A stretch of DNA of 44,720 bases, from the NCBI GenBank assembly GCA_903842235.1, contig CAIMLG010000277.1, forward strand, positions 1 through 44,720, in the 5' to 3' direction. The notes beneath the pieces were generated by a model, which had not been told where the DNA came from, made no database searches, and saw only the letters and a list, made by a program, of their open reading frames with translations. Made by a program: the position numbers and the translations under genes. The DNA comes from an uncultured Verrucomicrobia subdivision 3 bacterium. GTDB lineage: Bacteria > Verrucomicrobiota > Verrucomicrobiia > Limisphaerales > UBA11358. This document shows, piece by piece, positions 1 through 44,720 of this stretch (positions are counted from its first letter, which is position 1; every line of letters begins with the position of its first letter).

Positions 1-1
1 C

Positions 2-1780
2 ACCAGCAAGGAATATGCGGAACTGGAATGGCCGATTGACATCGTTATCGCGGTAGTTTGGGTGGCTTTCAGCGTCAATCTGTTTGGCACGATCGTGAAG
101 CGCCGCGAGAAGCACATGTATGTGGCCATCTGGTTTTACATAGCCACGGCCATCACCATCGCCGTGCTGCATATCACCAACTCCATGGAAATGCCGGCCG
201 GCTGGTTTAAGAGCTATTCCATGTATGCCGGCGTGCAGGATGCCCTGGTGCAATGGTGGTATGGCCACAACGCCGTCGCCTTCTTCCTGACCACGCCCTA
301 CCTCGGCCTGATGTATTATTTCCTGCCCAAGGCGGCGAACCGGCCGATATTCTCCTACCGCCTTTCGATCATTCATTTCTGGGCGCTGGTGTTTCTCTAT
401 ATCTGGGCCGGGCCGCACCATCTGCTGTATTCGGCGCTGCCGGATTGGGCGCAATCGCTGGGCATGGTGTTCTCGCTGATGCTCATTGCCCCGAGCTGGG
501 GCGGCATGCTGAACGGCTTGCTCACTTTGCGCGGCGCGTGGGACAAGGTGCGGCAGGATCCGATGTTGAAATTCATGGTGGCGGCCGTCACCGCCTACGG
601 CATGAGCACGTTGGAAGGGCCGCTGCTGTCCATCAAGACGGTGAACTCACTGTCGCATTACACCGATTGGACCATTGCGCATGTTCACGGCGGCGCGATG
701 GGCTGGAACGGTTTTCTGACCTTCTCCATGCTCTACTGGCTCTGGCCGCGCCTTTACAACACCAAGCTTTGGTCCACGAAGCTGGCGAACTACCATTTCT
801 GGATCGGGATGCTGGGCATCTTATTTTACATCATCCCGATTTATTTCGCCGGCATCACGGAAGGCCTCATGTGGAAGCAATTTAACAAGGATGGCTTCCT
901 GCAATATCCGAACTTCCTCGAAACTATCGTGCAGGTGGTGCCGATGTTCAAACTGCGCGCCATCGGCGGCACGCTCTATCTGATTGGCGTGTTCCTGATG
1001 GTTTATAACCTTTACAAGACGGCGAAGAGTGGCGTGTTTGCGCCGGACACCGAGGCGCAGGCCGCGCCGATGGAAAAAACAGTTGCTGAACTGGGCAAAT
1101 TCAGCTTTCACCGCCTGCTGGAAGGCAAGCCGCTGTTCTTCACGGTGCTCACCACGGTGGCGGTGCTGGTCGGCGGCTTGATTGAGATTGTTCCGATGTA
1201 TCTCATCAAACAAAACGTGCCGACCCTTGCCAGTGTGAAACCCTACACGCCGCTGGAAGTGCTCGGGCGCGACCTTTACATTCACGAGGGTTGCCTCGGC
1301 TGCCATTCGCAGATGATCCGGCCGTTCCGCTCCGAAACCGAGCGCTATGGCGAATATTCCAAGGCCGGCGAATCGGTTTATGACCACCCCTTTCTGTGGG
1401 GATCCGAGCGCAAAGGCCCCGACCTCGCCCGCGAAGGCGGCAAGTATTCCGATACCTGGCACTACAACCACTTGGACAATCCCGCGTCCATGTCGCCCGG
1501 CTCCATCATGCCGCGCTATTCGTGGCTGCTGACGCAGAAGCTGGATGTGACTTCGCTGCCGGCCCGCTTGGGTGCGCTCCGCAAAGTCGGCGTGCCGTAT
1601 CCGGCTGGCTTTGAAAATGGCCCGGCGCAAAAAGACCTGTCGGCACAGGCGGAAAAAGTGGTGGCAAACCTCAAGCAGGGTTCCATCACCGCCGAGCCAG
1701 ACAAGGAAATCATCGCCCTGATCGCCTATTTGCAACGGCTGGGTACGGACATCAAAACCGCCCCGGCGGCCGCCAAATAA
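2..1780 (+). CDS. ccoNO: cbb3-type cytochrome c oxidase, fused subunits I and II (CcoN-CcoO), 5'-truncated by window edge
   Basis: The frame is open from base 2, so the N-terminus lies outside the window; the GTG at 62 is internal to conserved CcoN sequence. The first ~360 residues are the C-terminal part of CcoN, the heme-copper catalytic subunit: several membrane helices, the GPHH pair typical of CuB ligation, and the HYTDWTIAHVHGG segment carrying heme-ligand histidines. The same frame continues through another membrane helix (about 1135-1210) into CcoO, a membrane-anchored monoheme cytochrome c with CLGCH at 1292-1306 and a downstream SIMPRY methionine-ligand motif. The complex reduces O2 with electrons from cytochrome c in the inner membrane and is usually a high-affinity, microaerobic oxidase. 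In most proteobacteria ccoN and ccoO are separate; here they are one polypeptide. ccoQ follows 13 bp downstream. No CcoP is seen before the sugar genes. Confidence 0.95.
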   Translation, partial: TSKEYAELEWPIDIVIAVVWVAFSVNLFGTIVKRREKHMYVAIWFYIATAITIAVLHITNSMEMPAGWFKSYSMYAGVQDALVQWWYGHNAVAFFLTTPYLGLMYYFLPKAANRPIFSYRLSIIHFWALVFLYIWAGPHHLLYSALPDWAQSLGMVFSLMLIAPSWGGMLNGLLTLRGAWDKVRQDPMLKFMVAAVTAYGMSTLEGPLLSIKTVNSLSHYTDWTIAHVHGGAMGWNGFLTFSMLYWLWPRLYNTKLWSTKLANYHFWIGMLGILFYIIPIYFAGITEGLMWKQFNKDGFLQYPNFLETIVQVVPMFKLRAIGGTLYLIGVFLMVYNLYKTAKSGVFAPDTEAQAAPMEKTVAELGKFSFHRLLEGKPLFFTVLTTVAVLVGGLIEIVPMYLIKQNVPTLASVKPYTPLEVLGRDLYIHEGCLGCHSQMIRPFRSETERYGEYSKAGESVYDHPFLWGSERKGPDLAREGGKYSDTWHYNHLDNPASMSPGSIMPRYSWLLTQKLDVTSLPARLGALRKVGVPYPAGFENGPAQKDLSAQAEKVVANLKQGSITAEPDKEIIALIAYLQRLGTDIKTAPAAAK

Positions 1781-1793
1781 CCCGACCAGCGCC

Positions 1794-1985
1794 ATGTTTA
1801 AAAACATTCTCAACGACATTCAAGGCATCAATCTTTACGGCATTGTCTCGATCTGCATTTTTTTTGGCATTTTCGTGGCGATGCTTATCTGGGCCTGTGC
1901 GTTGAAGAAAAATTACCTGAACAAAATGAGCGCGCTGCCGCTGGAGAGCGGCGAAAAAGACGTCAGCGATCATATTTCATCCTAA
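1794..1985 (+). CDS. ccoQ: CcoQ-like small subunit of cbb3 oxidase
   Basis: This is a 63-residue protein with one membrane helix (about residues 15-36, GIVSICIFFGIFVAMLIWAC) followed by a short basic then acidic tail. Size, topology and position 13 bp after ccoNO match CcoQ/FixQ, a small single-helix subunit that stabilises the cbb3 complex. The ATG is the first one after the ccoNO stop. The assignment rests mainly on context because CcoQ proteins are short and poorly conserved. Confidence 0.8.
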   Translation: MFKNILNDIQGINLYGIVSICIFFGIFVAMLIWACALKKNYLNKMSALPLESGEKDVSDHISS

Positions 1986-2031
1986 ACACTGAACCGCCCA
2001 AGCCTTGGCCCGGCCGTTGGGGAAACCCGGA

Positions 2032-2061
2032 TTGACGGCGGCACTTGCCGATGGCTACGCT
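2032..2061 (+). promoter_or_regulatory. possible sigma70-type promoter ahead of xylA
   Basis: TTGACG at 2032-2037 and TACGCT at 2056-2061 are separated by 18 bp, about 75 bp before the xylA ATG. It is the only reasonable -35/-10 pair I found between ccoQ and xylA. The -10 match is weak, so this is tentative. Confidence 0.3.
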
Positions 2062-2133
2062 ACGGTATCAACCGATCAATCCCCTGCGTGGGACGACCAG
2101 CAACCATCACCGCAACCTTTAGCCTGCATTCAA

Positions 2134-3447
2134 ATGAAACCGGCGTTTCCAAGCATCCAGCGCATTGCCTACGAAGGCGTGAACTCCAAAAATTCCTTGG
2201 CGTTCAAGCACTACAACGCGGAAGAAATCGTCGCTGGCAAGGCGATGCGCGATCACCTGCGCTTTGCCGTGGTGTATTGGCACAGCTTCCGCGGCACGGG
2301 CAGCGATCCGTTTGGGGCGGGCACCATGCAGCGGCCGTGGGACGACGGCAGCCAATCTGTCCGCAATGCCCAGCGCCGCGTGCGGGCGGCCTTTGAATTT
2401 ATCTCCAAGCTGGGCGCGCCGTATTATTGCTGGCACGACCGCGACGTGGCGCCGGAAGGGAAGACGTTGGCCGAGACTAATCGAAACCTTGACGCAGTCG
2501 CCGAGGTGTTGAAAGCGGAACAGCAGCGCACGGGGATCAAGCTGCTGTGGGGCACGGCGAATCTGTTTTCGCATCCGCGCTATGTGCACGGGGCCAGCAC
2601 GAGCTGCAACGCGGAGATCTTTGCCTATGCCGCTGCGCAGGTAAAAAAGGCGCTGGAGGTGACGCATGTATTGGGCGGCGCAGGCTACACGTTCTGGGGC
2701 GGGCGCGAAGGTTATCAGACCCTGCTGAACACGGACCTGAAGCGGGAGCAGGAACATCTGGCAAAATTCCTGCATCTGGCCGTGGCCCACAAGCAAGCCA
2801 TCGGCTTCAAAGGCCAGTTTTACATTGAGCCCAAGCCCAAAGAGCCGACCAAGCATCAGTATGATTCGGACGCGGCGGCGTGCTTGAACTTTCTCCGGGA
2901 ATATGATTTGTTGCCACACTTCAAGCTGAACATCGAGACGAACCACGCGACACTGGCGGGCCACACGGTGCAGCATGAGTTGGAAGTGGCCGGGGCGGCG
3001 GGGGCGCTGGGTTCGATTGATGCCAACACCGGCGACGAGTTGCTGGGCTGGGACACGGACCAATTTCCGACGAATATCTATCTGACGACTTACACGATGC
3101 TCACCGTCTTGAAATATGGCGGGTTCAAGACCGGGGGGGTGAATTTCGACGCAAAAGTGCGGCGGGAAAGTTTCGAGCCGATTGATTTGTTTTATGCGCA
3201 TATCGGCGGAATGGACGCTTTTGCCAGGGGCCTCAAAATCGCGGCGGCGATCCGGCAGGACGGCCGGTTGGCGGAGTTTGTGATGCAGCGCTATGCGAGT
3301 TGGGATGCTGGCCTGGGGGCGAAGATTGAAGCCGGCAAGACAACATTCCGAGAGTTGGAAGCCTATGTGTTAAAGCGGGGCGAGGCGGACGCAAACGTGA
3401 GCGGACGGCAGGAATATTTGGAAAACCTTATCAACGAATTTATTTGA
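2134..3447 (+). CDS. xylA: xylose isomerase
   Basis: This cytoplasmic enzyme interconverts D-xylose and D-xylulose (also glucose/fructose) using two divalent metals. The 437-residue product matches the usual 435-440 of the long (class II) family. Visible family signatures include the [16 protein letters not shown] region, the catalytic-histidine segment [21 protein letters not shown], the metal-binding [32 protein letters not shown] and [21 protein letters not shown] chose the ATG at 2134 because [15 protein letters not shown] is a typical N-terminus; the frame is open back to a TTG at 2005, but that stretch is not family-like. The stop overlaps the start of the arabinofuranosidase gene by four bases (TTGA), implying translational coupling and a shared role in arabinoxylan-derived pentose use. 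No xylulokinase is in the window. Confidence 0.96.
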
Positions 3448-5441
3448 GCATAAAGAAAAATGTCAGGCAATCGCTGGCAATTATCGGCGCGCTCTGCGCG
3501 CTTCCCGGCGTCGCCCTTCCGGCGGACGCGGCCACGCTCACGGTGTCAGTTGGCCAGCCCGGGGTGCCGATCAATCGCGGCATGTGGGGCATTTTCTTTG
3601 AGGACATCAATTTCGGTGCGGACGGCGGACTTTATGCCGAGCTGGTGAAGAACCGGTCGTTTGAGTTTCCCGATGCCCTGATGGGCTGGCGGGAGCAGGG
3701 GACCGGGGCAGGAGCCACCGCGATTTCGGCGCAGAGCCGGTTAACCATCCAAACCAACGCGCCGTTTAATTCGGTCAATCCGCATTATCTGCGAATTCAG
3801 GCGGCTTCGCCGGCGGCTTGCGGCGCGGTGAATGAAGGGTTTCGCGGCATGGGCGTGAAGGCCGGCGAGCAATATGATTTTTCCGTGCAAGTGCGAAAAA
3901 TGACCGGCTCGCCGCAATTGCTCGTTGAATTGGTGGGAGCGGATGGCAAGGTTTTGGCGCAGGAGAAAATCAACAAACTGCCGGCTGATTGGCAGCTCAA
4001 AAAAGTCACTTTGCATCCAAAAACGACGGTGGCCCAAGCCCGGCTGAACATTTTGGTAGTGGGCGGCGGGACAGTGGATCTGGATCTGGTGTCGCTATTC
4101 CCGCGCCACACGTGGAAGCAGCGCCCCGGCGGATTGCGGGCGGATATGGTGCAACTGCTGGCGGATTTGAAACCCGGCTTTCTGCGCTTCCCTGGCGGGT
4201 GTGTCGTGGAAGGGCACACGCTTGCAAACCGCTATCAATGGAAGACGACGATTGGCCCGATCGCGGAGCGCAAATTGATCCTGAACCGTTGGAACGATGA
4301 GTTCAAGCACCGGCCGACGCCGGACTATTACCAGACCTTCGGCCTGGGGTTCTTTGAATATTTTCAGTTGTGTGAAGATATTGGCGCGGCGCCGTTGCCC
4401 GTCTTGAACTGCGGCATGGCCTGCCAGTTCAATTCCGGCGAACTGGTTCCGCTCGACCAGTTGGATCCGTATATTCAAGACGCGCTCGACCTCGTGGAAT
4501 TTGCCAATGGCCCGGTGACTTCGGTTTGGGGCGCCCGGCGCGCGGCCATGGGGCATCCCCAGCCGTTTGGCTTGAATATGCTCGGCATCGGCAATGAACA
4601 ATGGGGACCGGCGTATCTGGAGCGCTACGACAGATTTCACGCCGCGCTGAAGGCGAAATATCCGGCGCTCCTGCTCATCGCCAGCGCCGGGCCGTCCCCC
4701 AGCGACCAGAATTTTCAATTGGCCTGGGCGAAATTGCGCGTGCTGCCGGCGGACCTTGTGGATGAACATTGCTACGCCAATCCCCCATGGTTTTTCACGA
4801 ATGCGCATCGTTATGACAACTATGATCGCCGGGGACCCAAAGTTTTTTTCGGGGAATATGCCGCCCAGAGCGACCGGACGGTCAGTGTCAAGAACCGGAA
4901 TAATCTGGAATGCGCCCTGGCCGAAGCCGCCTGCATGACGGGGTTGGAGCGCAACGGCGATGTGGTGCAAATGGCCAGTTACGCGCCGCTTTTCGCGCAC
5001 GTGGACGGCTGGCAGTGGTGTCCTGACCTGATTTGGATGGATAACCTCCGCAGTTATGGCACCCCGAATTATTATGTGCAGAAACTGTTTGCGAATAATG
5101 CGGGGGACATGGCGCTGCCGCTGCAATTGACCGCGCCCGACGGCATAAAACTCTTTGCTTCGGCCACGCGGGACAACGCTACGGGCGAAATGATTCTCAA
5201 GGTGGTCAATGGCGGCAATGCGCCAGCGGGGGTGAATTTGGATTTTTCCGGCGCAAAGAAAATTGCCCCGCGGGCGACGGTGTTTACTTTGGCGGGCCGA
5301 AGCGGGCGGGATGAAAACAGTCTGACTAACCCCCAGAAGATTTCCCCGGAGACCGCCCGATTGAAAATTCCCGCGCCGCAATTCCCCTACACTTTCCCTG
5401 CGAATTCACTGACCGTGCTGCGCCTTAAAATCACCAAGTGA
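3444..5441 (+). CDS. exported GH51-type alpha-L-arabinofuranosidase
   Basis: The 665-residue product removes terminal alpha-L-arabinofuranosyl groups from arabinoxylan or arabinan. Residues 1-29 form a signal peptide (basic KKNVRQ, hydrophobic core, cleavage near ADA). The GH51 start motif [19 protein letters not shown] follows. A beta-sandwich of carbohydrate-binding-module type is likely at about 100-215, between the first strand and the catalytic barrel. The barrel carries [18 protein letters not shown] (acid/base Glu) and FFGEYAAQ (nucleophile Glu), with a C-terminal beta domain. The start is TTG at 3444, overlapping the xylA stop; the nearby ATG at 3461 is out of frame, and the TTG gives an intact signal peptide. 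It probably acts in the periplasm or on the cell surface and feeds pentoses to the XylA pathway. Confidence 0.93.
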
Positions 5442-5482
5442 GCGTTGGGTGCAGGATGGGGTGCCAGTGTCCTGGCCTAACC

Positions 5483-5730
5483 TTATTTCGACGGCAGTTC
5501 TTTGATCGGCGCCCAGAATATCCCGATTTGTTTCACGGCCTTGTGAATTTTGACAATCAACAGGCTTGACCCCATAGGCATTGACTCCCAATTTGTAGCT
5601 GCGGAACAAATCTCGTTCTTCGCGGGAGGAGGTCAGCATGACTACCGGAAGGGTTTTAAAGGGCGGGCTGTTAGCAGGGTTTGCAGAACATCAAAGCCGT
5701 TCATCCGGGGCATTTCAACCATAACCTCCG
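5483..5730 (-). pseudogene. decayed response-regulator receiver domain (Rcp1/CheY type)
   Basis: On the minus strand two pieces of a receiver domain are readable in different frames. The first encodes [19 protein letters not shown], which fits the MPxMNGF signature after the phosphoacceptor but has Met where the Asp should be. After a frameshift near 5645 comes [20 protein letters not shown] followed by [10 protein letters not shown], including the conserved Thr/Ser and Lys of receiver domains. A second frameshift near 5555 leads to [17 protein letters not shown] and a stop at 5483. Upstream sequence up to the gnd terminator is too decayed to read. There is no intact start and no partner kinase nearby. 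This fills most of the gene-free gap between the arabinofuranosidase and gnd. Confidence 0.8.
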
Positions 5731-5780
5731 TCTAGTCGAACGGATTTTTTAACAATCGGCTGGAACATGTGTCGATATCA

Positions 5781-5822
5781 TAAAAACGGCTCGGATGCTT
5801 GCGTTTCGCAAGCCCGAGCCGT
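5781..5822 (-). terminator. strong intrinsic terminator of the sugar-acid operon
   Basis: An almost perfect hairpin runs from 5786 to 5822: ACGGCTCGG and a GCTTGCG/CGCAAGC inner stem close with CGAGCCGT. Read on the minus strand it is followed by TTTTTAT. It lies about 40 bp after the gnd stop codon and ends the leftward four-gene operon. Confidence 0.88.
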
Positions 5823-5860
5823 CTGCCAAAACCCTAATCGTGGTAATTCGGAGCCGTGGT

Positions 5861-7333
5861 TTATACGGTGTAAGTGCTGCTAGCCGTCGCGCCGCCGCGG
5901 CCGGTCCAGTTCGTGTGGAAGAACTCGCCGCGGGGCTTGTCCACGCGTTCGTAGGTGTGTGCGCCGAAGTAGTCGCGCTGTGCCTGCAACAAGTTCGCCG
6001 GCAACACGGCGGAGCGGTATTGGTCGTAGAACGCCAGCGCGGTGCCGAAGGCAGGAACCGGGATGCCCTTTTTGGCCGCCGTCGCCACGATATTGCGCCA
6101 GCCTTTCTGCGATTTCTTGATTTCGCCCCGGAAATAATCGTCGAGCAGCAGATTTGCGAGCTTCGGATTATTGTCGTAAGCGGCTTTGATCTTGCCGAGG
6201 AAAGCGCTCCGGATGATGCAGCCGCCGCGCCACATCAGGGCGATGCCGCCGTAGTTCAGGTTCCAGCCGTATTCCTTGGCCGCCGCGCGCATGAGCATGT
6301 AACCCTGCGCATAGCTGACGATCTTCGAGGCGTAGAGCGCGCTCATGATGTCGGCGATAAACGCCTTTTTCTTTTCGGGATTGGCCGCGATGCTCGTGAG
6401 CGCCGGGCGGGGGCCCTTCAGCTTCTTGGCCGCTTTCACGCGTTCGTCCTTCAATGCCGAGACGCAGCGGGAATAAACCGCCTCCGCCATGAGCGTGATG
6501 GGAATGCCGAGATCCTGTGAATTGATCACCGTCCATTTGCCGGTGCCTTTCTGGCCAGCGGTATCCAGAATCTTGTCCACCAATGGCGCGCCGTCCGTGT
6601 CCTTGGTGCTCAGAATGTCGCGGGTGATTTCGATCAGATAGCTGTCGAGTTCGCCTTGGTTCCACTCGGCGAACACTTGATGCATCTCGTCGGCGCTCAG
6701 CCCGAGACCGTTTTTCATGATGCTGTAGGCTTCGCAGATGAGCTGCATGTCGCCATATTCAATGCCGTTGTGGACCATCTTGACGTAATGGCCCGCGCCA
6801 TTTTCGCCGACCCAATCGCAGCAGGGCACGCCGCCGTCCACCTTGGCGGAGACGGCTTGGAAAATATCCTTCACGAATGGCCACGCCTTGGGCGAACCGC
6901 CAGGCATGATGCTCGGGCCTTTGCGCGCGCCTTCTTCCCCGCCACTCACGCCGGTGCCGATGTAGAGCAGACCTTTGCTCTCGACATATTTCGTGCGGCG
7001 ATTGGTGTCTTCAAAGAGTGAGTTGCCGCCGTCAATGATGATGTCGCCCGGCGAAAGGTGCGGGATGAGCTGCTCGATGAATTCGTCCACCGGCTTGCCG
7101 GCCTTGACCAGCATCATCACGCGGCGCGGCGATTTGAGCTTCGCAACCATTTCCTCGATGGAATGCGCACCGAGCACCTTGGTGCCCTTGGCCTCGTTGG
7201 CCAGAAAATGATCCACCTTTTCGGTGGTGCGGTTATAAGCCACGACGGTGAAGCCGTGGTCGTTCATGTTGAGAATGAGATTCTGGCCCATGACGGCCAG
7301 ACCAATCAAGGCGATGTCAGCGGTAGGTTCCAT
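5861..7333 (-). CDS. gnd: 6-phosphogluconate dehydrogenase, decarboxylating
   Basis: This cytoplasmic enzyme converts 6-phospho-D-gluconate to ribulose 5-phosphate and CO2 in the oxidative pentose-phosphate pathway. The 490-residue product is the long type. The Rossmann fold starts with IALIGLAVMGQN (residues 7-18), and NRTTEKV at 34-40 is the usual NADP-selecting motif. The catalytic helix GHYVKMVHNGIEYGD supplies K185, H188, N189 and E192, and KGTGKWTVINS and the C-terminal GxxF/Y region with FHTNWTGRGG are also present. It is the last gene of the leftward operon, 100 bp after the SDR gene, and is followed by a strong hairpin terminator. Its place next to a KDG-type kinase suggests the operon handles gluconate-like acids, although gnd also serves central metabolism. 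Confidence 0.97.
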   Translation of the reverse strand: MEPTADIALIGLAVMGQNLILNMNDHGFTVVAYNRTTEKVDHFLANEAKGTKVLGAHSIEEMVAKLKSPRRVMMLVKAGKPVDEFIEQLIPHLSPGDIIIDGGNSLFEDTNRRTKYVESKGLLYIGTGVSGGEEGARKGPSIMPGGSPKAWPFVKDIFQAVSAKVDGGVPCCDWVGENGAGHYVKMVHNGIEYGDMQLICEAYSIMKNGLGLSADEMHQVFAEWNQGELDSYLIEITRDILSTKDTDGAPLVDKILDTAGQKGTGKWTVINSQDLGIPITLMAEAVYSRCVSALKDERVKAAKKLKGPRPALTSIAANPEKKKAFIADIMSALYASKIVSYAQGYMLMRAAAKEYGWNLNYGGIALMWRGGCIIRSAFLGKIKAAYDNNPKLANLLLDDYFRGEIKKSQKGWRNIVATAAKKGIPVPAFGTALAFYDQYRSAVLPANLLQAQRDYFGAHTYERVDKPRGEFFHTNWTGRGGATASSTYTV

Positions 7334-7433
7334 ATAATTTATTTAAGTCTATTTCAGTTTGAATGTCGCGAAACTAAAAAAGTCCACGAATCCTCCAGGC
7401 ATTCAGATTTTAGTTTAGGGCTGAATGCGTTAG

Positions 7434-8291
7434 TTAAACTCCGCTGAAGGCGGCAAAACCGCCGTCCACCGGGATCACCACGCCGGTCACAAAACCTGCG
7501 CCCTCATCGGACACCAGCCAGAGCAGCGTGCCGGTCAGGTCGCTGGCTGCGCCAAATTTGCCCATGGGGGTATGCGCCAAAATGGTGTTGGCGCGGGGCG
7601 TCCAGGAGCCGTCGGGCTTGGTGAGCAGGCTGCGGTTCTGGTCGGTTACAAAAAAGCCGGGGGCGATGCCGTTGACGCGCACGCCGACGCGGGAGAAATG
7701 CACCGCGAGCCATTGGGTGAAGTTGCTGACCGCCGCCTTGGCGCCGCTGTAGGCGGGAATTTTCGTGAGCGGACGAAACGCATTCATGGACGAGATATTG
7801 ATGACGACGCCCTTGCCTTTGCCGGCCATTTCGCGGGTGAACGCCTGGGTGGGCAGCAGGGTGCCGAGAAAGTTCAGGTTGAACACAAACTCGACGCCCT
7901 TCGGGTCGAGATCGTAAAAAGTGATCAAATCCTTGTTGGTTTTCAACAAATCTTCCGGGCGTAGATATTCGTGGCTGGTCGTGCCTTTGGGGTGGTTGCC
8001 GCCGGCGCCGTTGATGAGAATATCCACCGGGCCGAGTTCGCTTTTCACTTTTTCGTTGGCCGCCGCCAGGCTTTCCTTATCCAAAACATTGCACGCCACG
8101 CCGATGGCCGTGCCGCCGCCCTGGCGGACTTCTGCCGCCACAGCTTCGGCGGCTTCCAGTTTCAAATCCGCCACGGCGATGCGCGCGCCGCACGCGGAAA
8201 GCGCGCGGGCCATGGTGCTGCACAAGATGCCGCCGCCGCCGGTGACGACCGCGACTTGATCCTTCAGGTTGACGGTAAATGGAATATTCAT
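7434..8291 (-). CDS. SDR-family oxidoreductase, probable fructuronate reductase / D-mannonate oxidoreductase type
   Basis: The 285-residue classical short-chain dehydrogenase has a cofactor glycine loop TGGGGIL (17-23), NGAG (94-97), a Ser at 167/168, and YSGAK giving Y181 and K185. The GGNHPKGTTS segment after NGAG is, in my recollection, characteristic of the SDR group annotated as D-mannonate oxidoreductase, which reduces D-fructuronate to D-mannonate. A gluconate 5-dehydrogenase or related sugar-acid dehydrogenase remains possible. I chose ATG 8291 (MNIPFTVNLKDQ); the frame stays open upstream to 8411 but that extension is not family-like and would run close to the upstream gene. It sits 46 bp after the LarA-like gene in an operon with a KDG-type kinase, consistent with uronate or aldonate catabolism. 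Confidence 0.85.
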   Translation of the reverse strand: MNIPFTVNLKDQVAVVTGGGGILCSTMARALSACGARIAVADLKLEAAEAVAAEVRQGGGTAIGVACNVLDKESLAAANEKVKSELGPVDILINGAGGNHPKGTTSHEYLRPEDLLKTNKDLITFYDLDPKGVEFVFNLNFLGTLLPTQAFTREMAGKGKGVVINISSMNAFRPLTKIPAYSGAKAAVSNFTQWLAVHFSRVGVRVNGIAPGFFVTDQNRSLLTKPDGSWTPRANTILAHTPMGKFGAASDLTGTLLWLVSDEGAGFVTGVVIPVDGGFAAFSGV

Positions 8292-8337
8292 ATTGCTTAA
8301 ATTCTGCGAGGTTAAGATTTGCAAATGGTTGAAAAAA

Positions 8338-9612
8338 TCAGGTTTCAAACCGGCTGCGGCAGGCCCACAGGCCGAGCGCCGGATTGGAAATGTAAAAAAA
8401 TGTTTCGCCATCGGGCAGCGTGTTCCAGCCGTCCTTCATCTTCGCCGGATCGTAACGCTGCGTCATGGTTTTCAGGTCGGCGTATTTGAAGTTGACGCTT
8501 TCAATTTCCGGCTGTGTCAAGTGGCCGGGGCAGTAGGTGATGCTGAAGCGGCCTTCGCTGGAGCCGTGAATTAAATGAGCCGCCGCGCTCAGGTTGTTTT
8601 GCAGTTCAGGGTTGGCCTTGGCCGCCGCGAGCGTCGCGGGCGTGCCGCGATAGCCATATTTGCGGATGAGCCGGTCAATCTCGTGATCCTCGCCAAATTC
8701 CTTGAGGCCGGGCGCGAGGATGATGAGTTCGCCGCCGTCGGCCATCGCCATGCGGGTGCGATAGACGGCCTTGTTGCCGAGCCAGGTGCTCTTGAACTCG
8801 GCTGGATCAAGATAAACGACGACCTGCTTCAAAGGTTCGGCGAGCATCTCGAAATTGACTTCCAGCGACAGCGCCGCCGCCTTGTCAAAGCCGGAGGCGT
8901 CGTCACTCACAAACAGTCCGCGCACGACCAGCTTGTCATCATCGCCCCGCCCGACGACGGTGTGGACATAGACAATCGGCAGGTGGTTCGTGAAATGTTC
9001 CGAGGCGTAGTTCAGAATCTTGCGCACCGGCGTGTTCGCCCGGCCCATCATGCGCTCCATGCCATACGCCGCGCCGACGTAGTGGCTTTTGTTGATGCCC
9101 TCGACGCCGCCGGTGCCGACGAAGATGTTTTTGTTATAGTTCGCCATGCCGACGACTTCGTGCGGCACGACCTGGCCGATGGAAAGAATCAAGTCATGTC
9201 CGCCGGTGGCGACGAGATTGGCCACCTGGGCGGGCCAGGGGAAATCCACCGCGCCCGCCGAGACTGCTTTGACAAACGCTGCCGGCACTTCGCCGACGGT
9301 GGTGATGCCGGTGCGCCAGTTGTGGACGCGAAAGAGGTTTTCCGGCACCCCTACGAACATTTCCGCAATCTGCGCGCGGGTCATCGGCGAATGCGTCCCG
9401 AGCGCGGGCAGAACATCGGTCAGCTTGTCGCCGTAAAATTCATGCGTGAGCGACGTCAGCATCCCGGCGTGCGAGTGGAATCGCGTAAAATCCGGCGGCA
9501 CGGCTAGCACGCGCTTGCGCGGGCCGAGCCGTTCCAGGGCTTGGAAAAGTCCGGCGCGCAAATCGGCGGCGGACAATTTATCTGTGACGGAGCCGCGCTC
9601 AAAATACAGCAT
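8338..9612 (-). CDS. LarA-like nickel-pincer (NPN) hydroxyacid racemase/epimerase
   Basis: The 424-residue protein belongs to the LarA/DUF2088 family. LarA of Lactobacillus plantarum uses a nickel-pincer nucleotide bound through Lys184, with His108, His174 and His200. Here ALGTHSP gives H74, and VVPHEVVGMANYNKN gives H151 and K161. KSHYV gives H177. The spacings 151-161-177 are identical to 174-184-200, so the cofactor site looks intact. Family members racemise lactate or other 2-hydroxyacids, or epimerise D-gluconate at C2. The context (KDG-type kinase, mannonate-type SDR, Gnd) suggests an aldonate epimerase more than a lactate racemase. The larB/C/E maturation genes are not in the window. 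I chose ATG 9612 (MLYFERGSV), 5 bp after the kinase stop; an ATG at 9669 would overlap the kinase. Confidence 0.88.
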   Translation of the reverse strand: MLYFERGSVTDKLSAADLRAGLFQALERLGPRKRVLAVPPDFTRFHSHAGMLTSLTHEFYGDKLTDVLPALGTHSPMTRAQIAEMFVGVPENLFRVHNWRTGITTVGEVPAAFVKAVSAGAVDFPWPAQVANLVATGGHDLILSIGQVVPHEVVGMANYNKNIFVGTGGVEGINKSHYVGAAYGMERMMGRANTPVRKILNYASEHFTNHLPIVYVHTVVGRGDDDKLVVRGLFVSDDASGFDKAAALSLEVNFEMLAEPLKQVVVYLDPAEFKSTWLGNKAVYRTRMAMADGGELIILAPGLKEFGEDHEIDRLIRKYGYRGTPATLAAAKANPELQNNLSAAAHLIHGSSEGRFSITYCPGHLTQPEIESVNFKYADLKTMTQRYDPAKMKDGWNTLPDGETFFYISNPALGLWACRSRFET

Positions 9613-9616
9613 AGAA

Positions 9617-10702
9617 TCAGCGTTGGATGCGGGCGGAACCGCCCTGGGCAAAGGCCTTGACCTGTTCAACCGTCGCCATGGTCGTGTCCCCGGGGAAGGT
9701 GGTCAGCAATGCTCCGTGCGCCCAGCCGAGGTTCACCGCTTCCTGCTCGGAGGCGCCGGCCAGCAGGCCATAGAAGAAGCCGGCCGCGTAACCGTCCCCG
9801 CCGCCGACGCGGTCCACCACGTCCAGCTCGCACATCGGCGACTGGTAGGTTTGGCCGTTGATCCACGCCACCGCGCCCCAGGTGTGGCGGTTGGTGGAGT
9901 GCACTTCGCGCAGGGTGGTGGCGACGGCCTTGATTTTGGGAAATTTCTGCGTGGCCTTTTCGATGACCGCGTAGAACGCGCTCGGGTCGAGCTTGGATTT
10001 GCTTTCGACATCCTGGCCCTCGATGCCCAGGCCTTTCTGCAAGTCTTCCTCGTTGCCGACGAGCACGTCGACGTGTTCGACGATTCGCGCAAGGACGTTG
10101 ACGGCCTTGTCCTGACCGCCCCAGATGTCCCATAGCTTCTGGCGGTAGTTCAAGTCAAACGACGTGATCGCGCCGCTGGCCTTGGCGGCCTTCATGGCTT
10201 CAATGATCACTTGGCCGGTGGTTTCGGAAAGCGCCGCAAAGATGCCGCCGCTATGGAACCAGCGGACGCCGTTGCCAAAAATTTCCGGCCAGTTGAAGTC
10301 CCCCGGCTTGAGCTGGCCGGCGGCTTCGTTGCTGCGATTGTAGAAAACGACGGGGGCGCGCACGCCCTGGCCGCGATCCGAATACACCGTGGCCATGTTC
10401 GGTCCGCGCACGCCGTCGTGCTTGAATTGTTTGTAAAACGGCTTCACGCCCATCGCGCGCACGCGCTCGGCAATGAGCTCGCCAATGGGATAATCCACCA
10501 TGGCGCTGGCAATGCCGGTATTCAGGCGGAAGCAGTCGGCGAGGTTGGCGGCGACGTTGAATTCGCCGCCGCTGACGTGGATGTCGCAATGCGTCGCCTT
10601 GCGGAACGGGATGAGGCCGGGATCCAGCCGGTTTACCAACGCGCCGAGGGAAAGAAAATCAAGGGCGCCCTGGGCTGGAATCTTCAGGTTATTATGGATC
10701 AT
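9617..10702 (-). CDS. PfkB-family sugar kinase, probable 2-keto-3-deoxygluconate kinase
   Basis: This ribokinase-fold kinase has 361 residues from the chosen ATG at 10702 (MIHNNLKIPAQ). The N-terminal SLGALVNRLDPG and GGEFNVAANLADCF motifs belong to the substrate lobe, and the C-terminal VDRVGGGDGYAAGFF carries the catalytic Asp and anion-hole glycines. The DRVGGGD wording, rather than DTTGAGD, is typical of KDG kinases, which phosphorylate 2-keto-3-deoxygluconate to KDPG for Entner-Doudoroff cleavage. An alternative ATG is at 10744. It is the first gene of the leftward operon and is divergent from a XylR-like regulator, which probably controls it. No KDPG aldolase is seen nearby. Confidence 0.85.
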   Translation of the reverse strand: MIHNNLKIPAQGALDFLSLGALVNRLDPGLIPFRKATHCDIHVSGGEFNVAANLADCFRLNTGIASAMVDYPIGELIAERVRAMGVKPFYKQFKHDGVRGPNMATVYSDRGQGVRAPVVFYNRSNEAAGQLKPGDFNWPEIFGNGVRWFHSGGIFAALSETTGQVIIEAMKAAKASGAITSFDLNYRQKLWDIWGGQDKAVNVLARIVEHVDVLVGNEEDLQKGLGIEGQDVESKSKLDPSAFYAVIEKATQKFPKIKAVATTLREVHSTNRHTWGAVAWINGQTYQSPMCELDVVDRVGGGDGYAAGFFYGLLAGASEQEAVNLGWAHGALLTTFPGDTTMATVEQVKAFAQGGSARIQR

Positions 10703-10830
10703 AAATGGTTGTGCTCCCGCTGCGGGAATTGTTTTGTGCCCCATGGTAGACGACGACTGGTGGTGTGTCACCCCGCGCTTTGGCAATAAGGTTTGAAAAA
10801 AAGGCAATCGCACGGCAACCTGCTGGCCGC
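10703..10830. promoter_or_regulatory. divergent control region between kinase operon and XylR-like regulator
   Basis: This 128-bp gap separates two divergently transcribed genes and must hold both promoters and probably the regulator's operator. I see a CCCCATGG dyad near 10740 and an A-tract near 10796, but no convincing paired operator or -35/-10 set. Confidence 0.5.
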
Positions 10831-11982
10831 ATGAAAAAACGCCACAAGCGCGTGCTGCTCGCCTTGGGCTGGTATGATTACCGGCTCCATCGCGGCATTG
10901 AGCGCTATGCCCAGGAACACGGCTGGTCGCTCTCCGCCAATTATGCCCGCGAGCGGGTCATCCCCTGGGGGTGGGACGGCGATGGCATTCTGGCTTGGCT
11001 CGGCGCGGATGATGCCCTCGCCGGGTTTGTCCGCTCCGCCCGCCAGCCCACGGTGGATTTCAGCCTGCGCCGGCCCCGGTTTCGCTGTGCCCGCGTGTTG
11101 GAGGATCACGATCATGCCGCGCGCCTGGCCTTGGCGCATTTGCTGGACCGGCGGGTGAAGCACTTTGTGTTTTACAGCGACACCGCCAATTGGGCCTACG
11201 ACGAGCGCGGAACGGCCTTTGTCGGCGCCGTCCAGCAGGCGGGGCTGAAGTGTCTGTGGCTGCGCCGCCATCAAAGCCCCGATTACCGGTCCGGGCGCGG
11301 CGAATGGCAGCGCCGGCTGCGCTGGCTGGCCAATGCCCTGAAACCCCTGGCCCAGCCCTTGGGCGTGCTGGCCGTCAATGACCAGCACGCCTTGGAAGCC
11401 TTGGAAGCCTGCGAACTGGCCGGGCTGGCCGTGCCGGAGCAGGTGGCCGTGGTGGGCATTGGCAATTATCTCCTGGCGGCGGACGCCATGGCGATTCCCA
11501 TCTCCAGCGTGGACACCAACCTGGAGCTCCTCGGCTACCAGGGCGCCGCCCGATTGGACCGCCTGATGCAGGGCGGCCGGATTCCGGCGCGCCCGCAGCG
11601 CGTTCCGGCCAAGGTGCTCGTCGCGCGCCAGAGCAGTAATCTGCTGGCCATCCAGCATCCCAACGTCGCTCGCGCCCTGCGCTACATCTGGGATCATGCC
11701 CATCAGCCGATTCAGGTGGGCGATGTGGTGTCAGCCTCCGCCATGTCCCGCCGGGGATTGCACGTGGCGTTTGCCCAGCAAATCGGGCGCACGCCCGGCG
11801 AGGAAATCCGCCGGGTGCGCCTGGAAACCGCCCGGCGCCTGCTGCGCGACACGCCCGAGAAGCTGGAAACCATTGCCTTCAGTTGCGGCTATCAAAGTCT
11901 CAACAGCTTTTGCGTGGCGTTCAAAAAAGCCAGCGGCCAATCCCCCGGCCAATTCCGCCGCGCCAGTCTGGGCAACGGGTAG
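10831..11982 (+). CDS. XylR-like transcriptional regulator (sugar-binding domain plus C-terminal AraC HTH)
   Basis: The 383-residue regulator has a LacI/periplasmic-binding-like sensor at about 8-270, with RVLLALGWYDYRLHRGIERYA at the start and GVLAVNDQHALEALEAC and VAVVGIGNY later. A two-helix-turn-helix AraC domain follows at about 285-380 (VSASAMSRRGLHVAFAQQIGRTPGEEIRRVRLETARRLL, then ETIAFSCGYQSLNSFCVAFKKASG). This order, sensor first and AraC domain last with no N-terminal LacI HTH, is that of E. coli XylR. It probably binds a sugar or sugar acid and activates the divergent operon that starts 129 bp away. I used ATG 10831 because MKKRHKRVLLALG is a typical N-terminus; the frame is open upstream. 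Confidence 0.88.
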   Translation: MKKRHKRVLLALGWYDYRLHRGIERYAQEHGWSLSANYARERVIPWGWDGDGILAWLGADDALAGFVRSARQPTVDFSLRRPRFRCARVLEDHDHAARLALAHLLDRRVKHFVFYSDTANWAYDERGTAFVGAVQQAGLKCLWLRRHQSPDYRSGRGEWQRRLRWLANALKPLAQPLGVLAVNDQHALEALEACELAGLAVPEQVAVVGIGNYLLAADAMAIPISSVDTNLELLGYQGAARLDRLMQGGRIPARPQRVPAKVLVARQSSNLLAIQHPNVARALRYIWDHAHQPIQVGDVVSASAMSRRGLHVAFAQQIGRTPGEEIRRVRLETARRLLRDTPEKLETIAFSCGYQSLNSFCVAFKKASGQSPGQFRRASLGNG

Positions 11983-12133
11983 GTCACGGCCTTTAGGCCT
12001 GAACCTTTACGCCGCGACGGGGCCAGGGCCAGAAGCAAAAGGCAAGGGCGGCGGCTTCCGCGATGCTCCGCGCCGCGCGGGCTGCGGGTTTCTCCCGCTT
12101 GTCTCCGTTGCCAATTCCGTCTAACGTGGGCGC

Positions 12134-12814
12134 ATGAGCAATGGCAATGGTTTTATCCAGGAAGATCCGTGGCGGATTTTTCGCATCATGTCCGAGTTTG
12201 TGGACTCGTTTCAGACGATGTCGCACGTGGGCCCGGCGGTGACCATCTTCGGCTCCGCCCGCACGAAGCAGAGCGATAAATATTACCGCGCCGCGGTGGC
12301 CATCGCCAAGGGGCTGGCGAAACATAATCTGGCGGTGGTGACGGGCGGCGGCCCCGGCATCATGGAGGCGGCCAACAAGGGCGCGCAGCAGGCGGGCGGC
12401 AAATCCGTGGGCCTGAACATTGAGCTGCCGCACGAGCAAAGCGGGAATAAATACGCCAACGTGCCCATCCACTTTCATTATTTCTTCGCGCGCAAGGTGT
12501 GCTTTGTGAAATACAGCCTGGGCTTTGTCTATATGCCCGGCGGCTTCGGCACGCTGGACGAATTGTTTGAAGTGATCACGCTGGTGCAGACGGAGCGCAT
12601 CCCGCAATTTCCGATCATCCTGTTCGGGCGCGACCACTGGGAAGGGTTGTTGCATTGGATGAAAAAAGAGCTGGCGCAGAAAAGTAAATTCATCCAGCCC
12701 GCCGACCTCGATCTGATGTGCGTCACGGACAATCCGGAGGAAGTGGTGGAGCTGATCCGCGATTACGAGCGTCGCCTCGGCACGCCCGGCGTGCTGCCCA
12801 AGGCGTTTGCCTGA
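12134..12814 (+). CDS. LOG-family protein (cytokinin riboside 5'-monophosphate phosphoribohydrolase type)
   Basis: The 226-residue Rossmann-like protein has GSART near the first strand, VVTGGGPGIMEAAN (69-82) and the diagnostic PGGFGTLDE motif (135-143). LOG proteins hydrolyse nucleoside 5'-monophosphates to the base and ribose 5-phosphate; many bacterial members act in nucleotide salvage and not in cytokinin synthesis. The N-terminal 30 residues (DPWRIFRIMSEFVDSF) match the longer bacterial subgroup. It ends 1 bp before the pabB ATG, so the two genes are probably co-translated. The 150 bp upstream holds only a small GGCCTTTAGGCC dyad. Confidence 0.93.
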   Translation: MSNGNGFIQEDPWRIFRIMSEFVDSFQTMSHVGPAVTIFGSARTKQSDKYYRAAVAIAKGLAKHNLAVVTGGGPGIMEAANKGAQQAGGKSVGLNIELPHEQSGNKYANVPIHFHYFFARKVCFVKYSLGFVYMPGGFGTLDELFEVITLVQTERIPQFPIILFGRDHWEGLLHWMKKELAQKSKFIQPADLDLMCVTDNPEEVVELIRDYERRLGTPGVLPKAFA

Positions 12815-12815
12815 A

Positions 12816-14339
12816 ATGCGTCCGCTGCTTCAGGAGATCGCCACCAGTCATACGCCGGAATCGCTGGTGACAGCGCTGGCGGGCGTTCCGGGCGTGGTGC
12901 TCTTGCGCACGGCGCAGTTCGATTTGCCGTCCGCCCGGTATTCTTTCGTCGCGGCGCATCCGTTCCTCACGTTCCGCTCCGGCGGCTCGCGCTGCGAAAT
13001 TGTAGCCGCGAAGGGGAATTCGCGGATTCCGCCGTTTGACCACGGCGGCTCCGTTCAATTCGGCAATCCCTGGCAATTGCTCGAGGCCTTGATGGCGCGC
13101 TACGAGTTGCTGGACGAAATTGATTTGCCTTTCCCGCTGGGCGGCGCGTTCGGCTATTGGGGCTACGATCTCAAGAATTTCACGGAGCCCAAGCTGCCGC
13201 GCCGCGCCGTCAACGATCTGGAACTGCCGGACTGCCACGTGGGTTTCTACGACAGCCTGGTGGTCTTCGATCATCAGCTCGGCAAAGTCACTGTGGTTTC
13301 CACCGGTCTGGACGCCGACGGTTCGCGCAGCGAGGCAAGGGCAGGGGAGCGGCGGGAGTTCTGGCGGGAGAAACTGGCGTCGGTAGCGGCGTTTGTAAAA
13401 ACGCCGACGGGAGGCAAGGCGGCAGCCGCCGCGTTTTCACAAACGCGGCTACATTCCAATCGCACTCGCGCGGAATTCCTCGCCGCCGTCGAACGCGCCC
13501 AGCGCTACATCCGGGCCGGCGATATTTATCAGGTCAACCTCTCGCAGCGGTTGACGGTCGCCTGGCCCCCGGCCACGCCGGCTCGCGGGGACGCTCGCCC
13601 CACCGCTGCGGGCTGGGAATTGTTTCAGAAATTATCCGCCGTCTCGCCCGCGCCGTTTTCCGCCTACCTGGATTGCGGGGATTTCTCTCTCGCCTCGTCG
13701 TCGCCGGAACAATTCCTGCGCCTGAGCGGATCGCACATCGTCACGCGCCCGATCAAGGGCACGCGCCCGCGCGACGCCGACCCCACGCGCGACGCGCAGC
13801 TCGCCGACGAGCTTCAGAGCAGCGCCAAGGAACTCGCCGAACTGGTGATGATCACCGATCTGCTGCGGAACGATCTCGGCCGGGTCTGCGAATACGGCAC
13901 CGTGCGGGTGCCGGAGTTGGCCAAGCTGGAAAAATTCGCACAGGTGCAGCACTTGGTTTCCACCGTGGAAGGCCGGCTGCGGGCGGATGTCACGCACTTC
14001 GCCGCGTTCGCCGCGTGCTTTCCCGGCGGCAGCATCACCGGCGCGCCGAAATTCCGCGCGATGGAAATTATTGATGAATTGGAACCGGTGGCGCGCGGGC
14101 CTTACTGCGGGGCGATCGGCTATCTCGGCTTCAACCGCGAAAGCCAGTTGAACATCGCCATCCGCACCGCCGTCTGCCAGGACGGCCAGGCGCACTTCAA
14201 CGTCGGCGCCGGCATCGTGGCCGACTCGGATCCAGCGGCGGAATACGAGGAGACGCTGGTCAAGGCGGGGGGGTTTCTGGCGGCGTTGAATCTAGCTGGG
14301 GATAAAACTTCCGTGACAATTCCCAGCCGGTCTGCTTAG
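12816..14339 (+). CDS. pabB: aminodeoxychorismate synthase component I
   Basis: The 507-residue chorismate-binding enzyme makes 4-amino-4-deoxychorismate for folate synthesis, using ammonia from PabA. The N-terminal domain runs to about 180 (GGAFGYWGYDL), followed by a linker and the chorismate-binding domain from about 215 to the end. That domain carries IYQVNLSQR, SSSPEQFL, PIKGTRPR with K314 (PabB-type; anthranilate synthases usually have Ala), ELVMITDLLRNDLGRVC, FPGGSITGAPK and GAGIVADSDP. ATG 12816 follows the LOG stop by 1 bp; a TTG at 12807 is also in frame. Two repeat elements are embedded in frame: a 70-bp nested palindrome (residues ~190-212, interdomain linker) and a GC-rich repeat (ARGDARPT, ~256-263). 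pabC lies 4.3 kb downstream on the same strand. Confidence 0.92.
   Translation: MRPLLQEIATSHTPESLVTALAGVPGVVLLRTAQFDLPSARYSFVAAHPFLTFRSGGSRCEIVAAKGNSRIPPFDHGGSVQFGNPWQLLEALMARYELLDEIDLPFPLGGAFGYWGYDLKNFTEPKLPRRAVNDLELPDCHVGFYDSLVVFDHQLGKVTVVSTGLDADGSRSEARAGERREFWREKLASVAAFVKTPTGGKAAAAAFSQTRLHSNRTRAEFLAAVERAQRYIRAGDIYQVNLSQRLTVAWPPATPARGDARPTAAGWELFQKLSAVSPAPFSAYLDCGDFSLASSSPEQFLRLSGSHIVTRPIKGTRPRDADPTRDAQLADELQSSAKELAELVMITDLLRNDLGRVCEYGTVRVPELAKLEKFAQVQHLVSTVEGRLRADVTHFAAFAACFPGGSITGAPKFRAMEIIDELEPVARGPYCGAIGYLGFNRESQLNIAIRTAVCQDGQAHFNVGAGIVADSDPAAEYEETLVKAGGFLAALNLAGDKTSVTIPSRSA
13383..13452. repeat. nested palindromic element inside pabB
   Basis: Arms 13383-13404 and 13431-13452 (22 bp each) are inverted repeats with two mismatches. 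Each arm is itself a hairpin, GGCGTTTgtaAAAACGCC on the left and the CGCG-ended version on the right. The two mismatches swap a G-C pair for C-G within the hairpin, so pairing is kept. The 70 bp is in frame and encodes the Ala/Gly-rich interdomain linker of PabB. Confidence 0.85.
13581..13604 (+). repeat. GC-rich interspersed repeat copy 1 (in pabB)
   Basis: GCTCGCGGGGACGCTCGCC (13581-13599) followed by CCACC recurs exactly at 26141-26159 in pheT, followed by TCACC. It recurs in reverse complement with one change at 33465-33483 in dnaB. Here it encodes ARGDARPT in the chorismate-binding domain of PabB. Confidence 0.8.
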
Positions 14340-14426
14340 TTCCCGCAAACCCTGAACGCATTTTGCGACTTCTAATCACCGGCGCTTGGGGCGGAAATGA
14401 AAGCCCACCCGCCGGCGGGCGGCGGC

Positions 14427-15674
14427 TCACATTCCGCCATCATAATACCAGCGGTGCTCGGGATTGTCGCAGCGGACGGACAACTGCCATTTCCGAATGC
14501 TGCCGTCTTTCAAGCGCATTTCGTAGGGCACAAAGATGCCGGCTGGCTCTATGTCACCCTCCAGCGATTTGAACTGGCTGCGCAGATTGGGCTGCAAGGC
14601 CACGAGCTTGGCGATGCTGATCTTGCCTTTGAATGGCTGGCCCGTGCTGACGATTTTCAAGCCACCGTAGCGCTGCTTGAACGATTCCGGCAATCCCGCC
14701 GGGGAATTCTTATCGCGCGAATCGGTGGGCCAATATTTGTCCGCCACCGCCCAATCGCCCTGCGCGCACGCATCAAAAAAGGCCTTGGCCACTTGCGCCG
14801 GCGCGGCGCCGGTGAGCTTTTCCCAATTGGCGTTGTCGCTGGCGGACAAGGGCGTCGTCGATGAAAACAACGTAGCCATGGCCTGCTGCTGGTGAACCCT
14901 GTGAACGACGATGGGGGTGCCGGTTGCCAGAATTATTGCCACGGTTGCGACCGCGGCGGTTTTCATTTTTGTCCAAGCCATAATTTTCAATGCTCCTTTG
15001 ATGAGGGGTGTAGTTGAGACCGAAGCCGTCGCCCCTTTGGTTAGGGCGACCACCGACATGGATTGCGCCAAACCCACCGGGGCGGCGTGAACTGCGTTGG
15101 CGGAAAGGGTTCCGGCAAGAATGGTGGCGGTAGAGCCCACGCCGCGTTTTTGGAAGAAGTGCTGGAGTTTTTCCAGCGCGCGGTTCACCCGCTTCTTGGC
15201 GGCTTCTTCGCTGATGCCCACGGCCGTGGCGACTTCATTCAGCGTGCGGCCTTCAAAAAACCGCAGCACCAGCACATCGCGGTCGGCGGGACGCAGGCGG
15301 GCCATGGCTTCATCCAAAACGGGTGTCAGGTGTTCCCATCGGGCATCGGGCTTGGCCTCAAGGGTGGATTGCATATAAGCCTCCTGTTCGCGCTGTTGCC
15401 GGCGGGCTTCTTGTTTCCATTTCGCCAGCGCAACGTAGCGGGTGGTTTGATACAGCCAGCCGGGCAGAATGGTCTGGGGCGCGAGGCTGCCGGCCTTGCG
15501 GGCGAGCAAAATGAAGACGACCTGGGTGACTTCCTCCGCCAGATGCGGATCACGCACCTGCCGCAGGGCGGCGGAATACACCAGGCTGGCATGGCGCGTC
15601 ACGAGCGCGGCAAAGGCGGTCTCGGACTGGCGCGCGGCAAATTCGCGGAGCAAGGGCAGGTCGTCGGCTGGCAT
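14427..15674 (-). CDS. ECF-type sigma factor with membrane segment and C-terminal extracytoplasmic domain (paralog 1)
   Basis: The 415-residue protein starts with an ECF sigma module. Region 2 covers about 1-75 ([50 protein letters not shown]), and region 4 covers about 115-170 ([44 protein letters not shown]). An Ala-rich stretch, the shared [12 protein letters not shown] segment and a hydrophobic helix (about 236-258) follow, then a ~155-residue tail probably outside the membrane. I do not recognise the tail; it contains a [17 protein letters not shown] helix-like part reminiscent of small stress or NTF2-like modules. No anti-sigma gene is adjacent, so the tail may provide the regulation. 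A GGTGA ribosome site abuts the ATG. A paralog lies 1.3 kb upstream in the same orientation. The 87 bp between its stop and pabB holds a CCCGCCGGCGGG dyad (14408-14419). Confidence 0.85.
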
Positions 15675-15706
15675 TCACCGTAATCATGCCCGCCCAAGGC
15701 CAAAAG

Positions 15707-15740
15707 GGGACAAAGAATTTTACCGGTTTTGTTCACGCCC
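15707..15740 (-). promoter_or_regulatory. ECF-like promoter of sigma paralog 1
   Basis: On the minus strand GGGCGTGAAC (15731-15740) precedes TTTGTCC (about 15708-15714), with 18 bp between GTGAA and TTGTCC. The ATG lies 33 bp further on. The same two words occur at the same distance upstream of the second sigma paralog. GTGAA/GTCC resembles ECF -35/-10 elements, which suggests autoregulation. Confidence 0.5.
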
Positions 15741-15837
15741 CAACGCGAAGGCCTGGAAACCGCGAACCAAGCTCCAAATATGCCGTGCCTATGCAGAACG
15801 ATGCCGTCCAACTCGCCAGTTTGGCGGCGATGCGCGG

Positions 15838-15970
15838 CGTAGGACAGGCGTCGCGCCTGTCTCCATTTAAAATAATTTGTCCCCGGTTGGGTGCGCCTGA
15901 CCTGACCCGGGAAATCTCGGGTTTGAGCCGGGCAAATTAAGTTAGAGACCGGCGCGACGCCGGTCCTACG
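15838..15970. repeat. 133-bp nested palindromic (MITE/REP-doublet-like) element
   Basis: Arms 15838-15863 and 15945-15970 (26 bp) are inverted repeats with two mismatches. Each arm is a hairpin, GACAGGCG/CGCCTGTC on the left and GACCGGCG/CGCCGGTC on the right, so the mismatches are compensating. The 81-bp centre contains a weaker inverted repeat (AATAATTTGTCCCCGG against CCGGGCAAATTAAGTT). No transposase or target-site duplication is evident. Confidence 0.85.
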
Positions 15971-15989
15971 GCATGAATTCGGTTAACGG

Positions 15990-16132
15990 CGCTGGGGAAT
16001 GGGGGATCGGCTCGCCGAGACGCGTAGCTGACCACGCGGGTTCCGCCCTGCGCTCCGCGGCGGGCGGGGACGGCCCAAGCGGTGCGTCCCCACCCCCGGA
16101 TTCCCTTCGCGAAAATTCGTGAAATTCGTGTC
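15990..16132. repeat. mosaic of further small hairpins and a GAAATTCGTG direct repeat
   Basis: GGGGACG (16066-16072) pairs with CGTCCCC (16085-16091) around a 12-nt loop, and GACGCG/CGCG words surround 16019-16038. AAATTCGTGAAATTCGTG at about 16114-16131 is a short tandem direct repeat. There is no convincing coding frame. These look like remnants of additional interspersed repeats ahead of the 21-bp array. Confidence 0.5.
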
Positions 16133-16151
16133 CAACCACCCGGTTTTGCCG

Positions 16152-16586
16152 GTTTCCCCAGCAAACCCCGCATTTTCCTAACGGGCAATGCTCGGTTTCC
16201 CATGGGGTTTGGAGCAACTCCCGTGGGAGTTATCATAAACCCCACGGGGTTTGCTCCCGTTCCCATCGGGTTTGCCGTAACGCTGATGGGAGTTGTGGTT
16301 TTCCTAATGGGAGTTGCTTCAAAACTGTCAACGGCAGCGTAACGCCGATGGGGGTTGCGGCAGTTCCCATGGGCACCGGAGCCGTTCCCAGCGGAGTCAG
16401 GGCATTTCCCATGGGAGTTGCTCCAAACCCCATGGGAATGGGCGTAACGCCCTTGGGGTTTGGGTCATTTCCCATGGGAGTTAAAGCAAACCCCATCGGC
16501 GTTGCCTTGGAATTGTCAGCGGCAAGGCAGTTCCCATCAGGGTGGGAGCGTTTCCCACGGGAACTGGCGTAAATCCCATGGGAAAT
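16152..16586. repeat. 21-bp periodic palindromic repeat array, main block (21 units)
   Basis: Dyad centres fall at 16160.5, 16181.5, 16202.5, 16223.5 and so on to 16578.5, every 21 bp. The two exceptions are 20-bp units beginning near 16320 and 16508, both carrying the variant core GTCARCGGCA. The consensus is about CAAMYCCCATGGGRKTTG plus a 3-bp spacer. Many units are near-perfect dyads with co-varying arms (CAACTCCC/GGGAGTT, AAACCCC/GGGGTTT, TTTCCC/GGGAGT). Units are contiguous, with no unique spacers, so it is not a CRISPR array. Because 21 is divisible by three, heptapeptide repeats (xPMGVxx) are readable on both strands, but the 20-bp units break the plus frame and no good start site is present. 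It lies in the gene-free interval between the two ECF sigma genes. Confidence 0.93.
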
Positions 16587-16587
16587 T

Positions 16588-16696
16588 TCTGCAAAAGGCG
16601 CATTTTTGGATGCGGAGCGCGGGTCTGTGACCCGCAGCGGCTGGATTGGCCACGAGGCGGGCTGCGGCTCACAGAGCCGCGCTCCGCTTTTGCAGA
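16588..16696. repeat. 109-bp nested palindromic element interrupting the 21-bp array
   Basis: Outer ends TCTGCAAAAG (16588-16597) and CTTTTGCAGA (16687-16696) are perfect inverted repeats. Inner arms 16612-16638 and 16661-16687 (27 bp) are inverted repeats with two compensating mismatches: GGGTCtgtGACCC on one side, the GGCTC/GAGCC version on the other. Each arm is therefore a hairpin within a larger hairpin. It has the same design as the elements at 15838 and 13383 but a different sequence. Confidence 0.88.
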
Positions 16697-16758
16697 GGTC
16701 TCCATGGGAGTTGGGCCATTGCCCACGGGGTTTGCTTCCGTTCCCGTTCCATACAATC
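16696..16758. repeat. 21-bp palindromic array, distal block (3 units)
   Basis: Dyad centres at 16704.5, 16725.5 and 16746.5 continue the 21-bp period. The distance from the last centre of the main block (16578.5) is 126 bp, exactly six periods, so the phase is preserved across the intervening element. The last unit is degenerate. From 16759 to 16997 I see no gene, only GC-rich sequence before the stop of the second sigma gene. Confidence 0.85.
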
Positions 16759-16997
16759 GGCCCCCGGCGTGGTAATCGGCGGGGGTGCCGGATTGGGGGC
16801 AAGGCCGGCGCTGACACTCGCCGCGGATGCCGCCCCGACGGGGTTGGTGAAAGATTGAGAACGGGTTTTCTACAAAGATGCCGCGCCGGACGGCGCTCCG
16901 GAGCCTGGCGGCACTCGGCGGCGAGCCGCAAAATTCGCGGGATGATTTTAAGCTGGCATTTTGCCGAAAGCTGCTCCGGCAGACCGGCCGCGCGAAA

Positions 16998-18494
16998 CTA
17001 TTTCACCTTTTCGACGACGAGCATTTCGATAGGCAGGTTGGTGGGGATGAGTTCCAGGCCGAGTTGGTCGAGGAGGGCCTGCTTTAAGCCGTCGAGGTTT
17101 GGTTTGTGCCAATCCGCCTCATCCCAATCAACTGCGAGGTCGTAGTTTTCGTGGAGCCCAGTCCGGTCAAGCACGGGCAGCTTAAACTTCTGCTCCAAAT
17201 AACGGGCCAGCGACGAAACTGGCTCGTGAAACAGACTGAGATGACCTCCCGGCCTTAAGCTCATGCCCCATTCCTCCTGGTTTATTGAGGTGCTCACCTT
17301 CAGATTTCCTGAACTTGAGGTCTTTACAAGCAGCAACACCGCTGATTCGCGGTTTTCCATTTTTGCGACCAGGCCAAATTGTTTTCGTATTTCACGCTGA
17401 AGCGCCTCGGCTGAGCCGCTGGTGAGATTGGCAATGTAATCATACTTTCCTTGCGGCTCACTGGTCAGGAATTTCATTCGCGCCGGTTCTCCGAGATAAG
17501 CAACGGATACCATCTCTCTCACGGTCTGACTGATACCCAGCACCTTGATATTATTATCTCTGCGCCGTTCGGCACACATACCACTGTCAGCGTTCGGATA
17601 CTTTGCGGGGAGAATCCTCACTTGCTTTGACGCAGCATATAATACATTGAAATCAGCCTTCGGCACCTGCCATGAATATGTCTGGTGCGTATTCATTGAT
17701 TTGATGACTACGGAGGTAGTTCCCGCCGCGAGCAACACGTTCACGCCAACCACCACGGCCGTTTTCATTTTTGTCCAAGCCATAATTTTCAAAGCTCCTT
17801 TTACAAGGGTTAAAGTTGAAGTTCCGGCCGCCGCCCCCTTCGCCACGGCGAGAACAGAAATGGTTTTTGCCAGCGCTGCGGGTGCGGCCGTCACGGAGTT
17901 CGCGGAGATCGCCCCGGCCAAAATGGCCGTGGTGGAACTCACTCCGCGTTTGCTGAAATAGCGTTGCAGTTTTTCCAGCGCGCGGCTCACGCGTTTGCGC
18001 GCAGTGTCCTCGCCGGTGCCCAACTGGCGGCCAACTTCCGCCAGCGATTGGTTTTCAAAGAAGCGCAGCAGCACGGCCTGCCGGTCGGTTTCGCCCAGCG
18101 AGGCCAGCGCCTCGTCGAGCAGCGGCGACATTTTTTCCCAGAGCGGATCGGTCGGGGCAGAGGACGGTTCGGCGTGCATGGATAACTCCTTTTCCAGGGT
18201 GGCCCGCCGCAAGGCATGGCGGGCCAGTTCGCGCGTCTGGGCGATGGCGGTAAAGCGCGTGGTCTTGAACAGCCAGCCGGCCAGGATGGTCTGGTCGGGA
18301 ATGCGCCCGGCCTTTTGCGCGAGGAGGGTGAACACGGCCTGCGTGATTTCGCCGGCCCGGTGCGGATCGCGCACCTGCCGCAGCGCCGCCGAGTAAACCA
18401 GGTCCACCCGCCGCGCCACGAGTTCGGCAAAGGCGGCTTCGGAATCGCGCCCGGCGTATTCGCGCAGCAGCGTCAGGTCGTCCAAGTCTTGCAT
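16998..18494 (-). CDS. ECF-type sigma factor with membrane segment and TIGR03435-like C-terminal domain (paralog 2)
   Basis: The 498-residue protein has an ECF module at the N-terminus: LLREYAGRDSEAAFAELVARRVDLVYSAAL and LAGWLFKTTRFTAIA in region 2, and LGETDRQAVLLRFFENQSLAEVGRQLG and ARKRVSRALEKLQ in region 4. The shared [14 protein letters not shown] segment and one hydrophobic helix (about 250-270) follow. A ~220-residue tail ends LPVLDRTGLHENYDLAVDW, then LDGLKQALLDQLGLELIPT and a closing IEMLVVEKVK. That ending matches, as I remember it, the TIGR03435 domain frequent in acidobacterial and verrucomicrobial proteins. Function of the tail is unknown; an extracytoplasmic sensor is a reasonable inference. 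A 40-bp stretch around [11 protein letters not shown] is nearly identical in DNA to paralog 1. GGTGA abuts the ATG at 18494. Confidence 0.87.
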   Translation of the reverse strand: MQDLDDLTLLREYAGRDSEAAFAELVARRVDLVYSAALRQVRDPHRAGEITQAVFTLLAQKAGRIPDQTILAGWLFKTTRFTAIAQTRELARHALRRATLEKELSMHAEPSSAPTDPLWEKMSPLLDEALASLGETDRQAVLLRFFENQSLAEVGRQLGTGEDTARKRVSRALEKLQRYFSKRGVSSTTAILAGAISANSVTAAPAALAKTISVLAVAKGAAAGTSTLTLVKGALKIMAWTKMKTAVVVGVNVLLAAGTTSVVIKSMNTHQTYSWQVPKADFNVLYAASKQVRILPAKYPNADSGMCAERRRDNNIKVLGISQTVREMVSVAYLGEPARMKFLTSEPQGKYDYIANLTSGSAEALQREIRKQFGLVAKMENRESAVLLLVKTSSSGNLKVSTSINQEEWGMSLRPGGHLSLFHEPVSSLARYLEQKFKLPVLDRTGLHENYDLAVDWDEADWHKPNLDGLKQALLDQLGLELIPTNLPIEMLVVEKVK

Positions 18495-18525
18495 TCACCT
18501 ATAAATGCCGGTTTTGACGGAAACC

Positions 18526-18556
18526 GGACAATCTTTTTCCAACTATTTTCACGCCC
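18526..18556 (-). promoter_or_regulatory. ECF-like promoter of sigma paralog 2
   Basis: On the minus strand GGGCGTGAAA (18547-18556) precedes GATTGTCC (18526-18533), with 16 bp between GTGAA and TTGTCC. The ATG lies 32 bp downstream, almost as in paralog 1 (33 bp). The spacer is 2 bp shorter than in paralog 1. Confidence 0.5.
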
Positions 18557-18608
18557 ACCCGCCAAGCGGCGAAGGAAGGCTTTCCTGATTCCGGTCCTTG
18601 GCCCTGAT

Positions 18609-18624
18609 TTTCCGCTCGCGGAAA
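18609..18624 (+). promoter_or_regulatory. 16-bp dyad upstream of pabC
   Basis: TTTCCGC and GCGGAAA flank a 2-bp centre, 44 bp before the pabC ATG, in the gap between divergent sigma paralog 2 and pabC. It could be an operator or simply another short palindrome; the sequence alone does not decide. Confidence 0.35.
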
Positions 18625-18667
18625 GGCGGCGCTTCGGGTAATTGAGGCGGCATCAGGAACTGATTTC

Positions 18668-19513
18668 ATGCTGGTTTTTCTCAATGGAAAGTTTGTGCCG
18701 GAGGCGGAAGCGGTCGTGCCCGTGAGCGACCGGGGCTTTCTGCTGGGCGACGGCTTGTTTGAAACCGTGCGGGTGGCGGGCGGCAAACCCTTCCGCCTGG
18801 CGCAGCATCTTGAGCGTTTGGCGCGCGGGGCGGAGTTTCTGCAAATCCGGCTGCCGTTCACGCTTCAGGAACTGGATGCGTTCGCGACCCGGTTGATTGC
18901 AGAAAATGGGGTTTCCGACGCGGTGCTGCGGCTGACGCTGACGCGCGGTCCGGGCGGGCGCGGTTATTCTCCCAAAGGGGCGAACCAGCCGACGCTGGTG
19001 ATGACCTTGCAGCCGCTGCCGCCGACGCTGGCCAGTGACCCGCCGGCGTGGCGGATGATCACCTCCGCCCTGCGGATTCCGGCGGGCGATGCGCTGGCGA
19101 CGTTCAAGACGACGAGCAAGATGCTCAATGTGTTGGCCCGCGCGGAGGCGGAACAGCAGGGGGCCGACGAGGCCTTGTTGCTCAACACGAACGGCGAAGT
19201 CGCGGAGACGGCGGGCGGCAATGTTTTTTGGGTGGCGCACGGGAAGATTTGCACGGTGCCGGCGGAGCAAGGCGCGCTCCCGGGCATCACGCGGGCGACG
19301 GTGTTGGAAATTTGCCTGACGCTTGGCCTGGCAACCGAGGTGTGCCCGATCAAGCCGGATCAATTGGTGGCCGCTGAGGGGGTTTTTGTCACGCAAAGCG
19401 TTTGGGGCGTGGTGCCAGTCGCGAGTTTGGATGGTCTGCCAGTGGGCAGTTCGCCCCTGATTGGCCGAATCGCCCAAGCCTACACCGCCTGGCTGGCGCG
19501 GGCGGAAGCTTGA
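18668..19513 (+). CDS. pabC: aminodeoxychorismate lyase (class IV PLP aminotransferase fold)
   Basis: The 281-residue fold-type IV PLP enzyme has VSDRGFLLGDGLFETVRV near the N-terminus, the KTTSK segment at 147-151 carrying the PLP lysine, LLLNTNGEVAETAGGNVFWV and PGITRATVLEI. PabC converts 4-amino-4-deoxychorismate to p-aminobenzoate and pyruvate in folate synthesis. Branched-chain or D-amino acid aminotransferases share the fold. The short length and GDGLFET wording, plus pabB 4.3 kb upstream on the same strand, favour PabC. Confidence 0.85.
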   Translation: MLVFLNGKFVPEAEAVVPVSDRGFLLGDGLFETVRVAGGKPFRLAQHLERLARGAEFLQIRLPFTLQELDAFATRLIAENGVSDAVLRLTLTRGPGGRGYSPKGANQPTLVMTLQPLPPTLASDPPAWRMITSALRIPAGDALATFKTTSKMLNVLARAEAEQQGADEALLLNTNGEVAETAGGNVFWVAHGKICTVPAEQGALPGITRATVLEICLTLGLATEVCPIKPDQLVAAEGVFVTQSVWGVVPVASLDGLPVGSSPLIGRIAQAYTAWLARAEA

Positions 19514-19603
19514 GCTGAGCGGGGAAAATTTGCCGGCAAGCCTTTCGCGCTTGAATCTTTACAGCGCATAGGCGTAAGGTGAATCAAAACCATGAGGTGA
19601 TCT

Positions 19604-20302
19604 ATGATTAATGCCAGTTTGGACAGTTGCCTTTCCTTTGTTAACAGCCAGACCGCTCCGTCCGCCAAGACCGAGGTGCCGGCGGGGGTTCGTCGCGCCG
19701 TCACCATTTCCCGCCAGGCGGGCTGCGGCGCGGTGCATGTGGCGGAAAAGCTGGCGAACTACTTGCAGCAGCACGTGCCGTTGCCCGGCGTCAAATGGAC
19801 GATTTTCGACCGCGAACTGATGGATAAGGTGCTCGCCGATCACAAACTTCCGAAGTATCTTGCCCAGTTCCTGCCGGAAGACCGGGCGTCGCAGATCGAG
19901 GACACGCTGGCTGATATTTTCGGGGTGCATCCGCCCACGCAAACCGTGGTGCAGCACATGGCGGAGACGCTCCTGCAACTGGCGGAGCTGGGCGGGGTGA
20001 TTCTCATTGGCCGGGGCGGCAATATTGTCACCGCCAACATCCCGCATGTGTTGCATGTTCGGCTGGTGGCGCCGCTGGAGGAGCGGGTGGAACGCATTAG
20101 TCGCGAAGATCACAAAACGGCGGGTGAGGCGCGACGATTCTGCCTGGAAGAGGAACAAGCGCGCGCCCGCTACCTGAAAACTTATTTTCAGGCCGACATC
20201 AACGATCCATTGAAATACCACCTGGTCATCAATACCAGCCTGATGGGATATGATAACGCGGCCCGGTTAATCGGGGATGCGGTGCTGCGCTTGCCGGCGT
20301 GA
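19604..20302 (+). CDS. cytidylate kinase-like family protein
   Basis: The 232-residue P-loop protein begins its core with VTISRQAGCGAVHVAEKLA (33-51). This is the glycine-rich nucleotide loop of the cytidylate-kinase-like family, where the classic GKST is replaced. FDRELMDKVL, VILIGRGGNIV and RLVAPLEERVERISRED follow, as in that family. True substrate and reaction are unknown. The start is supported by GAGGTGA at 19594-19600, just before the ATG. A perfect 7-bp inverted repeat AGGTCAC/GTGACCT (20303-20335) follows the stop codon directly, before the next gene. Confidence 0.85.
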   Translation: MINASLDSCLSFVNSQTAPSAKTEVPAGVRRAVTISRQAGCGAVHVAEKLANYLQQHVPLPGVKWTIFDRELMDKVLADHKLPKYLAQFLPEDRASQIEDTLADIFGVHPPTQTVVQHMAETLLQLAELGGVILIGRGGNIVTANIPHVLHVRLVAPLEERVERISREDHKTAGEARRFCLEEEQARARYLKTYFQADINDPLKYHLVINTSLMGYDNAARLIGDAVLRLPA

Positions 20303-20344
20303 AGGTCACTGAGGTTGGCGATGCGGATGTGACCTAACAGTCCT

Positions 20345-21505
20345 GTGCCATTTCTGGAAAAAAAACCGGCCAATGGCCCTCACCGGACCGGGGATTTTCT
20401 GGCGGTCTTGCTGCTGCTGGCCCTGCTCGCCGGCCTGGGCGGGCTATGGTGGCGGCAGAAGCATCCCTCGAAACCGAGCCCGCCAAAGCAACGACAATCG
20501 GCGGTAAAGTCGGCCCAGAAAATCACTCCGATGGTGCGCCCGCGCCCCATTGCCAGTAAAGTGGAACCATCAAAAACGAATCTGGTGGCTGTGCCGGTGG
20601 CTGGCCCGCTCCGGCCAGCGCTGCCGGCAGTTGTGGCGAGCGGATTTCCCCGCCCCGGTCGTGACCCTTTTGAAGTGCAAATCGCACTCGCGCGGCGGGC
20701 GATTTCGCCTGGCCCAATCGACGGGGCCATCGGTTTGCAAACCCGGGCCGCCATCGCAGCGTTTCAGCGGGCCGAACAAGTTTCTGTAAGCGGCCAGCTG
20801 GACACAAACACCCGGTCGCTGCTCCTGCTGGAGGCACCGTTGCTGCTGACTTATACCGTGACGACCAATGATCTGGCGCGGCTTCAGCCGCTGGGTAAGA
20901 CCTGGCTCGCCAAGTCGGAACAGATGGCGTTGGAATACGAAAGCATTCTGGAATTGCTTGCGGAAAAGGCGCACGCCCATCCGCTGCTGCTGCAAAAACT
21001 GAATCCCGAAGTCAATTGGACCAATGTCGCCGCAGGCACGGTCATGAAGATTCCCGAGGTGACCTATCCCGAACCCGCGGACAAGGCGGCATTGGTGGTG
21101 ATTCATCTGGCCGGCAAATATCTGGAGGCCTTTGATCCGGCTACCAATCTGCTGGCCCATTTCCCTTGCAGCATCGCGGCGCGCGTGGAGAAACGGCCGG
21201 TGGGTAAACTGCGGGTGGCCGTCGTCGCCCCGCATCCGAACTACACTTTTGATCCAGCCGTGTTTCCCGAATCGCCCGAGGCCCAAGCCATCGGTCACAA
21301 GCTCATCTTGCCACCCGGTCCGAACAATCCCGTGGGGGTGGCATGGATCGGCCTCGACAAGCCGGGTTATGGGATTCACGGCACGCCGGTGCCGGAACAG
21401 GTCGGCCGCACGGAATCACACGGCTGCTTCCGGCTGGCGAACTGGGATGCGGAATATCTGCTCAAACTGGCGTGGATCGGCCTGCCGGTGGAAGTCGTGC
21501 CGTGA
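20345..21505 (+). CDS. L,D-transpeptidase with peptidoglycan-binding and LysM-like regions
   Basis: The 386-residue protein starts at GTG 20345. It has an N-terminal membrane anchor (about 17-36, AVLLLLALLAGLGGLWW) and a Pro/Lys-rich linker. A peptidoglycan-binding domain spans about 105-160 (ISPGPIDGAIGLQTRAAIAAFQ), followed by a LysM-like stretch to about 238 (LLQKLNPEVNWTNVAAGTVMKIPEV). The YkuD catalytic domain has IHGTPVPEQVG and SHGCFRLANWD, with nucleophile C361. It makes 3-3 crosslinks or attaches proteins to peptidoglycan in the periplasm. A GCG/GCC-rich linker follows the anchor. Confidence 0.93.
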   Translation: MPFLEKKPANGPHRTGDFLAVLLLLALLAGLGGLWWRQKHPSKPSPPKQRQSAVKSAQKITPMVRPRPIASKVEPSKTNLVAVPVAGPLRPALPAVVASGFPRPGRDPFEVQIALARRAISPGPIDGAIGLQTRAAIAAFQRAEQVSVSGQLDTNTRSLLLLEAPLLLTYTVTTNDLARLQPLGKTWLAKSEQMALEYESILELLAEKAHAHPLLLQKLNPEVNWTNVAAGTVMKIPEVTYPEPADKAALVVIHLAGKYLEAFDPATNLLAHFPCSIAARVEKRPVGKLRVAVVAPHPNYTFDPAVFPESPEAQAIGHKLILPPGPNNPVGVAWIGLDKPGYGIHGTPVPEQVGRTESHGCFRLANWDAEYLLKLAWIGLPVEVVP

Positions 21506-21590
21506 AGGGATTCCAATTTATCTTGGAAATTATCATTGCCCGATGGCGTGATTCGGTAAAACTGTGAGGGAACTAAACGAAAGAAATATT

Positions 21591-22202
21591 ATGACTTCTG
21601 GAATCCTTTTAATTGCTGTGCTTGGTGGCTTGGTGTTGGTCGCCCTGATTGTCGGCGGCTTGGTGGTTGGCATCTACAACAAGCTCGTCACCATGCGCAA
21701 TCGGTATAAAAACGCCTACGCGCAGATTGACGTGCAACTCAAGCGCCGTTACGACCTCATCCCCAACCTCGTGGAGACCGCCAAGGGCTATCTGAAGCAT
21801 GAAAGCGGCACGCTCCAAGCCGTGACCGAGGCGCGTAACATCGCCTATGCCGCGTCCAAAGCCGCCGCCGCCAATCCCGGCGATGCCGGGGCCATGAAGA
21901 ATCTCGCCGCCGCCGAAACCGGCCTGGCCGGCACCTTGAGCCGCCTGATGATGGTTTCTGAAGCCTATCCCGACCTGAAGGCCAACCAGAACATGATGCA
22001 GCTCACCGAGGAACTGACCTCCACGGAAAACAAAATCTCCTTTGCGCGCCAGGCTTACAATGATTCCGTGATGACCTACAACACCAATCGCGAAGTCTTC
22101 CCGAGCAATCTGATCGCCGGCATGTTCAACTTCGCGGCGGCCGAATTGTTCGTCGTGGACAAGCCGGAGGAAAAGGTCGCGCCGAAAGTTTCCTTCTCAT
22201 GA
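21591..22202 (+). CDS. lemA: LemA family protein
   Basis: The 203-residue protein has one N-terminal membrane helix (about 4-27) and an extended alpha-helical domain containing the family signature YNKLVTMRNRYKNAYAQIDVQLKRRYDLIPNLV and GTLQAVTEARN. ATG 21591 is preferred over GTG 21564 because the helix then begins at once, as in homologs. LemA genes are commonly paired with M48 proteases, as here (74 bp downstream). The role is unclear; the pair is thought to act in membrane protein quality control. Confidence 0.93.
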   Translation: MTSGILLIAVLGGLVLVALIVGGLVVGIYNKLVTMRNRYKNAYAQIDVQLKRRYDLIPNLVETAKGYLKHESGTLQAVTEARNIAYAASKAAAANPGDAGAMKNLAAAETGLAGTLSRLMMVSEAYPDLKANQNMMQLTEELTSTENKISFARQAYNDSVMTYNTNREVFPSNLIAGMFNFAAAELFVVDKPEEKVAPKVSFS

Positions 22203-22276
22203 GCTTTTGAGGGAGCTGGCAATTTGCGATTTGCGCGCCGTTAAATAATCGCAAAACGTAAATCCCGCAAATCTTC

Positions 22277-24250
22277 ATGGACTTCTTCGCACGACAAGAC
22301 CAGGCCCGCCGCCGGACCAAGTGGCTGGTGCTTTACTTCGCTCTGGCCGTGGTGCTGCTCATCGCGGCGGTGTATTTCATTGCGCTGATCGTCTTCGCCG
22401 GAGTTCAGGCCAAACAGCATCACGGCTACGATGCCGCCCCGGTGCAGCTTCTGCTGTGGAACCCAAAGGTTTTTATCGGCGCCACCCTAGGCGTGCTGGC
22501 GGTTATCTTCATCGGCAGTGCCTACAAGACGAACGAGCTTTCCGCCGGCGGCAGCGCCGTGGCGACCTTGATGGGCGGCCGGCTGGTGAATCAAAACACC
22601 ACCGACCCGAACGAGCGCAAATTGCTCAACGTCGTCGAGGAAATGGCCATCGCCTCCGGCGTGGCGATGCCGCAGGTCTATGTGCTGGATCGGGAACCGG
22701 CTGTCAACGCCTTCGCCGCCGGCCACAACACCGGCGACGCCGCCATCGGCGTGACGCGTGGCTGCATCGAACTCCTTTCGCGGGATGAATTGCAGGGCGT
22801 CATCGGCCATGAATTCAGCCACATCATGAACGGCGACATGCGTCTGAATCTCCGGCTCATCGGCATCATCTTCGGTCTGCTCTGCCTGGCCACCATCGGA
22901 CGCATCCTGCTTTACGCCCGCAGCAGCAGCAGCCGCGATAAAAATCCGCTGCCGCTCCTCGGCATTGCCCTAATCATCCTCGGTGCCATCGGCGTTTTCT
23001 TTGGCCGGCTCATCCAGGCTGCGGTCAGCCGCCAGCGCGAATTTCTGGCGGACGCCTCGTCAGTTCAGTTCACGCGCAATCCCGGCGGACTTTCCGGCGC
23101 GCTGCAAAAGATCGGCCGTTACAGCTACGGTTCCAAGCTGGAATCCGAGCACGCGCCCGACCTTTGCCACATGTTTTTCGGCAACGGCCTGAAATCATCC
23201 ATGTTCGGTGCGCTGGCCACGCATCCGCCGATTCCCGACCGCATCCACGCGATTGATCCGGCGTGGGACGGCATTTTTCCGCCGCTCAAGGCGGAGCAAT
23301 TTGAAACCGTCAAGCGCGCCGCCCTTTCGGAATTGAAACATGACCAGGCGCCTATGCCGCACATTCTCGGGGGCATCCTCACGGGAGCCGTGATCGCCGG
23401 GGAAACCACGCGCCTGCCGGTCATCCACTCGGAGGCCGTCATGCCGCATCTCGGCAATCCCACACCGTTGCATCTGAAATATGCCGAGGCGATGCGCGAG
23501 GCGATGCCGGAAAACCTCCGCGCGACCGCCCGTGAGCCGCTGGACGCCACGACCCTGATTTACGCGTTGCTGTTAAGCCATGATGATGGTCACCGGGCAG
23601 AACAGCTCGCAGAAATCAAAAGCCGCGTCAGTGATTCCGTCGCCGCCAAAACCACGGCGCTCTATCCCGATGTTACCGCCGTGGCCAAGCGTGCGCGGCT
23701 GCCCCTCGTCAATCTGGCCATCGGCGCGCTGCGCAACCTCACCGCCGAGCAGTTCGAGCAATTTTCAAAAATGGTGGAATGGCTCATCGCCAGTGATGAC
23801 CAGATTGAGCTATTTGAATTCGTGCTGCAGAAGATTGTCTTCCATCACCTCGGCCCCAAGTTCAGCCATGTGCGTCCGGCCACCGTGCAGTTTTACACGC
23901 TCAAGCCGCTCGTGCCCGACTGCGCGGTCATTTTATCCGCGCTGGCCCAAGTCGGCAGCGAGAATGCCGGGGAAATCCAAAAGTCCTTCGCCGCCGGGGC
24001 CCCGTTTCTCCGTGCGCCGGTGAACCTGCTGCCTGGATTGCTCCCACGCGAACAGTGCGGCGTGGAGGCGCTTGACACCGCGCTCAACCGGCTGATGCTC
24101 GCCGTGCCGATCATCAAAAAAAACCTGTTGGAAGCCTGCGCCCGCGTCGTCGGCGCGGACGGCGTTATTTTGGAGGGCGAGGCCGAATTGCTCCGGGCCG
24201 TGGCGGATACTTTGGATTGCCCCATGCCGCCGCTGGGCGTGGAGGCGTAA
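22277..24250 (+). CDS. M48 family (HtpX-like) membrane zinc metalloprotease with long C-terminal extension
   Basis: The 657-residue protein has membrane helices at about 15-43 and 63-83. The peptidase domain has HEFSH at 178-182, the zinc site, and a third-ligand REFLADASS helix after two more membrane helices. Core HtpX-type sequence ends near residue 330 (THPPIPDRIHAID). The remaining ~320 residues are mostly helical and soluble, with no motif I recognise. Long M48 proteins of this kind accompany LemA in several phyla. It probably degrades or processes membrane proteins. Confidence 0.92.
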   Translation: MDFFARQDQARRRTKWLVLYFALAVVLLIAAVYFIALIVFAGVQAKQHHGYDAAPVQLLLWNPKVFIGATLGVLAVIFIGSAYKTNELSAGGSAVATLMGGRLVNQNTTDPNERKLLNVVEEMAIASGVAMPQVYVLDREPAVNAFAAGHNTGDAAIGVTRGCIELLSRDELQGVIGHEFSHIMNGDMRLNLRLIGIIFGLLCLATIGRILLYARSSSSRDKNPLPLLGIALIILGAIGVFFGRLIQAAVSRQREFLADASSVQFTRNPGGLSGALQKIGRYSYGSKLESEHAPDLCHMFFGNGLKSSMFGALATHPPIPDRIHAIDPAWDGIFPPLKAEQFETVKRAALSELKHDQAPMPHILGGILTGAVIAGETTRLPVIHSEAVMPHLGNPTPLHLKYAEAMREAMPENLRATAREPLDATTLIYALLLSHDDGHRAEQLAEIKSRVSDSVAAKTTALYPDVTAVAKRARLPLVNLAIGALRNLTAEQFEQFSKMVEWLIASDDQIELFEFVLQKIVFHHLGPKFSHVRPATVQFYTLKPLVPDCAVILSALAQVGSENAGEIQKSFAAGAPFLRAPVNLLPGLLPREQCGVEALDTALNRLMLAVPIIKKNLLEACARVVGADGVILEGEAELLRAVADTLDCPMPPLGVEA

Positions 24251-24258
24251 GCCGATAT

Positions 24259-24288
24259 GGGAGGGCTGACCTGCTGCTCAGCCCTCCC
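24259..24288. terminator. hairpin between convergent M48 gene and pheT
   Basis: GGGAGGGCTGA (24259-24269) pairs perfectly with TCAGCCCTCCC (24278-24288) around an 8-nt loop, 9 bp after the protease stop. There is no T-run on either side, so it could work as a bidirectional, factor-assisted terminator. Confidence 0.6.
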
Positions 24289-24334
24289 TGGCGACCCGCC
24301 CGCGTCGCCCTACCATCCGGAAATCACCCGTAAA

Positions 24335-26785
24335 TCAGGCCCGCAGTTCTGCCTTCAAGTTTGTCTTCAACGTTTCCAAAACTTTGCCGTGGGCATTATT
24401 CACGTCCGCTTCCGTCAACGTCTTGTCGGCGGCGCGATAGGTGAACGCGTAAGCCAGGCTCTTTTGCCCGTCCGGCACGGACTTGCCCCGAAACACGTCG
24501 AACAGTTCGACAGATTCCAGATTCGCAGCCTTGGCTTGTTTCACGGCTTGCAACACGGCGTCGTGGGTCACGGCTTCCGGCACCAGCATGGCCACGTCGC
24601 GACGGCTGGACGGGAATTGCGGCAAGGCTTTGAACGCCTTGACCGGATTACGCTTAGCCAGCAGTTGGTCCAGGTTGAATTCCGCCAGGAAAACCGCGTC
24701 GCGGAGGTCGTATTTCTTGGCCAGCGTGGGCAGCAACTGGCCGAGTTCGCCCAGCGGCAGCTTGCCTCCGAGGGTGACGGCGGCGGATTCGAGGAAGAGC
24801 GAAGTGCTTCCCGCGCGCTTGCCGAACTGCGCGCCGCGCAGGCCGAATTGCTCAATGAATTCCTCAACCAGCCCCTTCAGATCGGCGGCGTCAGCCTTCG
24901 CATCGCGGTCATCGCCGCTCCAGAAATTCAGCGCCCGCTGGCCGGTGAGGGTGAGGGCGACGCTGCGATTCTCCTTGGTCTGACCGTTCACGCTGGAGAA
25001 CACCCGGCCGATTTCAAACAGCCCCACATCGTAATTCTTGCGGCTGACATTATGGCGCAGCGAGTGAATCAGGCCGGGCAAGAGGCTGGGCCGGAGCGCA
25101 TCCATGTCGCTGCTCAAAGGATTGGCCAGGGCGATGACTTCTTCGGGCGGATGGCTGCGGATTTCCGCTTTGCCAATCAGAGTCTGGCCTTGGGCCTCAT
25201 TTAAGCCGAGCCCGGTGAGAATGCGCCGGGCCTCGGCAATTTGATCGTAAACGGTGTCAAATTCATTGCTGCCGTGCTCACCCCGCGGCGGCGTGGACGG
25301 AATTTTTTCCACGCCATAGAGCCGGCCGACTTCCTCGATCAAATCTACTTCGCGCTTCAAATCCACGCGCCAGGTGGGCAGGCTGAAGGTGCATTCGCCG
25401 GGCTCCTGATGCGTGACCTTCAGGCCCATGCGGGAGAGGAAGCCGACTTGATCGGCATGGGAGATACCGATGCCCAGCAAGTCTTTGCACTTGGCGAAGT
25501 GTAAGGTGAGCGTCTTGGGCGGGGGAGGGGAGGGATAGCCGTCCACGACGCCGTCCACCAATTGCCCGCCCGCGGTTTCCAAAATCAATTGCGCAGCGCG
25601 CCGGCTCGCCCAGTCGCAGATGCCCACGTCCGCACCGCGTTCAAACCGGTAGCTGGATTCGCTGCGCAAACCGAGCTGCTTGCTGGTGCGGCGGATGTTC
25701 ACCGGCGCAAAATAGGCGCTCTCGATCAGCACATCCACCGTCTGGTCGTTGATCTCCGTGTTCGCGCCGCCCATGACGCCGGCGAGCGCGATGCCTTTCT
25801 GTTCGTCGCCAATCAACAGCATTTCGCTCGTCAACGTGCGCTCCTGATTGTCGAGCGTCTTGAATTTCTCACCGGCCGCGGCGCGGCGGACGACAATGGT
25901 CGGCTTGCCATCCGCGCTCTTGGCAATGAGATGAAAATCAAACGCGTGCAGCGGCTGGCCGCTTTCCATCATCACAAAATTGGTCACGTCCACGACGTTG
26001 CTGATGCTGCGGATGCCGACTTTTTCCAGCGTATCGCGCAACCACGCCGGGCTGGGCCCGATCTTCACGCCCTTGATGACGCGGGCGGTGTAGCGCGGGC
26101 AAAGCTCGGCGTCTTCGATGCGGCTCGCGACCAGTTCGCTGCTCGCGGGGACGCTCGCCTCACCAAGTTTGATTTCGGGAATTCTCAGCGGATTCCCCGT
26201 GAGCGCCGCGATTTCCCGCGCGATGCCGAGGACGCTGTTCAGGTCCGGCCGGTTCGGCGTGACTTCGAGATCATAAACGACATCGCTGCCGCTGCGGCCG
26301 AGATATTCGGCGAAGGGCTGGCCGACCTTGGCGTCCGTGCGCAGGATCAGCAGACCGTCTTCTTTTTTGTGGCCGATGGCTTCGGGATCGAGGAGCAGTT
26401 CCTCGTGCGAACACATCATGCCGTGTGACTCGACGCCGCGAAGCTTGCCGATCTTGATGGTGAACGGATCCTTGTCGCCAGGCTTCATGGGCAGCGACGC
26501 GCCGGGCAGGATGAGCGGCACTTTGTCGCCCGCCTTGAAATTCTGCGCGCCGCAGACGATCTGGCGTTCGCCCGTGCCTTCATTGACGCGGCAGACGGAG
26601 AGCTTGTCGGCGTTGGGATGCTTGTCGCGGGTGACGACCTGCGCCACGACGATGCCCTCGAAGGTGGCGGAAATCTTCTGCACGCCCTCGACTTCGAGAC
26701 CGAGCAGGGTGAGCCGCTCTGTCAATTCCTCGGACGACCAGTTGAAATCAACGTATTGTTTGAGCCAGTTAAGGGTGACTTTCAT
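24335..26785 (-). CDS. pheT: phenylalanyl-tRNA synthetase beta subunit
   Basis: The 816-residue subunit, of normal size for bacterial PheT, forms an alpha2-beta2 enzyme that charges tRNA-Phe. Domains in order: N-terminal B1 (MKVTLNWLKQYVDF), tRNA-binding OB fold at about 40-150 (VVAQVVTRDKHPNADKLSVCRVN, IVCGAQNFKAGDKVPLILPG), B3/B4 editing core (EVTPNRPDLNSVLGIAREIAAL, TNFVMMESGQPLHAFD), B5, catalytic-like B6/B7 (RPSLLPGLIHSLRHN), and C-terminal ferredoxin-fold anticodon-binding FDX-ACB (PQFPSSRRDVAMLVPE). A GC-rich interspersed repeat encodes ASVPASSE near residues 209-216. It is last in the rpmI-rplT-pheS-pheT run, after a small chimeric gene. Confidence 0.97.
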   Translation of the reverse strand: MKVTLNWLKQYVDFNWSSEELTERLTLLGLEVEGVQKISATFEGIVVAQVVTRDKHPNADKLSVCRVNEGTGERQIVCGAQNFKAGDKVPLILPGASLPMKPGDKDPFTIKIGKLRGVESHGMMCSHEELLLDPEAIGHKKEDGLLILRTDAKVGQPFAEYLGRSGSDVVYDLEVTPNRPDLNSVLGIAREIAALTGNPLRIPEIKLGEASVPASSELVASRIEDAELCPRYTARVIKGVKIGPSPAWLRDTLEKVGIRSISNVVDVTNFVMMESGQPLHAFDFHLIAKSADGKPTIVVRRAAAGEKFKTLDNQERTLTSEMLLIGDEQKGIALAGVMGGANTEINDQTVDVLIESAYFAPVNIRRTSKQLGLRSESSYRFERGADVGICDWASRRAAQLILETAGGQLVDGVVDGYPSPPPPKTLTLHFAKCKDLLGIGISHADQVGFLSRMGLKVTHQEPGECTFSLPTWRVDLKREVDLIEEVGRLYGVEKIPSTPPRGEHGSNEFDTVYDQIAEARRILTGLGLNEAQGQTLIGKAEIRSHPPEEVIALANPLSSDMDALRPSLLPGLIHSLRHNVSRKNYDVGLFEIGRVFSSVNGQTKENRSVALTLTGQRALNFWSGDDRDAKADAADLKGLVEEFIEQFGLRGAQFGKRAGSTSLFLESAAVTLGGKLPLGELGQLLPTLAKKYDLRDAVFLAEFNLDQLLAKRNPVKAFKALPQFPSSRRDVAMLVPEAVTHDAVLQAVKQAKAANLESVELFDVFRGKSVPDGQKSLAYAFTYRAADKTLTEADVNNAHGKVLETLKTNLKAELRA
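26141..26164 (-). repeat. GC-rich interspersed repeat copy 2 (in pheT)
   Basis: The 19-mer GCTCGCGGGGACGCTCGCC (26141-26159, plus strand) is identical to the copy in pabB. Here it is read on the opposite strand and encodes ASVPASS in PheT, so the same DNA word is tolerated in different frames of different genes. Confidence 0.8.
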
Positions 26786-26817
26786 TTGCTGAAATTTCTT
26801 TTAGTTCGAATGCCGGA

Positions 26818-26893
26818 TTACAATTGTTTCAAGAACCGCGCGTCATCTTCGTGGAAGAGGGGGATGTCGTTGCTGCCGTTGCGGACCATGGCG
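26818..26893 (-). repeat. diverged duplication of the pheS 3' end
   Basis: 76 bp matching 27113-27188 with 12 differences and no gaps by hand alignment, in the same orientation and frame, ending both genes at the stop codon. It is offset by 295 bp. Confidence 0.85.
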
Positions 26894-27105
26894 GTATCAA
26901 GCTGGCCGCGTTGACCATAGAGTTGTTGGAAAAGCTGGCGTTTGAATTCTTCCGGCGCAAGCCCGGCGGGCAGCGAGGCCAGCGCCATTTCACGCGCGGC
27001 TTCAAATGAACTCACTCCCATTATAAAGTATTCTTCCCCAGAGCGCGCCATAATCTTTTGCCGGAAAAGGTCAGCAATTTCTGGTGAAATGTCAGGCATG
27101 TTCAA
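26818..27105 (-). CDS. small conserved-type hypothetical protein with a PheS-derived C-terminal tail
   Basis: The 95-residue protein lies between pheS (7 bp upstream) and pheT (32 bp downstream). Residues 1-70 (ISPEIADLFRQKIMARSGEE, FIMGVSSFEAAREMALASLP, FKRQLFQQLYG) resemble small hypothetical proteins I associate with the pattern RSxEExxxMGxxMFDxAR; function unknown. The last 24 residues (AMVRNGSNDIPLF, HEDDARFLKQL) align with the PheS C-terminus (AMLRYGINDIRLF, YENDVRFLKQF). The underlying 76 bp (26818-26893) is about 84% identical to 27113-27188. The gene therefore looks like a small ORF fused to a duplicated pheS 3' end. ATG 27105 gives MNMPDISPEI. Confidence 0.75.
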   Translation of the reverse strand: MNMPDISPEIADLFRQKIMARSGEEYFIMGVSSFEAAREMALASLPAGLAPEEFKRQLFQQLYGQRGQLDTAMVRNGSNDIPLFHEDDARFLKQL

Positions 27106-27112
27106 TGCAATG

Positions 27113-28180
27113 TTAAAACTGTTTCAAGAACCGCACGTCGTTTTCGTAGAAGAGGCGGATATCATTGATGCCGTAGCGGAGCATGGCGATGCGTTCGATG
27201 CCGAAGCCGAACGCCCAGCCGGTCCAGACGGCGGGATCGTAGCCAACGGTCTCGAACACCTGCGGATGCACCATGCCGCAACCGGCGATCTCCAGCCAGT
27301 CCTTGCCCATCTTCTTGACGAGCGCGTTGGTGAAGTCAATCTCATAGCTTGGCTCGGTGTAGCTGAAATAGTGCGGGCGGAACCGAATCTTCACGTCGCT
27401 GCCCATGAGTTCGCGGAAGACGAATTCCACCGTGCCCTTGAGGTCGCCGACGGTGACGTTCTTGTCCACGTAAAGCCCCTCGATCTGGTGAAAGGTGGGA
27501 TTATGCGTGGCATCGGCGTTGTCGCGGCGATATACGCGTCCCGGCACGATGATGCGCACGGGCGGCGGCTGTTTTTCCATCACGCGGATTTGGACGGAAC
27601 TGGTATGAGTCCGCAATAATGAGGAACGTCCGCCCTCGCCCGCCATTGCCGCTGTCGCTGCTTCCCCAGGAGAGGGAGAAACTGCTCCCGCGTTGGTTGC
27701 AATATAAAAAGTGTCTTGGCTGTCACGCGCCGGGTGATCTGCCGGAGTATTCAGCGCATCGAAGCAATGATACTCGTCCTCGATCTCTGGTCCATCAGCG
27801 ACGGCGAAGCCGATCTTGCGGAACGCGCGGACGATGTCGTCGGTCACTTGGGTGAGCGGATGCAATTTGCCCAGCGTGCGGCGGCGTCCGGGCGCGGTGA
27901 AGTCGGTCGGTTCCTTCGGCAGGGCGGCTTTCAGCTCCAAGGCTTCGCGGCATGCGCCAAGGGCGGCTTCGAGCTCCACTTTGGCAGCGTTGATGAGTTT
28001 GCCGGCGGCGGGCTTTTCTTCCTTGGAGAGCGTGCCGAGCTGTTTCATTAGCGCGGTGAACTTGCCGTTTGGCCCGATCCAGGCGCCTTTGGTCTGTTCC
28101 AAGGCGGCGAGGTCGGCGGCGTTTTTAAACTCGGTCAAGGCCGTCTGTTTCAGTGGCTCAATATCGTTCAGAAATCCCAT
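27113..28180 (-). CDS. pheS: phenylalanyl-tRNA synthetase alpha subunit
   Basis: The 355-residue catalytic subunit has an N-terminal coiled coil (about 1-85), then HPLTQVTDDIVRAFRKIGF, GPEIEDEYHCFDALNTPADHPARDSQDTFY, motif 2 LLRTHTSSVQIR and VPGRVYRRDNADATHNPTFHQIEGLYVD, and motif 3 GWAFGFGIERIAMLRYGINDIR. I used ATG 28180 (MGFLNDIEPLKQ); the longer frame to 28402 would overlap rplT. Between DTFY (156-159) and LLRTHTS there is a ~25-residue Ala/Gly/Ser-rich insertion (163-187, NAGAVSPSPGEAATAAMAGE) absent from the usual family sequence. It is probably an in-frame repeat insertion in a surface loop near the active site entrance. Confidence 0.96.
   Translation of the reverse strand: MGFLNDIEPLKQTALTEFKNAADLAALEQTKGAWIGPNGKFTALMKQLGTLSKEEKPAAGKLINAAKVELEAALGACREALELKAALPKEPTDFTAPGRRRTLGKLHPLTQVTDDIVRAFRKIGFAVADGPEIEDEYHCFDALNTPADHPARDSQDTFYIATNAGAVSPSPGEAATAAMAGEGGRSSLLRTHTSSVQIRVMEKQPPPVRIIVPGRVYRRDNADATHNPTFHQIEGLYVDKNVTVGDLKGTVEFVFRELMGSDVKIRFRPHYFSYTEPSYEIDFTNALVKKMGKDWLEIAGCGMVHPQVFETVGYDPAVWTGWAFGFGIERIAMLRYGINDIRLFYENDVRFLKQF
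27620..27694 (-). repeat. in-frame insertion in pheS resembling an interspersed repeat
   Basis: The DNA encoding residues ~163-187 of PheS has the TCTCCCTCTCC...GGGCGAGGG character of GC-rich intergenic repeats and codes a low-complexity Ala/Gly/Pro/Ser stretch. Family PheS proteins go almost directly from DTFY to LLRTHTS. No second copy is in the window. Confidence 0.6.
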
Positions 28181-28220
28181 AGATTTGAGGGGTAAGGATA
28201 GCGGATGGCGGGTGGAAGAA

Positions 28221-28253
28221 AAGAAAAACGGGCGACCATCGCTGGTCGCCCGT
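28221..28253 (-). terminator. intrinsic terminator after rplT
   Basis: ACGGGCGACCA (28228-28238) pairs with TGGTCGCCCGT (28243-28253) around TCGC. On the minus strand it is followed by TTTTTCTTTTCTT. It separates rpmI-rplT from pheS, whose ATG lies about 40 bp further. Confidence 0.88.
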
Positions 28254-28275
28254 CGAGAAGGATTTATTAAATCGC

Positions 28276-28659
28276 TTACGCCTTGGCCAGCGTCGCGCCG
28301 GGCTTGGACTTCAGTGCGTTCTTGGCGATGTTCACGATTTCGAGGAACGCGGCATTGTCGGTCGCCGCGAGATCGGAAATGATCTTGCGATCTAATTCGC
28401 ACTTGGCCGCGATCAAGCCCTCAATGAGCCGGCTGTAGGTGATGCCGGCCACGCGGGCGGCGGCGTTGATGCGCGCCTGCCAGAGATAGCGGTAGTTGCG
28501 CTTCTTGGTGCGGCGGTCCCGGTAGGCGTAAACCCGGCCGTGATCCACGGCATCGGACGCATAGCGGTAGAGTTTGGAACGTTTGAGCCGGAAGCCTTTG
28601 GCGGCTGTCAGCATTCTTCCACGACGTTTGCGGGAAGCGGGGGAGTTGGTAACGCGCAT
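28276..28659 (-). CDS. rplT: 50S ribosomal protein L20
   Basis: The 127-residue rRNA-binding protein has all family hallmarks: the basic N-terminus MRVTNSPASRKRRGRML, AAKGFRLKRSKLYRYASDAV, RRTKKRNYRYLWQARINAAAR and the C-terminal LIEGLIAAKCELDRKIISDLA domain. L20 is needed early in large-subunit assembly and in many bacteria represses its own rpmI-rplT mRNA. It is 31 bp after rpmI. Confidence 0.98.
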   Translation of the reverse strand: MRVTNSPASRKRRGRMLTAAKGFRLKRSKLYRYASDAVDHGRVYAYRDRRTKKRNYRYLWQARINAAARVAGITYSRLIEGLIAAKCELDRKIISDLAATDNAAFLEIVNIAKNALKSKPGATLAKA

Positions 28660-28690
28660 TGTAGTTCGGTGTTAAATGGGGTCGGTTAAA

Positions 28691-28906
28691 TCAGCCGCGG
28701 TGGCTGAAAGGCAGGCTCTGGGTGATGCGGTATAGGTCGGTTTTGTCCACGACCTGCGCTTTGCCGAGCCGGCGCAGGCGTTTGGCATTTTTGGATTGGG
28801 CCAGATGGCGGCGGCCGGCCGGAAAGCGGATGGCTTTGCCGGTGGCGGTGATTTTAAACCGCTTGGCCACGGATTTTTTGGTCTTGATACCTTTGGGGCG
28901 TCGCAT
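28691..28906 (-). CDS. rpmI: 50S ribosomal protein L35
   Basis: This 71-residue basic protein has the family pattern KTKKSVAKRFKITATGKAIRF and RRHLAQSKNAKRLRRLGKAQVV. It is usually cotranscribed with infC and rplT; here infC is absent and skp/bamA lie upstream. The ATG is 15 bp after the terminator-like hairpin that follows skp. Confidence 0.97.
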   Translation of the reverse strand: MRRPKGIKTKKSVAKRFKITATGKAIRFPAGRRHLAQSKNAKRLRRLGKAQVVDKTDLYRITQSLPFSHRG

Positions 28907-28920
28907 AAATCAATTTGTTA

Positions 28921-28991
28921 ATAAAAAGAGCGCGAAATTTACTGATTCGCGCCCGGTGGAGCAAGCAGCAAATTCAGTTAAAACGCTGCTT
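28921..28991 (-). terminator. tandem hairpins between skp and rpmI (terminator or leader attenuator)
   Basis: Reading the minus strand, AAGCAGC (28991-28985) pairs with GCTGCTT (28969-28963), overlapping the skp stop codon. GCGCGAA (28952-28946) then pairs with TTCGCGC (28936-28930), followed by a TCTTTTTATT run. The second is a good intrinsic terminator, yet rpmI starts only 15 bp after the T-run. That leaves no room for a separate promoter, so it may work as an attenuator for the L35-L20 genes. Confidence 0.75.
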
Positions 28992-29601
28992 ACGGCAGGT
29001 TGGTGCTGAGATTGAGGGGCATGAGGGCGGGCTTGACGACGTCGATGGGCGCGCCGGCATTGAGCTGGGTCAGCACCGAATCAGTGATGTCCGTGCTGCC
29101 GTCATTGAAGACAAGCACTTCAATGGCAGCGCTATTCATAACCATGGCATAGCCCCCCGTTTTTGCCTTGTCCGCAATCGCCTTGCGGATTTCGACGATC
29201 AAATTGCTGCTCATGCGCTGGCTCTGATCGGCGAGCTGGGTCTCGGCCTGGCGCTGAAACTGATCCAGGGCACCTTTCAATTTATTGAGTTCATTGGCCT
29301 TGTCCGCGGCGGTCTGTTTGCGCTTGTCGCGTTCGTCCGCCGAGAGGGCCTGATCGGCGGCCTGATCCAGCAGCTGTTTGTATTCGACCTGGCCTTTTGC
29401 AAAGTCTTCGGACATGTCTTTTACTTCCTTGCGCAGGTCGGCTTTACGGATTTCGAGGGCCGCCTGGGACTGCTTGGTTTTCCAAAAGCCATCGAACAAT
29501 TTTTTCATGTCCACACTGGCCACCTTGGTTTGCGCGCTGGCGGAGAAGGTTGTCGTCGCCAGCAACGCGACGGTCAGGACCAGTAGTAGTAATTTTTTCA
29601 T
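28990..29601 (-). CDS. skp: OmpH/Skp family periplasmic chaperone
   Basis: The 203-residue protein has a signal peptide (MKKLLLLVLTVALLATTTFSASA) and then KVASVDMKKLFDGFWKTKQSQAAL, as in Skp. A long charged coiled-coil segment (about 50-130) corresponds to the tentacle helices, and a small C-terminal domain follows (LIVEIRKAIADKAKTGGYAMVMN). Skp holds unfolded outer-membrane proteins in the periplasm. It lies 69 bp after bamA, the standard pairing. The tail of about 45 residues is longer than in E. coli. Confidence 0.92.
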   Translation of the reverse strand: MKKLLLLVLTVALLATTTFSASAQTKVASVDMKKLFDGFWKTKQSQAALEIRKADLRKEVKDMSEDFAKGQVEYKQLLDQAADQALSADERDKRKQTAADKANELNKLKGALDQFQRQAETQLADQSQRMSSNLIVEIRKAIADKAKTGGYAMVMNSAAIEVLVFNDGSTDITDSVLTQLNAGAPIDVVKPALMPLNLSTNLP

Positions 29602-29670
29602 GAGTCATTAAGAAAGCAGATTTTTTCGGTCGCGCCAGCATAAAATGCCGGGGCAAAAACCGGATTGAGT

Positions 29671-32076
29671 CTAGAAGGGGCGTTCGTAGCCTACGCCGAA
29701 TTGGAATTGGCTGCCGCCGTTGTTATAGCTGTCGTGGGTGATGGGGATGCCGTAGTCAAGCCGGAGTGGTCCGAGGTGCGGAATGTTCAGCCGCAGGCCA
29801 AAGCCCCAGTTGTCATTGTAGGCCGAGGAAAAGCTGTAGGGATCAGCCGCCACGGCCCCAATGTCGTAAAACATGGCGAAGCGCAGGCTGACGCCGCCGT
29901 CCTTTTCAAAGATGGGCAGGCTGTATTCCACGGAGCCAAACCAGTAGGTGTCGCCGCCAATCGGCTCGTCGGAGAATGGGTCGGTTTGGCGCGGCGAGAC
30001 GTTGCGGAATTTATAGCCGCGCATCGAGTAGAGGCCGCCCAAATAAAAGCGGTCGTAGAACGGCACATCGCCGCCGCTCACGGTGTCGGCTACGCCGGCG
30101 CGGCCACCGGCTTCAATGACGTGGCCTTTGAACAGGCCGGGGAAATACCACGAGGAGGTGGCTTCCAGTTTATAGAAATTCTTGTCGCCGGCGGAAAATT
30201 CGCCGGAAAGCACGCTCCGCTGACCGTGGTTGGGCAGCTGGGTGCTGTTGCGCGTGTCGTAGGCAAGCGAGCCGCCGAGGCGTTGATAAAAATGATCGCC
30301 GGCCTCGTCGCTAATGGCGAAGGGGATGGGAACGCCGTTGGTGGGGTTCAGCGAAATGCCGACCTGTTCCGCCGTATAGTTGAGGCTGCCGATGAGAAAA
30401 TCGCTGCCGAGGGCGCGGGTGAGGCTGATTTTGGCCCCGGTGCGGGTTTCGTCGTAGAGGTTATTGGGACTTTCGTAATTGAGTTGGTGGCGGTAGAGAT
30501 CCACGCCCAAGGAAAGTTTGCGGTTCAAGAACCACGGCTCCACAAATGAAATTTCGTAGTCCTGACGTTTGGTGCCGAGCTGGAGACGCACGCGAATCTT
30601 CTGGCCGCCGCCGGTGAAATAGGGTGGGTGCAGCAGGTCGAAATTGGCCTGCGTCACTTCCGCGTAGCCGACGAGCGCATCCACGGAGCTGAATCCGGCT
30701 CCGACGGTGAAGTTGCCGGTATTCTGTTCCTCGACATTGACGATCAGGTTTTTCCGGCCGGGAATTGGCGGTTCGGTGGGCTCGGGGCGCAGGTCCACCT
30801 TGCTGAAATATTGCAGACCTTCAAGGCGTTGCTTGCTCACCTTCACGCGCACCATGTCGAGCACGTCGCCGGGGGAGATGGCGAGTTCGCGGCGGAGGAC
30901 TTTATCCTTGGTTTTCAGATTGCCGCGGATTTCGATTTTCTGGGTGTAGGATTTCTGGCTTTCTTCGATCTGGAATTGCAGATCCATGGTGCCGTTTTCC
31001 AAGTTGGGCACGCGCAGCACGCGCAACGCCTGGCCTTCGGCGATTTCCAGATAGCCCTTGCTGCCGTAGAGATCCTCGATGGCTTCGGTGTCTTTGGCCA
31101 GGCCGTCGGGGGTGAACACATCGCCGGCATCCATCGGCAGGGCGTGGGGGCCGAGCTTGGCCTTGGAATGTTTGTAGGCATGCACAGTCTGCAAGCCGGC
31201 GAGAATTTCCGCGTCGGTGAAAATTTTGTTGCCGGTGATGCTGACCGCGCCAACTTTATATTGCCGGCCTTCATAAACGTAAAATTGCACGTTCAGGCTG
31301 TTGGTGGTCGGGTGTTCGAGCTTGGTGTCCCGCACTTCAAAATCTAGATAGCCGTGGTTCCGGTAAAAGTTGCTCAACCGGTCGCGGTCGCCGTCAAATT
31401 CTTCCTGCTTGAAGTAGCCGCTGCCGGTGAGCCAGGAAAACGCCCAGCGCCGCATGGTCTTGACCTCGGAACGCAGTTCCTTTTGGGGAAAGGCGGTGGC
31501 GCCGGGGAATTGCACGTCCGTGATCTTGACCTTGGGGCTTTCCTCGATCTGAAACGTAACGCTGCCGTGCCCGGTCACTTCCTCGATATTGAGGACATAT
31601 TTCACCTTGGTATCGGTGTAGCCGTAGTTTTCGTAGACCTTTTTGATCTCCTGCACGATGGAGAACAGCTTCTGCTCGTCCAGCGGCTCGCCGGCCTTGA
31701 CGGTGATTTTTTTCTTCAGCTTCGAATCGCTTAGCTTGCGATTGCCTTCGAGTTTGATGTCGGTGATTCGCGGGCGAACCTGGATGATGTAGGTCAGCAT
31801 CACGTTGCCGTCGGCCGACTGATCTACCGCGACCCGGATGTTGTAGAACTGCCCCGTGCCGTAGAGGGCATGCACGTCATCCTGCGTCAGTCCGGGCAGG
31901 TAGGTCGCGCCGTCCTTGAGCTTGATGTTGGAGCGGATGTAGTCTTCGCTGACCGTCGCGGGCCCGATGAACTTGATGGCCACGTGCTCAATTTTCGGTC
32001 CCGTGCTCTGGGCCCACGCGGCGGTCGCGCAGCCCAGGATCATGGTCACTCCCAAAGGTCGAAGGATGGATTTCAT
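29671..32076 (-). CDS. bamA: outer-membrane protein assembly factor BamA
   Basis: The 801-residue protein begins with a signal peptide (about 1-22, cleavage after AWA) and POTRA repeats covering about 25-430 (VRPRITDIKLEGNRKLSDSKL, VKITDVQFPGATAFPQKEL, KVGAVSITGNKIFTDAEIL, KIEIRGNLKTKDKVLRRELAISPGD). A 16-strand beta-barrel of the Omp85 type follows, with GGLYSMRGYKFRNVSPR (VRGF-type loop 6 motif), and the sequence ends GVGYERPF with the terminal aromatic signal. It inserts beta-barrel proteins into the outer membrane. Its ATG is 3 bp after the dnaB stop, so the two genes are probably cotranscribed. Confidence 0.96.
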   Translation of the reverse strand: MKSILRPLGVTMILGCATAAWAQSTGPKIEHVAIKFIGPATVSEDYIRSNIKLKDGATYLPGLTQDDVHALYGTGQFYNIRVAVDQSADGNVMLTYIIQVRPRITDIKLEGNRKLSDSKLKKKITVKAGEPLDEQKLFSIVQEIKKVYENYGYTDTKVKYVLNIEEVTGHGSVTFQIEESPKVKITDVQFPGATAFPQKELRSEVKTMRRWAFSWLTGSGYFKQEEFDGDRDRLSNFYRNHGYLDFEVRDTKLEHPTTNSLNVQFYVYEGRQYKVGAVSITGNKIFTDAEILAGLQTVHAYKHSKAKLGPHALPMDAGDVFTPDGLAKDTEAIEDLYGSKGYLEIAEGQALRVLRVPNLENGTMDLQFQIEESQKSYTQKIEIRGNLKTKDKVLRRELAISPGDVLDMVRVKVSKQRLEGLQYFSKVDLRPEPTEPPIPGRKNLIVNVEEQNTGNFTVGAGFSSVDALVGYAEVTQANFDLLHPPYFTGGGQKIRVRLQLGTKRQDYEISFVEPWFLNRKLSLGVDLYRHQLNYESPNNLYDETRTGAKISLTRALGSDFLIGSLNYTAEQVGISLNPTNGVPIPFAISDEAGDHFYQRLGGSLAYDTRNSTQLPNHGQRSVLSGEFSAGDKNFYKLEATSSWYFPGLFKGHVIEAGGRAGVADTVSGGDVPFYDRFYLGGLYSMRGYKFRNVSPRQTDPFSDEPIGGDTYWFGSVEYSLPIFEKDGGVSLRFAMFYDIGAVAADPYSFSSAYNDNWGFGLRLNIPHLGPLRLDYGIPITHDSYNNGGSQFQFGVGYERPF

Positions 32077-32079
32077 TGT

Positions 32080-33564
32080 TTATCGGCTGCCTGCGGCATC
32101 TTCATCGCTGAATTTTGCGGCGCTCTCGAAGCGCGTGTATGGTTTTAAAAATGTTAAATGGACATCGCCCGTGGGGCCGTTGCGTTGCTTGGCGATGAGG
32201 AAATTCACCGGCACGCCGTCGCTTTCCACGGCATTGCCCTCTTCCTCGTCGCCGGAGTCCGGCTTGTAAAGCAGGCCGACTAGATCGGCGTCCTGCTCAA
32301 TGGAACCCGACTCGCGCAAATCGCTCAAGCGCGGCTTGCGGCTCTTGTCTTTCTCCAGTTCGCGGTTCAACTGAGACAGCACGATCACCGGCACGTTCAA
32401 TTCCTTCGCCAGCGCCTTGATGCCGCTGGAAATATCCGCAATTTCCTGCTGCCGATTCTCCTGCGCCCGGCGCGCAGTAGAATTGCAAAGTTGCAAATAG
32501 TCAACGACAAACAGCTTGATGCCGTGCTGCTGGTGCATCCGCCGCGCCCGCGCCCGCAGCTGCAAAATCGACAGCCCTGCCGTGTCATCGATGAACAGCT
32601 TGGAGGCCGAGAGCCGCCCCGCCGCGCTGGTCAGTTTGGGGAAATCCGCCTCGCTCATGAAGCCTTCGCGGATGCTCCGCAGGTTTACCCGCGCCAGCGA
32701 GCACATCATGCGCAGGATCAGGGACGCCGCGCTCATTTCCAGGCTGAACACGGCCACCGGCAACTTGAGCTCGAGCGCCACGTGCTCGGCAATGTTCATC
32801 GCCAGCGACGTTTTGCCCATGGACGGCCGCGCCGCCACAATGATCATTTCCCCGCCGTGCAGGCCGTCGGTCATCCTGTCCAGATCCGTAAAACCGGTGG
32901 CCAGCCCCCCCAGTTGGCCGTTGCGCCCGAAATAATTTTCAATCGTCGCAATCGCCTCATGCACGAGGTGATTGATGGGTTGGACCCCGTTTTGCACCCG
33001 CGACTCATTCACGCGCAGGATTTCCTTCTCCACTTCATCCAGCAGCGCCTCCACCTCGCCCTCATAATCAAACACCTTGCTGACCACGCCGGAGCAGGTG
33101 GTGATCAGTTTCCGCAGCAGGTATTTTTCCCGGACATGTTCAAGATAATAAGACAGATTCGCCGCGCTCGGCACCGCATCTTGCAACTGGCTCAAATAGG
33201 CAATCCCGCCCACTTGGTCCAAAAGCTGCCGATCTTTCAGATTCTGCTGCACCGTGATCAGGTCAATCGCCCCCCGCGCATTGAACATTTCCGTCAGCGT
33301 CTCGTAAATCGTCTGGTGGCGCAGGTCGTAGAACGCCATTTTGCCGTCGTCCTTGAGCTTTTCGATGCACTCGCCGATGCATTGATTCGGATCCAGCAGC
33401 GCACAGCCCAGCACGCCTTGCTCACACTCGATGGAATGTGGTGGCAATCGATCCAAGGTTGGGGGGCGAGCTTCCCCGCGAGCCGCTTTCTGGCGGCGCG
33501 ACTTTTTGAAATCTGGGGCGGTGTCTACGCCGCTGGCCAACGGGTCGGATACGGAATCAATCAT
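32080..33564 (-). CDS. dnaB: replicative DNA helicase DnaB
   Basis: The 494-residue helicase has an N-terminal DnaB domain at about 40-145 (PHSIECEQGVLGCALLDPNQ) and the RecA-like motor at about 215-480. Walker A is ARPSMGKTS (about 244-252), with SLEMSAASLILRMM, the Walker B region IKLFVVDYLQLC and LSQLNRELEKD following. It unwinds DNA ahead of the replisome. The ~38-residue N-terminal extension contains AARGEARPPT, encoded by a GC-rich interspersed repeat that also occurs in pabB and pheT. Confidence 0.97.
   Translation of the reverse strand: MIDSVSDPLASGVDTAPDFKKSRRQKAARGEARPPTLDRLPPHSIECEQGVLGCALLDPNQCIGECIEKLKDDGKMAFYDLRHQTIYETLTEMFNARGAIDLITVQQNLKDRQLLDQVGGIAYLSQLQDAVPSAANLSYYLEHVREKYLLRKLITTCSGVVSKVFDYEGEVEALLDEVEKEILRVNESRVQNGVQPINHLVHEAIATIENYFGRNGQLGGLATGFTDLDRMTDGLHGGEMIIVAARPSMGKTSLAMNIAEHVALELKLPVAVFSLEMSAASLILRMMCSLARVNLRSIREGFMSEADFPKLTSAAGRLSASKLFIDDTAGLSILQLRARARRMHQQHGIKLFVVDYLQLCNSTARRAQENRQQEIADISSGIKALAKELNVPVIVLSQLNRELEKDKSRKPRLSDLRESGSIEQDADLVGLLYKPDSGDEEEGNAVESDGVPVNFLIAKQRNGPTGDVHLTFLKPYTRFESAAKFSDEDAAGSR
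33465..33483 (-). repeat. GC-rich interspersed repeat copy 3 (in dnaB)
   Basis: GGCGAGCTTCCCCGCGAGC is the reverse complement of the pabB/pheT 19-mer with one substitution. It encodes ARGEAR in the DnaB N-terminal extension, nearly the same peptide as ARGDAR in PabB. Confidence 0.75.
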
Positions 33565-33605
33565 AAAGTATATTTTTCAGTGCGAGAGCCATTCGATCTA
33601 TAGAG

Positions 33606-34058
33606 TTATGCCTTGTTTGGCCAGTCTTCTTGAAAATATATTTCCGCCCAATGAGGAATTTTGGTTTTGATGACGCGCACCCACACAACCGGTTGCATTC
33701 CGGGCAAGGATTCGTTCCAGTGAGTATAATCTTGCCGAACGGCTTCTGAAAGTCGGTCGTTTGCCCAGCGTCCACCCTTCAAAGTCTCATTCGGGCCAAT
33801 GGAAAGAAACATGACTCCCGCCTGCGCCGAATCGAAATGCTCATAGCGACAGTAGAGGGCTCCTTTCCATACCAAGGAATCATAATAATGCCCGGTTAGT
33901 TTACCTTCGCCGCCGAAAGAATACGGAATCAGCAGTTTGCCATTGATGACTTTTGCACAGGTAATTGCTCCGGCCGGATTCGTGGCCAGCCAGGCTCCTT
34001 CGAAAGGTCGGAACCTGGCGCCCGTTTTGTCATCTGAATCAATCATGGTGCAAAGCAT
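33606..34058 (-). CDS. hypothetical protein, unrecognised
   Basis: The ~150-residue C-terminal part of a longer open frame reads as real protein: FRPFEGAWLATNPAGAITCAKVING, FGGEGKLTGHYYDSLVWKGALYCRYEHFD, GVMFLSIGPNETLKGGRWANDRL and a Trp-rich C-terminus. Possible starts are 34058 (MLCTMIDSDD) or 34046 (MIDSDDKT). The frame stays open to 34829 only because it is antisense to the MFS gene. The region is visibly more AT-rich than its neighbours, suggesting later acquisition. I see no signal peptide or catalytic motif. It lies upstream of dnaB and is divergent from the MFS gene. Confidence 0.6.
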   Translation of the reverse strand: MLCTMIDSDDKTGARFRPFEGAWLATNPAGAITCAKVINGKLLIPYSFGGEGKLTGHYYDSLVWKGALYCRYEHFDSAQAGVMFLSIGPNETLKGGRWANDRLSEAVRQDYTHWNESLPGMQPVVWVRVIKTKIPHWAEIYFQEDWPNKA

Positions 34059-34208
34059 CGCCACAAAAATTTCCGGGACAAGCCTAACTTGCTCTATTTG
34101 TTCACAAATTATTCCCCGCCTCGCTTCGGAGCTGATTTCAGCGGTCACTGGGCCTAACAAATTTGACGGATTGGCTTTCGGGGCTAAACTAGGCGGAATT
34201 ATTTGTAT

Positions 34209-35486
34209 ATGAATCGCAAGCCCTCGATGCTCGTCGTTTTTCTCACCGTCTTCATTGACCTCGTCGGTTTCGGCATTGTGCTGCCGCAGTTGCCGCTCTA
34301 CGCGGAGAGTTATCATGCCAACGGTCTGGAGCTCGGCCTGCTCATGGCGTCGTTTTCGGCCATGCAATTTATCTTCGCGCCGTGGTGGGGGCAGTTGTCC
34401 GACCGGCTGGGGCGGCGGCCGGTGCTCCTCATCAGCATCGCCGGGTCGGTGGTGGCTTATGTCTGGTTTGCGTTGGCTACGAAATCCACCGGCGCGACGG
34501 CGCTCTGGCTGATCATCGGCTCGCGCGTCTTTGCCGGCATCTGCGGTGCGAACATTACCGTGGCGCAGTCTTACATCGCGGATATCACCCCGCCGGAAGA
34601 CCGGTCCAAGCGGATGGGGCTCATCGGCATGGCGTTTGGTCTCGGGTTCATCTTTGGCCCGTGGATTGGCGGGCGCAGTGCGGATTGGCTGGGTGAAAGC
34701 GGCCCCGGCTGGGTGGCGGGCGCCTTGTGTGCGCTCAATTTGATCCTCGCCTTCTTCATACTGCCGGAAAGTTGGACCCCGGCGGCGGCGCCGGTGGATC
34801 GCCGCACGCATTGGGCGCAATGGAAACATACCCTGCAGCGGCCCACGGTCGGTTTATTGGTCGTGGTGTTTTTTCTCGCCACCTTTTGTTTCACCTGCTT
34901 TGAGCTGACGCTCGGCCTGATCATCGCGCGCAACTTCGGGCTGGATTTGAAGGTGGCCGACGATTTGCACATCGCCCGGCATTTGGCGGGAACCTTGTTT
35001 ATGTATTGCGGCATCGTGGGCGCCTTCGTGCAAGGCGGCCCCATTGGCCGGCTGGTGAAAAAGTTTGGCGAGCGCAAGCTAATTGCCGTGAGCCTCTTCA
35101 TCACCGGCGCGAGTCTGGCGCTCATGCCGTTCGTGCAGGGCGACATTCACCAGCATGGGGAATTATCCTGGCGCCTGCTCTTCAGCGCCCAGAGTGGCGC
35201 CTGGTGGGCGTTGCTCGGCGTGCTGGCATTGCTCGCCATCGGCTCGGGCCTGACGCGCCCGCCGCTGTTCGGCTTGCTTTCCAATCTCACGCCGGCGAAC
35301 GAGCAGGGGGCGACCATCGGCATTGCGCAGGGCGCGGGCAGTCTGGCCCGGATTGCCGGGCCGCTGTTTGCCGGGGCGGTATTTGTGGCGCAGCCCAGTC
35401 TGCCGTATTTTGTCTGCGCCGGCATTGCCGCTTTGACGGGGGTGATCGGCTGGCAATCCCTGGTGCGCCGGGCGAAAACGGCTTGA
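34209..35486 (+). CDS. MFS transporter, TetA/multidrug-efflux-like
   Basis: The ~425-residue protein has about 12 membrane helices. It starts NRKPSMLVVFLTVFIDLVGFGIVLPQLP, where the DxxGFGxxxPxLP pattern of the TetA subgroup is clear. The loop 2-3 motif GQLSDRLGRRPVL follows, then IGSRVFAGICGANITVAQSYIADITPPEDRSKRMGLIG, the helix 4-5 drug:H+ antiporter region. The substrate is unknown; resistance to tetracycline should not be assumed, as many homologs are general exporters. I preferred ATG 34209 to TTG 34203. Confidence 0.88.
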   Translation: MNRKPSMLVVFLTVFIDLVGFGIVLPQLPLYAESYHANGLELGLLMASFSAMQFIFAPWWGQLSDRLGRRPVLLISIAGSVVAYVWFALATKSTGATALWLIIGSRVFAGICGANITVAQSYIADITPPEDRSKRMGLIGMAFGLGFIFGPWIGGRSADWLGESGPGWVAGALCALNLILAFFILPESWTPAAAPVDRRTHWAQWKHTLQRPTVGLLVVVFFLATFCFTCFELTLGLIIARNFGLDLKVADDLHIARHLAGTLFMYCGIVGAFVQGGPIGRLVKKFGERKLIAVSLFITGASLALMPFVQGDIHQHGELSWRLLFSAQSGAWWALLGVLALLAIGSGLTRPPLFGLLSNLTPANEQGATIGIAQGAGSLARIAGPLFAGAVFVAQPSLPYFVCAGIAALTGVIGWQSLVRRAKTA

Positions 35487-35495
35487 ATCTTCGTC

Positions 35496-35518
35496 CCCAG
35501 CTCGGCGCTAGAGCTGGG
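35496..35518. terminator. hairpin between convergent MFS and NIPSNAP genes
   Basis: CCCAGCTC (35496-35503) pairs perfectly with GAGCTGGG (35511-35518). The NIPSNAP stop codon lies in the loop. There is no T-run, so it is a moderate terminator candidate. Confidence 0.5.
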
Positions 35519-36296
35519 AGGCGGCGGTGCGTTTGAGCATCAGGCTTTGGAGGCCGTTCATGTTGTCCCTGTATTGCGGATCGGCCGATAATTTTTTCCA
35601 GACCGGCCCGTTGCCGAAGCTCTGCCAATGTTTTTTGTGCGCCGCCAGATCTTCGGCGCAAGTCAGATACACCAGGCTCGGCATGGGCGCGCCCGCCACC
35701 GTGCGCCCGTAAAAGATCGGGGCCAGCCCGACTTCCTTCATCAGCGTGATTTCACCGCTCTCGAACATCTGAATTTTATTCCAGCCTTTGCCTTCGCTGG
35801 GGCTGATATAAGTGCGCAGTTCAAACACGTTCGGGCGTGGTTCCGGCGGCGGCACAACCAGCTGCTTCATGCCGTCGAACGCCACGAGCAGCGAGCTGCG
35901 GAGGCTTTCGTAAGCCGCATTGGTTTTGGGCGCATTCCAATACTCCGCCGCCGCCTGCTGGTAAGCCGCGTCCGCTCCCAGCTTGGCGGGCAGGGCGGCG
36001 AACGCTTCCGCCGAATCATACGGGATAAACACGAAAATCTGGTTGGTTGCCGTTTCTTTGTTCTCAGTGAACACGCCGATCGGGCGGCTGCCCAGCCGGT
36101 TGTAGGCGGGAATAGCCGCGCTTTGCCAATAGGCGGTGAGGCGCTGCTGCTGGTCTTCCGATTTGGTGGTATAGACCCGCAACTCATAATACTGCGGTTT
36201 GTCGGCGTTCGCAGCGAACAGGCGGGGTGCCGGGACGATTTGGGTGAAGAAAAGCGCGAGCAGCGCGACGGTGGGCAGGGCAGTGCGGATGGTCAT
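35508..36296 (-). CDS. exported NIPSNAP family protein
   Basis: The 262-residue protein, from ATG 36296, has a signal peptide MTIRTALPTVALLALFFTQ with cleavage after RLFA or FAANA. Two NIPSNAP-like ferredoxin-fold repeats follow: YYELRVYTTKSEDQQQRLTAYW with FVFIPYDSAEAF, then NVFELRTYISPSEGKGWNKIQMFESGEI with LVYLTCAEDLAAHKKHWQSF. The function of bacterial NIPSNAPs is not established; exported versions are common in Planctomycetes and Verrucomicrobia. It is divergent from the LpqC-like gene. Confidence 0.88.
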   Translation of the reverse strand: MTIRTALPTVALLALFFTQIVPAPRLFAANADKPQYYELRVYTTKSEDQQQRLTAYWQSAAIPAYNRLGSRPIGVFTENKETATNQIFVFIPYDSAEAFAALPAKLGADAAYQQAAAEYWNAPKTNAAYESLRSSLLVAFDGMKQLVVPPPEPRPNVFELRTYISPSEGKGWNKIQMFESGEITLMKEVGLAPIFYGRTVAGAPMPSLVYLTCAEDLAAHKKHWQSFGNGPVWKKLSADPQYRDNMNGLQSLMLKRTAASQL

Positions 36297-36414
36297 GCGT
36301 GGAGTGTAATGTTTCCGGTCGTTCTGATGAATCATTATTTTCGCTTACCGGCGCGCCTGCTGGACCGGGCCAGATTGCTGGTAACATTCCCCGGTCAGTT
36401 ACGTCTCAAAAAGT

Positions 36415-37218
36415 ATGCAAAAACAATGGCGTTGGTTATTTGGCTTGCTGGCATTGATGAGTCTGACCTTCCGCGCGGCGGCGGTGGACGGCTTTCAGAC
36501 CCTGAATTTTACCGTGGATGGGGTGGCGCGCACGGCCTGGATTTATGTGCCCGCCGGAGCGGCCACGAATCGCACCCCGGTGGTCTTTGGGTTTCATGGT
36601 CACGGCGGCAATGCGCGGCAGGCCGCCAAAAGCTTTGCCCTCGAACGCCAATGGCCGGAAGCCATTGTGGTTTACATGCAGGGTCTGAATACCCCCGGCC
36701 AGTTGACCGACGTGAATGGCGAGAAGCCCGGCTGGCAGGCGGCGGTTGGCGATCAGGGGGATCGGGATCTCAAATTCTTCGACGCCGTGCTGGCGCGGCT
36801 CAAGCAGGATTATGCCGTGGATGCCCGGCGGATTTATTCCACTGGCCATTCCAACGGCGGCGGTTTTACATATCTCCTCTGGCTGGCGCGGGGCGAGGTG
36901 TTGGCGGCGGTCGCCCCGTCGGCGGCGGCGGCGAAATATGCCAAGCAGCTCAAGCCCAAGCCGGCGATGATTATGGGGGGCACCGAAGATCCGCTGGTGA
37001 AATTCGCCTGGCAGAGACTCAGCATGGATATCGTGCGCGACGTCAATGGCTGCGCGGCGACCGGCGAGCCGTGGGGGCCCGGCGGCACGCTTTATCCGTC
37101 TCCCGGCGGCACGCCGCTCGTGACGTTTACCTATCCCGGCGGCCACCAATACAATCCCGCCTCGCCCAAGTTGATTATCAAATTCTTCAAGGAGCATCCG
37201 GGCGCAACGGGGGAATAG
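36415..37218 (+). CDS. exported LpqC/PHB-depolymerase-like alpha/beta hydrolase
   Basis: The 267-residue protein has a signal peptide (MQKQWRWLFGLLALMSLTFRAAA). The alpha/beta hydrolase fold shows VVFGFHGHGGNARQA (oxyanion HGxGG) and the nucleophile elbow TGHSNGGGF. A late His in YPGGHQYN could complete the triad, with Asp in GGTEDPLVKF. The family covers PHB depolymerases, feruloyl and acetyl-xylan esterases. Given the arabinoxylan genes elsewhere in the window, a carbohydrate esterase is possible but not shown. Confidence 0.87.
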   Translation: MQKQWRWLFGLLALMSLTFRAAAVDGFQTLNFTVDGVARTAWIYVPAGAATNRTPVVFGFHGHGGNARQAAKSFALERQWPEAIVVYMQGLNTPGQLTDVNGEKPGWQAAVGDQGDRDLKFFDAVLARLKQDYAVDARRIYSTGHSNGGGFTYLLWLARGEVLAAVAPSAAAAKYAKQLKPKPAMIMGGTEDPLVKFAWQRLSMDIVRDVNGCAATGEPWGPGGTLYPSPGGTPLVTFTYPGGHQYNPASPKLIIKFFKEHPGATGE

Positions 37219-37312
37219 CCGCCTCAAAGTTATCCCCTGGCGGAGCGGCGGGTTGGCAAAACCGGCCGCCAATGGCTCCTCAAAAATAATCCGGCGCCAC
37301 TGCCGCGCGCTG

Positions 37313-37771
37313 CTAAACCTGCACCTTGATGACGACCTTGCGGATTTCCCCGGTAAAATCATTGCTGGCAATACCCGGAGCGTGGCCGTCTTCGGGAAAG
37401 AAAATCGCGAACTGGCCGGCCTGGAGTTGCAGCGCCGTCCACTGCGGCGGGTGGGCAAAGAACGCAATGTCGCGTTCCGCCGCGTAAGCTTCCGTCACCT
37501 GCGTGAGCGTGGCGAGCGGCGCCCAGAGGAGCTGTTCGCGCCCGGCTTGGATGAATTGGATGTCAATATAGCGGCGATGCGCTTCAAAGCGGGCTTCCGC
37601 GATTGGTTTGCCCGGGTAGCGCTGCACGAGCGCAAAGCCGTTGTCGTCCGCCAGCTCGTAGCGGCCGTCCGGTTGGTCCGCCGGCAGGGCTTTCAAGAAG
37701 TCAAAGGCGGCGGCAAAACGCGGGGACAGGCCGGCGTAGCGGCCGGCTTCCGCGAGGGTGTCCGTGATCAT
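37313..37771 (-). CDS. YhcH/YjgK/YiaL family cupin-like protein
   Basis: The 152-residue protein has the family motifs DDNGFALVQRYPGKP, FEAHRRYIDIQFIQAG and FFPEDGHAPG, which supply His/Glu metal ligands of a beta-barrel. Members associate with sialic acid or other sugar-acid metabolism; YiaL and YhcH lie in such operons. Here it follows the large exported protein gene by 9 bp, without an evident sugar-acid partner. Confidence 0.9.
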   Translation of the reverse strand: MITDTLAEAGRYAGLSPRFAAAFDFLKALPADQPDGRYELADDNGFALVQRYPGKPIAEARFEAHRRYIDIQFIQAGREQLLWAPLATLTQVTEAYAAERDIAFFAHPPQWTALQLQAGQFAIFFPEDGHAPGIASNDFTGEIRKVVIKVQV

Positions 37772-37780
37772 GTCCGGCGC

Positions 37781-39658
37781 TTAGTTCAACTGCGGCGGGC
37801 GCGGCGAAAAGATTTTCAAGGTCATGCCCTCGGCGTTCGCGTTGGCGCCGAAGACGGTGAGGTAAAAATATTTCGCGACCGGATCAAATTCCGGCAGCAG
37901 CGTGAAATCCGCCCAGCCGCGGAAGGCCGGCGGCAGCAGATTGAGCGTGCGGTCGGTGAAGGCGGGATTGCTCAGCAGCTTGAAGCTGGTGCGCATGATT
38001 TCGCGGGCGTTCTGGTAGCCAAACACGCCGCCGCCCGTCCCGCCCACATTCTGGATGGCCGTCGCCAGCCCAGCGGTCTCGCTCAACGGCTTCACCTTGC
38101 CGTCGGCGCTGCGCAAGAATTCCTCCACCATCGCGACCTCGGGGCTCATGGCCAGATAGCCGCCGCTGGCCGCGATGTAGAGATTGACCGGGCTGGTCGT
38201 GCCGGTGGTGGCATCGCGCGTGCCTTTCAGGGCCACCGTGTGGATTTTGCGCCCCAGAAAGGTGCGTGGTTCCGTCGGGGTGCCGGGGGAGGTCAACGCC
38301 GCAACGGTCTTGATGGCCACAATGGCCTGATCTGGATTGGCCACGGCCAGCAGGATCAGGGAGGGCGGCTGATTCATCGCTTCGAGGGTGTCGCTGGCCG
38401 GCGCTTTTTGGTAGGTGATGATATCGTCGCCGAGATTGGCGAAGAGGCTGGTGCGCAGGTCAAAGCCGGGATTTTTCTGCTGGGCAAAGCTGTTGGCAAT
38501 GTCAATCACGGCGTTCACGCTGGCGAGCACTTGCGGCGAAATGCCGGCCAGCATCTTTTGCAGGTCGGCCCACGCTTGTTTGCCGTCGAGGCGCATGCGG
38601 GTGAATTTGGTCACCCCGGCGGGCACAAAGGCGGGGGCACTGGCATCCTTCGGCGCCATGGCCAGCAGCTTCAGCAATCCCTGGCGCTCGGCCGCCGGCG
38701 CGGTCGCCTGCAGCGTGAGCGTGGCGCCGTCGTGCGTTTCGCGCAGGGCAAAGCTGGCGGATTTCAGGCCGGCCAGGCCGAGGGCGCTGACGATCTTCGC
38801 GCTGGAAAAGCCCGGCAGCAAGGACGAGGCCGCCGCTTCGGGCGCCGCTTCCGGCGCCTGCGCCATGAGCGTGAAAACCTTGTTGCCATTGAACCAGCCG
38901 TAATACAGCGGGGCGTTGCGGAACAGGGCGGGTTGGTCGGCGGCGAAGGCGGCATCGTCGGCGATGGCCGGGGCGCGGCCGCCGGTGAGATGGGCGGCAA
39001 CCGCATCCACGGCCTTGGGCGAATTACCGGCCACGAGCAGCGATTCAAATTGCGTGAAATAGATCTCGCCCGGTTTTTCCGGTTTCGGCTCCACCCCAAT
39101 TTCCGAGACCGGCGGGCGTTTCGGGAGGATGCCGGAAAAGTCGTTGCTGGTCAGCGGCACCACCGTGAAGGTCAGGCCGTTGATTTTCTCGGTGCGCAGC
39201 GCGCGCCCGGCGGCCGTCCATTTTTTCATCAAGCCGTCCAGATTGGTCTTGAGCAGGCCGCTTTGGCCCTTGGCGTCGAGCAGTAGGATCAAGCCGGGCG
39301 GCACATCGTCGTGGCCGTTGGCGCCGTTGAGGGTGACGGCGAGCGTGAACTGCCCCTGCGGCAAGGCCAGAAAATCATCCACCTTCAGGCCGAGATCTTT
39401 TTCCAGCGGCGTGATGAACTGCTCGTTGAACTTGGCCATGAACTTGTCGTGAAACGCCTTCATCGCCGGGTCGTTCCAGAACATCATTTGCGGTGAGGTC
39501 TTGGCATTGGCGCGCACGGCGGCGCAATCCGGCACCGTGAAAAATGCCAGCGTGTCGGCGGGCAGCAGGTTTTCGGCGGGCGCAATCGCGGCTTGAAGCA
39601 GGGTGGCGCTGGCCAGAAAAAGCGTGGCGGCGGCAAGGCGTAGTGGTGTTGTAGTCAT
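37781..39658 (-). CDS. large exported protein of unknown function (DUF3352-like)
   Basis: The 625-residue protein has a signal peptide (MTTTPLRLAAATLFLASATLLQAA) and then LLPADTLAFFTVPDCAAVRA. That opening is common to exported proteins in this group and resembles DUF3352 proteins. The body is repetitive in style (LNLYIAASGGYLAMSP, FADLQKMLAGI-like segments) without catalytic motifs. It lies between the S1C protease (44 bp) and YhcH (9 bp) on the same strand. The opposite strand carries a long open frame that is only a shadow. Confidence 0.75.
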   Translation of the reverse strand: MTTTPLRLAAATLFLASATLLQAAIAPAENLLPADTLAFFTVPDCAAVRANAKTSPQMMFWNDPAMKAFHDKFMAKFNEQFITPLEKDLGLKVDDFLALPQGQFTLAVTLNGANGHDDVPPGLILLLDAKGQSGLLKTNLDGLMKKWTAAGRALRTEKINGLTFTVVPLTSNDFSGILPKRPPVSEIGVEPKPEKPGEIYFTQFESLLVAGNSPKAVDAVAAHLTGGRAPAIADDAAFAADQPALFRNAPLYYGWFNGNKVFTLMAQAPEAAPEAAASSLLPGFSSAKIVSALGLAGLKSASFALRETHDGATLTLQATAPAAERQGLLKLLAMAPKDASAPAFVPAGVTKFTRMRLDGKQAWADLQKMLAGISPQVLASVNAVIDIANSFAQQKNPGFDLRTSLFANLGDDIITYQKAPASDTLEAMNQPPSLILLAVANPDQAIVAIKTVAALTSPGTPTEPRTFLGRKIHTVALKGTRDATTGTTSPVNLYIAASGGYLAMSPEVAMVEEFLRSADGKVKPLSETAGLATAIQNVGGTGGGVFGYQNAREIMRTSFKLLSNPAFTDRTLNLLPPAFRGWADFTLLPEFDPVAKYFYLTVFGANANAEGMTLKIFSPRPPQLN

Positions 39659-39702
39659 GATGAAGGGAGGCTATTAGGCGAAAAACTAGCCGGTGGGGCA
39701 AG

Positions 39703-40653
39703 TTATTTTGCGTCCGGGGCTTTCTGTTTCGTCCGGCTCGGCGGTTCGAGGTAGCGGAAGGGATTGTTCGGATTGTCCGTGGAATAGGCAAACGCGTCGC
39801 GGTGATCGAGGAAGTGTTTTACCAGCTCGGCCGGGATGGCAAAGCCCAGGCCCTCGCCGAAATTGATTTTCATGTTGGTCACGCCCACCACTTCGCCGGC
39901 CAGGTTGAACAGCGGGCCGCCGCTGTTGCCGGGGTTGATCTGCGCGCTGGTCTGGAGATAGAGATTGCCTTCCATCTGCCGGGTCTTGGTGCTGACGATA
40001 CCCTGCGTGACGGTGCGTTCCAAGCCGAGCGGGCTGCCGATGGCAAACACGCCTTCGCCCACGTTCAGCGCGTCGGCGCTGCCCAGCGTCACGGCCTTGA
40101 ACTGGGGCGCGTTCTTGTCCTCAATGTGCAGGAGCGCGAGATCGTGGTATTTATTGATGGCAATGATTTTGACCTGCTTGTAGGTCTCTCGGGCCAGCTG
40201 GCCGTTGCGCTGCTGATAGACTTCCACGGAAATTTCCGTTTCGCCCTCGATGACGTGAAAATTGGTGATGAGGTAGCCGTCTTCGTTCAGAAAAAAGCCG
40301 GAGCCGAGGCCGCCGGCGGTTTTGACCTGCACCACGGCCTCGCCGATCTGTTTGACCAGCGTGCTCACGTCCCGCGCGGTGGCGGGCTTGGTGGTGGCGG
40401 CATAAAATTGGCCCGTCGCGGCGGGCAGCGTGGCCACGGCGGCTTCCGTCGGGCCGGACTTCGTGATGCCGGTAATGGCGGTGCGCGGCACCACCAGCAC
40501 GGTAAACCCTAAATCCACCACCACGGAATCGGCTTTCTCCGCCAGGATTTTCCCGGTGACGGCGGCCTCTTTGAGCTGGATGGCGTCGGCGAAGGCCGCC
40601 CCTCCGCTGCCACCGAGCAGCGCGGCCAGAACCAAATTAATCTTCAGCGACAT
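39703..40653 (-). CDS. exported trypsin-like serine protease (S1C/DegP-like, no PDZ)
   Basis: The 316-residue protein, from ATG 40653, has a signal peptide ending AAFADA. It has a short ~70-residue N-terminal beta-rich domain (VTGKILAEKADSVVVDLGFTVLVVP), then the protease core. The triad is H133 (TNFHVIEG), D171 (YHDLAL) and S244 (PGNSGGP). The protein ends after the barrel with NPFRYLEPPSRTKQKAPDAK, so the PDZ domains of DegP/HtrA are missing. It is likely a periplasmic quality-control or processing protease. The frame upstream of 40653 is open but not family-like. Confidence 0.92.
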   Translation of the reverse strand: MSLKINLVLAALLGGSGGAAFADAIQLKEAAVTGKILAEKADSVVVDLGFTVLVVPRTAITGITKSGPTEAAVATLPAATGQFYAATTKPATARDVSTLVKQIGEAVVQVKTAGGLGSGFFLNEDGYLITNFHVIEGETEISVEVYQQRNGQLARETYKQVKIIAINKYHDLALLHIEDKNAPQFKAVTLGSADALNVGEGVFAIGSPLGLERTVTQGIVSTKTRQMEGNLYLQTSAQINPGNSGGPLFNLAGEVVGVTNMKINFGEGLGFAIPAELVKHFLDHRDAFAYSTDNPNNPFRYLEPPSRTKQKAPDAK

Positions 40654-40726
40654 TGGGCAAAAATAGACTAGGAGCGGGGATTTGACAAGCGAGCGGGCAC
40701 GGAACCGGAGGAATATCCCTCCCGGC

Positions 40727-42217
40727 TCATTCCGCCCGCCCGACCAACTGCGGCAGCTTGGTTTTGCCAAAGGCCACATTGGTTTCCGCATCCAGCGTCA
40801 ACTGATTGCCGCTGAACTTCAGCGTGAACATCAAGTGAAACGGCGTTTCGATGGCGCAGAGCTTGAGGGCGCAGACCTCTGCGCCGGCCCACGCAATGGT
40901 GCCGGCGAACGGTTCGTCCGGGAACTCTGCGACTTTGTCCCCGATGAGCGGCGCCCGCCCCAACTTCCAATCGTGATAACCGCAGGGAAAGGCTATTTCT
41001 TTGCCACCCTGGCGGAGGATCAGGGTCAGGGTTTTGCCGGCGTCGGCTGAAGCCAGCGTGGCGCTTTCCAGCTTTTGATCGTTGGCGGGGAAAATATATT
41101 TACGATTCAACACCCCGGCGGCCAGCGGCGAGGTCGCCGCCCCTTGCGCGGGGCGGACTTCGAGATGCGCCAGCTTGTCTTTGAGTTGCTGGTCGGCGGC
41201 GGAGTTGGGCGGCAACGCCTCCGCTTGCAGCGCGGGCAGCAGCTTGTCCCAGATTACATTGAGCAAGCTTTGCGTGTCTTTCACTCCGCAGTTGATGGCC
41301 ACCACGGTGTCCTGATCCGGCAGCACCAGGCAAAATTGCCCGAACGCGCCGTCCCCGCGATACGCATTATGCCGGCAGCGCCAGAACTGGAAGCCGTATC
41401 CCTGGTTCCAATCGCTCGCCGGATCGCTGCCGTTGGAAGTCTGTCGCATCGTGGCCTGCGCCACCCAGTCGGCGGGAATCAGTTGCTGGCCCTGCCAGTT
41501 GCCGTGTTGCAGGTATAGCTGGCCGAACTTGGCGATCTCCTCGGTTTGCAGCCGCAGGCCGTAGCCGCCGAGCGAAATGCCCTGAAAGTTCGTGTCCCAC
41601 ACCGGCGACTCGATCCCCAGCGGCGCGAACAGGCGCGGCTCCAGATAATCCCGCACCGTCTGGCCGGTGACCTTCTGAACCATCGCCGACAGCATGAACG
41701 TGGCGGGTGTGTTGTATTTGAAATGCGTCCCCGGCTGATGCGGCACGGGCTGGGCGAGGAAGGTCTTGGGCGACATTTCATCCGGCGCCGGGGTGGATTC
41801 CTCCTGCTGCCCGGTGGACATGATCAGGAGATCCCGCACGCGCATCGCCTTGAGATTGCCGCTGGCATTGGTCGGCGCGTCGGTGGGAAACGCCTCCAGC
41901 ACCTTGTCGTAAAGGCTCAACTTCCCCTCCGCCACCGCCAGGCCGACGGCGGTGGACGTGAAGCTTTTGCTCAACGAATACAACACATGCGGATGCGCGG
42001 CATCGTAGGGCGCCCACCAGCCCTCGGCGATCACGTGGCCGTGGCGGACCACCACGAGACCGTGCACGGCGTCAATCTGGTCGAGCGCGTTCACGCAGTC
42101 GATCAGCGCGGCGGCGGGGACGCCCTGGGCTTCGGGCGTGCTGCGGGGCAGCGGTTGGGCGGCGTGCCCCGGCGAAACCAGCAGCAGGGCGAGCGTGAGA
42201 CAGAAGAGATGTTTCAT
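40727..42217 (-). CDS. exported serine beta-lactamase-fold protein (class C/esterase-like)
   Basis: The 496-residue protein has a signal peptide (MKHLFCLTLALLLVSPGHA). The beta-lactamase/transpeptidase-like domain has S81-L-S-K84 (SxxK) and KYNTPATFM (YxN-like). A beta-rich C-terminal ~110 residues follow, as in many esterase-type members. Such proteins are mostly D-aminopeptidases or esterases, so antibiotic resistance should not be inferred. It is the first gene of a leftward run with the S1C protease (73 bp). Confidence 0.88.
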   Translation of the reverse strand: MKHLFCLTLALLLVSPGHAAQPLPRSTPEAQGVPAAALIDCVNALDQIDAVHGLVVVRHGHVIAEGWWAPYDAAHPHVLYSLSKSFTSTAVGLAVAEGKLSLYDKVLEAFPTDAPTNASGNLKAMRVRDLLIMSTGQQEESTPAPDEMSPKTFLAQPVPHQPGTHFKYNTPATFMLSAMVQKVTGQTVRDYLEPRLFAPLGIESPVWDTNFQGISLGGYGLRLQTEEIAKFGQLYLQHGNWQGQQLIPADWVAQATMRQTSNGSDPASDWNQGYGFQFWRCRHNAYRGDGAFGQFCLVLPDQDTVVAINCGVKDTQSLLNVIWDKLLPALQAEALPPNSAADQQLKDKLAHLEVRPAQGAATSPLAAGVLNRKYIFPANDQKLESATLASADAGKTLTLILRQGGKEIAFPCGYHDWKLGRAPLIGDKVAEFPDEPFAGTIAWAGAEVCALKLCAIETPFHLMFTLKFSGNQLTLDAETNVAFGKTKLPQLVGRAE

Positions 42218-42684
42218 AGGAATGCGGGCTGCCTTGTAACCAACGGCCGGATTTTCATCAAGCGCAAAATCTGCCGGGGCCGTTGAGGACTCTCGGGAAA
42301 ATACAACCCTTCACCTAGATCTTGAAATGAAACCTCAGAGGAGGCAGCCGGGGCATATTTTACTGAATCTGCGAAGCCAACCAGTCTCGTTGTTCTTGAG
42401 TGAGCGGCCCGCCTCGGTATCGAGGTCTGGCTGGATTCATAAAACTGGTTCTAAACAGTTTCGCCGAATGAGTCCAGCACGATGTGCCAATCTCTCCGGG
42501 CAAATAGATTCAGCCGATTTACCCTCATTTCGCTCCCAAAGTGAGGCGGCGCGCGGGTGTCATTGGTCACGCTGGCACGGTGACGTTCACGGGGATGCAC
42601 CAGGCACACGCTAACTGGTTGGCGCGCAAGCTGTTTTAGGGAGTTCTTTTCAAACCGCCGCCGTTCCGGCACACTCTGGCCACC
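42218..42684. other. 467-bp gene-free interval
   Basis: This gap between the divergent beta-lactamase-like gene and RNase D is slightly more AT-rich in the middle. On the minus strand two short, unlinked ORFs can be read: one of 25 codons (RVNRLNLFARRDWHIVLDSF) ending near 42451, and one of 26 codons (RYRGGPLTQEQRDWLASQIQ) ending near 42363. They look like pieces of decayed coding sequence but I cannot assign a family. The promoters of both flanking genes must also lie here. Confidence 0.4.
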
Positions 42685-43749
42685 GTGATTGATACACAGG
42701 AAAAGCTGGCCGCCTTTCTGCCGGTCATGAACGCCGCCGCGTGGCTGGCGCTCGATACTGAGGCGGACAGCCTGCATGCCTACCCGGAAAAAGTCTGCCT
42801 GATCCAGATCAGCACCACCGCCAGCGATCGCCTCGTGGATCCGCTGGCGAAAATGGATCTGACGCCCTTCCTCGACGCGCTGGTGGGGCGGGAACTGATT
42901 TTCCACGCGGCGGATTACGATTTGCGGCTGCTGAAGAAACACCACGAGTTCACCCCCTCGGTGATTTTCGACACCATGCTCGCGGCGCGCCTGCTCGGCG
43001 AAAAACAATTCGGCCTCGGCGCGCTGGTGGAGAAATTTCTCGGCATCAAGCTGGATAAAGGCCCGCAGAAAGCCGATTGGGCGCAGCGACCCCTGACGCC
43101 GCGCATGGAGGTTTATGCCCGCAACGACACGCGCCACCTCAAGCTGCTGGAGGAAAAGCTGCGCGCCGAACTCGTGGCCAAAGGCCGGCTGTCGTGGCAT
43201 GAGGAAGCCTGCGCGCGGCTCATCGTGGAAAGCTCGGTGCCGCCGGCCCTGGACCCGGACGAGGTCTGGCGCATCAAGGGCAGCACGTTTCTGGAACGGC
43301 CCGCGCTGGCCGTGCTGCGCGAGCTCTGGCATTGGCGCGAGGCCGAGGCCATCGCGGCCAGCCGCCCGCCGTTCTTTGTGCTGGCCCACGAGACGATGAT
43401 TGCCTTGGCCGCCGCCGTGGCGGAACGCCAGCCGTTTGAACAGCTGATTCCGCCGCGCATGCATCCCCGCCGCCGGGAAACGTTGCAGGCCGCCGTGCGC
43501 GCCGCGCAAACGGTGCCGCCGGAACAATTTCCTGAAAAAATTCGCCACGTCTCGCAGCGCCCCAGCGAGGCGGAATTCCGCCGGTTCCGGGAGTTGGAGC
43601 GCGTCCGCAATCACCAGGCGCACGGGCTGGGCCTTGACCCCACGCTGATTGCCCCCAAATCGGTGCTGGGCGATCTCGCCCGCGACTGGGATAACTACTC
43701 GGCTGACCTGATGAACTGGCAGCGGGAGTTGCTGCGGATGAAAGGCTGA
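42685..43749 (+). CDS. rnd: ribonuclease D-like 3'-5' exonuclease with HRDC domain
   Basis: The 354-residue protein starts at GTG 42685. The DEDDy exonuclease has LDTEAD (D24, E26), FHAADYDL (D79) and YARNDTRHL (Tyr and Asp of motif III). An HRDC domain follows at about 205-290 (LAVLRELWHWREAEAIAASRPPFFVLAHETMIALA). RNase D trims the 3' ends of tRNA precursors and other structured RNAs. The length is close to the E. coli enzyme. Confidence 0.93.
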   Translation: MIDTQEKLAAFLPVMNAAAWLALDTEADSLHAYPEKVCLIQISTTASDRLVDPLAKMDLTPFLDALVGRELIFHAADYDLRLLKKHHEFTPSVIFDTMLAARLLGEKQFGLGALVEKFLGIKLDKGPQKADWAQRPLTPRMEVYARNDTRHLKLLEEKLRAELVAKGRLSWHEEACARLIVESSVPPALDPDEVWRIKGSTFLERPALAVLRELWHWREAEAIAASRPPFFVLAHETMIALAAAVAERQPFEQLIPPRMHPRRRETLQAAVRAAQTVPPEQFPEKIRHVSQRPSEAEFRRFRELERVRNHQAHGLGLDPTLIAPKSVLGDLARDWDNYSADLMNWQRELLRMKG

Positions 43750-43779
43750 TCGCTCCGCAGCGGCCGGGGCGCTGATGAC

Positions 43780-44604
43780 TTACGGGTTCGGCTGGCCGCT
43801 GGCCTGATAGCCGCGCTGATACACTTCGTTTTCATCCCAGCGGATGTCCTGCGCCGGCAGCTTCGGCTGGTGGGCGGTGAGGGCGTCGTAAATTTCCAAG
43901 GCCAGCAGCGCGGCGCCCAGCGGATTCGGATGCAACTGGTCATCCTGAATGGTCGGGCGGTTGGCCTCCCAGGGCAAAGTGCGCCCGTGAATGCGGGCCG
44001 GTTCATGGGCCGCCACGGCGCGGGTGAGTTGCTCCAGCGAGATGAGGGTGACCTGCGGGCGGCCCGCGGCCCAGGTCTTCAGCCGTTGGTTGGCCGCCGT
44101 GCGGGCGGCGGCGCTGGGCACTTGCGCGGGGCTGAGGATGCCGGTGTTGGTGGCGCTGGACATGTCGGGAATATCGCCGACCAGCAGCGGGCAGCGGAAG
44201 GTTTCGAGGAGTTGCAGGCCCTTTTCAAAGCGCTGGGCGCGCTCGGCTTCGTTCGTGCCCTTGCCGTAGCAGAACCAGAAGAGAAAATCCACGCCAACTA
44301 CAAGGGTGGGGGTGCTGTTGGTGGCCTTGGCGATTTGCTGCGCACCGATGCCTTCGGGATTCAGAAACATCATCGCGGTGGAAAAATCCTGCAGCGGCGC
44401 ATGTTCCGGCGTCAGGGCAGCATCTAAGTAGTAACGGAGTTTGCATTTCACTGAGTTCGTTCCGCCGAACGGTTCGGAGATCATGAAGCCGGCCGAGGCG
44501 CTCGCGCCCACGACGACCACGCGCTGCCACGGCGATTCCGCCGCGGCGAGGGGCAAAACAATGACCGTGAGCAGCAACCCGAGATAGTTCTGGAAGGTTT
44601 TCAT
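43780..44604 (-). CDS. exported SGNH/GDSL-type hydrolase
   Basis: The 274-residue protein has a signal peptide (MKTFQNYLGLLLTVIVLPLAAA). VVVVGASASAGF resembles block I of SGNH hydrolases, with Ser in GASASAG replacing GDSL. LLVGDIPDMSSA lies mid-domain, and DDQLHPNPLGAALLA near the C-terminus supplies the Asp-x-x-His of block V. It probably hydrolyses an ester in the periplasm; the substrate is unknown. It is convergent with rnd, with only 30 bp between them. The 116 bp upstream to the window end has no gene. Confidence 0.78.
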   Translation of the reverse strand: MKTFQNYLGLLLTVIVLPLAAAESPWQRVVVVGASASAGFMISEPFGGTNSVKCKLRYYLDAALTPEHAPLQDFSTAMMFLNPEGIGAQQIAKATNSTPTLVVGVDFLFWFCYGKGTNEAERAQRFEKGLQLLETFRCPLLVGDIPDMSSATNTGILSPAQVPSAAARTAANQRLKTWAAGRPQVTLISLEQLTRAVAAHEPARIHGRTLPWEANRPTIQDDQLHPNPLGAALLALEIYDALTAHQPKLPAQDIRWDENEVYQRGYQASGQPNP

Positions 44605-44720
44605 AAGAGTCCGTCTGAATAATCGGTTTTTGGGAAATTTGCTGAGATTCGGGTGGTCTGCTGGATGACGAGTGAAAGAAAAGTGCAGAATAAATTGACA
44701 TCCGCTTGCGGATCCTGCGG

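Follow-up and report, generated by a model that had tools for sequence, protein, structure and literature searches.

Why does a small open reading frame (ORF) lying between pheS and pheT, within a PheRS operon, end in what reads as the C-terminus of PheS? The question arises from a contig of an uncultured Limisphaerales bacterium, of which we analysed a stretch of 44,720 nt (hereafter the window). The features that bear on it, given in the order in which they are read, from pheS to pheT, are the following:

27113..28180, minus strand: pheS, 355 aa, intact (ORF and tblastn against relatives)
27113..27188, minus strand: repeat copy 1, the functional pheS 3' end, 76 nt to the stop (blastn, 84% to copy 2)
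27100..27112, minus strand: gap of 13 nt from the pheS stop to the ATG of the small gene (sequence)
26818..27105, minus strand: small ORF as listed, 95 codons from a TTG, with an ATG at 27099
26914..27099, minus strand: putative MenA1/Rv0078B-like antitoxin homologue, 62 codons (MPDIS...LYG), with homologues in 31 other Limisphaerales genomes
26894..26913, minus strand: joint sequence (QRGQLDT), 20 nt (alignment with G191, G194, G008 and L130)
26818..26893, minus strand: repeat copy 2, read here as a stranded pheS 3' end (a stub), in-frame fusion to the antitoxin ORF
26786..26817, minus strand: 32-nt spacer, probably the one that first separated pheS from pheT (alignment with the spacer between tail and pheT in G006)
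24335..26785, minus strand: pheT, 816 aa, intact (ORF and tblastn against relatives)

The answer that we favour, with a probability of roughly 0.7, is that an insertion where pheS meets pheT left the repeat as its scar and that the stub is the old end of pheS.

The direct repeat and the small ORF

Within the window, a BLASTN alignment pairs 26818-26893 with 27113-27188; it spans 76 nt, 64 of them identical, and has no gap (84%, E 6e-19). This bears out the claim of an earlier note on this DNA, made from the sequence alone, that the last 24 codons of the 95-codon gene are a diverged, in-frame copy of the pheS end. Both copies terminate at the stop codon of their respective ORFs and are read in the PheS frame (AMVRNGSNDIPLFHEDDARFLKQL and AMLRYGINDIRLFYENDVRFLKQF, each followed by the stop), with 8 of the 24 residues of the small-ORF copy changed relative to that of pheS. 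Counted from the TTG at 27105 the small ORF has 95 codons, and counted from the ATG at 27099, the start codon used by its homologues, it has 93; the conserved family part comprises the 62 residues from this ATG to the LYG at 26914, after which come the 20-nt joint and then the copy. Nothing else in the same genome is clearly homologous to the small ORF. Equivalents of this arrangement recur in many assemblies made independently of one another, so that it cannot be put down to a faulty assembly of a single genome. As a separate observation, pheS of the window displays at 27600-27690 an extra in-frame stretch (NAGAVSPSPGEAATAAMAGEGGRS) over GGAGAGGGAGAA-like sequence; a repeat of similar look lies inside pheT in L112 (13107-13168).

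A family of putative antitoxins

Residues 1-62 define a family present in 32 of the 320 genomes of the order, its own genome included. The earlier note had taken the first ~70 residues for an independent conserved family: the family is real, and its conserved part is confined to the 62 residues. We aligned 22 other homologues and read the C-terminal ends of 30; these proteins are mostly 66-75 aa long and stop shortly past the LYG motif, typically in ...QPAPF. The note had asked whether orthologs lack the PheS tail: it is found in none of these 30 homologues, whether inside or outside the pheS-pheT locus, and the result that the note named as refuting thus did not turn up. One open frame, in L177, is longer than the other homologues, yet it too is without the PheS tail. 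The body of the antitoxin shows a dN/dS of 0.06-0.15 to four homologues, indicating long-term constraint.

In homologous loci the gene is often found directly after a MenT-like nucleotidyltransferase (NTase); this partner is absent beside the small gene in the window. One homologue matches the Pfam family PF18993 (Rv0078B-related antitoxin) with E 0.0017 but below the cut-off; the best homologue scores 18.7 bits against the 27.1 required, and no Pfam family is hit by the protein of the window. The best PDB match of the NTase is MenT1 (8an4, E 4e-4), and a PDB profile search with the small family returned nothing useful. On the strength of these sub-threshold profile matches the family looks like a set of MenA1-like antitoxins, a designation that we use as a supported lead rather than as established membership. 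MenA1, an antitoxin of 68 aa, can do without its C-terminal residues when it is overexpressed (PMC10435456). The likeness to the MenAT1 system (Rv0078A-Rv0078B; PMC10435456) lies in the combination of a ~67-aa, antitoxin-sized protein with an adjacent NTase resembling MenT1; the differences are that the NTase is upstream of the small gene here, as opposed to downstream in MenAT1, that the matches here fall below Pfam cut-offs, and that the window copy is solitary and tail-extended. The window antitoxin is probably a solitary relic whose NTase partner is missing; this putative antitoxin may still be able to neutralise a MenT-like toxin.

The second copy drifts, probably as a stranded end

When the two tails are compared with the commonest tail of the genus, the small-ORF copy shows 10 changes (8 nonsynonymous and 2 synonymous), and the pheS copy shows 2, both of them synonymous (0 nonsynonymous). 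With nonsynonymous and synonymous sites in a ratio of ~4:1, the 8 + 2 changes match the expectation for no constraint. The stub drifts neutrally, and it is unlikely that its product acts on PheT.

The 32-nt spacer on the pheT side aligns with the tail-pheT spacer of G006 (TCCGsCATT...CTAAAA...ATTTCrGCAA) with a score reached by 0 of 20,000 shuffles; the contig of G006 starts inside its tail, and the copy there cannot be proved to be that genome's own pheS end. Because the pheT-side spacer matches that of G006, the drifting copy would be the old pheS end and the small gene would have been inserted upstream of it. The polarity is best read as the small gene having landed ~76 nt inside pheS and having stranded the old end, and the direction implied by the earlier note, with the tail being fused or converted onto the gene, is probably wrong. 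The native end of the homologues, QPAPF-stop, is lost in the window ORF, and the alignment with G191, G194, G008 and L130 suggests that a native stop (TTC TGA) just before the joint disappeared through small changes. A parallel is found in G030 (L088:9447-9632), where a MazE-type antitoxin (PF04014, E 2e-6) enters a pheS stub in a different frame, its last ~11 residues thus coming from pheS DNA in that other frame.

The pheS-pheT junction as a hotspot

Within this same Limisphaerales genus the distance from pheS to pheT varies from 12 bp to 8 kb, with empty sites in relatives where only 12, 45 and 53 bp part the two genes (G011, G069 and G004, respectively). The junction is a hotspot for addiction modules: its cargo includes HicAB-like and VapBC modules, an NTase-antitoxin pair, and a PIN-like protein with a 62-aa partner, and among restriction genes an XhoI-like R-M pair (RE PF04555, N6_N4_Mtase), Mrr and a type II enzyme. 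Ordinary genes are also found there, such as those for PAP2-like phosphatases and a carbonic anhydrase; the names PIN-like and PAP2-like were given by inspection, with no profile match. No pair of strains with and without the window's insertion was found, and hence we infer the insertion event.

Clear extra stubs, of either the pheS tail or the pheT head, are present in at least 14 of 43 genomes. Tail stubs occur in G000, G008, G009, G012, G022, G025, G030, G035, G062, G064 and G066, and head stubs in G001, G005, G012, G016, G025 and G035; beyond the genus such stubs are less frequent (L091/G103, L130/G229, L200/G198 and L123). To quantify this, 825 long ORFs from 81 loci (the window and 80 chosen by PheS similarity alone) were scanned for a same-strand copy, 45-125 nt long, of the ORF's own end within 8 kb. 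Such stubs accompany 10 of the 114 pheS/pheT ORFs as against 2 of the 711 others (Fisher P = 9e-8, from related genomes that are not fully independent), and the latter two cases are a PAP2-like cargo gene at the same place and mnmA.

When gene order is compared among relatives, as the earlier note had proposed, the small gene appears in differing arrangements, with or without the NTase. The order in L130 is NTase-small gene-pheS tail, and in G191/G194 pheS is followed by the small gene without an NTase. In G008 (L033:5742-9146, minus strand) there is an array, VapB-VapC-tail-NTase-antitoxin-tail-XhoI-like RE-MTase-pheT, with pheS on another contig.

Where the stubs begin and end

Tail stubs end at the pheS stop, and for at least six cargos their inner edge lies at -72 to -76 nt (the window, HicAB, the PIN pair, the G022/G066 gene and G008 twice; G198 and G064 by eye); other stubs have inner edges at -30, -34, -49, -54, -84 and -90. 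Head stubs start at the pheT ATG and run for 50-107 nt, and the flanking repeats as a whole measure 76 nt in the window and 30-107 nt elsewhere. The clustering of edges at -72 to -76 has a scan P of ~0.006 under simple assumptions. A random illegitimate end would not give nearly the same joint base for at least six cargos, which points to an edge that is either sequence-directed or selected.

Cargo genes often stop 0-15 nt ahead of a tail stub. The R-M pair begins 4-13 nt past a pheS tail, real or stub (L078, L086, L033, L041 and L133), and its methylase lies directly before a pheT head, again real or stub (L033, L042, L086, L133, L041 and L078). This cassette keeps the adjoining tail before it and head after it even when other insertions part it from pheS or pheT, which suggests that later insertions landed in pheS and pheT and left ends on the older cargo. 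The stubs of G009 and G022 are closer to the tail of another subclade than to their own pheS, and thus stubs can travel with cargo. In G025, homology between the copies stops at the stop codon although they are 98.7% alike.

How the cassettes may have arrived

We propose that a short cassette with a MenA1-like antitoxin gene came to lie in the 3' end of pheS, ~76 nt before its stop. pheS would have retained a complete end upstream of the cassette, with the old end left as a 76-nt stub before pheT, and the antitoxin would later have lost its own stop by small changes, so as to read in frame into the stub and gain ~30 residues. Repeated insertions of addiction modules in the genus would have left the same pheS-tail and pheT-head stubs. 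As to the route, the incoming linear DNA may have come from a relative already bearing pheS-cargo or cargo-pheT, one of its ends entering pheS or pheT by homologous recombination and the other being joined illegitimately inside the gene end; the stubs would then abut the gene boundary because donor and recipient share only the gene. This one-ended combination of homologous and illegitimate joining is established for linear DNA (PMC3240628). By such a route each event would leave a single gene-end duplicate; the common -76 edge is not explained by it.

Two other accounts of the mechanism overlap with the insertion scar and do not exclude it. The first, which we hold as a tentative and on balance unlikely option, is site-specific: a trans-acting recombinase would insert non-autonomous cassettes at a core GCC/ATGCTC whose distance from the pheS end is 76 nt. 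Every cassette would bring along its own pheS end as the attachment site, so that the gene is restored. The shared inner edges of at least six cargos are consistent with this, as are a similar core (ACC/ATGCTC) near +77 in pheT, two pheT head stubs (G025 and G001) that end exactly at CACC/ATGCTC, and the stacked cassettes, each with a tail at its end. However, no recombinase is found among the intergenic cargo proteins scanned, the other tail edges given above and heads of ~+66 to +106 are used as well, only 2 of the ~8 pheT head edges checked fit the core, and mnmA has a similar stub without that core. A viral, phage or plasmid carrier of the tail was likewise sought: the pheS tail is absent from the viral contigs and phage collections searched and has a hit in a single plasmid record (Subdoligranulum). 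If such a recombination activity did exist, a new kind of addiction-gene cassette might have portable ends, formed by the final 76 bp of pheS and the initial ~80-100 bp of pheT; it would stack in arrays and deliver toxin-antitoxin and R-M genes to a defined base of an essential operon. We regard this idea as speculative and rather improbable.

The second account, doubtful in our estimation, is a translational relay, in which the tail copy is kept since the next gene is translated by putative coupling to the pheS stop. Read from the last Met (ATG, -72), the tail makes a 23-codon mini-ORF between the cargo stop and the next gene; the clustering of edges at the last PheS Met fits this, as do the cargo stops 0-15 nt before the stub and the R-M and NTase genes that begin 4-13 nt after it. 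Nevertheless, the start or stop is lost or an inner stop gained in the stubs of G030, G062, G031, L091 and G064, and the window stub changes as expected without constraint.

Less probable still is that the pheS end was duplicated in tandem where it stands, or that a small gene already downstream underwent gene conversion. Either would yield a direct repeat of adjacent sequence, but the abrupt end of homology at the stop codon in the 98.7% alike copies of G025, which also disfavours a tandem duplication followed by decay, speaks against them, as do the other-subclade stub types in G009 and G022 and the different arrangements of the small gene and other cargos among genomes. Finally, a functional fusion, with the PheS-like tail selected as the antitoxin's binding surface for PheT or PheRS, would suit the in-frame junction within the PheRS operon, but this reading and the interaction with PheT raised in the earlier note can be set aside as very improbable, given the 8 of 24 residues changed at an N:S ratio as for no constraint, the absence of the tail from all the homologues read, and the G030 antitoxin that enters its stub in another frame.

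Relation to known systems

Returning to the insertion scar, its closest counterpart is the insertion of R-M genes with long target duplication, reportedly described by Nobusato et al. in 2000 and Furuta et al. in 2010. R-M systems insert with target duplications of the order of 100 bp and without a transposase (PMC3874152, PMC3031569). The pattern at pheS-pheT resembles such insertion, focused on one essential gene pair: the cargo is of the R-M and toxin-antitoxin kind and has no transposase, direct repeats of the order of 100 bp flank it, and relatives have empty sites. It differs in that the repeats here abut the pheS stop or the pheT start, often with one common inner edge, and in that insertion keeps returning to a single pair of essential genes throughout a genus.

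Integrative elements such as e14 at icd and SCC at rlmH rebuild the target gene's 3' end. They share with this locus the targeting of a housekeeping gene's 3' end, a gene left whole, a second copy of the end left behind, and stacking; in contrast, here the scanned cargo has no recombinase, many edges vary, and a gene head is used as well as a gene tail. Homology-facilitated illegitimate recombination (PMC3240628) would likewise give one gene-end duplicate per insertion, but was shown in the laboratory with markers and not as a recurring source of operon cassettes, and predicts no shared joint position. The resemblance to integron gene cassettes lies in the look of an array. We found no report of this locus or pattern in the literature searched, which proves little with many journals outside its coverage.

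Read as scars, the series would show a way for toxin-antitoxin and restriction genes to move with no transposase involved, a legible piece of the adjoining essential gene staying behind after every insertion. Since the scars recur at a single gene pair, the older idea that genes insert with long target duplication can be put to the test there. The puzzling fusion ORF would likewise be explained without a new function, and it serves as a caution that an insertion scar can lie behind a short ORF whose end is a piece of a housekeeping protein.

Other repeats and rearrangements

Several further observations were made in the course of the comparison. The tail of mnmA, another housekeeping gene, shows the stub pattern too, being repeated after an inserted glutathione peroxidase gene (L076:7186-7251 and 7862-7927), with a weaker parallel at L088:1895-1945 and 2568-2618. 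Upstream of a PAP2-like phosphatase gene, which is cargo at the pheS-pheT locus, lies a 96-nt stub of that gene's start (L054:12967-13062 and 14075). In L052, L056, L063, L080 and L147, pheT is inverted and lies several kb from pheS. The rplT-pheS gap, upstream of pheS, is also variable (~2.6-4.4 kb) in L060, L061, L078 and L081, and is a possible second insertion spot.
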